Shown here: positions 1 to 64,000 of the stretch, piece by piece
Numbering within the stretch: position 1 is the stretch's first letter
Layout of the letters: every line of letters starts with the position of its first letter
Translations under genes and position numbers: made by a program
The notes under the pieces: generated by a model
Seen by the model: only the letters and a program-made list of their open reading frames with translations
Told to the model about the DNA's origin: nothing
Database searches by the model: none
DNA from: Brasilonema sennae CENA114
Lineage (GTDB): Bacteria; Cyanobacteriota; Cyanobacteriia; Cyanobacteriales; Nostocaceae
Assembly (NCBI RefSeq): GCF_006968745.1
Contig: NZ_CP030118.1
Coordinates: 4,306,399 to 4,370,398 of the forward strand
DNA: 64,000 nucleotides
Reading direction: 5' to 3'

Positions 1-1015
1 TCCCAGAACCGGTGACACCATGCAACAAGACTGTAGCGCATCCTTCTAGATGGGTAATGACCCCTAACGCTTCCGATTGAGCTGATGTTAATATCTTGGT
101 CACATCCATTGCGGGAGTCTGTCCTTGTGTACCATCTCCAAGGGGAGGGAACACAGCAGCAGTTCGCAAGACTTCTCGTTCTTGGATGACGATATATCCC
201 TTTTGTTCTAACGTCTTAAGGATGGAGGTACTTGCACTACAAATTTGTAACAGTTCACTTTGCCACAACTCGCCTCCGCGCTTTCGCAGCACTTCCAAAA
301 CTTCTCGCTGGCGAATGGTTAAGTCACGTTCAAATGTAGCACCTATCATTGTGACTGCTTTTTGCTGCTTTGGTCGAGTTAGTTGCGGTGGTTCTAAGTA
401 ACTTTCGACCATTCCCCGTCGCTGCAATTCGCGTACACCTTGGTAAGCAGCTTTGACTTGGCGTTGCAGGTAGACGAAACTGTAATCTCCATCTGCTTGT
501 GCTTGTAAAAGTTTGAGAATTTGCTGTGCTGGTGAGGAGAGGAAGGGTAGGGAGGATGAAGGGGATGAGAGGTTTGTTTCTTTGTTGTCATTTTTTGTGA
601 GGCGAATGCGACGCTGCGATCGCCCTAACAAACCAGGTGGTAAGGCGATACGTATGACTTGAATTAGCGGTGTATAATAGTATGATGCAACTCGATTCAA
701 AACTTCCCAATAATTCGAGGCAAAAAAACCTACACTGACGACATCTTCTACATTACGGACTTTGTCTATTGGTAAATCTACTGGAATTTGTGTTACAAAA
801 CGAATGGCGATTCCTCCTAACACTTGTGTACCAAATGGGACACTTAAAATATCCCCTGGTTTTACTTCCAAATGATCGCTTAGGCGATATGTATAAACTC
901 CTGAACCTCCCGGACAGTCTACTAGTACTTCAATCCAACGATTCACTAGTTTTTCTGACTGGTAAGATTGACCAGGTTCGGCAACTATCAAAGAGGACAA
1001 GCTGACACCATTCAT
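1..1015 (-). CDS. priA: Primosomal protein N' (PriA helicase), N-terminal part; gene runs off the left edge
   Basis: The minus strand is open from about 1015 to position 1. The N-terminus reads VAEPGQ, WIEVLVDCPGG, YTYRLSDH, GDILSVPFGTQ, GGIAIRF, and then TPLIQVIRIALPPGLLGRSQRRIRL-type sequence, which is the 3'-DNA-binding domain of cyanobacterial PriA. A winged-helix-like stretch follows (RQREVLEVLRKRGGELW), and the frame reaches the edge at LLHGVTGSG, the start of the Walker A motif of the helicase. PriA restarts collapsed replication forks by loading the replicative helicase. A Ser/Pro-rich spacer near 540-590 is probably variable linker. An in-frame ATG at 1021 is an alternative start. 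The helicase lobes and zinc-binding cysteines lie outside the window. Confidence 0.9.
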   Translation of the reverse strand, partial: MNGVSLSSLIVAEPGQSYQSEKLVNRWIEVLVDCPGGSGVYTYRLSDHLEVKPGDILSVPFGTQVLGGIAIRFVTQIPVDLPIDKVRNVEDVVSVGFFASNYWEVLNRVASYYYTPLIQVIRIALPPGLLGRSQRRIRLTKNDNKETNLSSPSSSLPFLSSPAQQILKLLQAQADGDYSFVYLQRQVKAAYQGVRELQRRGMVESYLEPPQLTRPKQQKAVTMIGATFERDLTIRQREVLEVLRKRGGELWQSELLQICSASTSILKTLEQKGYIVIQEREVLRTAAVFPPLGDGTQGQTPAMDVTKILTSAQSEALGVITHLEGCATVLLHGVTGSG

Positions 1016-1021
1016 ATACAT

Positions 1022-2229
1022 ACTTTGTGAACTAATAATACAGATATTTTCTTTACCAGAACAGTTCCAAATCCCTAGTCCTTAAGAAGTCTTTTTCTTT
1101 GAAATCCTCCAGATAACTCAAGCACTTAGAAAAATAGTTATAAGTCACGAATTAAGTCTTGGGAAAAAAAATCCTGATTCTATCTTTAGGATTTATCCGT
1201 AGTCATTCTTTTATAACTTTCGACATAACAATGAGCACCATTAGAACCAGTTTGTCTATCTTAACCAAGATTCCTCAACTCTAAATATATACATCCTTTG
1301 GTCGAAAATGTAATTGTCAATACTGCCAACAGACATAATACTTGATAAGTTTCGTCTTATGTAATCTAGTAGAAAAATACTCCTAACTGTAGAAAGCAAG
1401 AAATATTTCCGCGAACTCAAACGAAATTAGACAATTCCAGCTTTTTTCAGTTAAGTTTCTATGATTACTAAATGGGGAAAAATGCTTTTCCCCCTATTGA
1501 TAGATATTTAAGCCTAGGTGTATGTGAGATCCTGTATCAGGAGAAGATATTGCTAAGGTTTTACTTGCCAGATTGCCGATTTCGGGGAAAGATTAAGAGC
1601 GATGCATAATCCCACCATCAAAAATCAGATAGTTAATGCCAATTTCCAGACATAAAAAGTCAGAAAAGTAATAAAAACACAAAAAGATTTAAGGATTTGG
1701 AGATAAGCGTATGAGTTTTTATAATTGTTAAATATGAGAATTTTCATTCAGGAGGGTTGGAAAGATTTTTAAAACATAAAAAAAGCAACATATGTGTTAT
1801 TAGCCTGAAAAAAATGTTAATGGGAAGCCACTACCAAAATAAGTTAAGAACTGTATCTATCTGTCACCTACAGATGAAATCAACTGAGGTTTAAGTGTTA
1901 AGAATGAAGTATGAACCAACCCCAAAGATAAAAAATTAACGGGCTTGTGTGAGAGTGTTCCCTGTTAGATCGTACTTCTACTTTGATCCCAACTTATGGT
2001 AAGTATTGACATTTTTTTAAAAGTCATCCGCTTAACACACTTTTACCAAAGCATGAGCTTCCAGTAATCACAGATAGATACTGTTGTTCAGAATCACACA
2101 ACTTTTGGGCAAATATTTGTATCTTGTCATGTGGCGGGTGTCTTTATCTTTGAGGAGAATTAACAAGCTTCGCCAGAGTAGCTGTCATTAACTATGTACC
2201 AAACAGAGCAATAATCTCTGAGGGAAACT
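1022..2229. other. Gene-free stretch between priA and the sigma factor
   Basis: About 1.2 kb of AT-rich sequence between two divergent genes. No convincing ORF, tRNA or hairpin-plus-T-run was seen. It must hold the promoters of both neighbours. Its length suggests a long 5' leader or several promoters for the sigma gene, but no conserved box could be assigned by eye. Confidence 0.5.
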
Positions 2230-3363
2230 ATGAATATAGCTGAATTGGGAACAATGGAGACAATGGGAAATGCTGCCGAAAATGAAGAACTGTTTATTAC
2301 GTTAGATGCAGTGGCAGAAGATGAGTCCCTAATAGTAGTAGAAAATATAGAAGCCGAAGATCGCGATGGAGACCGGATGGCGGCGGCGCGTCCTTCAGGA
2401 TATAATAAAACCGAGTATGACGATGCTGTCGGCGCGTTTTTTAAAGAAATGGCTCGCTATCCGTTGCTAAAGCCAGATGAAGAGGTGGAATTAGCGCGTA
2501 GAGTCCGGTTTGTGGAAGAAATTAGGGAATTGCAAGCTTCTTTACTTGAAAAGCTCGAAAATCAACCGAGTAAGGAAACTGCTGCTTCCCATCTCGGAAT
2601 GACAGAAAAACAACTGGAACATCGGTTGTATCAAGGGCGGGTTGCAAAACGTAAAATGATCCGCTCAAACCTACGGTTGGTTGTCTCTATTGCTAAACGA
2701 TATTTAAATAGGGGAGTTCCTTTTCTGGATTTAATTCAAGAAGGAGCGATGGGGTTAAATCGTGCAACAGAAAAATTTGACCCCGATAAAGGATATAAGT
2801 TTTCTACTTATGCCTATTGGTGGATAAGACAAGCAATTACGCGGGCAATAGCTAATGATGCGCGGACAATTCGCTTACCAATTCATATTGTTGAAAAACT
2901 TAACAAACTCAAAAAAGCGCAACGAGAACTCAAACAGAGACTAGGGCGCAACCCATCCGAACAGGAAATGGCAGAAGCTTTGGATGTTCCCGCGCCACAA
3001 CTACGCCAACTGCAACAACTACGACGACAAGCACTGTCCCTCAACCACCGTGTGGGAAAAGAAGAAGACACGGAATTGATGGATTTGCTAGAAGATGAAG
3101 ACAACCTCTCTCCAGAAGCCAAAATGAATGAAAGCATGATGCGCCAGGAGATTTGGGAAGTTTTAGGTGACGTACTTACTCCACGAGAAAAAGACGTCAT
3201 CTCTCTACGGTATGGTTTGATTACCAGTGAACCTTGTACCTTGGAAGAAGTTGGTACTATGTTCAATCTTTCCCGCGAGCGAGTACGACAAATTCAAAGC
3301 AAAGCTATGCGAAAGTTACGACGTCCTCACATAGCCAAACGCTTAAAAGGGTGGCTGGTGTAG
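2230..3363 (+). CDS. Group 2 RNA polymerase sigma-70 factor (SigB/C/D/E class)
   Basis: A 377-residue sigma-70 factor. An acidic N-terminal segment of about 60 residues is followed by region 1.2 (DDAVGAFFKEMARYPLL), region 2 (SNLRLVVSIAKRYLNRG, DLIQEGAMGLNRA, FSTYAYWWIRQAITRAI), region 3 (RLPIHIVEKLNKLKKAQREL) and region 4 (LTPREKDVISLRYGL, LEEVGTMFNLSRERVRQIQSKAMRKLRRP). Without a long region 1.1 it fits the non-essential group 2 factors that cyanobacteria use for stress, carbon/nitrogen and dark responses. The subclass cannot be fixed from sequence alone. Start: ATG at 2230 preceded by a GAGGG ribosome site. The region 2.2 core is slightly unusual (AMGLNRATEKFDPDKG, where TLGLxRAVEKFDPTKG is common), but nothing looks broken. 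Confidence 0.93.
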   Translation: MNIAELGTMETMGNAAENEELFITLDAVAEDESLIVVENIEAEDRDGDRMAAARPSGYNKTEYDDAVGAFFKEMARYPLLKPDEEVELARRVRFVEEIRELQASLLEKLENQPSKETAASHLGMTEKQLEHRLYQGRVAKRKMIRSNLRLVVSIAKRYLNRGVPFLDLIQEGAMGLNRATEKFDPDKGYKFSTYAYWWIRQAITRAIANDARTIRLPIHIVEKLNKLKKAQRELKQRLGRNPSEQEMAEALDVPAPQLRQLQQLRRQALSLNHRVGKEEDTELMDLLEDEDNLSPEAKMNESMMRQEIWEVLGDVLTPREKDVISLRYGLITSEPCTLEEVGTMFNLSRERVRQIQSKAMRKLRRPHIAKRLKGWLV

Positions 3364-3852
3364 TTGAAAGTCAACAGCAGGACACTTGTGTAGCCGGGTT
3401 CCCTGACTTAAGCAAAGTGTCCTTTGACAACTCAAAAGCCAAAAATCTAGAACGATTGACGAAAATTATAAATTATGGGCTAATAACTAACAATTAATAA
3501 CTATAGGACTACTATTTTATTTTTGGCGAAGCTAGGTACACTTCAAGAGCCTTTTTTCCTGTTAAGCGTTACTCAGATCTTGCACCTCCGGCTGAGTACG
3601 CCCAGAACTCAAGTTCTGGGCTAATAAACCAAGTCTGTTAAAACAGACTGAAAAACTAACAAGAGTCCGTTTTAACGCACTTAGACTTTGAGCCAAGAAA
3701 TTTATTTCTTGGCGGACGAAAAGTATGGTGCAAGATCTGAGGTTAAGCGTTTCCTCCCGTTGAGTATTATTTATCTCCATAAAAAAAAATCTTCATCACT
3801 CTTCCCCCATTACCAAACTCTAGGTGATAATTGCGAGCAAAAGTCTTTGAGG
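3364..3852. other. Gap between sigma factor and DUF1838 gene
   Basis: Apart from the MITE-like element, this stretch shows AT-rich sequence only. No gene was recognised. Reading frames crossing it are extensions of neighbouring genes or palindrome-derived. Confidence 0.5.
3561..3751. repeat. MITE-like element with 14-bp terminal inverted repeats and nested palindromes
   Basis: TCAGATCTTGCACC at 3573-3586 is the exact reverse complement of GGTGCAAGATCTGA at 3727-3740. The same 10-mer GTTAAGCGTT lies just outside both ends (3561-3570 and 3742-3751), like a target-site duplication. Inside are three hairpins: an 18-20 nt palindrome around 3602-3621, AGTCTGTT/AACAGACT around 3640, and GCCAAGAAA/TTTCTTGGC around 3693-3714. 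No ORF inside could be a transposase. GTTAAGCGTT also occurs elsewhere in this window as part of a common repeat, so the target duplication is not proven. Confidence 0.6.
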
Positions 3853-4668
3853 ATGAATGGAACAAACATGAGTGATTACTTAGATGACTACGAACTTAAT
3901 AACCTTGATTTTTATCGAAAAAATCATGGATTACAGCTTTATTACAACTGGTCTGGGGAAATTTTGTGGCAAGAAAAACCAGACTTGCCAAGAAAGATAT
4001 TGTTCTCTATTATTGGCATGAATGCGACGAAAGTCTTTATCAAGCCTAGTCCTGAATACGGCGAAGTTGGGTATCGTATCAATAGAGAATTGGGTTTATT
4101 TTGTGACCCTCTGACGCAAGAGATTCTGACTTACTGGAAGTCACCAGAAGCAAATCAAGCAGTACCAGTCGTACATATTGCTAACCGAATTGTACAAGGC
4201 TCAGTCAAACCAAAGAAATTTGTCATACCCAAAGGCAGCGGATATATCACCTCTGTAATGGAAATACCTTTGGAATATCCGCATCCGTTAGCAGGAGATA
4301 GTAAATACTTAGATTATTGTCCTGGGGAAAAGTTTAATGGAGTGGAATACTTCACATCAAATATTTGCCGACCGGATGCTTCTGATGTCCCTCCTGCGAA
4401 GTGGGCGAGGGATTGTCCTTGGATGCCTTGGATGAAGTTAGGATATGGTCATCCAGCTAAATTAAGATTTGAAACAACAATATCTAGAGTCGATTCTTTT
4501 GAGCAACTTCATCCTAACTTAGTCAAGCTGGTAAGGGAAAAAGTACCAATTTATCAATTCGCTCCTACAGAAAGTCATGAACCGAATATGACGAGCATTC
4601 AGTATTTTAAAAAACACTTTGAATCCTACTTAAAGGGCGATGTTTTCCCAATAGAGGAAACCTCTTGA
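3853..4668 (+). CDS. DUF1838 family protein
   Basis: About 271 residues from the ATG at 3853, which has TTTGAGG just upstream; ATG 3868 is also possible. The open frame extends back to 3688, but that part is encoded by the MITE-like element and is unlikely to be translated. The body has the DUF1838 pattern: NLDFYRKNHG, LYYNWSGEI, a central GYRINRELGLFCDPLTQEILTYW-type block, then VPVVHIANRIVQGS, and near the end CPWMPWMKLGYGHPAKLRF. The function of the family is unknown. No signal peptide was seen. It stands alone between repeats, with no obvious operon partner. Confidence 0.75.
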   Translation: MNGTNMSDYLDDYELNNLDFYRKNHGLQLYYNWSGEILWQEKPDLPRKILFSIIGMNATKVFIKPSPEYGEVGYRINRELGLFCDPLTQEILTYWKSPEANQAVPVVHIANRIVQGSVKPKKFVIPKGSGYITSVMEIPLEYPHPLAGDSKYLDYCPGEKFNGVEYFTSNICRPDASDVPPAKWARDCPWMPWMKLGYGHPAKLRFETTISRVDSFEQLHPNLVKLVREKVPIYQFAPTESHEPNMTSIQYFKKHFESYLKGDVFPIEETS

Positions 4669-4740
4669 GAGGGAACGCTTAACAGTAAACAGTGAAAACT
4701 GGTAATATCATGTCCGCTTAATTACTTGTAATTCCTGCTT

Positions 4741-4966
4741 TACCTCACCCTAACCCTCTCCTTATAAAGGAGAGCCAGTGCGTTGGGGAGCCACTGCCGT
4801 GCGCGGGTTCCCCGCGTTGAGGCATGTGGCGTGAGCCAGTGCTGCAGGAGGGTTTCCCGACAGAGGCATCTGGCGTTGCGGTTCCCCCAAAGTCTGCCGG
4901 GGGAAGCAACCCAAGCGGCGAGCTTTGACCGTTGTAGCATCTGGCGTGAGGGTACCGGAGGCGGGT
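4741..4966. repeat. GC-rich mosaic repeat (copy 1)
   Basis: This GC-rich block begins with the ACCCTCTCCTTATAAAGGAGAG palindromic repeat type and continues with modules shared with copies near 13.4, 25.4, 31.1-31.3, 33.7-34.0, 34.6 and 60.1 kb. The modules include GGAGGGTTTCCCG, AAAGTCTGCCGGGGGAAGC and GGCGAGCTTTGACCGTTG, joined by short GGCGT/AGCCAGT separators. ORFs of 60-100 codons on both strands are products of the GC bias and are not called. With flanks, this fills the gap 4669-5015. Confidence 0.8.
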
Positions 4967-5015
4967 GATATTCCTCGTTTTTATAAGTAGTGTAGGGTGT
5001 TCCCATAAGCTAATT

Positions 5016-5549
5016 TTATTTACTACCCACAGGTTCAGCTTTCTCAACTGAGTTATTATTTAATCCCAAAGTTAATTGCAAAGAAGTCTGTGAGGGATAC
5101 GCCTTCACCACCTCTCGATAAACCTGATAGTTCGTGGGTAGTTTTCTTTGATCCTCTCCCACTTTATACTTGAGTTCGTACTTCACAGATTTTAACAATT
5201 CGGGAGTACTTGCCTCTTGAGATTTTTTGCGTTGTTCGATTTCATCAACTGAAGGTCGCGGTGGTAAACTAGACCACCATAAACCCTTATCATCAGGACC
5301 AGTCACTGCTCCTTCTGGCTTCAAGCCGTTACGATTAAGTAAGGAAGTGGTGGCAAAAGTTTCAAAGCGTGGTACTTGTTCATTGGCGAGGTCATCGGCA
5401 TACTTAACTTGCCAGGTATAAGTGGTGAGGGCTGTGGCTTCATACTGGTTAGTGGTTAAGCTGTCGCAACTAGTCAGTGTGAGCGTGGTCAATACAGCTA
5501 CTGTTGTGAGCAAAAAAATTGGCTTTTGCCTTATCTTTAGAAAATGCAT
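5016..5549 (-). CDS. Small putative lipoprotein, cyanobacterial, function unknown
   Basis: 177 residues. The N-terminus has a positively charged start (HFLKIRQK), a hydrophobic stretch (LLTTVAVLTTLTL) and a lipobox-like LTSC, so Cys28 is a likely lipidation site and the protein would be membrane-anchored outside the cytoplasm. The rest is soluble and polar (WQVKYADDLANEQVPRFETF, LWWSSLPPRP, YELKYKVGEDQRKLPTNYQVYREVV). It resembles no family I can name. It is convergent with the DUF1838 gene across the mosaic repeat and divergent from xfp. Confidence 0.7.
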   Translation of the reverse strand: MHFLKIRQKPIFLLTTVAVLTTLTLTSCDSLTTNQYEATALTTYTWQVKYADDLANEQVPRFETFATTSLLNRNGLKPEGAVTGPDDKGLWWSSLPPRPSVDEIEQRKKSQEASTPELLKSVKYELKYKVGEDQRKLPTNYQVYREVVKAYPSQTSLQLTLGLNNNSVEKAEPVGSK

Positions 5550-5813
5550 AGTCTGTTCGTCGCGCTTGTCCTTCAGAAATTTTAAGCTGACTAGAACGAA
5601 CTTTTAAGGGACTTCTAAGGAATAAACTATCCCAAAAAAAATTAAGAGGCAATCTTTACCCAAATGTAGTAGCGGGTATCAGGAGCATTAACTTCCGACT
5701 TTCCTGAAATTAATATTGGCAAGATTGGTCAGAAGTTAGATGAACCTCATGTCAAAGATAACTAAACTTCATACGGGTAAATTCATCAAAATCCTTTTGT
5801 CAAGGAGTTCGAT

Positions 5814-8195
5814 ATGACTCTAGCAAGTCCTCCACAAACAAAGCCTTTAACAGGTGAAGAACTGCGAAAGATGAACGCCTACTGGCATGCAGCTAATTAT
5901 CTTTCAGTTGGACAAATATATCTACTCGACAACGCACTGCTTAAAGAACCGCTAAAGCTGGAACACATCAAACCCAGACTTTTGGGTCACTGGGGGACAA
6001 CTCCAGGTTTGAACTTTATCTACGTTCACCTCAACCGAATCATCAAAAAGTGTGACCAGAATATGATCTACATTGCTGGTCCTGGTCATGGTGGACCTGG
6101 AATAGTTGCAAACGCTTACCTCGAAGGTACTTACAGCGAATACTATCCCAATATCTCTCAAGACGGTGAGGGGATAAAGAAACTCTTTAAACAATTTTCT
6201 TTCCCTGGCGGTGTTGGTAGCCATTGCACTCCTGAACTTCCTGGTTCTATCCACGAAGGCGGTGAACTTGGTTACTCTCTGGTTCATGCATACGGCGCGG
6301 CATTTGACAACCCCGACCTGATTGTTGGTTGCGTTGTTGGTGATGGCGAAGCGGAAACTGGAGCTTTGGCAACAAGCTGGCACTCGAATAAGTTTCTTAA
6401 CCCCGTGTATGATGGTGCTGTCCTTCCTATTCTCCACCTCAACGGCTACAAAATTGCGAACCCAACAGTGCTGGCGCGGTTGAGTCATGAGGAGTTGGAG
6501 AGTTTATTTGTCGGCTATGGTTACAAGCCTTACTTTGTCGAAGGGTCTGACCCGGAAACAATGCACCAACTGATGGCGGCGACTCTGGATACTGTGATTC
6601 ACGAAATCAAAGAAATTCAGGAAGACGCTCGTAACAACGGCTTTACTAAGCGTCCGCAATGGCCGATGATTATCCTGAGAAGCCCCAAAGGTTGGACGGG
6701 ACCCAAGGAAGTTGATGGTAAGAAGGTAGAGGGTTTCTGGCGATCGCACCAAGTTCCTTTTGGCGAGTTAGCAAGCAAGCCAGAACACATCAAACTTCTG
6801 GAAGAGTGGATGAAGAGTTATAAACCAGAAGAACTCTTCGACGAAAACGGCAAGTTGATTCCAGAACTAGCAGAACTGCCTCCCAAACGAACGCGACGCA
6901 TGAGTGATAACCCCCACGCCAATGGCGGTCTTTTGCTGCGCGACTTGAAAATGCCTGAGTTTGAAAATTATGCCGTTGAGGTTTCTGAATCAGGCAAAGT
7001 TACTGCTGAAGCCACTAAGGTGTGTGGAAAATTTCTGCGGGATGTGATGAAACGCAACCTAGAGTCTCGCAACTTCCGCATATTTGGTCCAGACGAAACC
7101 AAATCAAATCGCTTGGATGCTGTGTTTGAGGTAACAGACCGGACTTGGGAAGCTGAGATATTTCCTTATGATGTCAACCTGTCTGCTGAAGGTCGGGTGA
7201 TGGAAATTCTCAGTGAAACCAGTTGCCAGGGTTGGTTAGAAGGATACCTTCTCACTGGTCGTCATGGCTTCTTCTCCTGCTACGAGGCGTTTATTCACAT
7301 TGTAGATTCCATGTTCAACCAGCACGCCAAGTGGCTGGAAAGTTGCTTTGACATTCCTTGGCGCAGATCCATTTCTTCCCTCAATTACCTCCTCACCTCC
7401 CATGTTTGGCGACAAGATCATAACGGCTTCTCTCACCAAGACCCCGGTTTCATTGACCATGTGGTAAATAAAAAAGCAAAGGTGATTCGGGTGTATTTAC
7501 CCCCCGATGCAAATTGTTTGCTGTCAGTGACTGATCATTGTTTGCGAAGCCGTAACTATGTCAACGTTATCGTTGCTGGGAAGCAACCTGCTTTGCAATA
7601 CTTGAATATGGAAGCAGCAGTGAAACACTGCACCAAAGGTATCGGTATTTGGGAATGGGCAAGCAATGACCGAGATAGTGAGCCAGATGTGGTGATGGCG
7701 TGTGCAGGAGATATTCCGACAATGGAAACCTTAGCAGCCGTGGACATTCTGCGTCAAAACTTCCCAGACTTGAAGGTGCGGGTGGTAAACATTGTAGACT
7801 TGATGAAACTTCAACCTGAGACAGAACACCCCCACGGACTCAACGATAAAGACTTTGATAGTATTTTCACAACTGACAAACCGATTATCTTTGCCTTTCA
7901 CGGTTATCCTTGGCTGATTCATCGTTTGAGTTACCACCGCACGAATCATGCAAATCTGCATGTGCGGGGTTACAAGGAAGAGGGAACCACCACGACGCCT
8001 TTTGATATGGTCGTCATCAACGGTTTAGATCGCTTTCACCTGGCGATGGACGTGATCAACCGCGTACCACACCTGGGTTATAAGGCAGCTTATGTTAAGC
8101 AGATGCTGCAAGACAAACTCATCGAACACAATCAGTACATTAGCAAGCATGGTGAGGATATGCCGGAAATTCAGAATTGGAAGTGGTCGTATTAG
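5814..8195 (+). CDS. xfp: Xylulose-5-phosphate/fructose-6-phosphate phosphoketolase
   Basis: A 793-residue thiamine-diphosphate enzyme that splits xylulose 5-phosphate (or fructose 6-phosphate) with phosphate to give acetyl phosphate. The length is typical. Visible motifs: [10 protein letters not shown] (about residue 86), [33 protein letters not shown] for ThDP/Mg2+ binding, and [15 protein letters not shown]. The C-terminal part has [10 protein letters not shown] and HQDPGFIDH. Start: ATG at 5814 with AAGGAG about 7 nt upstream. Together with the nearby acetate kinase it gives a phosphoketolase route from Calvin/pentose-phosphate sugars to acetate with ATP gain, useful in darkness or high light. 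The two genes converge, so they are not one operon. Confidence 0.96.
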
Positions 8196-8577
8196 GGCAA
8201 TTTAAAATTATAGCAGTCGCCAACTCTATTAGGACATATAGCTAGAAGAGGGAACAGGGAACAGGGAACAGGGTTGAAAATCTCGTGATGTCCGTATTTT
8301 CTCATTAGTTCATGTCCTAATCTACCTGGCAACGGCTATAGAAGAAGAATAAAAATCTTTGTAGAGAACGCCACATCGCTCAACGCGCTTAACCCGCGCA
8401 CGCGAGTGGCTTCGTCGTTGCATGCAACGTCTCTTGGATGTGGAAGCGATACGACCGCTTGCGTCTGTTTTCCCTTGCGATACGCCTTTGGCGTCTGCCC
8501 TTTGGGCAATCGCTCTGGTCAGCCCAAAAACATCGGTTCAAACCCTGATTATCTCATTAACTTACAAAAGTTTTCGC
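8196..8577. repeat. Repeat-filled convergent gap: STRR heptamers plus HIP-like palindromic repeat
   Basis: Near 8247-8275 are tandem GGGAACA heptamers. Near 8376-8520 is a GC-rich repeat containing CTCAACGCGCTTAACCCGCGCACG (shared with 33.9 kb) and GCGATACGCCTTTGGCGTCTGC (shared with 29.3 kb). No gene was seen. Confidence 0.7.
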
Positions 8578-9804
8578 TCAAGCTGACTTTTTTTCCAACA
8601 GTAGCCAACATTCACAAGCAATTTCCCAATCTTCTTCGGTATGAATCACCAATACCCGCACGCTAGAATCAGAAGTGGCAATATCTATATCAACAGGCTT
8701 GTGTGCATTTTTCTCATGGTCAACTTTTAGTCCCAAAAATGCAAAAGCTTCACAAGCTGCGGCGCGAATCTCAGGATTATTTTCGCCTACACCACCGGTG
8801 AACACTAAAGCATCTAATCCCCCTAAGCTAGCAAGCATTCCACCAATATAAGAGCGCAGGCGATGCACGTAGATATCCCATGCCAGTTGGGCGCGGGAAT
8901 TGCCTTGGGAAATTGCCTCCCTAATTTCTCGCATATCATTAGAGATGCCAGAAATTCCACGTAAGCCAGAAGCCTTATTTAGCACTTTTGCTAGCTCATC
9001 AACAGAGTTATCAGATTGCCGCAACAGGTGAATAAGAATCCCTGGGTCAACAGCACCAGAACGGCTGCCCATCATCAATCCATCTAGTGGCGTGAACCCC
9101 ATTGTTGTGTCAATGCTGCGACCGTTTTTAATGGCGGCTAAAGAGCAACCATTGCCCAAATGACATGTGATTAACCGCACAGATGCTAAATCTCGACCAA
9201 GGATGCGGGACGCACGCTTAGGACAGTACTCATGACTAATGCCATGAAAACCGTAGCGACGGATACCTTGCTCTACCCACTCGTAGGGACCGGGGTAAAT
9301 GGCTGCGGCATCAGGGAGATGAGAATGAAAAGCGGTATCAAATGCTGCTACTTGAGTGAGTGTTCCCCAGTGTTGCTCAATGGCTTCTATTCCTTCCAAG
9401 TTAGCTGGATTATGGTCAGGAGCGAGTTCTGCAAGGCGGGCGATCGCCTGTTTCACATCCTCAGTAATAACCACACTCTCACGGTAATCCTGTCCACCAT
9501 GTACCACACGATGCCCCACCACATCAATTTCTGACGGCTGACTAATCACCTGCGTAGAACCCTTGCACAGCGTATCAAGCATATGAGCCATAACTTGAGT
9601 TCGGGAGTCTGCCGGGATTTTCTCTTGTAATTGTTCGCCTTTGGCTGTTTTGACTTCGAGTTCTGCAAAACCCTGTTGGTGAGTCCAGTCTACTTTCGCT
9701 TCCCAAAGGGGTTTGAGAGGTTCTTCGGGGAGAGTATTACCCGTAATTTCGTACACACAACTCTTTTGACTGCTCGATCCGGCATTTAGTACCAGTATTT
9801 TCAT
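8578..9804 (-). CDS. ackA: Acetate kinase
   Basis: 408 residues, the usual length. It converts acetyl phosphate + ADP to acetate + ATP. ASKHA-fold motifs are complete: KILVLNAGSSSQK at the N-terminus, VVGHRVVHGG, the AAFDTAFH signature, CHLGNGCSLAAI and GLMMGSRSGAVDPG, and near the end VFTGGVGENNPEIR. It is paired in function with the phosphoketolase on the other strand. The ATG at 9804 starts immediately with the catalytic N-terminal strand, so no other start is likely. Confidence 0.96.
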   Translation of the reverse strand: MKILVLNAGSSSQKSCVYEITGNTLPEEPLKPLWEAKVDWTHQQGFAELEVKTAKGEQLQEKIPADSRTQVMAHMLDTLCKGSTQVISQPSEIDVVGHRVVHGGQDYRESVVITEDVKQAIARLAELAPDHNPANLEGIEAIEQHWGTLTQVAAFDTAFHSHLPDAAAIYPGPYEWVEQGIRRYGFHGISHEYCPKRASRILGRDLASVRLITCHLGNGCSLAAIKNGRSIDTTMGFTPLDGLMMGSRSGAVDPGILIHLLRQSDNSVDELAKVLNKASGLRGISGISNDMREIREAISQGNSRAQLAWDIYVHRLRSYIGGMLASLGGLDALVFTGGVGENNPEIRAAACEAFAFLGLKVDHEKNAHKPVDIDIATSDSSVRVLVIHTEEDWEIACECWLLLEKKSA

Positions 9805-10029
9805 AGTCAGCAGAAACTGATTTTTAAAGTGGTTATGGCACTAACAATTATGAGATGGTTTTAGTTGATGAACATCTGTCTAATGTGCTGTGTCTCGAAT
9901 ATTTTTTTTAGCAGTTTGCATCTGCCTGCAATACATCTTTGAACCGCCTGCGGCGGGAGAAGGGAAAAGTAAACAAGTGTGAAAAATGCTGGAAAATATA
10001 GGTATTGCGAAAACACAGAGAACCAACGC
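9805..10029. other. Gap upstream of ackA
   Basis: A non-coding stretch that must contain the ackA promoter. Only scattered short ORFs in all frames; nothing recognised. Confidence 0.4.
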
Positions 10030-10258
10030 ATGACTGAAGCAAAGTCTACTCATACAGTACGTCGGGGGAGAATCTTCCCTGAAATTCATTGGACGGAAGA
10101 ACAGAACCTGTTTTATCCTCAGTCAAAACCTGACAACGTTGTTGCTACCCATTTTTATAGTCCGATTGGATGAACGGACAGGAAATATTTATATCTTGGC
10201 AGGGGAAGAGACTGGAATCGTGATTACTCGTAACGGTAAATGGAGGTACGACGAATGA
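10030..10258 (+). pseudogene. DUF6888-like gene, apparently frameshifted or interrupted
   Basis: In one frame, ATG at 10030 gives MTEAKST and runs into a stop at 10171. In another frame, codons from about 10105 give TCFILSQNLTTLLLPIFIVRL, then DERTGNIYILAGEE and NGKWRYDE, ending in TGA 10256-10258. That second part is the typical DUF6888 sequence, normally preceded by a few N-terminal residues. About 70 bp of unrelated sequence separates the probable start from the conserved body, so the copy looks interrupted, unless a non-ATG start is used. Its stop overlaps the start of the following DUF6887 gene (ATGA), the usual arrangement of this gene pair. Confidence 0.5.
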
Positions 10259-10455
10259 GTAAGCCTGATTTTATGGCAATGAGCAAGTCAGAACTTAAAC
10301 GGTATTTGTTAGACCATCGCAATGATACAGAAGCCTTTCGTGTGCTAATGAACAAAATTAACGCTGAACCCAATCAAAAATTCTACACCGTAGATGAGGC
10401 TTACAGATTGGAAGAATTAATCGAAGCGAAACGACAATCGCAAGACAACAGTTAA
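10255..10455 (+). CDS. DUF6887 family small protein
   Basis: 66 residues: MSKPDFMAMSKSELKRYLL, DHRNDTEAFRVLMNKI, and FYTVDEAYRLEELIEAK. The ATG at 10255 has GGAGG 9 nt upstream and overlaps the DUF6888 stop. An ATG at 10240 would add five residues but is less well placed. DUF6887/DUF6888 pairs are common small two-gene units in cyanobacteria. The function is unknown and a toxin-antitoxin role is only a guess. A recognised toxin-antitoxin pair lies just downstream. Confidence 0.7.
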   Translation: MSKPDFMAMSKSELKRYLLDHRNDTEAFRVLMNKINAEPNQKFYTVDEAYRLEELIEAKRQSQDNS

Positions 10456-10558
10456 ACCAACTTACAAAAAATCCAAGTCGCCCTTACTAAACTTAACGAA
10501 CCCCTAATCACTACAGGCGTGTGTCGTCTATTGCTATCAGCATTTTAGGACAGAATTT

Positions 10559-10810
10559 ATGTCGTCAGTCACAATCAACTTACCCGAAGAAATTTTTAGC
10601 GCCCGTCGCCTTCCCCCAGAAGAATTTGTACGTGAAATGCGCCTCGCTGCTGCTATTTACTGGTATCAAAAGCGAGAAATCTCAATGGAAAAAGCAGCCT
10701 CAGTTGCTGGGTTAAACCGCCGGGACTTTATTGCAGCCCTCGCCCGTGAACAAGTTGATGTCTTTGCCGTTGACTTTGATGATTTAGAACGCGAGTTAAA
10801 CCGTGGCTGA
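10559..10810 (+). CDS. UPF0175 family antitoxin
   Basis: 83 residues with the UPF0175 layout: an N-terminal strand (SSVTINLPEEIF), then a helical DNA-binding-like part (FVREMRLAAAIYWYQKREISMEKAASVAGLNRRDFIAALAREQVDVF). It should bind and neutralise the DUF3368 toxin encoded next and repress the shared promoter. The ATG at 10559 has AGGACA upstream. It overlaps the toxin gene by 8 bp, so translation is probably coupled. Confidence 0.85.
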   Translation: MSSVTINLPEEIFSARRLPPEEFVREMRLAAAIYWYQKREISMEKAASVAGLNRRDFIAALAREQVDVFAVDFDDLERELNRG

Positions 10811-11288
10811 AATTCCTGCTATTAACACTTCCCCACTCATTTTTTTAACTAAGGGGGGTTATCTTGACTTGTTACGAATAATTAGTTCATCCATAATTGT
10901 ACCTGCTGCTGTAGCAACAGAAATTCAAGCATATGGGGAGACAGACGTGACAGCAGTTGCTCTCACAAATACTGAAGAGTTGGTAGTACAAGAAACACCA
11001 TCTGTCCCTGCTGTTATTCAAAGTTGGGATTTGGGTCCAGGGGAATCGGCTGTACTGACTTGGGGGTATGTAAATCCTGGTACAGAGGTAATTCTAGATG
11101 ATTTAGCAGCTCGTCGCTGTGCTGGTGCTTTGGGTATTCCTGTACGGGGGACATTAGGTATCGTTCTTACCGCCAAACAAAGAGGAGTCATTCCTGCTGC
11201 GCGTCCGGTATTAGAACAATTGCGTTTGTGTGGGATGTATTTATCTGACCGGGTGATGAACCAAGCACTCTTGTTAGTTGAGGAATAA
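10803..11288 (+). CDS. DUF3368 PIN-domain toxin
   Basis: 161 residues with a GTG start at 10803. DUF3368 signatures: AINTSPLIFLTKGGYLDLL at the N-terminus, IIVPAAVATEIQ, WDLGPGESAVLTW, and ILDDLAARRCAGALGIPVRGTLGIVLTAKQRG near the C-terminus. Acidic residues at E/D positions of these motifs are the likely metal ligands of a PIN-type RNase. Toxin and antitoxin form a VapBC-like module. The 3' end stops 34 bp before the end of the convergent kinase gene. Confidence 0.88.
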   Translation: MAEIPAINTSPLIFLTKGGYLDLLRIISSSIIVPAAVATEIQAYGETDVTAVALTNTEELVVQETPSVPAVIQSWDLGPGESAVLTWGYVNPGTEVILDDLAARRCAGALGIPVRGTLGIVLTAKQRGVIPAARPVLEQLRLCGMYLSDRVMNQALLLVEE

Positions 11289-11322
11289 ATTATTAAGCGT
11301 TGTGTAAAGGGCAAGGAAGTCC

Positions 11323-13125
11323 TCACGCAACCACGCACACCACCCGAAAACCGAACTCGTCGTAGTAACGATCGTCGGGGGATCGGCATAGGCGATCCGC
11401 CGAGCGGCAAGCCCGCGGAGCGGTGTTCCACGAACCGCCACGAAGCATTTTTGGTACTTTTGTACTATCATTTGTTAACCATGCACTACCATCAGTGGGT
11501 GCGTCTTGGTAAGTGTCATGCCAATCATCCTGACACCACTCCCAAACTAACCCATGCATATCATATAAACCAAAGGCATTGGGTCGAAAAATCCCCACAT
11601 CTGTTGTATGTTGACGATATTGACCTTTTGGTTCAGAGGCGTAACTATCCGTTCCATTGTAATTTGCTAAGTCAGTTGTAATCGTTTCGCCAAAGTAGAA
11701 AGGTGTAGTCGTTCCTGCACGAGCTGCATATTCCCATTCTGCCTCGCTGGGTAGTCTGTAGGTGCGTCCTGTCTTCTGCTTTAAGCGTTTGCAGAATTCC
11801 ACAGCATCATCCCAAGTGACCTTTTCCACTGGACGCTTTTCTCCTTTAGACTTGGAAGGGTTGTTACCCATAATTGCTTGATACTGCGCCTGAGTCACTT
11901 CATACTTGCCCATAAAAAACCCAGGAACTGTGACTGGATGTTGTGGTCCTTCGTCTAAATCTCTTTGTTTTTCCCCTGGTGGTGAACCCATGATAAATGT
12001 ACCACCTGGTATCTGTACCATCTCCAAGGTGACACGATTCCCCAAGTCTTCCGCGAAGTATTTCGCCTGACGGTTGCTGCGGTTGTTAATATTTCCCTGT
12101 GCATCAACAGTGACAGTTTCAAAATTAAAGGTTTGTAGGGATCCACCTTGCAAAAGCCATTGTCCGACAATAGCCAAACCAACTCCGCTTCCTATCAACC
12201 CTAACGTTTGAATGACTTGCCGTCGCGGTATTAGCGTTGACTGCAGTGTTGAGTGCGATGCTGGTTGTGATTTTGACTGCGGTGTCCGTTGTGGTTTTGG
12301 TTTTGGTGGTGCTGGAAGTGCTGACAACGCTTCTGCTGCTGACTGATAGCGTTCACTAAAGCGGTAGCGCACCATCTTCGTTAAAATATCAGCAAATCTC
12401 TCGCTAACATTTGCCCAATTCCGCCAAACGACTTCGCCATTCGTGGGATCTCTTGGCAAGTCGTGAGGCTTTACACCTGTGAGTGCAAAAATAGCCAGCA
12501 TTCCCACTGCATGGACATCACTCGATAGCTTCGGATATCCGGCAGCTTGTTCGTTAGGCGCATAACCCGGAGTACCAATGGCAACTGAAGCGCTGGTTTG
12601 TCCTTGAATATTTACTAAAGTGCTGATTTCTTTGACTGCACCAAAGTCAATCAATATTATCTTGCCATCTTCGCGACGACGCATGAGATTCTGCGGCTTG
12701 ATATCTCGGTGGATAATATCTTGCTTGTGAACAAGTGTTAGAATTTCTAAAATCTCTCGCAAAAGTTGAGTGACTTCCTGTTCACTCCACCTCTTACCAG
12801 CTATAACTTCACTACTTAAATCACTTCCTTCCACATATTCCTGCACCAGATAAAATTCACCATTTTCCTCAAAGTGAGCAAACAGTCTCGGAATCTGGTT
12901 GTTTTCATGACCTAATTTATATAAAACCTGTGCTTCACTTGCAAACAGTCGTCTAGCAATTTGTAAAACAACTGGATCGGGGTCTCTTGGTTTAAGATGT
13001 TTGACAACACATAATGGATGTCCTGGTAAATCCAAATTTTCTGCCAGATAAGTATCACCAAAACCACCATTTCCCAACAGTCTGAGAATTTTGTAACAAT
13101 TACGGAGAACTCTGCCCACAAACAT
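11323..13125 (-). CDS. Ser/Thr protein kinase fused to an FGE-sulfatase (formylglycine-generating-like) domain
   Basis: 600 residues. Residues 1-275 are a Hanks-type kinase: glycine loop LLGNGGFGDTYLA, VVKHLK lysine, HRDIKPQNLM catalytic loop, IDFGAVKE (DFG) and GTPGYAPNEQ. A Pro/Ser/Gln-rich linker and one hydrophobic segment (about 305-325, TLGLIGSGVGLAIVGQWLL) follow, so the C-terminal half probably sits across the membrane. Residues 370-600 are an FGE-sulfatase/C-type-lectin-fold domain (VQIPGGTFIMGS, PVEKVTWDDAVEFC, YRLPSEAEWEYAARAG, GLYDMHGLVWEWC, LRGGSW). Such proteins are frequent targets of diversity-generating retroelements in cyanobacteria, and the last 30 codons here look like a variable region. 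No reverse transcriptase gene is in the window. Confidence 0.9.
   Translation of the reverse strand: MFVGRVLRNCYKILRLLGNGGFGDTYLAENLDLPGHPLCVVKHLKPRDPDPVVLQIARRLFASEAQVLYKLGHENNQIPRLFAHFEENGEFYLVQEYVEGSDLSSEVIAGKRWSEQEVTQLLREILEILTLVHKQDIIHRDIKPQNLMRRREDGKIILIDFGAVKEISTLVNIQGQTSASVAIGTPGYAPNEQAAGYPKLSSDVHAVGMLAIFALTGVKPHDLPRDPTNGEVVWRNWANVSERFADILTKMVRYRFSERYQSAAEALSALPAPPKPKPQRTPQSKSQPASHSTLQSTLIPRRQVIQTLGLIGSGVGLAIVGQWLLQGGSLQTFNFETVTVDAQGNINNRSNRQAKYFAEDLGNRVTLEMVQIPGGTFIMGSPPGEKQRDLDEGPQHPVTVPGFFMGKYEVTQAQYQAIMGNNPSKSKGEKRPVEKVTWDDAVEFCKRLKQKTGRTYRLPSEAEWEYAARAGTTTPFYFGETITTDLANYNGTDSYASEPKGQYRQHTTDVGIFRPNAFGLYDMHGLVWEWCQDDWHDTYQDAPTDGSAWLTNDSTKVPKMLRGGSWNTAPRACRSADRLCRSPDDRYYDEFGFRVVCVVA
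11341..11430 (-). other. Candidate DGR variable region at the 3' end of the kinase-FGE gene
   Basis: Codons from TGG (11428-11430) to the end of the gene encode W-N-T-A-P-R-A-C-R-S-A-D-R-L-C-R-S-P-D-D-R then Y-Y-D-E-F-G-F-R-V-V-C. In the FGE family these positions are usually Asn-rich (NNNPRNC, then further Asn runs). In DGR targets they come from template AAC codons changed at adenines. Here they are AAC, ACC, GCT, GCT, GAT, CTA, TGC, TAC, TAC, GAC. This tract is also much richer in G+C than the rest of the gene. Template repeat and RT were not seen in the window. Confidence 0.5.
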
Positions 13126-13546
13126 CAGGTTTTTTCAATATGCGATGGTCTTATTTTGGCAAATTGCTTACTGAACAAGCTAGCGAGTAATAAAAGTGTA
13201 CATTTTCTTGCCGAGCTTGGGAACCTCACCCTGCCCTGTCGGGCATCCCTCTCCTTATAAAGGAGACTTGGGAACCTCACCCTGCCCTGTCGGGCATCCC
13301 TCTCCTTATAAAGGAGAGGGAAAGATTTTCTCGTTCCTTGCCTCGCCTGGGAACCCTCCGGGTTCGCCAGTCGCCTGACGCCACATTCTTCAACGGGGGG
13401 AACCCCCGCACAGAAGTGGCTCCGGAGGGAAACCCTCCCGCAGCGCTGGTCTCACCTCACCCTGCCCTGTCGGGCATCCCTCTCCTTTATAAGGAGAGGG
13501 AAAGATTTTAGCGCCGTTAAGAGCGAGGGTGAGGTTTCTTCTAATA
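13126..13546. repeat. Direct repeats and mosaic GC-rich repeat between kinase and pgm
   Basis: A unit of about 51 bp (CTTGGGAACCTCACCCTGCC and onward, ending CTTATAAAGGAGA) occurs twice in tandem at about 13213-13263 and 13268-13317. A third, slightly different copy is at about 13453-13500. Each contains the CTCTCCTTATAAAGGAGAG palindrome. Between copies 2 and 3 (about 13345-13450) lies a piece of the mosaic GC-rich repeat. No gene was seen. Confidence 0.8.
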
Positions 13547-15226
<1,680 letters not shown>

Positions 15227-15388
15227 CTAACACTACTTAAGCAGATGTTGCTGCAACAACCTCTAGTTAAGTTTTAATTTCTTTCTTCTGGTTGAATCTC
15301 CTGTGGCTTGAATCTTACTTAAGCTAGCTTCCGCAAAAGTGTCAACTAGCGATATGTTTAGGTATCTCGCCTAATAAAGAGATTCACA

Positions 15389-15793
15389 ATGGCTAATAAT
15401 AAATTTTTCCTGTCTTACCTTCCTATTTTCCAGGCAAAAGGGATACAGAAGTTATTCACCACAGCGATATTGGTGTTTGCTGTAGGTTCTCCGTCTTTAT
15501 CTGTTCAAGCAGCTCAGTTAAATGAGAACCATTTCAACAATGGTTCTGGACAGCAAAGTTCAGAACCAGAGATAAATACAGTTGGAGAGCAACCCTTAGT
15601 CGTTGCTCAAAGATATAACAGACGACCCCGAGTTCGCAGAACAATCATAATCGGACCTCGTCGGCGATATCGTGTTCGACCAATTCGGCGATCGCGTGTT
15701 CAACGAGTGTATCGACCAGTTCGGCGATATCGTGTTCAACCAGTCAGACGATACAACAACAGATACAGAGGTCAACGGGTGTATATACGTTGA
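15389..15793 (+). CDS. Secreted Arg/Tyr/Val-rich repeat protein, unknown function
   Basis: 134 residues. The N-terminus has basic residues, a hydrophobic core (LFTTAILVFAVGSPSLS) and a VQAA cleavage-like site, so it is probably exported. The mature part starts polar and then becomes extremely basic: repeated R-R-Y-R-V-R/Q-P units (GPRRRYRVRPIRR, VQRVYRPVRRYRV, QPVRRYNNRYRGQR). No family recognised. Such a cationic tail could bind anionic exopolysaccharide or cell wall, which would fit the polysaccharide genes downstream; this is inference only. Confidence 0.7.
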   Translation: MANNKFFLSYLPIFQAKGIQKLFTTAILVFAVGSPSLSVQAAQLNENHFNNGSGQQSSEPEINTVGEQPLVVAQRYNRRPRVRRTIIIGPRRRYRVRPIRRSRVQRVYRPVRRYRVQPVRRYNNRYRGQRVYIR

Positions 15794-15832
15794 CACTCCT
15801 ACGGGTTGGTGTTTTGATAGTCAGCGGATAAG

Positions 15833-16939
15833 TTAAATCTTGATGAGTACCCGTTGAACAAGCTGAGAATAAATTGCGAGTGCTTGAGCCACAACTTGAT
15901 CCATGTTGTAATACTTGTAGGTTGCCAACCGTCCCACGAAATGCACGCTTGGGGTTGCGTCAGCTAGTGCCTTGTATTGTTTGTAGAGTTCAGCGTTTTC
16001 TGGGCGCGGTATGGGGTAGTAAGGATCTCCTTCCGCTTGCGGGTACTCGTAGACAATACTAGTTTTAAGGTGTTCCTGTCCCGTCAGGTACTTGAACTCG
16101 GTGACGCGGGTGTATGGATGTTCGTTCGGGTAATTTATCACTGGTGCAGGCTGATGCACAGGTTTGTTTAGCGTTTCATGCTTGAATTCTAGGGAACGGT
16201 AGGGAAGTTTGCCATAGCAGTAATCGAAGAACTCGTCGATGGGACCAGTGTAGATCATTTCGCGGTAGGCGATTGCCTCTTGAATCTCCCGATAATCGGT
16301 GTTAAGCATAATCTTGATGTTGGGGTGAGACAACATCTTCTCAAACATCCGCGTATAACCATGTAGAGGCATTGCTTGATAAGTGTCTGTGAAATAGCGA
16401 TCGTCGCGGTTTGTACGAGTAGGTACACGGGCGGTGACTGATCTGTCGAGTTCTGATGGATCGAGTCCCCATTGCTTACGGGTGTAGCCACGGAAAAATT
16501 TCTCGTACAATTCTCGACCAACTTTGCTCACCACCACATCTTCTGAGGTGCGGATGTAGTCTTTTTGTTCAGCGACTGAAGCGAAGAACTCCTCCAGTTG
16601 GAACGCGGTGAGATTCAATCCGTATAACCGATTGACGGTGTCAAGGTTGATTGGGATGGGCACAAGTTGACCATCTACGCTAGCCAGAACGCGGTGTTCA
16701 TAAGGTCGCCACTCGGTGAAGAACGAAAGATACTCAAAGACTTCGCGGGAGTTGGTGTGAAAGATGTGGGGACCGTATCTGTGTACGAGTATGCCTGAAT
16801 CATCGTAGTGATCGTAGGCATTGCCGCCAATATGAGGACGTTTGTCAACAATCAGAACTTTTTTTCCAGACTGACTTGCTAGTCTTTCGGCAAGGACGCT
16901 TCCAGCGAATCCTGCGCCAACAATTAAGTAATCGAACAT
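15833..16939 (-). CDS. glf: UDP-galactopyranose mutase
   Basis: 368 residues. This flavoenzyme converts UDP-galactopyranose to UDP-galactofuranose for Galf-containing surface glycans. The N-terminal FAD site is DYLIVGAGFAGSVLAERLA, with DKRPHIGGNAYD following. Further signatures: HRYGPHIFHTNSREVFEYLS, FRGYTRKQWGLDPSEL, RVPTRTNRDDRYF and INYPNEHPYTRVTEFK. The Arg in the RVPTR and RLATYKYYNMD segments are substrate contacts in this family. It opens a run of polysaccharide genes on the same strand. Confidence 0.95.
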   Translation of the reverse strand: MFDYLIVGAGFAGSVLAERLASQSGKKVLIVDKRPHIGGNAYDHYDDSGILVHRYGPHIFHTNSREVFEYLSFFTEWRPYEHRVLASVDGQLVPIPINLDTVNRLYGLNLTAFQLEEFFASVAEQKDYIRTSEDVVVSKVGRELYEKFFRGYTRKQWGLDPSELDRSVTARVPTRTNRDDRYFTDTYQAMPLHGYTRMFEKMLSHPNIKIMLNTDYREIQEAIAYREMIYTGPIDEFFDYCYGKLPYRSLEFKHETLNKPVHQPAPVINYPNEHPYTRVTEFKYLTGQEHLKTSIVYEYPQAEGDPYYPIPRPENAELYKQYKALADATPSVHFVGRLATYKYYNMDQVVAQALAIYSQLVQRVLIKI

Positions 16940-17287
16940 TTAAGTATTCCACCTTTTTTGTATTTGGATATCTATAAACAGAAGCAATAATTTGCAAGCT
17001 CAGGTCATACGCGCGTTGTATTGAGAAAGAATAAAAAAACCGCAGAGGCGCAGAGGACACAGAGGAAGAGATAGGGAGAGGGAAAGGGAAAATTTTCTGT
17101 ATGAATGCAACGTGCGTATCAACTTTTATTTGCCAGGACTTACGCAAAAATTCTTCTTAACCTCTTTTCTTCGTGTCCTTTGCGTTCTTTGTGGTTCGTT
17201 TTTCCATAACTTTGCCTAAGTCCTATTTGTAAATCATGAGTTACCGTAAACCCATGAAAATGCTTATTTCTCTTTCCTTTGAGAAAG
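16940..17287. other. Gap with common cyanobacterial interspersed repeats
   Basis: Contains CCGCAGAGGCGCAGAGGACACAG-like and AGGACTTACGCAAAAATTC-like sequences followed by TTCGTGTCCTTTGCGTTC-like sequence, the latter two in inverted relation to the first. These occur widely between cyanobacterial genes. No coding sequence was seen. Confidence 0.5.
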
Positions 17288-18499
17288 TCAGTTACCGATG
17301 GGGGGTGCTAAGGAAACTCGTGGAGTTCCACCTCCACCGACATTTTTTTGCGCGTTGTTATCGACGATGTAAAGTGCTTTAAATAATTTCATAAAGTCGT
17401 CGTAAAATTTCCCACTAGTAGTTTGAAAGTCATAACCATAAGTAGCCCGGAATTCTTCAAGAACTCCTTTTTCTAGACATAAGTAATGTGCGTCCCAACC
17501 TGCATCATCAACAACGTAAGCACCATAGTCTTGTAATGCTCGAAACAGCTTTTGAGCTGCTGGTGTTTGCAGTTTTAATTTTGCTGCAGTGACATTGGGT
17601 GGAATTGCCAAGAGTGTCCCTTGTACTAATTTGGGGTTAGTACCATGATATTGATTGGCGGCGTTATTGTCGGCAATGTAGGCAGGCCAACGATATCCTG
17701 GAACAGTACGAGAGTAGTGAAGGTATTTTTCTCCCCAGATAACAACTTTTAGTGCATGGCGGATGGGTTGATTTTTTGTGAGTTCACCTTTGCGAATAGA
17801 TCCACCAATAGAAGAGAGACCCGAACCGAGGTGTCCACCTTTGATACCGTCACCATAAATATCAACGCCACCCCAAGGGTTACGCCACCCATGAACAGAT
17901 CCTCCTGCTGTACAGCGTGCTAGTGGTTCAAACTGCTCAAGGGTTTTACCATCGGGCATGAGAAAGGCTGAGGCGTTGTTGGGTGTATAATATGGCTGAC
18001 TTGTGGCATCTGGAACAATCAAGTTGTCTGGCACTGGTAGTGAAATTCCCATAGATTGAGTCCCTTTACAGCGTCCAGGTCCAAAATTGCCAGGACTGTA
18101 AACTGGACGTTGGGGATCGCTGCTTTTGAGTTTGTAGAAGTATTCCTCATCTGCTAAGGCATTTTTTGCCTCTTGAATATTTGCTGGTCGATAAACTGCG
18201 CGGGAACCAATCGGCATATTCCATATTGAATTGGATGCGAAAGGCCACAGCCATTTGTCGCGTTTGCCCTGAGTTGTGGTAGATTTGGCAATGTGGTTGG
18301 TGTTCTGGCTCATACTCATAATGCCGGTGCTAGAACCATAACTTAGAAACGAGAGCAAGCTAACCAAAAATATCGTTAAGAAAACCCGCGTTACATTGCT
18401 TAAGTGACGCTTGTTTTGCCCTAGTTGTCGTAAAAATCTCGTATATTTACGAGCTTTGTTGATCGTCAAGTGAGTATGCTCCTTTACTGCTAACAACAA
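17288..18499 (-). CDS. Membrane-anchored/secreted protein of unknown function in the polysaccharide region
   Basis: 403 residues. A hydrophobic segment at about residues 38-58 (VFLTIFLVSLLSFLSYG) acts as anchor or signal. The rest is an extracytoplasmic domain with WPFASNSIWNMPIGSRAVY, FGPGRCKGTQSMGISLPVPDN, HLGSGLSSIGGSIRKGEL, IRHALKVVIWGEKYL and VDDAGWDAHYLC. The HLGSGLSSIGG...IRHALK pattern recurs in secreted bacterial proteins without an assigned activity; I cannot name the family. Two Cys pairs could form disulphides. Its place between glf and a GT2 suggests work on the exported glycan. Confidence 0.7.
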   Translation of the reverse strand: MLLAVKEHTHLTINKARKYTRFLRQLGQNKRHLSNVTRVFLTIFLVSLLSFLSYGSSTGIMSMSQNTNHIAKSTTTQGKRDKWLWPFASNSIWNMPIGSRAVYRPANIQEAKNALADEEYFYKLKSSDPQRPVYSPGNFGPGRCKGTQSMGISLPVPDNLIVPDATSQPYYTPNNASAFLMPDGKTLEQFEPLARCTAGGSVHGWRNPWGGVDIYGDGIKGGHLGSGLSSIGGSIRKGELTKNQPIRHALKVVIWGEKYLHYSRTVPGYRWPAYIADNNAANQYHGTNPKLVQGTLLAIPPNVTAAKLKLQTPAAQKLFRALQDYGAYVVDDAGWDAHYLCLEKGVLEEFRATYGYDFQTTSGKFYDDFMKLFKALYIVDNNAQKNVGGGGTPRVSLAPPIGN

Positions 18500-18586
18500 C
18501 TAGGATAGTTTGCCAATACGCATGTCAAGTTATAAAGACCAGTGTTCGATATTTTGTAGTCACTTGATCCAAAAAGTGCGGTGTTG

Positions 18587-19543
18587 TTAGGTAAGACTTA
18601 ATATGCGTCGGCGCAAAGCGTAAAGCAGCGACAGTATTTTAGTGTAAGCGTTAGAGCCGAACCATTGCAGCATTGCGATCGCCAAACTCAAGCGAAAGTA
18701 CTCGCGCGAGAAACGTAGCAAAGGGAAGTGGGCGATCGCTTGTTCCTGAAAATGAATCGCCTTCTTGTAGTTTCTATTACCACTTTGTACGGCTTTCCAA
18801 GCTAAAAACATGTTGGCATGACCGTAGCTTCGGCTTTTTAAATACAGTAGTTCGGGGGGTGCACTGCGGAATGCTTTCTCAATAATCATCTCAAAAGCTT
18901 CTTCCACCACTTGCCAGTTTTTGGTCATATTGTTTAGGTGCATTCGATAGTGCATTAAAGGTTCTTTGATTACTGCAAAGGGATAACGAGCAGCAATGCG
19001 AATCCACATATCCCAATCATCAATATTGCGTAAATTTGGGTCAAATCCCCCAACAGTGTCAAAACAACCACGACGAACCATGACTGAAGAGGAAGGTACT
19101 GTATTTTGTACAACTAGTTGTTTCCAGACATCACCTTCAGCATTTGAGATCATGACTCTACCTGTAGGCTGACTTTGTGCATCAATGACAGCCATCCAAG
19201 TATGCACCAAGCCTACTGTAGGATTATTTTCCAGACAACCCACTTGTTTTTCTAGCATGGTCGGCTCCCACAAATCATCAGCGTCCAAGAATGCTATATA
19301 CTCTCCTTGAGCATTAGCAATACCTTTGTTGCGTGCTAATGGTACGCCCTGATTTGTTTGGCAAATCAGTTTCACTCGTGGATCTACTAGCTGAGAAACC
19401 CATTCAACAATGTTGTCTGCGCTACCATCATTAATAATTAATACTTCAAAATCACTAAAGGTCTGCCTCTGAACGCTCTCCATTGTTTCAGGGAGGTAAG
19501 TCATCGCATTATAAGCCGGAATAACAACAGAAACCTTGGGCAT
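18587..19543 (-). CDS. Family 2 glycosyltransferase (GT-A fold)
   Basis: 318 residues. It starts with the classic GT2 opening KVSVVIPAYNAMTYLPETMESV and continues with TFSDFEVLIINDGSAD, GVPLARNKGIANAQGEYIAFLDADDLWEP (metal-binding DAD) and the acceptor-side NIDDWDMWIRIAARYPF. It transfers a sugar from a nucleotide donor to a growing surface glycan on the cytoplasmic face. The C-terminal 100 residues are helical and basic. It lies 41 bp after the acetyltransferase gene in the direction of transcription, so the two are probably co-transcribed. Confidence 0.93.
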   Translation of the reverse strand: MPKVSVVIPAYNAMTYLPETMESVQRQTFSDFEVLIINDGSADNIVEWVSQLVDPRVKLICQTNQGVPLARNKGIANAQGEYIAFLDADDLWEPTMLEKQVGCLENNPTVGLVHTWMAVIDAQSQPTGRVMISNAEGDVWKQLVVQNTVPSSSVMVRRGCFDTVGGFDPNLRNIDDWDMWIRIAARYPFAVIKEPLMHYRMHLNNMTKNWQVVEEAFEMIIEKAFRSAPPELLYLKSRSYGHANMFLAWKAVQSGNRNYKKAIHFQEQAIAHFPLLRFSREYFRLSLAIAMLQWFGSNAYTKILSLLYALRRRILSLT

Positions 19544-19584
19544 TGTCGATCTTCCTCAGCATTTTGCTAATCAAAAATAGTAAA

Positions 19585-20190
19585 TTATTTATACAGATTA
19601 TCGGTATTAGAGTGATTTGATACTGATGTCAGTTCTGAAGCTTGGTGTAATTCGTTGTTCATCAAAGACGAAGGGGTGTTGAGTGTGCGAATAACTCTTG
19701 CTGGATTCCCTACAACCACGCTACGATTAGGAACGTCTTTCACCACAACAGAACCAGCTCCAATCACAGCATTATCCCCAACTGTAATCGGTCCGAGAAT
19801 CACAACATTGGAACCTATTTCTACGTTATTTCCAATTTTTGGAGAGCCACTGGGTGTACCATCTTGCAGCATCTTATTTCCAATAGTGGTTGAATGCCTC
19901 AAAATACAATTCATACCTATTATTGTTTCATGATTGACGACCAAACCGTGACAATGAAATAGCTTTAAATTTTGTCCTATTTGTGTGTCCCAAGGTAAGT
20001 CAACTCCTAATATCCACTCAATTAAAAACTGATATAAAAGTCTATAAAACTTAGAAAAAAAAGAAAAAGGTACGGGCAGATTACCAAGTATTTGTGTAGA
20101 TCTAAACATCAATAAGATGAAACGTGATTTGGAGCTTGTTTCTTTATTTACTTGCCAATCTTGTAGCATGTAATTAATAATCTTTATCAT
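19585..20190 (-). CDS. Serine-acetyltransferase-like hexapeptide-repeat O-acetyltransferase
   Basis: 201 residues. The C-terminal half is a left-handed beta-helix of hexapeptide repeats ([30 protein letters not shown], then [38 protein letters not shown]) ending in VVGNPARVI. The catalytic His is in [10 protein letters not shown]. It looks like CysE/WcaB-type transferases that acetylate sugars in exopolysaccharide; true CysE has a longer N-terminal domain. The neighbouring GT2 supports a glycan-modification role. Confidence 0.85.
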
Positions 20191-21130
20191 TCTTTGACCT
20201 CTGATGACTCTAAAAATAGGAACTTTTCCACGTGTTTCTATTTGAACTACCTAATTTTTGCCAAGTCAAAAGTTAATAAATTTACATCACAAGCTTTTTG
20301 CTCCTCGTAGACGCGTAGGGGCTTACCGCAGGCTATGGTAGGTTTCTTTCCGTCGTTCTGTACTAAAAAGTCAAGGCTTACTCCTTCAGCACAGAGAACT
20401 TTAAGCTACTAACACTCTGAGCCTGTGTTATTTTTGCCTTGTTTGACAATATATTTCGAGCTACCGTTTGAACAAATTTTAGCCGTAATGATGAAGTATA
20501 AATTTCAGAAGATTGTATGTAGTCTTCATCTTTTATACTTTATACTTTATACTTTGAGGAGGTTTCGCTGTCCTTATCAAGCATTATTGAGCGTTTTATT
20601 AGCTACTCAGCAATGATAATAAGCAGTTTTTTGTGCTTTTTGTATAAGCCTATTAGTGAATTTGAATATATGAATTTTTATTCATAATATATAGTTTACT
20701 AAAATATTTATATTAGTCAAGTTACAAACTAAACATTTTACTGATACCCAGATGATTGATTTTTGTTTTCAATTTGCTATATTTTGTTTCAGGACTTCTC
20801 TTAAGATAAGAGAGGTTGATAGAATGAAAAAAATGTTTCCTGAATTGAATAATTATTTCATAGAAATTTAACCAAATTTACCAGGAGCTATAGATGTAAT
20901 AGCAAATCATTTTTGAAAAGCGACTTTTTTCCAAACCCACTTTGTCACCGCAGTCTAAAAGACTGGAGCTTTTGCAAAAATGCTTGAAAAGATCACAGTA
21001 AAAAACCCCGCAAAACTTTACGAGGCTTCCATTAGACAGCTTATCAATAAATAGGGGGAAAGTGGTCTATAATTTGACAAAATTGGGTTACTTTGTCTTG
21101 GTTTAGCTATAATTGTGCATCTGCACAGGT
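20191..21130. other. Gene-free stretch with STRR heptamers
   Basis: About 940 bp, AT-rich. Near 20530-20560 is a tandem heptamer array (TTTATAC repeated about three times). Near 20310-20342 is a fragment of a common repeat (GACGCGTAGGGGCTTACCGC). The only structure of note near 21000 is a terminator listed separately. No plausible gene. Confidence 0.5.
20999..21026 (-). terminator. Putative rho-independent terminator of the ParB-like gene
   Basis: Read on the minus strand: GCCTCG, a loop AAAGTTTTG, CGGGG, then six T residues. It has a short GC stem and U tract about 105 bp past the stop of the ParB-like gene, in the right orientation. Confidence 0.5.
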
Positions 21131-22171
21131 CTATCTTTTTGTTTCTTGTGACTCCATGCCTACAACAGCATAACTCTTGTGAAAGTATTCCTGTTGGTTT
21201 CCCTCATTGAGCGCTTGTTTAGCTGCTTCAATGATTGTTTTGAGATGAAATTTACTCAGCCCATTGCTAGCAGATGTGGAGATGATCTTACTCAACTGCT
21301 CTGGAGACAGATGTATGATTTCCATTGCAATTTTATTAATTATTATGTCTTGAAGGTTAATCGTTTCTGTTGAGGGCGTAGCGTAAGACTGATGTTCAAG
21401 TTGTTGGTGTACATTAGTCAACGATTGTCCATTGAAAAGCTGTACCTCCGACTCTTTAAAGCTGGAAGTTTGTTCATTATTAGCAACGTACGTGCTACTA
21501 TCAGGCTGCCCTACTAACACGTCAATTTGGTGATCACATTGACTTTGTTGAGGATTATCTGTACATATAAGCACCCGTTCGCATTCGTCCTCCGAATGTT
21601 GCTTTGAAGATTCTCCAATATTTGTCGATGTCATTCCCTCGCCAATGTGAGTGGTGTCAAGTGTGTAAGTTTTTCCTTGGCGTTGTGCAGTGCGTTTTTT
21701 GGTATCTGCGTTTTTATCGCAGATAGATTCACGCATTTGACGAACCATAAATTCGGAAACGCCACAACGTTTGGCAATCTCGCGATTACTCCAATGATTC
21801 CACTCCTCATCTTGTAGCATTATATTCACCGCACGGCGTTTATCTGCGTTAGTACGTCGTAAACCATGATTGGCATTGGCTCCCACTGAGTACAGCAAAG
21901 CGTCGCGGCGGTTACCCTGGTGTATTTCTACGGCAATCTCCTGACGCCCAGCTTTTTTAGTTGCATGCAGCCGATGGAAACCGTCTGCCAGCCAGTAGTT
22001 CTTGCCGTCGTAAAAGACTAAAATTGGGGGAAAGATGGCATCCGACGTTATCGCTTCCGCATATTCTGCAATGACATCCCAGTTGAGTTTGACGCGTGAC
22101 TGAGTACCACCATTGATCAAAATGTCTGCAATCGGAAGGTACTCGACTGTTGGGATAGATATAGTCGTCAT
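21131..22171 (-). CDS. ParB-like nuclease-domain (ParB/Srx fold) protein with HTH, orphan
   Basis: 346 residues. Residues 10-100 are a ParB N-terminal domain: EYLPIADILINGGTQSR, FPPILVFYDGKNYWLADGFHRLHATKKAG (the DGFHR motif is the ParB CTP/nucleotide loop equivalent). A helical DNA-binding stretch follows (DKRRAVNIMLQDEEWNHWSNREIAKRCGVSEFMVRQMR), clearly an HTH. The region from 170 to 265 is polar and low in conserved features. The C-terminus (IVINKIAMEIIHLSPEQLSKIISTSAS-like) is helical. No ParA partner is adjacent. More likely a transcription regulator or mobile-element relic than a partition protein. Confidence 0.8.
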   Translation of the reverse strand: MTTISIPTVEYLPIADILINGGTQSRVKLNWDVIAEYAEAITSDAIFPPILVFYDGKNYWLADGFHRLHATKKAGRQEIAVEIHQGNRRDALLYSVGANANHGLRRTNADKRRAVNIMLQDEEWNHWSNREIAKRCGVSEFMVRQMRESICDKNADTKKRTAQRQGKTYTLDTTHIGEGMTSTNIGESSKQHSEDECERVLICTDNPQQSQCDHQIDVLVGQPDSSTYVANNEQTSSFKESEVQLFNGQSLTNVHQQLEHQSYATPSTETINLQDIIINKIAMEIIHLSPEQLSKIISTSASNGLSKFHLKTIIEAAKQALNEGNQQEYFHKSYAVVGMESQETKR

Positions 22172-23228
22172 AACTATTGTGTTTTAGGAGCTTTAACAGA
22201 CATGGGTGAATTCTAAGAGCTACCAATAAAAGCTAAAACCCAATTCTTTATCCACTGGAAAGTGACATATTTTTAAGCAACTCCCTGAATCCATAGAAAA
22301 CCTTAAGTAATAATTACTTTGATATTAGAGATTTTTCAATCTGCCTATTTATACACTTTTATGTACTAATTTTACAATTCTATGTAATTGGATATAACTG
22401 TAGGTAAAGATTGAAAGTAATCTCAGATACTTTTTAATTTGTCAAGAGAACTTGATACATATAAATTTTCAGACTTTCAAGATACTTTTCTCAAAAAAAT
22501 GTTAGTTGTTTACGTAAAATATTTGATAAAAACCAGGCTCATTGCTGCCACTGCTCTTTGCTCTACGCAACGTTGCTCATGAAAAGTTTCTAGTTAGGTT
22601 TTATCAGTTCACCGGACTCATAATACTAGCTTCTGTTTTCCTAGGAAATTTCTTATTTTTATCAAATTTGTGTGTTGAAAGTTTAATTATGCTATATACT
22701 CGGAACTAAGAGCTTTCAATATACTTAAGCATATCAATACTCTAGGCAAAGCTGCAGAGCTTATGGATACCCAAATTCATACAACTAGCCAACTGGGGGC
22801 AATATCGAAAAAATTTACCTGATACAGACTTTCGATTTTTTTCTCTAGACTTGATACCTGTAAACCTACTGGTATAACTAACCATAATACCTTCCTAAAA
22901 GGAATGGCTCAAGGAAAGAGGATTAGTCTAAATCAGCCACCTTAACGAAATAAGTCATGTGGAGCAGAGATTTTACTTATAGTGGTTTAATTTATGTCAG
23001 TATCAAGGTAGCTTTTTCATAACGCTCTTGCATTAAGGTTTGAACCAAAAGTGTGAATGTCGCGTATACGTCTAACACCTGTTTAATTGTTAGTTTAAAT
23101 CATGATTTGATTACCCAACGTCAAATCGGAAGTTTTGTGATGGCATGTATAAACCATCTCAGGAATTTTTCCGCTTTGCAGAAGTCTAAATAGTGTTTAC
23201 ATAGCTAGCATCCAACAGTTATTTGTAA
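22172..23228. other. Gene-free stretch upstream of the Wzm/Wzt exporter
   Basis: About 1.05 kb, strongly AT-rich, between divergent genes. No ORF, tRNA or clear repeat was seen. It should contain the exporter promoter and the promoter of the ParB-like gene. Confidence 0.45.
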
Positions 23229-24053
23229 ATGGATACTACAAAAACTCTTATCAAAGCCGGTCGAACTGAAAGTCTGTATTGGAAAGATTTGTGGCGCTAT
23301 CGAGAGCTGTTTTACTTTCTAGCTTGGCGCGATATTTTGGTGCGGTATAAGCAGACTGTGATTGGGATTGCTTGGGCTTTGCTTCGACCATTTTTAGCAA
23401 TGATTATTTCCACAGTGGTGTTTGGCAATCTCGCGAAGTTACCCTCGGAGGGTGTGCCCTACCCTATTTTAGTATTTGCAGCAATGCTGCCCTGGCAATT
23501 TTTTGCTAGCTCTTTAACAGAGTGCAGTCTCAGCTTGATCCATAGTAGTCACCTCATTTCCAAAGTTTATTTTCCTCGCTTGATTGTGCCAGTCAGCTCA
23601 GTGATTGTTAGCTTTGTAGATTTTCTAATCTCTGGCATCATCCTGTTAGCGTTGATGGCTTGGTATAACTTTGTGCCCGATTGGCGTATCTTGACGCTAC
23701 CGTTCTTTATTCTGATTGCCTTTGCAGTGGCGATTGGAGGGGGGCTTTGGTTAGGGGCGCTGAATGTCAAGTACCGTGATTTCCGCCATATTGTACCGTT
23801 TCTTGTGCAGTTTGGCTTTTATGTATCTCCAGTCGCTTATAGTAGCAGCGTGATATCGCAAAAGTGGCGCTTACTCTACTCTTTGAATCCAATGGTAGGG
23901 GTGATTGATGGCTTTCGTTGGGCGATTTTGAGCGGGCAGTCAAAACTCTACTTGCCGGGATTCATTCTATCTATGGGATTGGCTTCTCTGCTTCTTGCCA
24001 GTGGTATTTGGTACTTCCGTAAAACCGAACGCACGTTTGCAGATGTTATTTAA
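23229..24053 (+). CDS. wzm: ABC-2 type polysaccharide export permease (Wzm/TagG family)
   Basis: 274 residues, six predicted membrane segments (for example AWALLRPFLAMIISTVVFGNL, FLISGIILLALMAWYNFV, LPFFILIAFAVAIGGGLWLGAL). The N-terminal WRYRELFYFLAWRDILVRYKQTVIGIAWALLRP and the late FYVSPVAYSSSVI and LYSLNPMVGVIDGFRWAIL are hallmarks of Wzm. It forms the inner-membrane channel for a lipid-linked O-antigen-like or capsular glycan. The ATPase gene begins 15 bp downstream, so both are one operon. Confidence 0.93.
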   Translation: MDTTKTLIKAGRTESLYWKDLWRYRELFYFLAWRDILVRYKQTVIGIAWALLRPFLAMIISTVVFGNLAKLPSEGVPYPILVFAAMLPWQFFASSLTECSLSLIHSSHLISKVYFPRLIVPVSSVIVSFVDFLISGIILLALMAWYNFVPDWRILTLPFFILIAFAVAIGGGLWLGALNVKYRDFRHIVPFLVQFGFYVSPVAYSSSVISQKWRLLYSLNPMVGVIDGFRWAILSGQSKLYLPGFILSMGLASLLLASGIWYFRKTERTFADVI

Positions 24054-24068
24054 GTAGGGAGTGAGAGT

Positions 24069-25370
24069 ATGTCTGATAATGTAGTCCGGGTTGAAAATTT
24101 AGGCAAGAAATATACAATTAGCCACCAAAAACGGGGAGCTAACAGTACTTTGCGGGATGCGATCGCCACTACCACCAAAGCCATCAGTCGTAAACTCCTA
24201 ACACCCTTTGGCAAAAAAATACCCCACCCAAATCATGAAGATTTTTGGGCGTTGAGGAATGTTTCTTTTGATATTAAGCAGGGCGAAGTTGTTGGCATTA
24301 TCGGTCGCAATGGAGCAGGAAAATCAACTCTTTTAAAGATTTTAAGCCGGATTACTGAACCCACAACAGGACAAATTTTAATTACCGGAAGAGTCGCAAG
24401 TTTGTTGGAAGTGGGAACAGGTTTTCACCAAGAATTAACAGGACGAGAAAACATTTTCCTGAACGGTGCTATTTTGGGTATGAGCAAGGCTGAGATTAAA
24501 AAGAAGTTTGATGAAATTGTGTCTTTTGCAGAAGTGGAGAAGTTTTTAGATACTCCTGTGAAGCATTATTCATCTGGGATGTACGTACGCCTTGCTTTTG
24601 CCATAGCAGCACACCTAGAACCAGAAATCCTGATTGTGGACGAAGTACTAGCAGTGGGGGATGTGCAATTTCAAAAGAAATGTCTGGGAAAGATGAATAA
24701 CGTGGCGAAGGAAGGGCGAACTATTTTATTCGTGACTCATAACATGAGTATGGTGGAATCTTTGTGCGATCGCGGAATTCTTCTTGAACAAGGCACACTG
24801 TGTGTAGATGGGACTTCAGAAGAAGCTGTTAGGGTTTACCTAGAAAAGTCTTACAGTCTGGCTCAAGAGTTACCCTTAAACCAGAGAAGAGATCGCACTG
24901 GTTCTGGAAGAGTCAGAGTTTCTAGTTTTAGAATCTTGAATGAAAAAGGTCATGAAGAGCAAGTTTTACAATCTGGAAAAAATTACTATTTTGAAGTAGG
25001 ATATTCAAACTATATAGGAAAGCGTCTGAGTAATGTAGTTGTAAGTATTGCTTTCGCCGATGAAAGAGGTACCTTTGACTTGTTATTAAGGAGTAATTTC
25101 ACCAACGATTATCTGACTCTTAATTCTGATCAAGGCTATATTCTTTGTGGCATAGAAAATTTGCCTTTAGTGAATGGCTTGTATCTAGTTTCGATATATC
25201 TATCACATGCAGATAGTGAAACGCTAGATGATATTCAAGAAGCTGTATCTGTGGTTGTAGATGGAGGTGACTTTTTTGGTACTGGTAATCCTGGTTTGCC
25301 AAACTTCTGTAAGTTTTTAGTTAAAGCAGACTGGTCTACATCACACGCTCATTTATTCTCCCACATGTAA
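24069..25370 (+). CDS. wzt: ABC polysaccharide exporter ATPase with C-terminal glycan-binding domain (Wzt family)
   Basis: 433 residues. N-terminal ATPase: Walker A GIIGRNGAGKSTLLK (about residue 76), TGRENIFLNG, signature YSSGMYVRLAFAIA, Walker B ILIVDEVLAVGD, H-loop VTHNM. Residues 270-433 form a separate beta-rich domain (GSGRVRVSSFRIL, YYFEVGYSNY, LPLVNGLYLVSIYLS), the type that recognises the non-reducing end of the glycan in Wzt proteins of terminal-modified O antigens. It powers export through the upstream permease. Confidence 0.93.
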   Translation: MSDNVVRVENLGKKYTISHQKRGANSTLRDAIATTTKAISRKLLTPFGKKIPHPNHEDFWALRNVSFDIKQGEVVGIIGRNGAGKSTLLKILSRITEPTTGQILITGRVASLLEVGTGFHQELTGRENIFLNGAILGMSKAEIKKKFDEIVSFAEVEKFLDTPVKHYSSGMYVRLAFAIAAHLEPEILIVDEVLAVGDVQFQKKCLGKMNNVAKEGRTILFVTHNMSMVESLCDRGILLEQGTLCVDGTSEEAVRVYLEKSYSLAQELPLNQRRDRTGSGRVRVSSFRILNEKGHEEQVLQSGKNYYFEVGYSNYIGKRLSNVVVSIAFADERGTFDLLLRSNFTNDYLTLNSDQGYILCGIENLPLVNGLYLVSIYLSHADSETLDDIQEAVSVVVDGGDFFGTGNPGLPNFCKFLVKADWSTSHAHLFSHM

Positions 25371-25672
25371 TTAATTTGATTTTCATAAATTAAAGATTCC
25401 GTTTACAACTATAGCAATCCTATATGAGTTGTGAGAATTTATCGAACCGCCAAGATGAGCCAGCGCTGCAGGAGGGTTTCCCGACCTAGGCGACTGGCGT
25501 CGCCAAGGATGCCAAGAAAGAGAGGAGAAAATCTTACGTTTTTTGTAGCGTAGATGTAGGGCTTATGATTTAGGACTGCTATATGAAACAGAATCAAACG
25601 ATAGTGAAATTATTTTTTAATGTCATTTCGATATTACCTTTATCAAGCTGACTTTCATTACTGGAGGCTAAA
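25371..25672. repeat. Gap with mosaic repeat fragment and left arm of an inverted repeat
   Basis: A mosaic GC-rich repeat fragment is at about 25444-25510 (GCCAGCGCTGCAGGAGGGTT, then the GACCTAGGCGACTGGCG module). GGCTTATGATTTAGGACTGC...TATA at 25560-25583 is the exact reverse complement of 27225-27248, beyond the next gene. Confidence 0.75.
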
Positions 25673-27217
25673 ATGTCATACAAAATTCTTTATTACAACT
25701 GGGATCCTTACTTTGGAAAACCATCTTTAGGGGGAGGTGTATCAATATACTGCCGGAGTTTGATTGATTATTTTAGTCAACAAAGTGACTATGAAGTGAA
25801 TTTTCTTTATAGTGGGGTTGACTACACCTTTTTTGGGAAACAACCTTACGTTAAACAGGTTAGTAACAGTCGTCATCCTAGTGTTCCAACCTTCTCAATA
25901 GTTAATTCTCCTGTTTTCTCCCCTTCTCACTTTTATTTTGATAACCCTATAGGAAATGTTGAAAATCCTGAGTTAGAAAAATACTTTCAACAGTTTTTAG
26001 TAGAACATGGGCCTTTTCAAATTATTCACTTTCATAACTTGGAAGGATTAACTGCTACTTGCCTTAAGATAGCTAAAGAGAGCGGTGCTCGGGTGGTATT
26101 TAGCTTGCACAACTATTGGTCGGTTTGCCCTCAAGTTAATTTATGGAAATTAGAAAGTAGCCCATGCTCAAATTATCTTGAAGGAAGAGCTTGTGTTTCC
26201 TGCCTAGACACAAAAATACATGTAGATTTAGAACTGACTCTTAGAAAACTAAATCATTTAGGAAGTTTGCTAGGTCAGGATCAGCAATCACTTCCTGTGG
26301 CTGTAGCTAAAAAAATTTACAGGGGGATCTACAGCCAAATTTGGTATCAACTGATAACTCGTACAAAATCTCCCTTGAACAAACCTCTTGAGATGAGTAG
26401 TACAGATATGCCTCGGCAAGCCGATTTGTACCGCTATCGGCGAGAGGAAATTGTTTCTCTTATAAACCGCTATGTTGATGTTGCGCTATCTGTTTCTGAG
26501 CGAACCACTGCCATTTATAAGCAGTATGGAGTGAACCCAGCTCTATTGACGACAAAATATATAGGCAGCCAATCGGCTCAGTTTCAAGTACCACCCAGCA
26601 ACCCAGCGACGTATACTCAAGGGCAGCCTTTTAAATTAATCTATATGGGACCAGCAAGAAGAGATAAAGGATTCTACTTCTTGTTAGAAGAACTACGTTC
26701 TTTACCACAGGAAGAATTAAGTTCGCTTGAGTTGGTTGTAGCAAGCCGAATTTATGATTCGGTCGAGTTGGGAGCGTCAATTGAGCAGAAAGGACGGTTA
26801 TTATCTCTGGCTCAATCTCTTCACCGTTTCCGTTTCTACCCTGGTTACAAATACGAGAATATTCCCAATATGTTGGATGGAATCCACTTGGGAGTTGTCC
26901 CATCACAATGGGAAGATAATCTCCCACAAGTTACTTTTGAACTTATCGCCTGTCGCGTGCCAGTACTTTGCTCAAATCGAGGAGGTGCACAGGAGTTTGT
27001 TCGCCATCCAGCTTTCATTTTTGACCCTTCAAAAGAAGGAGACTTCGAGTCCAAACTCCGTACTATTCGAGAGAACCCATACTTACTCACCGAGTTTTGG
27101 CAAGAGGCGCGACCAGTCAAAACAGTAGAACAGCATTTTCATGAATTAAACGAAGTTTATCAGACGGACATCGGAAAATCACTTTCTCTTGTTGGTGCGA
27201 GTTCTAGTGGTGATTAA
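25673..27217 (+). CDS. Family 4 glycosyltransferase (GT-B fold)
   Basis: 514 residues. The N-terminal lobe has KILYYNWDPYFGKPSLGGGVSIYCRSL and IIHFHNLEGLTATCLKIAKESGARVVFSLHNYW. A cysteine cluster follows (PC, ACVSC), seen in some GT4 enzymes. The C-terminal lobe has FKLIYMGPARRDKGFYFLLEEL and the donor-binding HLGVVPSQWEDNLPQVTFELIACRVPVLCSNRGGAQEFV with the E-x7-E-like motif. It is probably a cytoplasmic transferase building the glycan exported by Wzm/Wzt. A middle section of about 100 residues (LRKLNHLGSLLGQDQQ onwards) is longer than usual. The gene is flanked by 24-bp inverted repeats. Confidence 0.9.
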   Translation: MSYKILYYNWDPYFGKPSLGGGVSIYCRSLIDYFSQQSDYEVNFLYSGVDYTFFGKQPYVKQVSNSRHPSVPTFSIVNSPVFSPSHFYFDNPIGNVENPELEKYFQQFLVEHGPFQIIHFHNLEGLTATCLKIAKESGARVVFSLHNYWSVCPQVNLWKLESSPCSNYLEGRACVSCLDTKIHVDLELTLRKLNHLGSLLGQDQQSLPVAVAKKIYRGIYSQIWYQLITRTKSPLNKPLEMSSTDMPRQADLYRYRREEIVSLINRYVDVALSVSERTTAIYKQYGVNPALLTTKYIGSQSAQFQVPPSNPATYTQGQPFKLIYMGPARRDKGFYFLLEELRSLPQEELSSLELVVASRIYDSVELGASIEQKGRLLSLAQSLHRFRFYPGYKYENIPNMLDGIHLGVVPSQWEDNLPQVTFELIACRVPVLCSNRGGAQEFVRHPAFIFDPSKEGDFESKLRTIRENPYLLTEFWQEARPVKTVEQHFHELNEVYQTDIGKSLSLVGASSSGD

Positions 27218-27224
27218 TGATAGT

Positions 27225-27248
27225 TATAGCAGTCCTAAATCATAAGCC
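27225..27248. repeat. Right arm of a 24-bp inverted repeat flanking the GT4 gene
   Basis: TATAGCAGTCCTAAATCATA followed by AGCC; perfect reverse complement of 25560-25583. A widespread intergenic motif of this kind exists in cyanobacteria, so it may be coincidental pairing of two common repeats. Confidence 0.75.
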
Positions 27249-27319
27249 GTATAGATACGCTGCGCAAACGTGAATAACTAAATTTCCGACAACTTTTGCA
27301 AAGTCAGGAATCTCAGTCT

Positions 27320-27358
27320 GCATTAAATCCCCCGGATAAAATCCGGGGGATTTAATGC
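27320..27358. terminator. Long perfect hairpin, possible transcription terminator
   Basis: An 18-bp perfect stem (GCATTAAATCCCCCGGAT) with a three-base loop AAA. It is about 100 bp past the GT4 stop. There is no clear T run after it on the plus strand, so it may be a folded-RNA terminator, a processing signal or simply a repeat. Confidence 0.5.
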
Positions 27359-27546
27359 GTTGGTGCGTTCTGCGTTCTTCTTAAGCTTCTTCTGCCCAAG
27401 TTGCCACCAAAATCCCGTATATTTACGACGCCCGTATCTTGTAAATAAAGCTACATTTAACTAAAGCTATCTCTTACATAACTGAAAAGACAGAGAAAGT
27501 CTGTATTTTCAATCACTCTTTATAAAAGAATGAGAAGGTCGAACTG

Positions 27547-29163
27547 ATGTATAACAAAGTCCTTCCTCCAACTTGGTTACGGTTTTTACTAATCGTCTTA
27601 TTAATACTGGGCGTGTTTTTTCGCTTTGTCAATCTTGACCGAAAAATCTACTGGTACGATGAGACTTTTACCTCATTACGGATTTTTGGCTACACCATGT
27701 CAGAAGTGGTCGAGCAAGTTTGCAATGGTAAAGAAGTAGGCGTTGAAGATTTACAGAAGTATCAGCATCCCACTTCAGAGAAAACCTTAACAGATACTCT
27801 TAAATCTTTAGCAGTAGAAGATCCTCAGCATCCGCCATTATATTACGTAATCACGCGATTTTGGGTGCAATGGTTTGGTAGTTCAGTGGCGGTAATAAGA
27901 AGTTTCTCTGCCCTGAGTAGCTTGTTGGTGTTCCCTTGCATCTACTGGTTATGTCTGGAATTATTTGATTCGTCGCTTGTGGGATGGGTAGCGATTGCAC
28001 TGGTAGCTGTGTCGCCATTTCATGTGCTATACGCACAGGAAGCGCGAGAGTACAGTTTGTGGACTTCAACAATTTTGCTGTCAAGCGCAACATTATTACG
28101 AGCAATGCGACTAAAAACAAAGCTCAGTTGGGCAATGTATGCAGTTAGTATGGTATTAGGGCTGTATACATTTGTGTTTTCTGCGTTGGTGACAATTGCT
28201 CATGGTATCTATGTAGTTGCAACTGAAAAGTTTCGATTCACTAAGACGGTTATTGCTTATCTGCTTGCCTCTTTATTAGGGTTTTTAGCCTTCACACCCT
28301 GGCTTTTGGTTATTATTATTAATTTTGCACAAGCTCAGAATACAACACGCTGGACATCTGATAAAGTTTCCCAGTTAACTTTAATGAAAAACTGGATTAT
28401 TAACCTTAGTTATTTTTTCATAGATTTTGGCTACGATTTAGGCAGTTACGAGCATGAACCTAAATTGAAAATTCTAACCAAATTATTGATTCCTTTTATC
28501 TTAATTTTGGTAGGATATTCGATTTCTTTTCTTTGTCTTAAAACTCCAAAGCGGGTTTGGTTGTTTGTCTTAACATTGATTGGCGTGACAGCGCTACCTT
28601 TAACAATACCGGATTTAATTCTTGGAGGGGTGCGATCGCAAACCCCCCGGTATTTAATCCCTTTCTATTTAGGTATTCAGCTAGCTGTTGCTTATCTCCT
28701 AGCCACTCAAATTATTCCCATCTCTGTTAACATCTGGAAACAAAAGCTTTGGCAAGTTGTTATGGTTGTGCTGCTGACATCTGGAGTCCTATCCTGTGTA
28801 AGTAGTTCTGAAGCAAAAACTTGGTGGCTTAAGTATCAAAACATTTATACTCCCCAAGTGGTTGACATTATCAACAAATCTAGTCAGCCACTTGTGATGA
28901 GTTCCTGTCAGGGAAGTTGGTCTCTTCTAGCTGATAAATTCTCTCTGATTGACCAAATTGATCCAAAAGTACGCTTTGAATTGATCAATGAATCAAAGGT
29001 ACCGCAAATTCCTAATAATTTCAGAGATGTGTTTCTATACAACCCTTCCCACAATTCTTACCTGGAAGCAGTGCGATCCAAGCTTGAGAACGAGCAGAAT
29101 TACAAGATAGAGGAGAATATTTACCCGAAAAAGTTACAGCTTTGGAAATTGGTTAAAAAATAG
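27547..29163 (+). CDS. Membrane glycosyltransferase of the ArnT/PMT (GT39/GT83-like) superfamily
   Basis: 538 residues with about ten hydrophobic segments. Early YWYDETFTSLRIF carries the Asp-Glu pair placed like the catalytic acid in PMT/ArnT-type GT-C enzymes. DPQHPPLYYVITRFWVQWFG, and VSPFHVLYAQEAREYSLWT are typical of this family. It would use a polyprenyl-phosphate sugar and act on the outer face of the membrane. The soluble C-terminal 100 residues (PQVVDIINKSSQPLVMSSCQGSW onward) are periplasmic. Context suggests late glycan modification. Confidence 0.85.
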   Translation: MYNKVLPPTWLRFLLIVLLILGVFFRFVNLDRKIYWYDETFTSLRIFGYTMSEVVEQVCNGKEVGVEDLQKYQHPTSEKTLTDTLKSLAVEDPQHPPLYYVITRFWVQWFGSSVAVIRSFSALSSLLVFPCIYWLCLELFDSSLVGWVAIALVAVSPFHVLYAQEAREYSLWTSTILLSSATLLRAMRLKTKLSWAMYAVSMVLGLYTFVFSALVTIAHGIYVVATEKFRFTKTVIAYLLASLLGFLAFTPWLLVIIINFAQAQNTTRWTSDKVSQLTLMKNWIINLSYFFIDFGYDLGSYEHEPKLKILTKLLIPFILILVGYSISFLCLKTPKRVWLFVLTLIGVTALPLTIPDLILGGVRSQTPRYLIPFYLGIQLAVAYLLATQIIPISVNIWKQKLWQVVMVVLLTSGVLSCVSSSEAKTWWLKYQNIYTPQVVDIINKSSQPLVMSSCQGSWSLLADKFSLIDQIDPKVRFELINESKVPQIPNNFRDVFLYNPSHNSYLEAVRSKLENEQNYKIEENIYPKKLQLWKLVKK

Positions 29164-29491
29164 TATTTTCATGAGTGAATTGTGTGGCACTAGTTTTCAA
29201 GAAAGATGCTTAATAGGGAATAGGGAACGCTTAACAGGGAACGCTTAACACGGAAAGAATGTTTCTTTCATTCATAATGGGTGGCGATACGCCTCTGGCG
29301 TCTGCGCTTTGCGCAATCGCCTTTGGTGGCTCCTCCGGAGCATCGCTGCCAATCGGACGTTCCTAAGAGGAACCGCTACACTTCGCCCGGTATTTTTGCT
29401 TTCCGTTGTTGTCGCGAGTTCCAGTGCTGATTAATGATAGTTATCAGTTATTAGTTGTTACTGATAACTGATAACTGTTAACTATTAACTG
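29164..29491. repeat. Repeat-rich convergent gap
   Basis: Near 29212-29255 are GGGAATA/GGGAACG heptamer-like units with AACGCTTAACA. Near 29284-29330 is a GCGATACGCCTCTGGCGTCTGC repeat. Near 29450-29492 are GATAACT/TTAACTG heptamers. Positions 29405-29441 repeat the last codons and downstream bases of the GT4 gene (27190-27226) with about 33 of 37 identities. No gene. Confidence 0.7.
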
Positions 29492-30565
<1,074 letters not shown>

Positions 30566-30674
30566 CTAAACAAAGGGAGAAAGTCAAAAGAAATTATCTT
30601 TTACTCTTTACTTCCCAATCCTGACAGTCCCGGTAAGCTAAGGCGTATTTACTTGGCATCTTTTAAGATTTTTG

Positions 30675-30950
30675 CTATTTACACAGCTTTCTGGGTCGCT
30701 TTTGGTTAGCATTACAACAATCCGTCTTTGGTTCAAAGTCAAGACAGCCGAGTGCTTCTAGGGAACATGCTTTCACTGGGTTAACTGTGCACTTGAGGCG
30801 GTAGTCATTGGTAAAATATTCACAACCAGAGCAAGGAATTTGGTGCAAAGTTTTGAGATGACTTGCTCCTGTTTTCAAAGTTATCCAGACATTCCAAATC
30901 AAGAACATCAGAATAGCCCATCCCGATACAGCGCAAAAAAGTGTAAGCAT
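30675..30950 (-). CDS. Small Cys-rich membrane protein, cyanobacterial hypothetical
   Basis: 91 residues. One N-terminal transmembrane segment (LFCAVSGWAILMFLIWNVWITL) is followed by a soluble tail with Cys in CSGCEYFTNDYRLKC, VNPVKACSLEALGC and DCC, spaced as if binding metal or forming disulphides. CSGC...YRLKCTVNP...A...CxDFEP recurs in small cyanobacterial proteins I cannot assign to a function. It lies upstream of gap on the same strand, 134 bp away. Confidence 0.65.
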   Translation of the reverse strand: MLTLFCAVSGWAILMFLIWNVWITLKTGASHLKTLHQIPCSGCEYFTNDYRLKCTVNPVKACSLEALGCLDFEPKTDCCNANQKRPRKLCK

Positions 30951-31415
30951 AATTGTAAAGCCCCAAAAATAACCTCAAAAAATTGCCTGCAGCTAACTCC
31001 TGGTAACTACAGGCATGAAACATTTATTTAGCTGTAGTTGAGAAAAAATCCATTAAGGTCACGCTTGACCAAGAAGGGGTATAGGGGTGTAGGGGTGTAG
31101 GGGAGCCACTGCCCTTCGGGTATGCCTCCGGCACGGGCTTTGCCGAACGCAGTCGCCTAGGTCGGGAGAGCCGTCATTCGCGCTGTCTCACCGTGGGCGG
31201 GTTTCCCGCAAAGTCGAGCCAGCGCCGTGCGGGGGTTCCCCCCGTTGAGGCGTCTGGCGTTGCCGGGCGGAATCTTCCGTCCGGCGAGCTTTGCGACTTG
31301 AGGCATGTGGCGTGGAGAAGGAAGGGTTTTCTTTGTGGTGCACCCCTACCTCGGAACCGAAAGGATCCGGTGCCCCCACTGATTGTATCCCTTACACCCC
31401 TATACCCTTACCCCC
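30951..31415. repeat. Mosaic GC-rich repeat downstream of the antenna genes
   Basis: Modules run from 31102 to about 31330, bordered by short G-rich tandem repeats (GGTGTAGGG) at 31080-31100 and C-rich ones at 31390-31425. The part 31102-31195 is the left arm of a 94-bp perfect inverted repeat. ORFs in this block on both strands are artefacts of GC bias. Confidence 0.8.
31102..31195. repeat. Left arm of 94-bp perfect inverted repeat around the antenna genes
   Basis: Starts GGAGCCACTGCCCTTCGGGT and ends CGCTGTCTCACCGTG. Base-by-base comparison shows it is the exact reverse complement of 33951-34044. Confidence 0.9.
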
Positions 31416-32384
31416 CTACACCCCTAGTTGCTGACGCGATCGCCAATAATGCCAAACAAAACCTGAAAACGCCAATACACCCAAAAAGAACTGGATATCT
31501 GCTGAACCAAGACGGTCTTTACCGTAAAACTCTGGCGGAAAAACTGTCGTGTTATACCCAACAAACACGGCAGAAATAAAACCCATCAAAGCCAAACCTA
31601 GTAAACTGTAGGAAAGAATTTCTTCACCATTTGCAATTGGGAAAATTCGCCGAACCCAACCAAAAGGTGCCACAAGAATGTGCCAGGCACCACCCGCAAT
31701 TAAAATTAAACTTATCCAAATGTGACCACCGATAACATCTTCTAAGTTGTCAACACTTGCCATTCCTAAAAGTGTCCTGGTGCTATCTTTTATGCCAACT
31801 AAGTAGCCGAAGATTGTCTTTGGGTCAAGAGTAGGATTGGTAATCAGGTGGACATTTCCAATGTTGGTGTCATAAATTCCACCAAAAAACATTGCTTTGA
31901 GCACCAGTAGCAATGCACCAAAACCTAGAAAAATCAGATGATGACCTAAGATGAAACCCAATTTCTTGAGATCGTTCCATTCATAATGAAATTTTGCTGC
32001 CCGTCCTCCAGCATCCTTCAAGATAGCTGGGGCGCGAAACACATGAAAAAGTCCCCCTGCGCCCAAAACAGCAGATGCGACTAAATGCAACATTCCAATG
32101 ACAAAGTAAGGATAAGTATCGACAACTTCACCCCCAGCACCTACTCCCCACCCTAAAGTTGCCAAGTGGGGTAACAAAGTGAGTCCCTGCTCATACATTG
32201 GTATGCCTGGGATAAACCGTACCACTTCTAATATGGTCGTTGATCCTACCCAAAACATAATCAAGCCTGCGTGAGCCACGTGAGCGCCCAAAAGCAGACC
32301 AGATAAGTCAATTAAACGAGCATTACCAATTAACCAGGGGGAATCTGTGTATGCTGCAAAGGTTTTATCAGTAGAAATTGCCAC
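31416..32384 (-). CDS. CP43-like chlorophyll a-binding antenna protein (Pcb/CBP, IsiA superfamily)
   Basis: 322 residues with six membrane helices. Shared core-antenna signatures: [105 protein letters not shown] and [11 protein letters not shown]. His residues in the helices (AHVAHAG, PHLATLG, MLHL, GHHLIF, GGHI, AWHI) are the chlorophyll ligands. It lacks the large lumenal loop of true CP43, as expected for accessory antennae. It lies 142 bp downstream of the isiA-like gene and is probably co-transcribed. Such proteins ring photosystem I or feed photosystem II under iron or light stress. Confidence 0.9.
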
Positions 32385-32526
32385 AATTAAATTCCTTTGT
32401 GAACATTCTGAGATTTTGGGAATCTAAATGACTGGTGTCTGACCCAAAAATTACCTGTTGAAGTGAAGTAAGGTGGGCATGGGCAATGCCCACCAGTACT
32501 ACCAAAATCTTACAATCTATAAAGTT

Positions 32527-33576
32527 TTACGATTCGCTGCTAGCAGTATCACTACCAACAGCATTTAATGCTTTTTCAACTTGTTTGAAGTCAACGCCAA
32601 TGGCTCGCAGTGCGTGCCACAGATGTCCTTGCAAGAAGAAGAAAGCTAAGAAGAAGTGGGCGTTTGCCAACCAAGCACGAGACGTGTACGCGCCATTCGC
32701 CAACTTGACGCTATCGGCAAAATAGGGCGTTACGCCGAATTTGAGTTCTAAAACAGGACCGTAAAATTCCACGGGATAGGCTAAGGTGTTCACCGCACAA
32801 AAGTAAGCTGCAACAAATCCTGCTAAGGCAATACCACCCAAAGAGTAGGAAAGAATGGCTTCACCAGAGAAGATTAAAAGCTTTTTCGCCCAAGCAGCAG
32901 GCTGTGTAAGGATGTGCCAAATACCTCCACCAATGAGCAGAAAACCCACATATATATGACCGCCAACTAAATCTTCTAAGTTGTTAACGCTGGCAAAGTG
33001 GGTTTGATAGCCGTAGATAACAAATGGGTTGAGGGTAGGCTCACTCACGAGTCGGACATCATGAATTGTGGAGTCGTAGAGTCCTCCCCAGAACATTGCT
33101 TTCCCCGCGAGTAGTAAAGCCCCTACTCCCAAGAAAATCAAGTGATGTCCTAAGATAAAGCTGAGTTTTTTGGGATCATCCCATTCAAAGTGAAATTTAC
33201 GAGCGCGACCAGAGGCGTCTTTCAAGTTCCGAGGACCTTTGAAGGTATGGAAGAGCGCACCTGCACCCAAAACAGCAGATGAGATAAGGTGCAAAACCCC
33301 AATCACGAAATAGGGGTAAGTATTCACTACCTGACCGCCTTCTCCCACACCAAAGCCTAAAGTCGCTAAGTGGGGCAGCAAAATCAGCCCTTGCTCACCC
33401 ATCGGTACCGCAGGGTTGTATCGAGAGAGTTCAAACCAAGTAAATGCACCCGCCCAGAGAGTTGTTAGTGCAGCTTGCGCCACATGTGCGCCGATAAATA
33501 AGCCAGAGAGATTAACGAAGCGAGCGTTACCAGCCCACCAATCATATTTGACGTTTCGATTACCGTATGTTTGCAT
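32527..33576 (-). CDS. isiA: Iron-stress-induced chlorophyll-binding protein (IsiA/CP43' family)
   Basis: 349 residues. The N-terminus [20 protein letters not shown] is the IsiA-type start, followed by [104 protein letters not shown] and [20 protein letters not shown]. Six helices with His ligands. In iron-starved cyanobacteria IsiA forms rings around photosystem I and dissipates or captures light. No isiB (flavodoxin) follows. The gene sits between mosaic repeats; its own upstream region is only about 60 bp before repeat sequence begins. Confidence 0.85.
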
Positions 33577-33639
33577 TGCTTTTATCTTGATAAGTTGTTG
33601 CTAATAATCATCAACCTTTTTTGTTGATTGCCAGTTGGC

Positions 33640-34044
33640 TTTTGAGTTGAGGAAAGGGTTTCCCGCTCTCGGGCACGACTGGCTCACCACCTAACTGGCT
33701 CACGCCACATGCACGCCACTTGCTACAACGGGGCGGCAGCTTTTCGGGGGAAACTTCCCCCGAAAACGTGCCTTGGGAACCCTCCGCAGTCGCCACAACG
33801 GTCAAAGCTCGCCGCTTGGGTTGCTTCCCCCGGCAGACTTTGGGGGAACCCCAACGCCAGATCCCTACGGAGGGAAACCCTCCTGCAGGACTGGCTCCGC
33901 AAGGCGCTGCTCTCCGCAACGCAGTGGCTCCTCAACGCGCTTAACCCGCGCACGGTGAGACAGCGCGAATGACGGCTCTCCCGACCTAGGCGACTGCGTT
34001 CGGCAAAGCCCGTGCCGGAGGCATACCCGAAGGGCAGTGGCTCC
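33640..34044. repeat. Mosaic GC-rich repeat upstream of isiA, including right arm (33951-34044) of the 94-bp inverted repeat
   Basis: The longest copy of the family. Positions about 33722-33803 are essentially identical to about 60092-60172 inside the NRPS gene (GCTACAACGGGGCGGCAGCT, then the TTTTCGGGGGAA/TTCCCCCGAAAA hairpin, then CCTTGGGAACCCTCCGCAGT). Then come the GGCAGACTTTGGGGGAACC and GGAGGGAAACCCTCCTGCAG modules. The block ends inside the antenna pseudogene. Several 60-100-codon ORFs here are not genes. Confidence 0.88.
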
Positions 34045-34065
34045 TTAACTTAGGCTTACCAGGTG

Positions 34066-34276
34066 CGGCAAAAAGAGAATCAAGCTCTGGTCGTACATTG
34101 GTTGTGCAGTATTGAAGGGAACCAGTTCAAACAAGGTTATCGCTCCTGCCCATAAGACAAATCTTGCCTGCATGAGCAATATCCGCAGCTAAAAGTCGGC
34201 CTGAGAGGTTGGTGAACCAGGTATTCGCTGACCACCAAGGAATCAACATAGGAGTTTGAACAGCCATGTTAGTCAT
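34066..34276 (-). pseudogene. Truncated and frameshifted CP43-like antenna gene (third Pcb/CBP copy)
   Basis: From ATG 34276 (AGGAGAG ribosome site just upstream) the frame reads MTNMAVQTPM, WWSANTWFTNLSGRLLAADIAHAGKI, the N-terminus of an antenna protein. After HAG the frame slips. Another frame then gives WAGAITLFELVPFNTAQPMYDQSLILFLPHLV, the next part of the same family, and near 34066 homology ends where the mosaic repeat begins. Both a frameshift and a truncation are therefore present. The missing remainder (about 280 codons) is not found elsewhere in the window. Confidence 0.85.
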
Positions 34277-34333
34277 GACTTTCTCTCCTGAAAAATTGTC
34301 AAAACAACTGGAATACGCATCTGTCTTAATGAA

Positions 34334-34350
34334 GAATAATCTCAATTATC
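34334..34350 (-). promoter_or_regulatory. Candidate Fur box upstream of the antenna pseudogene
   Basis: The minus strand reads GATAATTGAGATTATTC, close to the GATAAT-type Fur consensus hexamers, about 58 bp before the ATG at 34276. Iron-repressed control would fit the IsiA family. Similarity was judged by eye only, in an AT-rich region. Confidence 0.35.
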
Positions 34351-34952
34351 TTTGGGTCTATCGTATCAGACTTCTTGCAAACTCTTCTCAAAATACACTG
34401 TGAATTTTTGTAACTCTCTTGCCTGAGATTTTAACCTTTCTTAACAAAACGACAAATCATATCAAGCCTGGTATGTAGCGGGTGCTCGTTAAGCGAGGAG
34501 ATTGTCTAATTGCTTGACTAATCATTCATACTAAATCCGCTTTTGTAACCCCCTTTTGATCCTGGCGACTGGAAGTCGCACGCCAGTTGCTACAACGGGG
34601 CGGCAGCTTTTCGGGGGAAGCTTCCCCCGAAAACGTGCGTTGGAAACCCTACCAAGAGCGCGCTTACTCACCGCCTACGCGGACTAATGGAAAAGGGGGT
34701 CATTGACCCGGATTTGGTATCACTATTGAAAATATTGCGCTAGATAAGATTTTGAACTCCTACCAATTACTCCCCCTACAACGCGCTTGTGCTAACTCCT
34801 GCCCAGACGCTCTTGCAACAAGTCGCAAAGCGAACCGAAGGTTCGCTTTGCGGGAAACTTAGCCTGTGCACTGGCTCCCCTTACACCCCTAATTATTGAC
34901 AAAAGCGGGTTAAGGAAACATGCCACTGGTGAAGTTGCTGCTAAGTATGGTA
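34351..34952. repeat. Gap with mosaic repeat copies and two strong hairpins
   Basis: A mosaic repeat copy is at about 34563-34680, including a perfect palindrome TTTTCGGGGG/AAGCTT/CCCCCGAAAA near 34610-34635. GCAAAGCGAACC-GAA-GGTTCGCTTTGC at 34825-34851 is a 12-bp perfect hairpin and could end transcription from the biosynthetic operon's last gene, which finishes at 34953. No gene was seen. Confidence 0.65.
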
Positions 34953-36980
34953 CTAAACTCTCACCCATTTCAAGACCTTTGGGTCTTTATTATAGTAGTA
35001 AGTTAAGCCGTCCTTAGTAGTGATGGATTGACCTTTGCTTGCCTTGCTTCTAACGGTGCTAAGTGAATAGTTTGTTAATATCTGGATTTCTTTATGAGAA
35101 AGCCCTTCAATTGTCCCTATTTCTGCTGCTATTTCTTGCTGGATTTGGGATTCATTCTTGGGAGAATCATCTATTGTGATTTGAGCTTTTTCAGGGGAAT
35201 TAGTGACAATTTCTTGTGCTTTTTGAGTTCGATAATCCTGCACGGTCACAAGTTGCCAACTAGAATCTTGTGAAAGTTCTAGAACCCATTGATGATAATT
35301 AAATAAACTTTCTCGATGTCCAACACTGATAAAAGTTGTTTTGGTCTCTTGTAACTGTTGATACAAGTGTCCTTCATTCTTCAAATCCAAAGCACTTGTT
35401 GCTTCATCTAATATCGTGAAACTAGGATGAGTAACTATTAGTCGTGCGAATGCTAGACGTTGTTGTTCTCCCAAGGATAATATGTTCTCCCAAGGAACTT
35501 CTGTATCAAAGCCATCGACTCGACTAAGTAAGTTTTGCAGATTGACTTGTTGCAAAACTTCTTTGAGTTCTGCATCGCTCATTTGACGATTTGTATTAGG
35601 ATAAAGTAACTGTTCGCGCAGAGTTCCTAAGATTATATAAGGACGTTGGGGCAAAAATAAAACTTCTTCTAACGATGGTCTTACCAGACGACCAGTTCCT
35701 GCGTTCCACAAACCAGCGATCGCTCTTAACAGAGAACTTTTACCTCGACCACTAGGTCCCACTATTAATAAACCTTCTCCAGGTTGAACAGCGAGTGATA
35801 AATCTTCGACAATGACCTGCTCATAGTTAGGCGTTTGTAATGTGACATTCTCAAAAGCAAAATGATTATTTTCTATTGTTTTAATAATACTCACATTCTC
35901 TGGTTGTTTCGTCACTGCTTCTAGCGCCTCTGAGAACTCAGATAAACGCTCAACGTAACTAGAAAATCTTCCAGAAGTGCCAAATTCACGTATTAATTCT
36001 TCCAAAGCGCCAGCAAAAAAATAGCAAGCTGTAGTAGCTTGTCCAATTTGTCCGAAATCAATTTCACCTCTAATAAATAAAGGTCCAAGTACTAAGAGTG
36101 TGAAAAATTCGATAGCAGCCCGATATCCTCTGTTAAAAATGTCCTGACTTCTCTCCCAATTAATCTTGTTTTTAGTATTTTTTATGAAATTACTAAATCG
36201 GCGTTCTATTATATTCAGTTCCTGTTTTTCTCCTTGAAAAAAAGCTATTGACTCAGCGTGATTGCGAACATGAGTCAGAGAATAACTATAATCGGCTTTA
36301 GATTCGAGTTCCGCCTGATTAATTTTAATCAATTCTTGATTTAAGTAAATAGCAATTAAGTTACCTATAATTGTATAGGCAAGCAGAGCAACAGCTACTT
36401 GTTGGGAAATTGACCAGACAATTATTAAAAAAGTCGTCATTTCCAGTATTTTTTCTAGGAAAGTAGTTGAAAAACTGAGAGCATTACTGGTAATTGGTTC
36501 AATTTCTTGGGATAAACGTTGATCTGGGTTATCAATATCGGCTTTAAAATTAACTTTATAATAAGCACGGTTGTTAAAATATTGATTTAAAATTTTATTA
36601 TTAAGCCATTTGTACCAATCAACGGCAATTTGTTTTCTAATCCATTTAGAAAATCCTACTAAAAGCGTTATCAAGACAAGTCCTACAGCATAAAATGATA
36701 TAGTATAAGTAAATTTAGAATAATCTTTCTCTTGAATGATGACATCGATAAGGTAGCGATGAATAAAACTATTAAAAGTATTTGCACTTACAAGGGCGAT
36801 TATTAGCAATATTAGAAGAAGAAGCATTCCCCAAGCACGAATTACGTCTGAAAAAGCTCTTTCCCCTGGCTTGGTTGGATACCAATAAGGGAGGGCAATG
36901 GCTGCTACATCTTTCCAGAATCGAATAAAATCTGTAAAAGCATTTGTTGAGGATTGGGCTTGAACAACTTGGGTTGGCAT
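34953..36980 (-). CDS. ABC transporter, fused permease-ATPase (SbmA/BacA/YddA-like; NosG-like peptide exporter)
   Basis: 675 residues. The N-terminal half has six hydrophobic segments of the ABC_membrane_2 type (LLLLILLIIALVSANTFNSF, FYAVGLVLITLLVGFSKWI, with WYKWLNNKILNQYFNNRAYY between). The ATPase follows: Walker A IVGPSGRGKSSLLRAIAGLW (about residue 402), LSLGEQQRLAFARL signature, FTILDEATSALD Walker B, SVGHR H-loop. A C-terminal extra of about 100 residues (SPEKAQITIDDSPK to KWVRV) is not part of the usual ATPase. Nostopeptolide (nosG), spumigin and nostocyclopeptide clusters carry this kind of exporter next to the methylproline genes. Last gene of the operon. Confidence 0.88.
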   Translation of the reverse strand: MPTQVVQAQSSTNAFTDFIRFWKDVAAIALPYWYPTKPGERAFSDVIRAWGMLLLLILLIIALVSANTFNSFIHRYLIDVIIQEKDYSKFTYTISFYAVGLVLITLLVGFSKWIRKQIAVDWYKWLNNKILNQYFNNRAYYKVNFKADIDNPDQRLSQEIEPITSNALSFSTTFLEKILEMTTFLIIVWSISQQVAVALLAYTIIGNLIAIYLNQELIKINQAELESKADYSYSLTHVRNHAESIAFFQGEKQELNIIERRFSNFIKNTKNKINWERSQDIFNRGYRAAIEFFTLLVLGPLFIRGEIDFGQIGQATTACYFFAGALEELIREFGTSGRFSSYVERLSEFSEALEAVTKQPENVSIIKTIENNHFAFENVTLQTPNYEQVIVEDLSLAVQPGEGLLIVGPSGRGKSSLLRAIAGLWNAGTGRLVRPSLEEVLFLPQRPYIILGTLREQLLYPNTNRQMSDAELKEVLQQVNLQNLLSRVDGFDTEVPWENILSLGEQQRLAFARLIVTHPSFTILDEATSALDLKNEGHLYQQLQETKTTFISVGHRESLFNYHQWVLELSQDSSWQLVTVQDYRTQKAQEIVTNSPEKAQITIDDSPKNESQIQQEIAAEIGTIEGLSHKEIQILTNYSLSTVRSKASKGQSITTKDGLTYYYNKDPKVLKWVRV

Positions 36981-37116
36981 ATTTTGGAATTCAACTAAAA
37001 TCTTTTATCAATCTTATTACTTTTTTCTGCTGAATAATCAGTAACAAGTAGGGAATGAGAAACCTCCACTCAGCACTTGCAACTCAAATTTATCTTTGCT
37101 AGTCGAGCATACTTTT

Positions 37117-37938
37117 TCAACTCATATTACCTAATTCTTGAGTGCGGCTCAAAGCAGCAAGCACCGCATTAGAAATGACAGTTCGCATACCACCTTTTTC
37201 TAACTCATAAAGACCAGCAGCAGTCACTCCCCCAGGACTAGTTACCTTGTTTCGTAAGACTGCTGGATGTTCACTCGTGTGAAACATAAGTTCTACACTA
37301 CCAGCAATCGTATGCAATGTTAGTTCTTGGGCTTGTGTCCGAGTTAAACCCATCCTCACCCCAGCATCAATCATCGCTTCGATGTACAGAAACACAAATC
37401 CAGTCCCCGCACTACTCAGCGCCGTTGCCATATCAAGGTAATGTTCATTTTGAGTCGCAAATTCTTTGCCTAATGCTTGTAGAATGACTTGAGTATGCGA
37501 TCGCTGTATCTCCGTCACAGTTGATGATAGACTCCACACCGTAGTCCCATGGCCAACTTGTACTGCAATATTCGGCATTGTCCGAACAACAGCAGCATGA
37601 TTCAACCCTTGGCACAGAGATAAAATACTCACTCCACCCACAATACTAATTACTAAAGCATCAGGTGGAATTTTACCCTTCAGCATAGCCATAACCTCTG
37701 CCAAAACCTGCGGTTTCACCGCCAATATCACAATAGATGCGCCTTGTACCGCTTCTATGTTGCAGTTGGTAGTACGTACTCCATATTCTTTTTCCAAATG
37801 AAGGCATTGTGCAGACAGTGGATCGCTGACAATTATTCGCTCAGATTTTTCAACAGTTTTTGTTGATAACAATCTATTAATTATCATTTCGCCCATCGTG
37901 CCACCCCCGATAAAGGCAATTTTTAAATCTGTGAGCAT
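37117..37938 (-). CDS. nosF: Pyrroline-5-carboxylate reductase homologue for 4-methylproline (NosF-like)
   Basis: 273 residues, the ProC length. Rossmann start LKIAFIGGGTMGEMII, ILAVKPQVLAEVM, VVRTMPNIAVQVGHG, and the C-terminal signature LRNKVTSPGGVTAAGLYELEKGG with ALSSAGTGFVFLYIEAMIDAG dimer region. Known NosF reduces 3-methyl-pyrroline-5-carboxylate to 4-methylproline. Assignment to this role rather than housekeeping proline synthesis rests on its place in the NRPS operon and the NosE-like gene two positions upstream. GGGAGAAG precedes the ATG. Confidence 0.85.
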   Translation of the reverse strand: MLTDLKIAFIGGGTMGEMIINRLLSTKTVEKSERIIVSDPLSAQCLHLEKEYGVRTTNCNIEAVQGASIVILAVKPQVLAEVMAMLKGKIPPDALVISIVGGVSILSLCQGLNHAAVVRTMPNIAVQVGHGTTVWSLSSTVTEIQRSHTQVILQALGKEFATQNEHYLDMATALSSAGTGFVFLYIEAMIDAGVRMGLTRTQAQELTLHTIAGSVELMFHTSEHPAVLRNKVTSPGGVTAAGLYELEKGGMRTVISNAVLAALSRTQELGNMS

Positions 37939-38012
37939 ATCTTCTCCCTGTTATTCAAGCCAATAGTAGTTTCTGATACCTTTCTCATCGATGAAAACTA
38001 AGTTTTTTGAAT

Positions 38013-38894
38013 TTATTTGTTTTCTTTAAAAATCTTTCGTCTAAAAAACTTTTTCAATTTTGTATTCCAAACGAAACTAACAGAAATATTTAGCTCATCA
38101 AGAGAGTAGACTTGATGCCACCAAAAAGACGGAAAAAATAGTATTTCACCTGGTTCTAGGATACACTCTATATATTTTGCATTTCTGAATTGAGGAAATT
38201 TATCAATATCAGGTTGGTCAATATTTAATTGACTCATAAATGGTACTTTTGAATTTTTAGGAAAAGGATATAGAAACGAACTTTGTTTTGGCTCAAACAG
38301 TAAAATTCGCTTTCGACCACGCACTTGACATAACACACTTTCTACTGGATCGTGATGTAAGTGCGTGATATTGCCATTGGTACTCATCCAGAAAATAGTA
38401 CTCAGAGATAAGTATTTATCAATATAATCTGAAATTTCCTTCTCTGTAATACCCAACCAACGAGCAGTATCGATGGATAAGTTTTTATCAATCAAATCTG
38501 GAATTGTAATATCTGGAAATAGTTCAGGGAAGGTAGTATGAATTGGATACTGCTGAATGTAATAGTATTGGTTATCTTTTTTTTTATTCACAATCCAATC
38601 CGTGAAGTCAGTAAACTTCATTTTTTTGCTAGGGTATATTCCCGCCTCTGAATCATAGGTAAATATTTGATGATCAGAAACGCGAGCATTAATTTTTTTT
38701 TCACCTAAAACGCTATTCAAATAATCCAATGACCATAAAGAAAATGCTTTCCATTCAGCTACTATACCCGTAAAAATTACAGGATATTTATAAGAGAGAA
38801 CTGTGTGTTTAAAGTTCTCTAGCGAAGGTTTATGAATACGTTCAATGTGACTGATTGAAGTTTGATTAAATTTAGTTTCTACAGTGATATTCAT
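38013..38894 (-). CDS. JmjC/cupin_8 family Fe(II)/2-oxoglutarate oxygenase
   Basis: 293 residues. The JmjC-like core has the metal triad HHDP (HxD, in NITHLHHDPVESVLCQVRG) and a distal His in ILEPGEILFFPSFWWHQV, with the family's RKRILLFEP and early YPVIFTGIVAEWKAFSLWSLDYL (W..W) segments. Proteins of this kind hydroxylate protein or carrier-bound side chains; the substrate here is unknown. AGGAG lies 6 nt before the ATG. It lies 34 bp after the nosE-like gene and before nosF, inside the methylproline block, a place where nos, spu and ncp clusters are not known to me to carry such a gene. Confidence 0.82.
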   Translation of the reverse strand: MNITVETKFNQTSISHIERIHKPSLENFKHTVLSYKYPVIFTGIVAEWKAFSLWSLDYLNSVLGEKKINARVSDHQIFTYDSEAGIYPSKKMKFTDFTDWIVNKKKDNQYYYIQQYPIHTTFPELFPDITIPDLIDKNLSIDTARWLGITEKEISDYIDKYLSLSTIFWMSTNGNITHLHHDPVESVLCQVRGRKRILLFEPKQSSFLYPFPKNSKVPFMSQLNIDQPDIDKFPQFRNAKYIECILEPGEILFFPSFWWHQVYSLDELNISVSFVWNTKLKKFFRRKIFKENK

Positions 38895-38928
38895 AGATAC
38901 TCCTCATGTTGATTGATGATATAAACGT

Positions 38929-40032
38929 TTAAATATTAGGCTGAATCACAGCTTTTAATACAGAGCCTTGCTCTACATCCGTCAGTGCTTGATTAACTTC
39001 TTCTAATGTATATGAACGAGTAATTATGCTTTCCCAAACAAAATTTTTACTGGAATCACTATGGCGTTTTAGTAATTCAATCATTCTGTAAAAATGGCTG
39101 AAATCAATTCCCCAAGTTCCGCGAATATCAATATGTTTGAGATTAATTTCCAAGTGTGGATTGATGAGAATCTCACCCGTATTAGTGTAATGCCCGACAA
39201 TAACATAGCGACCTCCATTTCTGGTCATATTCAAGCCCTCTTTGACAGCAATGGGAATACCTGTGGCTTCAATAGTGACATCAGCACCGTGTCCGTGCGT
39301 CAATTCCAAAACCCGCTCAATATGTTGTTGTGGCTCATCACCCTTAATTACAAGAGTTTCGTCTACACCGAAGGATTTGGCAACTACTAATCGGCTCTCA
39401 AATTTATCAATGACAATCACTCTGCCCGCACCTGAAAGCAAAGCTAAAATTGCCACACTTAAACCCACAGGTCCGCAACCCTGCACCACAACAACATCGC
39501 CAATTTGAATCTGCGCTCGATCAATAGCGTGTAGTGCAGTTGGTAAAGCACATCCCCCAGCAATGAATTGCTTTGGTGAGACTTCTTCGGGTAAAGTTAG
39601 AACTTTAACCCCTGGTTTAAGGTAAATCAGTTGAGACCAACCACCCAATAACCCCTCTTTGGCTGAGTAGGTGACACCATAAACTTTGCGTTGTGGACAG
39701 CGAGTGGATGCTTTGGCTACTAGACAATACCAGCAGTTGTAACAGGTTTCGTGGACATCCAGAAAGGTGACGAAGTCTCCTGGCTGAATTAACTTACCAT
39801 TGACATCACAAAGGAGTCCACCTGTTTCTACCACACGACCAACACAGAAGTGTCCAGGGATGATTGGATATGGTACTCCCTGTAGATGCCCACGTAGTAA
39901 ATGTACATCAGTTCCACAAACTTCACTATATAAGGTTTCAATAATGATTCCACCCTTTTCTATAATCGGGTCTGGTAATTGTTGCACTTCAACTGGGTGG
40001 TTAGGCGCAGTCATCACAGCTGCTAAAGGCAT
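38929..40032 (-). CDS. nosE: Zinc-dependent alcohol dehydrogenase for 4-methylproline (NosE-like)
   Basis: 367 residues of the medium-chain dehydrogenase family. Catalytic zinc site VCGTDVHLLRGH and GHFCVGRVVE; structural zinc cysteines in CYNCWYCLVAKASTRC; NAD(P) site VVVQGCGPVGLSVAI. NosE oxidises 5-hydroxyleucine to the semialdehyde that cyclises spontaneously to methylpyrroline carboxylate, the substrate of NosF. The ATG has AGGAA 8 nt upstream and follows the dioxygenase stop by 55 bp. The order dioxygenase-nosE-nosF gives a full Leu-to-MePro route in one operon. Confidence 0.88.
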   Translation of the reverse strand: MPLAAVMTAPNHPVEVQQLPDPIIEKGGIIIETLYSEVCGTDVHLLRGHLQGVPYPIIPGHFCVGRVVETGGLLCDVNGKLIQPGDFVTFLDVHETCYNCWYCLVAKASTRCPQRKVYGVTYSAKEGLLGGWSQLIYLKPGVKVLTLPEEVSPKQFIAGGCALPTALHAIDRAQIQIGDVVVVQGCGPVGLSVAILALLSGAGRVIVIDKFESRLVVAKSFGVDETLVIKGDEPQQHIERVLELTHGHGADVTIEATGIPIAVKEGLNMTRNGGRYVIVGHYTNTGEILINPHLEINLKHIDIRGTWGIDFSHFYRMIELLKRHSDSSKNFVWESIITRSYTLEEVNQALTDVEQGSVLKAVIQPNI

Positions 40033-40087
40033 GAATCACTTCCTCACTATGTTTACCAAATTGCTTCCTACTTTTTATTTACCAGCT

Positions 40088-40882
40088 TCAAGACCACAAA
40101 ATAATTTCACCGTTAGGTAGTAATCCAATCGCGGAAGTGAAAGTCACACGTTGTCCATCCATCGGCTCAACAGTGTGAAAATTGCGTGTATTGAAAATGA
40201 ATACATCTCCTACATAAGGTTGGAAAGCGATCGTATCTGCATCTGCAATTACTGTATCACTATAGCCGTAGGAATCGAGTTTATATTGGTCATCTCCTGG
40301 TTGCCACTGGCGATCACAAACGCGTGTTTTGCCATGACTATTAGGAGAAAATTTTAAGTACAAATTCCAGGAAAGCTGAGAAATAACTGTACCAACTTCC
40401 CATTCAGATTGTTCTAACGGGGCATAATCAATATGAAGTTGAGTACCCTGCTCTATTTTTCTGATCAGTCCTGCATAATAACTACCATAGAAGGGTTCTG
40501 AAGCAATTCGCACAGTCGCGCTTGTACACTGTCGAATTTTTACCATTAAGCGTTCTAATGGATTGAAAGACGCTGCCATAATGCAGTCTCTTAATTTAGT
40601 TGTGCGTTCTACTGCTTGAAAATAAGCTGTTTTACTAATGCGATTATATTCAAATACTGTGATGCCAATCCGCTCAATCTTGGGATTCACATCTTGATAG
40701 CAGTCAAAGTTGAACAATTCAGCTTGAGCTACTAAACTCTCACACTCTTGTGGTGTAGCAAATTCTTTTAGCCGAATTAAAGGAATTCGGTTTTCTAAGA
40801 GCATTCTTAAAGATTCTGTATTTAAGGAATACTCTTGCTTGTTTTCCCACACCTTGGATTTCATCTGATTAGAAGTAGCCAT
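40088..40882 (-). CDS. Fe(II)/2-oxoglutarate dioxygenase, candidate leucine 5-hydroxylase
   Basis: 264 residues from ATG 40882, which has GAGGAAC at proper distance; the frame extends to a GTG at 40897, which is poorly placed. The metal triad is visible: QLHIDYAPLEQ (HxD) and FNTRNFHTVEPMDGQRVTFTSA (distal His and 2OG-binding Arg). Methylproline synthesis needs delta-hydroxylation of leucine, done in other bacteria by enzymes such as LdoA of Nostoc punctiforme and GriE. This gene precedes nosE by 55 bp, so that role is the simplest reading. Direct similarity to LdoA was not tested. Confidence 0.75.
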   Translation of the reverse strand: MATSNQMKSKVWENKQEYSLNTESLRMLLENRIPLIRLKEFATPQECESLVAQAELFNFDCYQDVNPKIERIGITVFEYNRISKTAYFQAVERTTKLRDCIMAASFNPLERLMVKIRQCTSATVRIASEPFYGSYYAGLIRKIEQGTQLHIDYAPLEQSEWEVGTVISQLSWNLYLKFSPNSHGKTRVCDRQWQPGDDQYKLDSYGYSDTVIADADTIAFQPYVGDVFIFNTRNFHTVEPMDGQRVTFTSAIGLLPNGEIILWS

Positions 40883-40978
40883 ACTGCAGTTCCTCACAAT
40901 TTAATTTCAAATAAACTGAACCATTTTCAATTTCACCCAAAATATCTGAGAGTGATTGAATGCTTTCTTGGATTTTTT

Positions 40979-43900
40979 TCACGAAATGTCTATTGATTTA
41001 TTTCTTGCTTGTTCAATAAAATTTTCGAGTTTTTGAGCTAAGGTTTGAACCTGAGGTGGTGACACCATGTTTAGATGATTACCAGGAACTACAACAGTTT
41101 CTATATCTTTCACTAGTTCACTCCAGTGATATTCAAAGTCTTCATCAGTCTCACTAGCTTTCAATAGAACAATTGATCCTGAATAAAATTGAGGCTTGTA
41201 ATTTTGTAAGGCTTGAGCGTTGATCTGTAAAATTTTTAGAAGATGAGGAGCTTGATCAAAGTCAACACCTTCTAAGAATATATTTTTATGTTTAGCTTGT
41301 TCTATAACATAAAAGATTTGCTTCTCTGGTTCATATTGCCGCAGTTCTTCTAAACAGAGGTCTAGTTTATCTTTAAATAACTCTACTAATAGAAAAGCAT
41401 AGTCTACTTCTCCTTTATAACTGAGAGAAGGAGGAGTAGTATCTAGTAGAGCCAACAAAGCTATCTTTTCACCTTGATGAGAAAGTTGTTGAGCCATCTC
41501 AAAAGCTACTAAACCACCAAAAGACCAGCCAGAGAGAAAATAAGGACCATGAGGTTGAACAGTTTGTAACTCTTGGATATAGTGACTCGCCATTTGTTCA
41601 ATGCTAGTATGAGGTGGATTTTCAGGATTTAAACCGACAGATTGTAGTCCATAGAATGGGCGGTCTGAATTTAAATAATAGGCAAGATGGTGATAGCAAA
41701 GAACATTTCCTCCACCAGGGTGAACACAGAATAGAGGTGGTTGATTACCATTAGTTTTGATAGGAACTAGGGCAGACCAAGGTAAAGAATCTGTTGAAGA
41801 ATCCAGAAAATGTGCTAGTTGTTCAATGGTGGGATATTGGAACAAAATAGATAAAGGTAAATTTATCTGGAAGTGTTTTTGAATCTGGGACATCAGACGC
41901 ACAGCCAGAAGGGAATGACCCCCAAGTTCAAAGAAGTTATCTTGTATGCTGACAGGATGAATGCCTAGAATGTTTTCCCAAATTTGTAGCAGTTGAAATT
42001 CACAGAGATTTTTAGGTTCGTTAAAGCCATTTCGCGGTTCTTTTTGAACAAGTTTCTCAGGCAGTCTAACTTGCGGAATTTGCTCTGCTGAAATCCTTTC
42101 TATTAGTGTTTCAAGATTCTGCTCTGGAAGGTCAACAATGCTGTTCAATAAAGCTTGAAAATGTTCCAAAATAAAGGTTATAGCTGGATTATCATAACGC
42201 GATCGCTGATAAATAATGCGAAACTCTAGCTGTGAAGTTGGGCTAACTAGAATGGTGAGAGCATATTTCGTTTGTGCGCCAATAGCACGAGACTGAGGTT
42301 GATTTCTGTCATGGTTTGCAGACTGTTTTGCTGATGAATCGACTGGATAGTTTTGGAAAACCAGAAGACTCTCGTAAAGGGGTAATGAGCCAGGTACTTC
42401 ACTCCATTCGTGAATTTGTCCTTGAGAGCAGTATTCATAATCGCGTTGCGTAAAGTTTTGATCTTGGATATCTTTAAGCCAAGACCAAAGTGATGCTTGG
42501 GAAGAAACCTTAAGTCGCATTGGTAGGGTATTAATGAATAAACCTAACATCGATTCAGCCCCTACCAATTCTGGAGGACGACCAGAGAAAGTCGCGCCGA
42601 ATACCACATCTTCGAGACTGCTATAGCGACTCAACAGCAAAGCCCAAACGCCTTGAACTAAAATACCTAAGCTCAAGTGATGTTGCCGCACCAAAGACTG
42701 TAAAGCTGCTGTTGCCGAAGCTGGTAAGCTGGCTGTTTGTTCACCGTAGCGTTTTTCCTCAGCAGAAAAATTAATAGGTTCAGCTTCTATTCCTAATGGT
42801 GTTGGGCTTTTAAAACCTTGAAGTTTGTTCCGCCAAAATGCTTCAGCTTGCGACAAATTTTGCTGTTTTAGCCAAGCGATATAATTTCTGTAGGGATGAC
42901 TGGGTTCTAGTAATAAATCTTGACCTTTGCTGAATGCCTCGTAGAATGCGAAAACCTCTTTTAAGATGAGAGGCACGCACCAGCCATCTGTAAGAATGTG
43001 ATGAGAAGTCCAGATGAATTCATAAGCATTCGAGTCTACTTGGAAAAGCGCCAAACGCATTAGCGGTGGTTCAGTCATCTCGAAACCACGCAGTCGATCT
43101 ACACTAAGATAGGTTTCTAATTTTTCTTGCTGCTGGGACAGAGAAAGTCCACGCCAATCTTGTAGTTCAAGTGAAATCTCCACTTCCTTCAGTACAACTT
43201 GTAGTGGCTCATTTTGATTTTCCCAAATAAAGGCTGTTCTGAGAACCGAGTGGCGATCAACGACTCGCTGCCAAGCTCTTTCAAAAGCTAAGGTGTCAAA
43301 TTCTTCAATTTGCAAGTTTAAAATGCACTGCTCAAGATGTATCCCTGACTCAGAAGCAGCTAGAGTTTCAAAGAGCATTCCCTGTTGTGAAGGAGAAAGC
43401 GGATAAATTGATTCAAGATTTTTAGTTTGGAACTGAGTTAATAATTCATCCAGTTGTAATTGATTCAACTGTGCTTCTGGAAAATCACTCGGAGTATATT
43501 CTCTATTTTCTACTAACTGACAATGTTCTATTATTGACGCGATCGCTTGAAGATAGCTCTGTGCCAATTTCTCTACTGTGACACGAGTATGAACATGACT
43601 ATTGTAAGTCCAATCAATTTGTAATTCACCTGCTACTACTAGAGCATTAATGTCTAAGAGATGGTCACGATTTTGCTTTAAGCTGTGAATATCTCCTGCA
43701 GATTCAGTTGCAAATTTCCAACCTGTTTCTGATTGTATTTGATCAAATTGTCCCAGGTAGTTGAAACTAATTTCGGAAGCAGGAATTGTCTGTATTTGTT
43801 CCTTAACAGTCGTATTTTTACACAAGTAACGCAATATACCGTAGCCAATGCCACGATTAGGAATTTCTCGTAATTGTTCTTTGATTGATTTGATGATTTC

Positions 43901-46900
43901 TCCTAGTTGGTTGATTGCAGGTAGTTGCAATAATACGGGAAACAAACTGGTCAACCAACCTACAGTCCGTGATAAGTCTACATCTGAAAATAGTTCTTCT
44001 CTGCCATGTCCCTCTAAGTCAATTAGTACCGTTGAATTTCTAGTCCACTGTGCTATTGAAATGACTAATGCGCTTAGCAGTATATCGTTAATTTGTGTGT
44101 TGTAAGCTTCGTTTACTGATAGCAGAAGAGTTTGAGTTTCTTGTTGACTTAATTTCACTGACACACGACCAGTATTACTGACTGTATTTTCTGATTTGAT
44201 GTCAGCAGAATCTGATGGTAGTGGCGTTATCTTAGACCAAGGTTGGTTCAGCCAATAGTCTAACTCAAGTTTTACAAGATCTGATTGTGCATAATCGTTT
44301 AACTTCTCTGCCCAATCAATGAATGCTGTTGTTTTCGGACTTAGTTTAGTCGGTTTGTGAGTAATTAATTGTTGATATATTTTTTGTAGATCTGATAATA
44401 AAATTCGCCAACTTACACCATCTACTGCTAAATGATGAATAATAATTAGTAACCTGGCATCACTTTCATCACCCAAGTTAAACATCACTACTTGCATTAT
44501 CAGCCCTGTTGACAAGTTTAAACTTGCTTGATATTTTGTGGCGATTGTTTCTAGGGCTTGTGGTTGTTCCTGTTTAGGCGTTGATGATAAGTCAACTACG
44601 GTAAATGGTACGTTATCATCTAACCCTTGATTGATTTGTTTATATTCATCTGCAACGGATGTAAATCTTAAACGCAAAGCATCGTGATGCTCTAATAATT
44701 TTTTCACGGCTATTGCAATTAATTCACTTTGCAGATGATTTGGAACTTGCAATAAAACTGATTGGTTATAATGGTGCGCCTCTTGCTTATTTTGTGCGAA
44801 GAATCTGTGTTGAATCGGTGTTAAGGATGCAACTCCAGTCACTATTCCTTGTTTACACTCAACACTCACTGTTGTATTAGCAACCTGAGCAAGTTCGGCA
44901 ATGGTTTGATTTTGGAATATTTGTTTGGGAGTGATTTGTATTCCTGAGTTTTTGGCACGAGAAACGACTTGAATACTCAGAATTGAGTCGCCACCAATTT
45001 CAAAGAAGTTGTCGTGGATGCTGACTTTTTCTTTAAGTAACAGTTGTTGCCAGATATTGGTTAAAGTTTGTTCTATAACTGTACGTGGCGCAACATATTC
45101 ATGTTCCCGGCTAATTTCCCCATCCGGTGTTGGTAATGCTTTGCGGTCTATTTTGCCGCTGGGTGTTAGTGGTAGTTTGTCTAAGATGACAAAACTACTG
45201 GGCACCATGTATTCTGGTAAGTGTTGTTTGAGGAATTGACGCAGTTGGTTGATAGTGAGTGATTCATCACTAGAAACGACATAAGCAACTAAGCGTTTGT
45301 TACCTGGAATATCTTCTCTTACAATGACTACGGCTTGTTGGATTTGGGGATGGGTGTTGAGGACTGCTTCGATTTCTCCCAGTTCAATGCGGAAGCCGCG
45401 AATTTTCACTTGGTTATCGATGCGACCAAGGTATTCGATATTGCCATCACTCAGGTAACGTGCCAAGTCTCCTGTTTTGTAAAGGCGTTCTGATTTAGCA
45501 TCAGAAAAAGGATTTGGGATAAATTTTTCTTGGGTGAGTTCTGGGCGGTTAAGGTAGCCTTTTGCCAAGCACGCACCACCAATGTACAATTCTCCAGGTA
45601 CACCAATGGAAACAGGCTGTAAATACTTGTCTAGAATATATACAGTTCTGTTAGGCAAGGGACGACCAATAGGTATTTTTTTCAGATTGATTTCTTCACG
45701 CAACTGGGGAAGAATTTCAAACAAGGTTGCGGTGATGGTTGTCTCTGTCGGACCATAAGCGTTGACCAGACGAACACAAGACATTGGGCTTCGTTGCCAA
45801 ATGGCAACATCTTCGGGCAACATTGCATCTCCACCAACAACCACAAGTCTCAGTTGGCTGTTGGTATCTAACACTTGTGTTTTGACCCACTCTTGGGCTA
45901 ATTGTTGCCAATAGGCAGTTGGCAGATTAACAACAGTAAGTCCAAAATCCGATATGATTTTTTGGAAGTTTGTCGGAGTCCATACATCCGAACCTCGGAG
46001 TACCAAGGTAGCGCCAACTATGAGTGTAGGAAATATCTGTTCTAATGAGGCATCGAAGTTGATTGAGGCAAACTGGAGTACGCGATCGCTCTTTCCAAGT
46101 GCGTAAGCTTGTTGAATAGTACCGCAGTGATTGGCGATCGCCCCATGTGGTATCATAACCCCCTTGGGTCTGCCTGTAGAACCGGAAGTGTAAATCACAT
46201 AAGCCAAGTGACTTGCTTGCACACCAGCGTTCGCATTATCTTGACTTGACTCAGAAATAAATTCCCAGTCAGAATCTAAACATACAACTTGCGCTTGATG
46301 CTCAGGTAACTTTTCCAGGAGTTGCTGTTGAGTCAGCAGCACTGGAACTTGAGCATCTTCAAGCATAAAGCTCAAGCGTTCTTGAGGATAGTCTGGATCA
46401 AGTGGCACATAAGCCCCACCTGCCTTGAGAATACCCAGTAGTCCTACTATCATTTCTAAAGAACGCTCTACACACAACCCGACTAGCACATCTGGTTTTA
46501 CACCCAAGGACTGCAAGTAATGTGCTAACTGGTTAGCGCGACAATTTAATTGGTGATAAGTCAGTTGTTGATTGCCAAACACCACAGCCACAGCATCCGG
46601 GGTGCGTTGCACTTGCTCCTCAAATAACTGATGGATACACTTGTCAATGCGATAGTCAACTTGAGTATTGTTCCACTCAACAAGTAACTGTCGTTGTTCA
46701 ACTTCACTCAGCAGCGGCAATTGTGAGATTTGCTGCTGCGGGTTAGTAACAATAGCTTCAAGCAATCTCACAAAATGCTCTGCCATCCGTTCGATAGTGC
46801 GCTCATCAAACAAGTCAGTGTTGTACTCCCACACACCCACTAGTCCAGTACTTGTACTGAGCGTAGTCGAAGTAGCAGTGTTCTGCATTGATAAACTCAA

Positions 46901-49900
46901 ATCAAACTTGGCTGTTGTGCTTTCTATTAGAAAAGAACTGACACTTAACCCAGTCAACTCTAGTTGAGACATGGGCGCATTCTGAAGTGTAAACATCACT
47001 TGGAATAATGGTGCATGACTCAGATCCCGTTCTGGCTGCAATGCTTCCACCAGCATTTCAAAAGGCAAATCCTGATGAGCGTAGGCATCCATTGCCATGT
47101 CTCGAACACGAGTGAGTAATTCACTAAAGCTCGGATTACTTGCCAAGTTGGTACGCATGACTAAAGTATTGACAAAAAAGCCAATTAACCCTTCAACTTC
47201 CAAGCGATCGCGGTTTGCAATTGGCGAACCCACCAGAATATCTTCCTGTCCTGTGTAGCGGTAAAGCAAGGTATCATAAGCTGCCAACAGTATCATAAAG
47301 AGAGTACAACCTTGCTCCTGGCTCAGTTTTACCAATCTCTCAGTTAACTCAATCGACAGTGCAAACTCTTGATGTGAGCCAGCAAAAGTCTGTACAGCAG
47401 GTCTAGGTCGGTCTGTGGGCAGCACTAACAGGGCTGGTGCATCTTTTAGTTGTTGTTGCCAGTAACTTAGTTGAGTTTGCAGTACATCCCCTTGCAACCA
47501 CTCTCTTTGCCAGATGGTAAAATCTGCGTATTGAATCGGCAGTGGCGCTAAAGATGGAGTTTGACCTTGAGAATAAGCATTGTACAGGGTTTCTAGTTCT
47601 TGGAGAAACACACCCATCGACCAACCATCAGAGACAATGTGGTGCATACACACTAACAAGACGTGTTCTGTCTCTGACAGCACTACTAATCTCGCCCTGA
47701 GTAATGGTTCACTTGCCAAGTCAAACGGTTGAATAGCTTGTAGTTGAGCTAATTGCTGTAAAGCACTTTCTTGTTCACTTGTTGGCAGATGTTGCCAGTC
47801 AATAATTGAAACTGTCCAAGGTATAAATGCTAGAGGCTCTGAAGTTCTTACTATTTCCTGTTCCCTATTCCCTATTCCCTGTTCCCTGTTCCCTGTTAAG
47901 CGTTCCCTAATAATTTGCGTTGGTTGTTCATTAACGCTGACGAAATTGGTACGTAACGCTTCGTGGCGATGAATAATTTCTTGTAAACTTTGCTCTAAGG
48001 CTGCTTGATTGAGAGTTCCTGCTAGACGCAAAGCCAAAGGAATGTTGTAAGAGGGGCTGTTCGGTTCAAATTGATCTAAAAACCACAAACGCTGTTGAGC
48101 AAATGACAGTGGTAAGTCTGTATTCTTGGCTCTTGGTAGAATGGGCGGTGCGGACAGTTCTAAGTTTTGTTGCTGTAATTGATCAAGCGATCGCGCCAAT
48201 TCAGCTACTGTTGCTCTTGCAAACAACTCACGCAATGGTAGTTCCACTTTGAAAATGTTGCGGATACGTGAAACCAGTTGCGTTGCTAGTAGCGAGTGTC
48301 CGCCTAGTTCAAAGAAGTTATCATAAATCCCCACTAGTTCTACTTTCAGCACTTGCGCCCAAGTTTGTGCTAGGAGTTCTTCAATTGGGTTACGTGGGGC
48401 AATATATTTGTCTGTAATTTCGCTGTGTAAATCTGGTGCTCTTAATGCACGGCGATCTACTTTGCCGCTAGGAGTTAGTGGCAAGGACTCCAACATCACA
48501 AAAGCATTTGGCACCATGTACTCTGGCAGCTTTGCTTTTAGGAATTGCCGCAGTTCACCCCCGAAAGTGGGTGTACAGTCCTGATGTGCTACCACGTAGG
48601 CAACTAGGCGTTTATCACCTGGGGTATCTTCGCGGGCAATGATACAACATGTTTCTACATCGCTATGTTGGCTTAATGCTGCTTCAATTTCGCCCAATTC
48701 AATCCGAAAACCGCGTATCTTAACCTGATTATCGATCCGTCCTAAGTATTCGATGTTGCCATCTGGCAGATAACGTGCCAAATCCCCTGTTTTATAAAAT
48801 TTACTCTCTCCTACCTTCTCAAACGGATTGGAGATAAATTTTTCTTGTGTTAACTCTGGACGGTTGAGGTAGCCCCGCGCCAAACAAACACCACCAATGT
48901 ACAACTCTCCTGGCACACCAATAGGTACAGGCTGTAAATATTTATCTAAAATATGAATTTGTGTGTTGGCAATTGGCTTCCCAATTGGAGGAAGTAACGA
49001 CCAAGTGTCCACTGAATCAGTTAGTGTAAAAGTAGTGACTACATGGGTTTCTGATGGCCCATAATGATTGTGCAAAGTACACTCACTGAGTTTGCTAAAC
49101 CATTGAGAAATGGCGGGAGTAATCTGCAACTGTTCCCCAGCAGTAATGATTTCTCGTAGATGACTAGTAACTAATTCACTACCAACAGCGACTTCAGCTA
49201 GTTGTTGTAAAGCAACAAAGGGAAGAAACAATCTTTCAACAGCTTTTTGTTGGAGAAAACCTAATAAAGCCAAGGCATCACGGCGCAATTCCTCTGTAAT
49301 CAACAGCAATGTGCCTCCAGAACACCAAGTAGAAAACATTTCTTGGAAGGAGACATCAAAGCTGATAGGAGCAAATTGCAATGTTTTTGCTCCAGTAGAA
49401 ATAGTATGATTTTGAAGTTGCCACAAGATGAGATTGCAAAGGGCAAGCTGATTCATGGCTACACCCTTGGGTTTACCTGTAGAACCAGAGGTATAAATGA
49501 CATACCCTAAGTTATTCGCTTGTACATCTGTGATGACATTTTCCTGACTCAACTGAGAAACTAGTGGAGCGTCAGTATCTAAACAAACCAGTTGTGCTTG
49601 ATGCTGGGGTAGTCTGTCAACGAGTGGCTGCTGGGTGAGCAACACTAAAACTTGAGCATCTTCTAACATGAAAGCTAAACGCTCAGTAGGATAGTTTGGG
49701 TCAAGTGGCACATAAGCCCCACCTGCCTTAAGAATCCCTAACAGTCCCACGACCATTTCTAAGGAACGCTCGACACACAACCCAACCAATACATCAGCTT
49801 TTACACCCAAGGACTTAAGGTAGTGCGCCAACTGGTTAGCGCGGCAGTTTAATTGGTAGTAAGTAAGTTGTTGATTACCAAACTCCACAGCTACAGCATC

Positions 49901-51538
49901 TGGTGTACGCTGCACTTGCTCCTCAAACAACTGAGGGATAGATTTCTCACGGGGATAATCTACCTGAGTATTGTTCCACTCTACTAACAACTGTTGTTGC
50001 TCAACTTGTGTCAGCAGGGGCAATTGAGAAATTTGCTGCTGTGGGTTAGCAATAATACTTTCGAGCAACGTCACAAAATGATCTGCCATTCGTTCAATGG
50101 TAGACGCATCAAATAAGTCAGTGTTGTATTGCCACGCAGCTACCAGCCCACTGGTCGTGTTTTTAATAAATAAAGTTAAATCAAACTTGGCAGTTGTCCT
50201 TTCTGTTGCAAATGAACTGACAGTTAACCCACTCATCTCTACCTCAGACGTGGGTGCATTTTCGAGAACAAACATCACCTGAAACAGTGGCGTATGGCTG
50301 AGGTCTCGTTGTGGCTGCAATGCTTTGACTAACTCCTCAAAGGGTAGGTCTGGATGAGCGTAAGCTTCCAGTGTCACCTGCCGCACTCGACGGAGCAATT
50401 GCTGAAAACTGGGGTTGCCTGATAAATCGGTATGTAATGCCAAAGTATTGACAAAAAAACCAACTAACCCTTCAAGCTCCAAGCGATCGCGGTTAGCAAG
50501 GGGCGTTCCTACTACAATGTTATCCGAGCCTGTATAGCGATAAAGTAAGGTAACATACGCTGCCAACAGCGTCATGAATAGAGTGGCTCTCTCTTGCCTA
50601 CTGAAATTGGCAAGTGCTTCACCCAGTTCATTGGAAAATTTTGTATATTGAGTTGCACCCCGGTAAGTTTGAATCGCTGGTCTTGGTCTGTCTGTGGGTA
50701 ATTCTAATAAGGTGGGAGCGTTTTTGAGTTGTTGCTTCCAGTAATCCAGCTGCGTTTGGAGTACTTCTTTTTGCAACCATTGCCGTTGCCAAGTCGCAAA
50801 GTCGGCAAACTGAAGTGGTAGTTCCGGTAGCTTTGGGGACAAATTATTGCAGAGCGCTGAGTAAATGGTTGCCAATTCCCGCATGATTATACCCATTGAC
50901 CAACCATCAAAAACAATGTGGTGTATTGTGAGTATAAAGACGTGTTCTATCTCAGTGATTTTAACCACATAAGCTCGGATTAACGCCGAATTAGCCAGGT
51001 CAAAGGGTTGATTAGCTTCTTTTGTCGCTAATTGTTGGCAAGCAATTTCTCTTTCACTTTCAGGTAGTTTTGTAAGGTCTACTACTGGCACACTTAATGT
51101 TAAGCTGTCAGCAATGACTTGGACTGGCTGCTCATTGAAGGTGCGGAAGTTGGTACGTAAAGCTTCGTGGCGAGAGATAATTTTGTTGAAACTTTGCTCT
51201 AGCGCCACAATGTTCAAGTGACCGTGAAGTTTTAGAGCTGCTTGTTCGTTGTAGAAGGGGTTGTCTGGTTCTAACTGGTTTAATAACCACAGTTGTTCTT
51301 GGGCAAAAGACAGAGCTAAGTTCTGAGGACGTTCGGCTTTAATTAGGGGTAAATCTGTAGCAGTGTCTGCATTTTGTTCTTTTAGCAATAAAATTAGTTC
51401 TGCTTTATTTTTAGCTAATAAGTCACGAGTTTCTGGTGTCAATACTCCCTTGGGAGCATTAACACGTAACTGCTCACCGTCAACCCACAACTTCACACCT
51501 TGTTTAGTAAGGTCGGCTACCCATTGCTTGATATTCAC
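40979..51538 (-). CDS. NRPS-2: docking-C-A(Pro)-T-C-A(unassigned)-T-E-C-T-TE
   Basis: 3519 residues, GTG start with TGGAGG 10 nt upstream. Approximate residues: TubC-type docking domain 1-55; C 57-518 (HHIVFDGWS); A 527-1043, pocket residues D-V-Q-L-I-A-H-V-V-K (proline code); T 1047-1123; C 1130-1617 (HHIVSDGWS); A 1620-2146, pocket D-A-E-N-V-G-A-I-T-K, not a code I can assign (E239/N278 recall basic residues); T 2153-2230 (GGDSIL, the form before E domains); E 2233-2686 (HHLAVDGVS, GIGYGILRYL); C 2710-3155 (HHILTDGWC); T about 3210 (GGHSLL); TE 3265-3519 (GWSFGG, late His in PGNHLN). The final module has no A domain. Translated repeats occur in C2 and near its end. Confidence 0.9.
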   Translation of the reverse strand: MNIKQWVADLTKQGVKLWVDGEQLRVNAPKGVLTPETRDLLAKNKAELILLLKEQNADTATDLPLIKAERPQNLALSFAQEQLWLLNQLEPDNPFYNEQAALKLHGHLNIVALEQSFNKIISRHEALRTNFRTFNEQPVQVIADSLTLSVPVVDLTKLPESEREIACQQLATKEANQPFDLANSALIRAYVVKITEIEHVFILTIHHIVFDGWSMGIIMRELATIYSALCNNLSPKLPELPLQFADFATWQRQWLQKEVLQTQLDYWKQQLKNAPTLLELPTDRPRPAIQTYRGATQYTKFSNELGEALANFSRQERATLFMTLLAAYVTLLYRYTGSDNIVVGTPLANRDRLELEGLVGFFVNTLALHTDLSGNPSFQQLLRRVRQVTLEAYAHPDLPFEELVKALQPQRDLSHTPLFQVMFVLENAPTSEVEMSGLTVSSFATERTTAKFDLTLFIKNTTSGLVAAWQYNTDLFDASTIERMADHFVTLLESIIANPQQQISQLPLLTQVEQQQLLVEWNNTQVDYPREKSIPQLFEEQVQRTPDAVAVEFGNQQLTYYQLNCRANQLAHYLKSLGVKADVLVGLCVERSLEMVVGLLGILKAGGAYVPLDPNYPTERLAFMLEDAQVLVLLTQQPLVDRLPQHQAQLVCLDTDAPLVSQLSQENVITDVQANNLGYVIYTSGSTGKPKGVAMNQLALCNLILWQLQNHTISTGAKTLQFAPISFDVSFQEMFSTWCSGGTLLLITEELRRDALALLGFLQQKAVERLFLPFVALQQLAEVAVGSELVTSHLREIITAGEQLQITPAISQWFSKLSECTLHNHYGPSETHVVTTFTLTDSVDTWSLLPPIGKPIANTQIHILDKYLQPVPIGVPGELYIGGVCLARGYLNRPELTQEKFISNPFEKVGESKFYKTGDLARYLPDGNIEYLGRIDNQVKIRGFRIELGEIEAALSQHSDVETCCIIAREDTPGDKRLVAYVVAHQDCTPTFGGELRQFLKAKLPEYMVPNAFVMLESLPLTPSGKVDRRALRAPDLHSEITDKYIAPRNPIEELLAQTWAQVLKVELVGIYDNFFELGGHSLLATQLVSRIRNIFKVELPLRELFARATVAELARSLDQLQQQNLELSAPPILPRAKNTDLPLSFAQQRLWFLDQFEPNSPSYNIPLALRLAGTLNQAALEQSLQEIIHRHEALRTNFVSVNEQPTQIIRERLTGNREQGIGNREQEIVRTSEPLAFIPWTVSIIDWQHLPTSEQESALQQLAQLQAIQPFDLASEPLLRARLVVLSETEHVLLVCMHHIVSDGWSMGVFLQELETLYNAYSQGQTPSLAPLPIQYADFTIWQREWLQGDVLQTQLSYWQQQLKDAPALLVLPTDRPRPAVQTFAGSHQEFALSIELTERLVKLSQEQGCTLFMILLAAYDTLLYRYTGQEDILVGSPIANRDRLEVEGLIGFFVNTLVMRTNLASNPSFSELLTRVRDMAMDAYAHQDLPFEMLVEALQPERDLSHAPLFQVMFTLQNAPMSQLELTGLSVSSFLIESTTAKFDLSLSMQNTATSTTLSTSTGLVGVWEYNTDLFDERTIERMAEHFVRLLEAIVTNPQQQISQLPLLSEVEQRQLLVEWNNTQVDYRIDKCIHQLFEEQVQRTPDAVAVVFGNQQLTYHQLNCRANQLAHYLQSLGVKPDVLVGLCVERSLEMIVGLLGILKAGGAYVPLDPDYPQERLSFMLEDAQVPVLLTQQQLLEKLPEHQAQVVCLDSDWEFISESSQDNANAGVQASHLAYVIYTSGSTGRPKGVMIPHGAIANHCGTIQQAYALGKSDRVLQFASINFDASLEQIFPTLIVGATLVLRGSDVWTPTNFQKIISDFGLTVVNLPTAYWQQLAQEWVKTQVLDTNSQLRLVVVGGDAMLPEDVAIWQRSPMSCVRLVNAYGPTETTITATLFEILPQLREEINLKKIPIGRPLPNRTVYILDKYLQPVSIGVPGELYIGGACLAKGYLNRPELTQEKFIPNPFSDAKSERLYKTGDLARYLSDGNIEYLGRIDNQVKIRGFRIELGEIEAVLNTHPQIQQAVVIVREDIPGNKRLVAYVVSSDESLTINQLRQFLKQHLPEYMVPSSFVILDKLPLTPSGKIDRKALPTPDGEISREHEYVAPRTVIEQTLTNIWQQLLLKEKVSIHDNFFEIGGDSILSIQVVSRAKNSGIQITPKQIFQNQTIAELAQVANTTVSVECKQGIVTGVASLTPIQHRFFAQNKQEAHHYNQSVLLQVPNHLQSELIAIAVKKLLEHHDALRLRFTSVADEYKQINQGLDDNVPFTVVDLSSTPKQEQPQALETIATKYQASLNLSTGLIMQVVMFNLGDESDARLLIIIHHLAVDGVSWRILLSDLQKIYQQLITHKPTKLSPKTTAFIDWAEKLNDYAQSDLVKLELDYWLNQPWSKITPLPSDSADIKSENTVSNTGRVSVKLSQQETQTLLLSVNEAYNTQINDILLSALVISIAQWTRNSTVLIDLEGHGREELFSDVDLSRTVGWLTSLFPVLLQLPAINQLGEIIKSIKEQLREIPNRGIGYGILRYLCKNTTVKEQIQTIPASEISFNYLGQFDQIQSETGWKFATESAGDIHSLKQNRDHLLDINALVVAGELQIDWTYNSHVHTRVTVEKLAQSYLQAIASIIEHCQLVENREYTPSDFPEAQLNQLQLDELLTQFQTKNLESIYPLSPSQQGMLFETLAASESGIHLEQCILNLQIEEFDTLAFERAWQRVVDRHSVLRTAFIWENQNEPLQVVLKEVEISLELQDWRGLSLSQQQEKLETYLSVDRLRGFEMTEPPLMRLALFQVDSNAYEFIWTSHHILTDGWCVPLILKEVFAFYEAFSKGQDLLLEPSHPYRNYIAWLKQQNLSQAEAFWRNKLQGFKSPTPLGIEAEPINFSAEEKRYGEQTASLPASATAALQSLVRQHHLSLGILVQGVWALLLSRYSSLEDVVFGATFSGRPPELVGAESMLGLFINTLPMRLKVSSQASLWSWLKDIQDQNFTQRDYEYCSQGQIHEWSEVPGSLPLYESLLVFQNYPVDSSAKQSANHDRNQPQSRAIGAQTKYALTILVSPTSQLEFRIIYQRSRYDNPAITFILEHFQALLNSIVDLPEQNLETLIERISAEQIPQVRLPEKLVQKEPRNGFNEPKNLCEFQLLQIWENILGIHPVSIQDNFFELGGHSLLAVRLMSQIQKHFQINLPLSILFQYPTIEQLAHFLDSSTDSLPWSALVPIKTNGNQPPLFCVHPGGGNVLCYHHLAYYLNSDRPFYGLQSVGLNPENPPHTSIEQMASHYIQELQTVQPHGPYFLSGWSFGGLVAFEMAQQLSHQGEKIALLALLDTTPPSLSYKGEVDYAFLLVELFKDKLDLCLEELRQYEPEKQIFYVIEQAKHKNIFLEGVDFDQAPHLLKILQINAQALQNYKPQFYSGSIVLLKASETDEDFEYHWSELVKDIETVVVPGNHLNMVSPPQVQTLAQKLENFIEQARNKSIDIS
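46845..46885. repeat. CTTGTACTGAGCG-type repeat translated in C2 of NRPS-2
   Basis: Encodes additional STTLSTST within QNTATxxxGLVGVWEYN; the homologous site in NRPS-1 reads QNTATGLVG. A related copy, in the opposite orientation, is at about 56549-56572 within the Leu A domain (TCTERSRSTP). Confidence 0.75.
47855..47915. repeat. STRR heptamers (TTCCCTG/TTCCCTA) translated in C2 of NRPS-2
   Basis: The array encodes GNREQGIGNREQE between QPTQIIRERLT and WTVSIIDW; other C domains of the cluster lack it or have a shorter one (next entry). The same heptamers occur between genes at 8.25 and 29.2 kb. Confidence 0.85.
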
Positions 51539-51746
51539 AGAAACTTTACCTCCAAACAGCTTAATTCGTCATAAAAAATTATTTGTTAAGTAGGTCAACC
51601 TAATTAAACATAAAATGTCATTACGAGCGTAATGGAGTGAAGCGTAAGCGCAAAGCGCACGCTAAGAGCGTTCGCGCAGCGTGTCCCCTTGGGACTCAGT
51701 AATCGCCAAAACTCTATCTTACGTTTTTCAATGTTGACCTACTTAT
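51539..51746. repeat. Short spacer with palindromic interspersed repeat between PKS and NRPS-2
   Basis: About 51645-51700 carries AGCGTAAGCGCAAAGCGCAC followed by GCTAAGAGCGTTCGCGCAGC, a common cyanobacterial repeat. It is the only sizeable gap between the three megasynthase genes. Confidence 0.6.
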
Positions 51747-54700
51747 TTATATTGCGATTTCTTCTCTTTCATCTGCATCTAAGTTGGTATCTAGTTCTGA
51801 TTGTTTTTCTAGCTTTGGTACTATTTCAGCTATGGTGGGACATTCAAAGAAAAGTGCTACAGTTAATTGAATAGAAAAAGTCTTGCGTAATCGGGATATA
51901 ACCTGAACAGCTATTAAAGAATCTCCTCCTAAATCAAAAAAGTTATCATGAATTCCTATCTGTTTAGTTCCTAATAATTCTTGCCAAATCTCAGCGATTT
52001 TTTGCTCACTCTCATCACGTGGAGCTATATAGGAATTGGGCAAATTAGGTCTTGAGTGAAGTGCAGACAATTTTTCTGGCTGAAAAACATCCGGCTTTGT
52101 TTGTAATGAAGCCTCTGATTTGGTGTCAGTTTCTTTTTGCCCAGATTTAGTACTAAATGCAGCTAATGCAGAAGCTTGAGCCATAATAATCTTATGCTCA
52201 AACGTTTCAGTTTCAGGAAAAGCAGCAACTTGAACAAAATCTTGAGCGCGTAGTGCTTCAAACCACTGTTCTTTAATGATAAAAGGCTGACCTGGGCTGC
52301 GTCTTTTATCGTCTAAAGGTTTCAACAGCAGACCCCAACTAATATCAAAGTCTATTTTCGGCTGAATTATTTCCCACATTAAGAGGAAGCCGCCAGGAGC
52401 TAATAAAGAGCGTACATGGTGGAGTGTTTGATCTATATTCCGAGTTGCGTGTAACACATTAGAAGCTATGACTACATCAAAGCTATACTTCTCAAACCCT
52501 TGCTCAGTTGGCGACTTATCTATATCTAGTAATCGATATTCGACAAATGGATAGTCCTGAAACTTCTGTTGGGCTTGAGTTAGGAAGCCGCTACCAATAT
52601 CAGTAAAAGTATAGTTGGTTTGTTTGGGCGGCAACACAGGTAATAATGCTTGCGTAGACATACCTGTACCCCCACCAATTTCTAGAACTCTCAGGTGAAC
52701 AGATGATGGTAATGACTTGACCACCTGTTCCAAACTTGAGCGCAAGATAGAGTTGTAGTAAGTATTTAAGAAAGATTCTGGATGTGAACCGTTGTTTTCC
52801 CCTTCTATATTTGAACCGTTGTTTTCTTTTTGATAAATTAGTTCATTGAAAATCTCTAATGGTTCTTGTTCACCAACAACAATAGCAGCTAAATTTTCAC
52901 CACAGCGTTGCACTAAATCTAAATCTACTAAAGATGTAGAAGCGAACCTCGCTCGGACTTGTTCTAAATGTTCATTAATATAATGTTGTGAACATGGCAC
53001 TAATCGAGTAAATAATTCCTCCTGTTGCTCTAGTTGTCCTTGTTCCACCAATATTTGCAACCATCTAGACAACAATTGCTGATAGCGGGGAGAAATATGG
53101 CATTGCGCCAATAAATTCTCCAAAGAATACTTTTCTTTGGCATTGTTAAAAGCTCCTAATTGCTGGAATGCAGAGTTAATGTAGGCTGTGCATAAACGAT
53201 CCAACCACTGTCTGTTCTCTTGATATGTTAACTCATTGAGTTCTGCATTTCTAGTATTCGCTTGTTTTTGACCTGCTTGTGTAAGCGATGTCCATAATTG
53301 TGATGTTGTGGGTAAAGTTTGCAACTGTCCCCAAGCTGTTTTTTGTGGGGGATCAATCCAATATCGTTCGCGTTCAAAGGGATAAGTCGGTAGGGGAAGA
53401 CGATAGTACTCTTGGTGAGTATAGAATCCAAACCAATCTACTTTGACCCCAGTCAACCAGAGTTGACCTAATGTGTTGAATAAAACATGAATATCGGATT
53501 GCTTTTCTTGAGGATGACGTACCGAAGTTAAGACCGTTTGTGCAGATGCTTTGTCTGGATGTCTTTTGACTAATGTAGTTAGTGTATGTCCTGGTCCTAC
53601 TTCTAGTAATATTTGCTCAGGTGTTGCCAGTAATTTCTCTACACCTTGGGCAAACAGCACTGTGGAACGCAGATGTTGAGCGTAATACTCAGGATTTGTT
53701 GCTTGGGTGACTGTAATCCAAGTGCCAGTAAGGTTGGAAATATAAGGAAGTTTTGGAGGATTTAAAGTAACTTTTTTGACTCGCTCTGCAAAAGCCTCTA
53801 AGATTGGTTCCATCATGTGCGAATGGAAAGCATGGGAAGTATGCAAACGGCGACATTCAATACCTTGAGTAGCAAGCTGATTTTGTAGTGCATCTATTGC
53901 TGCTGTTGAACCGGAAACTACACACTGCGATGGTTGATTAATCGCTGCAACAGAAAGTTCTTGCCCTAATAAGGATTTTATCTTGTCTGCGGGCAGAGGA
54001 ACAGAAAGCATTGCTCCAGTGGGAAGTTGCTGCATCATCACCCCGCGTGCTGCTACCAGAGATAAGGCATCTTCTAAGGAAAAAACTTCTGCTAGAGTTG
54101 CTGCTACATATTCGCCAATACTATGACCGATCGCAGCTACAGGTTCGACTCCCCATGACTGCCATAATTTAGCTAGAGCGTACTCAATCACAAAAAGCGC
54201 AGGTTGGGCAATGGCTGTCTGTTGAAGTAGCTTTGATACCTCGTCAATCTTTTCGTTGTTGGGGTAAAGAATATGACGTAAATCTACCCCTAATAGGGAT
54301 TTAAGAATTTCTGAGCAATAATCAACTTGTTCTCTAAATACTGTCTCAGTCTGATAAATTTCCCGTGCCATGTTCACATACTGCGAACCTTGACCAGGAA
54401 ACATAAAGACAACAGACCGTTCTGTAATCTCTGTATAATCAGTAAAAACTTGTTGGGCTGCTAAACTACTGAGAGCATTGACAGCATCTTCTAAGTCTTG
54501 ACAAATTAACATCCGTCGATGATTAAAACCCCGGCGACCACTATTAAGCGTGTAAGCAACATCACCCAAGTTAAGCTCAGGATGCTCCTTTAAATGCGCG
54601 ACTAAATTACCTGTTGCCTTCTCAAGCGCCGTAGCAGTCTTAGCCGAAACTACCAACAATTGATAATTTCTCCCCTGCTCCCTGCTCCCTGCCCCCTGCC

Positions 54701-56033
54701 TCAACAAAGGTGCTTCTTCTAAAATTACATGAGCGTTAGTACCTCCCATACCAAAAGAACTAACTCCAGCACGGCGAGGGGTGTTATTTGTTTTCCATTC
54801 AGTCAGGGTTGTATTGACATAAAAAGGACTGTTGGCAAAATCAATTTTGGGATTAGGTGTCTCAAAGTGCAAACTAGGAGGCAGCATTTTATGTTGCAGT
54901 GCTAATACAGTTTTAATCAAACCTGCGACACCTGCTGCTGTATCTAAATGTCCTAAGTTGGTTTTTAGCGAACCAATAGCGCAGAAACCTTTTTTGTCGG
55001 TAGTTTGCCTAAAAGCTTGAGTTAAAGCTGCAATTTCAATCGGATCTCCTATAGGTGTAGCTGTACCATGAGCTTCGATATAAGAAATTGTTTCAGCATC
55101 TACACCAGCTATAGCTTGAGCCTCGCCAATTACTGCTGCTTGACCGCTACCACTAGGAGCAGTGAAGCCCACTTTCATTGCACCATCATTATTAATCGCT
55201 GAACCTTTAATAATGGCATGGATGTAGTCGCGATCGGCGATCGCATCCTTTAATCTTTTCAACACCACAATACCAGCACCGCTACCGGCAATTGTTCCTT
55301 GTGCTTTAGCATCAAAAGCACGGCAGTGTCCATCAGGAGAAAGAATCATTCCTTCTTGATGTAAATAACCTATTTTTTGGGGAATGCTGAGAGTAACTCC
55401 ACCAGCTAAAGCTATGTCACATTCACCATTTAAGAGACTTTGACACGCTACATGAACAGCAACCAAAGAAGTGGAACAGGCTGTTTGTACATTTACTGCG
55501 GGACCAGTCAAGTTAAGTTTATATGCAACTCGTGTAGGTAAAAAATCTTTATCGTTGGAAAATCCTAATTGGATCGGATCAGTTGTTTCTAATAATTGAT
55601 GATTAGGGTAAAGGTTATTGAGCAAATACCTGCTCATCCCTACACCACCATAAACCCCTATTAAACCATGATAAGTTTGTGGATCATAACCAGCTTTTTC
55701 TACGGCTTCCCAAGCCAATTCTAAAAATAGGCGTTGTTGTGGATCTATTAACTCAGCTTCTTTGGCACTATAAGCAAACAAATTTGCATCAAACAATTCA
55801 ATGTCTGATATAACAGCACTAGCTTTTACATAATTAGGGTTACTCAGCAAATCGAGAGAAACACCAGATTTTGTCAATTCTTCATCTGTTAGCCAGGATA
55901 TAGATTCTACACCCTCTCGTAAATTCTGCCAAAACGATTCAACATCTTTTGCGCCAGGGAATTTACCAGCAACAGCAATTATTGCTATTTCAGAATTGTT
56001 AAATTCATTACTATATACTGAATTTATTGTCAT
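51747..56033 (-). CDS. Modular PKS: KS-AT(malonyl)-C-methyltransferase-carrier
   Basis: 1428 residues. KS 13-445 with VQTACSTSL (Cys about 185), EAHGTAT and NLGHLDTAAG. AT about 535-850 with GHSIGEY and the malonyl-type HAFH. C-methyltransferase about 1060-1290 with SAM-binding VLEIGGGTG and VIASNVLHATRNI. Carrier about 1335-1410 with FFDLGGDSLIAVQV. No KR, DH or ER was found. It should add one malonate to the leucine on NRPS-1, methylate the alpha carbon and leave the beta-keto group. The acidic tail DADEREEIAI suits docking to the TubC domain of NRPS-2. ATG lies 2 bp after the NRPS-1 stop. Nostopeptolide's NosB occupies this position. Confidence 0.92.
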   Translation of the reverse strand: MTINSVYSNEFNNSEIAIIAVAGKFPGAKDVESFWQNLREGVESISWLTDEELTKSGVSLDLLSNPNYVKASAVISDIELFDANLFAYSAKEAELIDPQQRLFLELAWEAVEKAGYDPQTYHGLIGVYGGVGMSRYLLNNLYPNHQLLETTDPIQLGFSNDKDFLPTRVAYKLNLTGPAVNVQTACSTSLVAVHVACQSLLNGECDIALAGGVTLSIPQKIGYLHQEGMILSPDGHCRAFDAKAQGTIAGSGAGIVVLKRLKDAIADRDYIHAIIKGSAINNDGAMKVGFTAPSGSGQAAVIGEAQAIAGVDAETISYIEAHGTATPIGDPIEIAALTQAFRQTTDKKGFCAIGSLKTNLGHLDTAAGVAGLIKTVLALQHKMLPPSLHFETPNPKIDFANSPFYVNTTLTEWKTNNTPRRAGVSSFGMGGTNAHVILEEAPLLRQGAGSREQGRNYQLLVVSAKTATALEKATGNLVAHLKEHPELNLGDVAYTLNSGRRGFNHRRMLICQDLEDAVNALSSLAAQQVFTDYTEITERSVVFMFPGQGSQYVNMAREIYQTETVFREQVDYCSEILKSLLGVDLRHILYPNNEKIDEVSKLLQQTAIAQPALFVIEYALAKLWQSWGVEPVAAIGHSIGEYVAATLAEVFSLEDALSLVAARGVMMQQLPTGAMLSVPLPADKIKSLLGQELSVAAINQPSQCVVSGSTAAIDALQNQLATQGIECRRLHTSHAFHSHMMEPILEAFAERVKKVTLNPPKLPYISNLTGTWITVTQATNPEYYAQHLRSTVLFAQGVEKLLATPEQILLEVGPGHTLTTLVKRHPDKASAQTVLTSVRHPQEKQSDIHVLFNTLGQLWLTGVKVDWFGFYTHQEYYRLPLPTYPFERERYWIDPPQKTAWGQLQTLPTTSQLWTSLTQAGQKQANTRNAELNELTYQENRQWLDRLCTAYINSAFQQLGAFNNAKEKYSLENLLAQCHISPRYQQLLSRWLQILVEQGQLEQQEELFTRLVPCSQHYINEHLEQVRARFASTSLVDLDLVQRCGENLAAIVVGEQEPLEIFNELIYQKENNGSNIEGENNGSHPESFLNTYYNSILRSSLEQVVKSLPSSVHLRVLEIGGGTGMSTQALLPVLPPKQTNYTFTDIGSGFLTQAQQKFQDYPFVEYRLLDIDKSPTEQGFEKYSFDVVIASNVLHATRNIDQTLHHVRSLLAPGGFLLMWEIIQPKIDFDISWGLLLKPLDDKRRSPGQPFIIKEQWFEALRAQDFVQVAAFPETETFEHKIIMAQASALAAFSTKSGQKETDTKSEASLQTKPDVFQPEKLSALHSRPNLPNSYIAPRDESEQKIAEIWQELLGTKQIGIHDNFFDLGGDSLIAVQVISRLRKTFSIQLTVALFFECPTIAEIVPKLEKQSELDTNLDADEREEIAI
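54672..54712. repeat. STRR heptamers (CTGCTCC/CTGCCCC) translated in the KS-AT linker of the PKS
   Basis: Four units encode RQGAGSREQGR between the KS end (HVILEEAP) and the AT linker (YQLLVVSAKT). Confidence 0.8.
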
Positions 56034-56035
56034 TT

Positions 56036-59000
56036 TTACCTTTTTCTCTGAGAGCGATATTGTTGCCTGGATTGTAATTGTTGGTTTCTTAAAGTTTTAC
56101 TTTCACTATAAGATTGACTACGAGATTTTTTTTCATTCATTGTATCTTCTTTTTTGAGTTTAGTACTTAAGTATTGGCTTAAACTATGTATAGTTGGGTA
56201 ATTAAACATATCAACAATGGATAGTTCTAAACCCAATTCTTCTTGCAATTGCTGATTAATTTTTACTAGGAGTAACGAATGACCTCCTAGCTCGAAGAAA
56301 TTATTGTAAATTCCCACCTTTTCTACTTGTAGTGCTTTTTGCCAAATGCCAGCGATGATTTTTTCTGCTTCTGTATTTGGCATTACGTAATCTGACAGTT
56401 CCTGATGTAAATCTGGGTCAGGCAAAGCGCGACGGTCTACTTTACCATTAGGTGTCAGGGGTAAGGACTCCAACATCACAAAAGCAGTTGGCACCATATA
56501 CCCAGGCAGTTTATTGGAAAGGAACTGACGCAGTTCGTCCTTGGTTGGTGTACTTCGACTTCGCTCAGTACAAGTCTGCTCTTTTTGTGGCACTATGTAG
56601 GCGACTAACTGCTTATTCCCTGGAATTTCCTCATGGGCTATGACACAACAGTTCTGCACATCACCATGTTGACCCAATAGAGTTTCTATTTCTGCCAATT
56701 CGATACGAAATCCCCGAATTTTTACCTGATTGTCAATGCGTCCCAGGTATTCAATATTGCCATCCGGTAAATAGCGTGCTAAATCTCCTGTTTTATATAA
56801 TTTTGAATTTTGAATTTTGAATTTTGAATTGTAAAAGGGGTTGGTAATAAATTTTTCCTGAGTTAGTTCGGGACGGTTGAGATAACCTTTTGCCAACCCA
56901 ACACCAGCGATGTGCAATTCTCCTGGCACACCCACAGGCACTGGTTGCAAATTTTCGTCTAAGATGTAAACTTGTGTATTGGCGATCGCTCGTCCAATGG
57001 TCGGTGAAGTTTGATCTTGCTCCTTAGCAACTACCAGCCCAGAAGTTGTGACAACAGTATTTTCAGTCGGGCCATAATTATTTACGACTTGGAAGGGGAT
57101 TAAATCTGATGGATACTGATTAAGCTTATCTCCTCCAGTCAGTATGGTTCGCAAAGCCAAATTTTCAGTCGGCCATTCCAAAGACAATAATTCCTGTGCC
57201 AATGGTGTTGGCAGAAAACTTATAGTAATTTTCTTTGAAATCAACCAGTCTCGTAGCTTCACTAGGGAGCTAAGGAGCTGAGGTTTGACTAGGTGGATAC
57301 TTGCTCCTGCCGTTAGGTAAGGCCATAATTCCCAGACCGCAGCGTCAAATGCTGTTCCTGCTAATTGAGTAGCTTTATCTAATGAAGTGATGTTAAAAGC
57401 TCTTTTGTGCCAGAACACCAAATTCAGCAATGCTTGATGGGCAATCAGCACTCCCTTGGGTTGACCCGTAGAACCGGAAGTATAAATTACATAAGCCAAG
57501 TTATTCGCTTGTGCTTCAGTGATGAGATTATCCTGACTTGACTGAGAAACAAGCTGCCAGTCAGTATCCAAACAAATAAGCTTTGCTTGATGTTGAGCCA
57601 GTCTGTCAACGAGTTTTTGCTGAGTTAGCAACACTGTAACTTGAGCATCTTCTAGCATAAAGTGCAACCGTCCGGTGGGATACTCAGGGTCAAGTGGCAG
57701 ATATGCCCCACCCGCCTTAAGAATACCTAGTAGTCCCACCACCATTTCTATTGAGCGTTCCACACAAATGCCTACTAGCACATCTGCTCCCACTCCCAAA
57801 GACTTGAGGTAGTGTGCCAACTGGTTAGCACGACTATTCAACTGCTCATAGGTTAGTTGTTGATCTTCAAACACAACTGCCACAGCATCTGGTGTGCTCA
57901 AACACTGCTCCTCAAACAACTGATGGATACACTTATCAGAAGGATAATCTGCTTGAGTATCATTCCATTCCACTAATAACTGCTGTTGTTCAGCTGCTGT
58001 CAACAGTGGCAATTGTGAGATTTGCTGCTGTGGGTTAGCAATAATTCCTTCAAGCAATGTCACAAAATGACCAGTCAGTCGCTCAATGGTACTAGCATCA
58101 AACAAGTCAGTGTTGTACTCCCAAAAACCCACCAGCCCAGTGGCAGTGTTCTGCATTATTAAAGTTAAATCAAACTTTGCCGTTGTGCCTTCCGTTATCA
58201 ATGGAGTGACAGTCAACCCAGTCAACTCTACTTGAGATGTGGACGCATTCTGGAGGGCAAACATCACCTGGAATAGTGGTGTATAGCTGAGATCCCGTTC
58301 TGGCTGCAATGCTTCTACCAGCATTTCAAAAGGCAAATTCTGATGAGCATACGCTCCCAAAGCGACTTCTCGAACACGACCCAGTAATTCGCTAAAACTG
58401 GGGTTGCCTGCCAAGTTAGAACGCATGACTAAAGTGTTGACAAAAAAGCCAATTAGCCCTTCTATCTCACTGCGATCGCGGTTTGCAATTGGTGTCCCTA
58501 CCAAAATATCTGCTTGTCCTGTGTAGCGGTAAAGCAGAGTATCATAAGCTGCCAACAGCGTCATAAACAGAGTACAACCTTGCTCCTGGCTCAGTTTTAC
58601 TAATCTATCAGTTAACTCAACTGAAAGTGTAAACTGTTGATATGCCCCAGCGAAAGTCTGCACAGCAGGTCTTGGTCGGTCTGTGGGTAACGACAATAAA
58701 GCTGGTGCGTTTGCTAGTTGTTGTTGCCAGTAATTCAGTTGGCTTTGTAATACATCCCCTTGCAACCAGTCTCTTTGCCAAATTGCGAAATCTGCGTACT
58801 GCACAGCCAGTGATGTTAAAGGTGACGGCTGACCTTGAGAATAAGCATTGTACAGTGCTGCTAGTTCTTGAACAAACACACCCATTGACCAACCATCAAA
58901 GACAATGTGATGCATACACATTAATAAGGCGTGTTCTGTCTCGGACAGCACTACTAATGTTGCCCTGATTAATGCTTCAGTTGTCAGATCAAAAGGTCGT

Positions 59001-62000
59001 TGCGCTTGTTCTTGCGCTAATTGCTGCAAAGCAACTTCTTGTTCACTTGTTGGCAGATGTTGCCAGTCAATAATTGAGACTGTCCAAGGTATAAATGCTA
59101 GAGGGTTTGAAGTTCTTACTATTCCCTGTTCCCTGTTAAGAGTTAAGCGTTCCCTAATAATTTGCGTTGGTTGTCCATCAACTGTGATGAAGTTGGTGCG
59201 TAAAGCTTCGTGACGATGAATAATTTCTTGTAAACTTTGTTGTAGCGTTGCAACTTCAAGAGTTCCGACTAGACGCAAAGCTGAGGGTATATTGTAGAAG
59301 CCGCTGCTCGGGTTTAACTTGTCTAAAAACCATAGCCGTGTTTGGGCAAAGGACAGTGGTAATTCTGCATTCTGTGCTCTTGGTACGATGGGTGATGCTG
59401 TGAGTTCTAAATCCTGTTGCTGCAATTGCCCAATCGATTGCGCAATTGCAGCAACTGTTGGTGCAGCAAATAAGCTACGCAATGGTAGTTCTACTTTCAA
59501 GCTCGTACGCACGCGTGAAACTAGTTGCGTTGCTAGTAACGAATGTCCTCCAAGTTCAAAGAAGTTATCATAAATACCCACTTGCTCTATTTTCAGGACT
59601 TGCGCCCAAATTAGTGACAGAATTTCTTCGATTGGGTTACGTGGGGCAACATATTTGTCTGTAATTTCGCTGTGTAAATCAGGTGCTGGCAAAGCGCGAC
59701 GGTCTAGTTTACCGTTGGGGGTAAGCGGTAGAGCTTCTAAGATAACTATTGCACTTGGCACCATATACTCTGGTAACTTTTCCTTCAGAAAGCCACGCAG
59801 TTCGCTAACTGTGAGTGTCTGCTCTTTTTGAGGCACAATGTAAGCGACTAGGCGTTTGTTTCCAGGAATATCTTCGCGGGCGATCGCACAAGATGCCTGC
59901 ACATGACTATGTTGGCTTAGTACTGCTTCAATTTCACCCAACTCAATGCGGAAACCGCGTATTTTAACTTGATTGTCGATGCGTCCTAAGTATTCGATAT
60001 TACCGTCAGATAAATAGCGTGCTAAGTCTCCTGTTTTGTAAAGGCGGTCAGAATTAAAAGTTTCCCCTCTGCTCCTCTGCTCACGCCAGGTGCTACAACG
60101 GGGCGGCAGCTTTTCGGGGGAAACTTCCCCCGAAAACGTGCCTTGGGAACCCTCCGCAGTCGCCTCAAGGGTCAAAGCTCGCCGGGGGAAGCTTCCCCCG
60201 GCAGACTTTGGGGCAACCCCCGCACGGCGCTGCTCTCCGCAACGCACTGGCTCCTCTGCTCCCCTGCTTCTTTTAAAGGGGTTAGGGATAAATTTTTCTT
60301 GTGTTAACTCACTTCGGTTGAAATAGCCTTGCGCTAAAAGGACACCAGCAATATACAATTCTCCTGGTACACCAACGGGTACAGGCTGTAAATATTTATC
60401 TAGTATATAGATTTGTGTATTGGCAATAGGTCGCCCAATCGGAGGAAGTAGCGGCCAAGTCTCTACTGAATTATTCACAGTAAAACTAGTGGCTAAATGG
60501 GTCTCTGACGGTCCATAATGATTGTGCAATGTACAATCATTTAATCTGCTTAACCATTGAGAAATAGCGGGAGTAATCTGCAACTGTTCCCCAGCGGTAA
60601 TGATTTCTCTCAAATGAGTATTAACTAATTCGCTACCAACAGCAACTTCAGCTAGTTGCTGTAAGGCAACAAAGGGAACAAATAGTCTTTCAACAGCTTT
60701 TTGTTGAAGAAAACCTAACAAAGCTGAGGCATCTCGGCGTAATTCCTCCCCAACTAGGAACAATGTGCCTCCAGAACACCAGGTGGTGAATATTTCTTGG
60801 AAGGAGACATCAAAGTTAATCGAAGCAAATTGCAGGGTTTTTGCTCCACGAGCAATTTTCAGATTGTCCCTATGCCACATAATCAAATTGCAAAGGGCAA
60901 CCTGATTCATGGCTATACCCTTAGGTTGACCTGTAGAACCAGAAGTATAAATTATATAAGCTAAGTTATTTGCTTGTCCGTCGGAGATAAGATTACCCTG
61001 ACTGCACTGGGAAATCAGTTCAGCGTCAGTATCCAAACAAACAAGCTGTGCTTGATAAGAGGCAGGAGAACTCAAGGCCCCCTCTTTCCCCCTGCCCCCT
61101 GCTAAGAGCCCCCCTGCTTCTTCACACTGGGGCAGTCGGTCAACGAGTGACTGCTGGGTCAGCAAAACTGAAACTTGAGCATCTTCTAAAACAAAGCTCA
61201 AACGCTCAGGCGGATACTCAGGATCAAGTGGCAGGTATGCACCACCTGCTTTGAGAATCCCCAGTAGTCCTATGACCATCTCTAAAGAACGCTCTACACA
61301 CAGACCGACCAGGACATCAGCTTCTACACCCAATGAGCGCAAGTAGTCCGCCAACTGGTTAGCGCGGTAGTTTAATTCATAGTAAGTAAGCTGTTCATTT
61401 TCAAACTCCACTGCCACTGCATTGGGTGTATGCTCCACCTGCTCCTCAAACAACTGATGGATGCACTTATCAGAAGGATAATTCACCCCTGTATCGTTCC
61501 ATTCGACAAGTAACTTTTGTTGCTCCTGTTGTGTCAATAGGGGCAACTGGGAGATTTGCTGTTCTGGGTTAGCAATAATACCTTCAAGCAAGGTAACAAA
61601 ATGACCCGTCATTCGCTCTATGGTACTAGCATCAAACAAGTCAGTGTTGTACTCCCAAATCCCTACCAACCCAGAGGCAGCGTTATGCATGATTAAAGTT
61701 AAATCAAACCTTGCATTTGCGCCTTTGATTGGGAATGGACTGACACTTAGCCCAGTCAGTTCTACTCCGGATGTGGGCGCATTCTGGAGGACAAACATTA
61801 CCTGAAACAGTGGTGTATGGCCCAGATTCCGTTCTGGCTGCAATGCTTCCACCAGCATTTCAAATGGCAAATGCTGATGAGAGTATGCCTCCATTGCCAT
61901 TTCACGAACACGACCTAGTAATTCGCTAAAACTGGGGTTGCCTGCCAAGTTAGAACGCATGACCAAAGTGTTGACAAAAAAGCCAATTAACCCTTCTATT

Positions 62001-64000
62001 TCACTGCGATCGCGATTAGCAATTGGCGAACCCACCAAAATATCTTCTTGTCCTGTGTAACGATAAAGTAGCGTATCAAACGCTGCCAACAGCGTCATGA
62101 ACAAGGTGACTCCTTGTTGCTGACTCAGTTGTGTCAGTTCACCAGTTAGCTTCTGTGAGAGTGCAAACTCTTGATATGCTCCGTTGTCAGTCTGCACAGC
62201 AGGTCTGGGTCGGTCTGTGGGTAACGATAATAAAGCTGGTGCGTTTGCCAGTTTTTGTTGCCAGTAATTCAATTGACTTTGTAATACGTCTCCTTGCAAC
62301 CACTGTCTTTGCCAAATGGCGAAATCTGTGTATTGCAGAGGTAGTGGTGCTAACGGTGACGGCTGACCTTGAGAATAAGCTTTGTACAGTGCCGCTAGTT
62401 CTTGGATAAACACACCCATTGACCAGCCGTCTGAGACAATATGGTGCATACACAGTAATAAAACGTGTTCTGTCTCGGACAGCACTACTAATGTTGCTCT
62501 GACTAATGCTTGGTTTGCCAGGTCAAACGGTTGAATAGCTTGTTTTTTTGCTAATTGCTGTGTGGCGATTTCTTGTTCACTGGTTGGCAAATGTGGCAAC
62601 TCAACAACACATACTGTCCAATTCGTCTGTTTTTGAATAATTTGCGTTGGTTGTCCATCAACTGTGATGAAGTTGGTGCGTAAGGCTTCGTGGCGATGAA
62701 TTATTTCTTGTAAGCTTTGTTCTAAGGCTGTCACGCTCAGAGTTCCGACTATATGCAAAGCAAAGGGTATGTTGTAGAAAGCACTGTTCGGCTCGAACTG
62801 GTCTAAAAACCACAGCCGTGTTTGGGCAAATGATAGTGGCAATTCTGCATCTCTTGCCCGCCTTAAAATGGGTAGGGCAGTTAGTTCTAAGTCTTGTTGC
62901 TGTAACTGCTCAATCTCTTGTGCTAATTCAGCAACTGTGGCTGCGGCAAACAAGCTACGCAATGGTAGTTCTACTTTGAAAATGTTGCGGATGCGTGAAA
63001 CCAGTTGTGTTGCTAGTAGCGAGTGTCCGCCCAATTCAAAGAAGTTATTATGAATGCCAACTTGTTCTACTTTTAAGACTTGCGCCCAAATTTGTGCCAG
63101 CATTTCCTCAATGGGTGTGCGCGGGGCGACAAATTTTTCTAGCAGTGTGCTGTCTAACTCCGGTTTTGGCAAGGCGTGGCGATCTACTTTGCCGTTGGGA
63201 GTCAGAGGTAAGGACTGCAGCAGCACAAAAGCACTTGGTATCATGTACTCTGGTAGCTTTGCTTTCAGAAACTGACGCAGTTCTGTGACTGTGGGAGATT
63301 GTTCAATCTGCGGCACTACATAAGCTACTAAACGTTTGTCGCCCGGTTCATCCTCTCGTAGCATCACCACGCTTTCCCACACATCTGGGTGAGAAGCCAG
63401 TAATGCCTCAATTTCTCCCAACTCTATGCGGAAGCCACGAATTTTTACTTGATGGTCAATTCTGCCTAAATATTCAATGTTTCCATCAGAACGATAACGT
63501 GCTAAATCACCCGTTTTATATAAATATTTTCCTGCTTCAAAGGGGCTAGAAATAAACTTTTCTTGAGTCAATTGGGGTTTATTCCAATAACCACGTGCTA
63601 ATCCCACACCACCAATATGTAACTCACCACTAACTCCAATGGGAACAGGTTGTAAATGTTTATCTAAGATATATATCTGTGTATTGGCAATTGGACGACC
63701 AATAGGAACAAGTTTCTCATTACTATTGGGTTGACAAGCCCAAAAAGTTACATCAATTGCCGCTTCAGTTGGCCCATAAAGGTTGTGTAATTCAGCGTTT
63801 AATCGTTCAAAAAAGCATTTTTCTAAATTAATAGATAAAGCTTCTCCGCTACAAATTACCCGTTTGATACTACCACATTTTTCTAGTTCGGTTTCTTCTA
63901 GAAACACTTGCAACATTGAGGGAACAAAGTGAACTGTCGTAATTTTTTCTTGGGCAATTAGTTGGGCTAAATAACGGCTATCTTGATGTCCACCTGGTCT
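56036..64000 (-). CDS. NRPS-1 (NosA-like), partial: ...A(Ser)-T-C-A(Pro/MePro)-T-C-A(Leu)-T; 5' end beyond the right edge
   Basis: The frame stays open to 64000 (RPGGHQDSRY, TTVHFVPSML), so the ATG at 63916 is internal. First, partial A: pocket residues seen H-I-S-L-I-D-K, matching serine. Then T (GGHSLLATQL) and C (HHIVSDGWS). Second A (about 61500-59690): D-V-Q-L-I-A-H-L-A-K, proline type, proposed to take 4-methylproline. Then T and C (HHIVFDGWS). Third A (about 57970-56430): D-A-W-F-L-G-N-V-V-K, the leucine code. Last T (GGHSLLLVKI) and a basic tail ending RSQRKR that probably docks to the PKS. Ser-MePro-Leu followed by a PKS is the NosA/NosB order. No E or MT domain. A GC-rich repeat is inserted in the second A domain. 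Confidence 0.92.
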   Translation of the reverse strand, partial: RPGGHQDSRYLAQLIAQEKITTVHFVPSMLQVFLEETELEKCGSIKRVICSGEALSINLEKCFFERLNAELHNLYGPTEAAIDVTFWACQPNSNEKLVPIGRPIANTQIYILDKHLQPVPIGVSGELHIGGVGLARGYWNKPQLTQEKFISSPFEAGKYLYKTGDLARYRSDGNIEYLGRIDHQVKIRGFRIELGEIEALLASHPDVWESVVMLREDEPGDKRLVAYVVPQIEQSPTVTELRQFLKAKLPEYMIPSAFVLLQSLPLTPNGKVDRHALPKPELDSTLLEKFVAPRTPIEEMLAQIWAQVLKVEQVGIHNNFFELGGHSLLATQLVSRIRNIFKVELPLRSLFAAATVAELAQEIEQLQQQDLELTALPILRRARDAELPLSFAQTRLWFLDQFEPNSAFYNIPFALHIVGTLSVTALEQSLQEIIHRHEALRTNFITVDGQPTQIIQKQTNWTVCVVELPHLPTSEQEIATQQLAKKQAIQPFDLANQALVRATLVVLSETEHVLLLCMHHIVSDGWSMGVFIQELAALYKAYSQGQPSPLAPLPLQYTDFAIWQRQWLQGDVLQSQLNYWQQKLANAPALLSLPTDRPRPAVQTDNGAYQEFALSQKLTGELTQLSQQQGVTLFMTLLAAFDTLLYRYTGQEDILVGSPIANRDRSEIEGLIGFFVNTLVMRSNLAGNPSFSELLGRVREMAMEAYSHQHLPFEMLVEALQPERNLGHTPLFQVMFVLQNAPTSGVELTGLSVSPFPIKGANARFDLTLIMHNAASGLVGIWEYNTDLFDASTIERMTGHFVTLLEGIIANPEQQISQLPLLTQQEQQKLLVEWNDTGVNYPSDKCIHQLFEEQVEHTPNAVAVEFENEQLTYYELNYRANQLADYLRSLGVEADVLVGLCVERSLEMVIGLLGILKAGGAYLPLDPEYPPERLSFVLEDAQVSVLLTQQSLVDRLPQCEEAGGLLAGGRGKEGALSSPASYQAQLVCLDTDAELISQCSQGNLISDGQANNLAYIIYTSGSTGQPKGIAMNQVALCNLIMWHRDNLKIARGAKTLQFASINFDVSFQEIFTTWCSGGTLFLVGEELRRDASALLGFLQQKAVERLFVPFVALQQLAEVAVGSELVNTHLREIITAGEQLQITPAISQWLSRLNDCTLHNHYGPSETHLATSFTVNNSVETWPLLPPIGRPIANTQIYILDKYLQPVPVGVPGELYIAGVLLAQGYFNRSELTQEKFIPNPFKRSRGAEEPVRCGEQRRAGVAPKSAGGSFPRRALTLEATAEGSQGTFSGEVSPEKLPPRCSTWREQRSRGETFNSDRLYKTGDLARYLSDGNIEYLGRIDNQVKIRGFRIELGEIEAVLSQHSHVQASCAIAREDIPGNKRLVAYIVPQKEQTLTVSELRGFLKEKLPEYMVPSAIVILEALPLTPNGKLDRRALPAPDLHSEITDKYVAPRNPIEEILSLIWAQVLKIEQVGIYDNFFELGGHSLLATQLVSRVRTSLKVELPLRSLFAAPTVAAIAQSIGQLQQQDLELTASPIVPRAQNAELPLSFAQTRLWFLDKLNPSSGFYNIPSALRLVGTLEVATLQQSLQEIIHRHEALRTNFITVDGQPTQIIRERLTLNREQGIVRTSNPLAFIPWTVSIIDWQHLPTSEQEVALQQLAQEQAQRPFDLTTEALIRATLVVLSETEHALLMCMHHIVFDGWSMGVFVQELAALYNAYSQGQPSPLTSLAVQYADFAIWQRDWLQGDVLQSQLNYWQQQLANAPALLSLPTDRPRPAVQTFAGAYQQFTLSVELTDRLVKLSQEQGCTLFMTLLAAYDTLLYRYTGQADILVGTPIANRDRSEIEGLIGFFVNTLVMRSNLAGNPSFSELLGRVREVALGAYAHQNLPFEMLVEALQPERDLSYTPLFQVMFALQNASTSQVELTGLTVTPLITEGTTAKFDLTLIMQNTATGLVGFWEYNTDLFDASTIERLTGHFVTLLEGIIANPQQQISQLPLLTAAEQQQLLVEWNDTQADYPSDKCIHQLFEEQCLSTPDAVAVVFEDQQLTYEQLNSRANQLAHYLKSLGVGADVLVGICVERSIEMVVGLLGILKAGGAYLPLDPEYPTGRLHFMLEDAQVTVLLTQQKLVDRLAQHQAKLICLDTDWQLVSQSSQDNLITEAQANNLAYVIYTSGSTGQPKGVLIAHQALLNLVFWHKRAFNITSLDKATQLAGTAFDAAVWELWPYLTAGASIHLVKPQLLSSLVKLRDWLISKKITISFLPTPLAQELLSLEWPTENLALRTILTGGDKLNQYPSDLIPFQVVNNYGPTENTVVTTSGLVVAKEQDQTSPTIGRAIANTQVYILDENLQPVPVGVPGELHIAGVGLAKGYLNRPELTQEKFITNPFYNSKFKIQNSKLYKTGDLARYLPDGNIEYLGRIDNQVKIRGFRIELAEIETLLGQHGDVQNCCVIAHEEIPGNKQLVAYIVPQKEQTCTERSRSTPTKDELRQFLSNKLPGYMVPTAFVMLESLPLTPNGKVDRRALPDPDLHQELSDYVMPNTEAEKIIAGIWQKALQVEKVGIYNNFFELGGHSLLLVKINQQLQEELGLELSIVDMFNYPTIHSLSQYLSTKLKKEDTMNEKKSRSQSYSESKTLRNQQLQSRQQYRSQRKR
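56800..56835. repeat. Heptamer tandem repeat (TTTTGAA) translated in the Leu A domain of NRPS-1
   Basis: Four near-perfect TTTTGAA units encode SKFKIQNSK, placed between A6 and A7, the same loop that holds the large insertion in the preceding module. Confidence 0.85.
59115..59160. repeat. STRR heptamers translated in the last C domain of NRPS-1
   Basis: A shorter array of CCCTGTT units plus GTTAAGCGTT encodes LTLNREQGIVRTS at the site homologous to the NRPS-2 array. Confidence 0.8.
60058..60272. repeat. Mosaic GC-rich repeat inserted in frame in the second A domain of NRPS-1
   Basis: The loop between core motifs A6 (GELYIAGVLLAQGYFN) and A7 (YKTGDL) here has about 74 residues, against about 9 in the sister A domain of NRPS-2. 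The extra DNA includes about 80 bp identical to 33722-33803 and the palindrome GCCGGGGGAAG/CTTCCCCCGGC. An 11-bp direct repeat CTCCTCTGCTC (60072-60082 and 60251-60261) flanks it. No stop codon results and YKTGDL is regained in frame. Confidence 0.9.
61063..61135. repeat. C-rich low-complexity insert in the second A domain of NRPS-1
   Basis: Encodes about 24 additional residues (CEEAGGLLAGGRGKEGALSS and PASY) between LVDRLPQ and QAQLVCLDTD, which are adjacent in the sister A domain. The DNA has CTGCCCCCTGC-type units. Confidence 0.8.

Follow-up and report, generated by a model that had tools for sequence, protein, structure and literature searches.

Small dispersed repeats of filamentous cyanobacteria were reportedly described by Elhai in 2008. 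In Nostoc, heptamer repeats are over-represented in non-coding regions, according to the accessible part of one study (PMC4692102). The nearest in-frame palindromes in the accessible parts of the published accounts are the Rickettsia palindromic elements (PMC10969869, PMC3733652); one of these accounts also mentions REPs within genes, and lists, as a feature of REP/REPIN sequences, one end marked by a GTAG or CGTC tetranucleotide (PMC3733652). Extra sequence within adenylation (A) domains is known from the so-called interrupted A domains, which, as the accessible text has it, contain catalytic domains, methyltransferases among them, as a rule between A8 and A9 and sometimes between A2 and A3 (PMC11355689). 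Among the literature matches listed, which comprised titles and abstract openings with most subscription journals outside, none described repeats at the A6-A7 linker.

In this study we analysed a stretch of 64,000 nucleotides from Brasilonema sennae CENA114, hereafter the window, in which an earlier note had pointed out a GC-rich interspersed repeat lying in frame within the A6-A7 linker of an NRPS A domain. Both the repeat and its location are confirmed, and the frame of 3411 aa stays open. The observation is genuine and richer than first described, since the insert is nested, the tandem repeat that hosts it is older and the loop is recurrently invaded, and it comes with a good natural series of states. 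We consider it likely that nested non-autonomous palindromic repeats have entered, as a tolerated insertion, a recurrently invaded A6-A7 loop.

Regarding the described systems, the insert shares with the Rickettsia palindromic elements, as far as their accessible descriptions go, the character of an interspersed palindromic repeat in frame within a protein likely still functional. It is unlike them, by a comparison with their descriptions, in that its family was seldom found in recognisable genes among the sites examined, consists of modules of about 38-47 bp nested in one another and is cyanobacterial. With REP/REPIN sequences the family has in common that its palindromes are short and present in many copies. 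The linker tandem repeats of 7 and 8 bp resemble the short tandem heptamer repeats of filamentous cyanobacteria, in whose genomes short dispersed repeats co-occur, but unlike the heptamers over-represented in non-coding regions in the accessible text of PMC4692102 they lie in frame in NRPS genes and have other elements nested inside. Extra sequence inside an A domain is common to the window and the interrupted A domains; unlike the latter, as portrayed in the accessible text, the window carries at A6-A7 a peptide that is encoded by repeats and predicted to be disordered.

Anatomy of the composite insert

Comparison by eye with copies in the same genome divides the insert into four units, namely an outer parent P1, a module alpha, an inner parent P2 and a module beta (Table 1). 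The insert has a GC content of 66% against 43% in the host gene, and within it there are inverted repeats of 18-19 nt. Measured against empty copies, alpha is 42 bp and beta 39 bp, while other empty copies taken as reference give 38 bp for the beta of the window and 44 bp for P2; the bare P1 string is 47 bp. Not all of these module lengths are multiples of three, so that frame keeping looks like a trait of the surviving events and not of every element. On the minus strand the frame in use is the only stop-free one, and on the plus strand all three frames are open. Folded as RNA the insert reaches -98.8 kcal/mol (z -4.7; 0 of 200 shuffles equally good), and such a strong fold makes an effect on translation possible.

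Several figures of the earlier note can now be sharpened. The copy with which it gave about 80 bp of identity does exist, but the longest identical run is 74 bp (60091-60164, equal to 33721-33794). The roughly 65 extra residues become 57 by comparison with the relative G002, 67 by comparison with a model of four A domains and 70 by comparison with linkers of 8 aa, the length most often met. The 11-bp direct repeat said to flank the insert is real (60072-60082 and 60251-60261), yet it is part of the 8-bp tandem repeat and not specific to the insert; because this tandem repeat is kept in the insert-free G002, the 11-bp repeat gives no evidence of a target-site duplication. Checked for the terminal inverted repeats and the target-site duplication of a MITE, the insert has ends that by eye are approximately CGCCAG...CTGG, and the tandem-repeat surroundings mask any target-site duplication, which is therefore unprovable here.

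Table 1. Positions of the described features, counted from the first nucleotide of the window
Feature	Positions	Strand	Remarks
8-bp tandem repeat (CCTCTGCT type), left part	60062-60081		also in G002, without the GC-rich insert
GC-rich composite insert	60082-60253	+	outer parent P1 plus everything nested inside; 172 bp by motif boundaries
Module alpha	60104-60145	+	42-bp palindrome nested in the P1 loop
P2, inner parent element	60159-60233	+	split by beta; nested in P1
Module beta	60171-60210	+	palindrome of 38-40 bp depending on boundary choice; nested in P2
8-bp tandem repeat, right part	60254-60269
NRPS gene	56036-64000	-	Condensation, AMP-binding and PP-binding domains (Pfam); extends past the window edge
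Adenylation domain 2	59708-61393	-	carries the insert; conserved motifs apparently intact (by eye)
A6-A7 linker, adenylation domain 2	60041-60274	-	78 aa (87 of 206 measured linkers have 8 aa)
Further in-frame insert, adenylation domain 2	61055-61126	-	CEEAGGLLAGGRGKEGALSSPASY; partly predicted disordered
A6-A7 linker, A domain 3	56798-56833	-	AATTCAAA-type tandem repeat (YNSKFKIQNSKL)
Short in-frame insert, C-terminal subdomain of A domain 3	56549-56572	-	CTERSRST
Composite copy outside NRPS genes	33712-33852	+	93% identity across 141 bp
Second copy outside NRPS genes	34579-34650	+	outer parent + alpha; 94% across 72 bp

Host gene and predicted structure

In the whole genome the NRPS frame is stop-free over its 3411 aa, 2654 of these codons being inside the window, and Pfam lists Condensation, AMP-binding, AMP-binding_C and PP-binding in the protein, that is, NRPS domains alone. 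The genome is 8.2 Mb in size and its chromosome is a single 7.78-Mb contig, which, together with the presence of the parent at the same place in the relative G030, makes an assembly artefact unlikely. The linker of adenylation domain 2 is bounded by EKFIPNPF and YKTGDL, and the four other linkers of the host gene and of the neighbouring NRPS gene are far shorter. An NREQG-type in-frame repeat is also present in Condensation domains of two NRPS genes (window 47822-47905 and 59090-59152), apparently at an equivalent position in both, one copy being longer.

The structure prediction proposed by the earlier note as a check was carried out with AlphaFold, with 65 natural A domains. The mean pLDDT of adenylation domain 2 is 83.1, the core blocks mostly reach 90 or more, and three stretches fall below 50: residues 379-444 within the linker insert, residues 94-106 within the other in-frame insert, and the four residues at the C-terminal end. 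A Foldseek search matched the model to solved A domains (E 2.5e-54), and the alignments to two solved chains skip the insert, breaking at query residues around 352-426. In the model, the A domain itself is thus predicted with confidence and the linker insert as disordered. An auxiliary catalytic domain was looked for in the insert and none was found, by predicted disorder in AlphaFold and by NRPS domains alone in Pfam.

States of the site in relatives

The comparison with relatives lacking the insert, also suggested in the earlier note, yielded both an empty and an intermediate state. The orthologous site of G002 has the tandem repeat alone, in flanks 97% and 94% identical to those of the window, while that of G030 has the tandem repeat plus P1 (flanks 85% and 84% identical). 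In G004 the site holds a different repeat type between flanks that are 93-96% identical. The tandem repeat without the element is also found in Nostoc sp. FACHB-973 (L131) and in N. foliaceum (L133). Relative to G002 the insert adds a net 171 bp (57 aa) to the window gene, in frame, and P1 in G030 has a net length of 45 bp, likewise a multiple of three. Since G030 has the parent and closer relatives are without it, an independent insertion, a loss or a domain exchange must be assumed.

These states suggest a succession in which a short tandem repeat would first lengthen the A6-A7 loop, and non-autonomous palindromic repeats of this cyanobacterial lineage would then insert there, one inside another. 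In-frame, stop-free insertions would be tolerated, probably as neutral changes, and translated as a disordered peptide, while selection would remove those out of frame or containing stops. Such tolerance is expected from a loop that seems to lack structure and lies away from the conserved core, and in cyanobacterial NRPSs it would let many repeat families settle there safely, time and again. In short, the loop has the look of a soft spot in which repeats can be parked by genomes without visible breakage of the protein. The proposal that insertions of this kind generate new protein loops stands for the loop itself, which has literally been added, and not for a gain of function. The locus documents how dispersed repeats have invaded a modular megaenzyme step by step, nested and in frame, while relatives still show the empty and the intermediate state, and the question of repeats as seeds of protein novelty thereby becomes testable within one enzyme family.

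An unlikely alternative, although the best placed of those considered, is that the insert damages the domain and that the NRPS is an early pseudogene with its frame open by chance. Over 1550 codons common to the window, G002 and G004, dN/dS is 0.30 for window-G002, 0.27 for window-G004 and 0.22 for G002-G004, values from which we judge that the gene is still under constraint. The changes assigned to the window lineage are 85 synonymous and 97 non-synonymous, against 50.5 and 31.5 in the G002 lineage (Fisher p = 0.034 on rounded counts). This relatively greater amino-acid change would fit damage and makes a slight loss of constraint possible in the window lineage; domain exchange could be another cause of it. 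One stop-free frame in three on the minus strand could also be luck, and the strong hairpins of the insert RNA might hinder translation. However, a stop-free frame of 3411 aa, the dN/dS of 0.30 and the long linkers kept in open frames by many related A domains all speak against damage and for a tolerated insertion.

The A6-A7 linker as a recurrent insertion site

For a census of inserts we built a model from four A domains of the window, which gave 294 hits, 217 of them full, and 207 distinct A domains; the linker was measurable in 206 (195 cyanobacterial). Deduplication used one 120-residue stretch, so that near-identical domains may remain among them. Inserts of 10 aa or more number 85 across the 207 domains; 54 of these lie at the A6-A7 linker, and the next two sites have 9 and 8. 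Linker length is 8 aa in 87 cases, at least 11 aa in 90, at least 15 aa in 76 and at least 20 aa in 60, and the 78 aa of the window are the longest of all 206. Long linkers occur in 88 of the 195 cyanobacterial domains and in 2 of the 11 others, a difference that is not significant (Fisher p = 0.12), and a special association with cyanobacteria is thus not proven. The linkers are moreover not independent, owing to paralogues and recombination, and short/long changes on the tree number 53, compared with 62-76 in 30 shuffles.

By a fixed criterion, a 7- or 8-bp tandem repeat is present in 36 of the 76 linkers of at least 15 aa and in none of the 76 equal-length upstream controls; the window linker itself lies below this criterion (0.79). 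A second element inside the tandem repeat was seen by eye, for example in linkers L189, L174, L101, L137 and L132; the classes given to linker repeats are descriptive and rest on peptide patterns. When the 90 long linkers were compared with 47 repeat loci of the Brasilonema genome, ten matched, with E up to 1e-6. Besides the window linker these include two with parent-element matches, namely L106 of G030 and L160 of Cylindrospermum NIES-4074, the latter an unrelated A domain with a relative of the parent in the same loop. L092, from another Brasilonema A domain, matches other GC-rich repeats recurring in 28 of the 47 loci, and the remaining six match other short repeats.

The strong concentration of inserts at one loop might also be taken to mean that they are selected for, as landing pads or recombination junctions aiding NRPS domain exchange, or as a means of tuning interdomain movement. 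The fast turnover seen in G004, with another repeat type between closely similar flanks, would agree with this idea, as would frequent A-core recombination in the accessible part of PMC8097286. That same text, however, describes diverse exchange boundaries, those of McyB mostly running from A3 to A9 (PMC8097286), no junction at the linker is demonstrated in the present data, and the concentration of inserts in a disordered loop is explained by tolerance alone. We therefore hold selection for the inserts to be improbable, a little more so than damage, and retain the tolerated insertion of nested repeats.

A broader generalisation is more speculative and, in our estimate, doubtful: the A6-A7 linker of cyanobacterial NRPS A domains might be a general landing site, where tandem repeats come first and mobile palindromes then nest in them in frame. 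The fast-evolving disordered loops so derived from genome repeats might mark the limits of exchangeable A-core units or make exchange at these limits easier. On the practical side, the loop takes up to about 70 additional residues in natural enzymes, which is useful for the tagging or engineering of NRPS A domains.

As a separate observation from the census, L116 (G055) has two A domains, each with an insert of about 103 aa in its C-terminal subdomain. The one insert of the two that was scanned is a PilZ domain (PF07238, E 1.4e-12). PilZ is the usual c-di-GMP-binding fold, and with such an insert the A domain would be of an unusual type, regulated or interrupted.

Copies elsewhere and the search for a mobiliser

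A 215-bp query has 78 matches in its own genome, beyond what chance would give (best non-self E 4e-57), a number that includes the self-match and the reverse matches of palindromes. Merging matches not more than 150 bp apart leaves at least 43 distinct places, a minimum in view of the 40 candidates scored out of 210. Simple parents occur elsewhere in the genome (L252, L257 and L258), as do parents without alpha (L242, L245 and L248) and a parent nested in a parent (L247). With a 182-bp query, 22 of 59 genomes were matched, the own one included, and all seven genomes of the genus were positive; at most 14 candidates were scored per genome, so that copy numbers there are lower bounds.

To see how often the repeat lies within genes, we merged three locus sets (30 + 30 + 18) into 46 own-genome sites, beyond which further matches exist. 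At 15 of the 46 sites the repeat is spanned by a frame of 158 aa or more without a stop, in a test that is blind to genes broken by insertion. Pfam, applied to 14 of these frames (L024, with masked bases, being left out), matched three, the host NRPS and two TnpB relics, and assigned no family to the other 11. When 30 of the loci were re-examined, 15 had an open frame of 150 aa or longer that overlaps the repeat, and no gene was added. In a protein search, a long frame was seen for the NRPS copy alone, with 3411 aa, whereas the frames of the other 54 matches do not exceed 154 aa.

The resemblance to Rickettsia palindromic elements suggested by the earlier note accordingly holds for the in-frame palindromic mode of working, and the family is indeed a palindromic interspersed repeat, but class membership does not follow, frequent in-frame occurrence in unrelated genes not being found among the 14 scanned frames. 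That the insert belongs to that class, or that it is spliced out of transcript or protein in the manner of an intron or intein, is very improbable, more so than damage or selection. In favour of this reading, it is palindromic, interspersed and in frame in one gene; against it, recognisable genes are scarce among the spanning frames, the host protein has NRPS domains alone in Pfam, Rfam at gathering scores gives no family at the insert, and the kept frame needs no removal of it.

As for a mobiliser of the nested repeats, the genome has five Y1 transposase (Y1_Tnp) genes, which NCBIfam sorts into one RAYT above cut-off (NF047646, in L240) and four IS200/IS605 transposases. Matches to the insert at these five loci lie on both sides of the gene in L240 and in one 21-bp piece in L238. 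The RAYT gene (L240 1339-1908) has beta-like palindromes on either side (1095-1143 and 2983-3031), and a GTAGGGTGGGCAATGCCCACC-type repeat that by eye flanks it more closely. As this nearest repeat differs from the insert, no mobiliser is claimed, and the link between the RAYT and the palindromes of the insert is circumstantial.

Two further observations concern the copies and their surroundings. The same GC-rich mosaic lies in the zinc ribbon of the two TnpB relics (L075 1311-2069 and L025 1206-2018); by eye, the zinc-ribbon motif resumes after the insert in one and is frame-shifted in the other, and both relics appear truncated. Away from the insert, Rfam at gathering scores reports IsrR antisense RNA (RF01419) in the window, with two matches at 31802-31979 and 33006-33183, which suggest two adjacent isiA-type genes.
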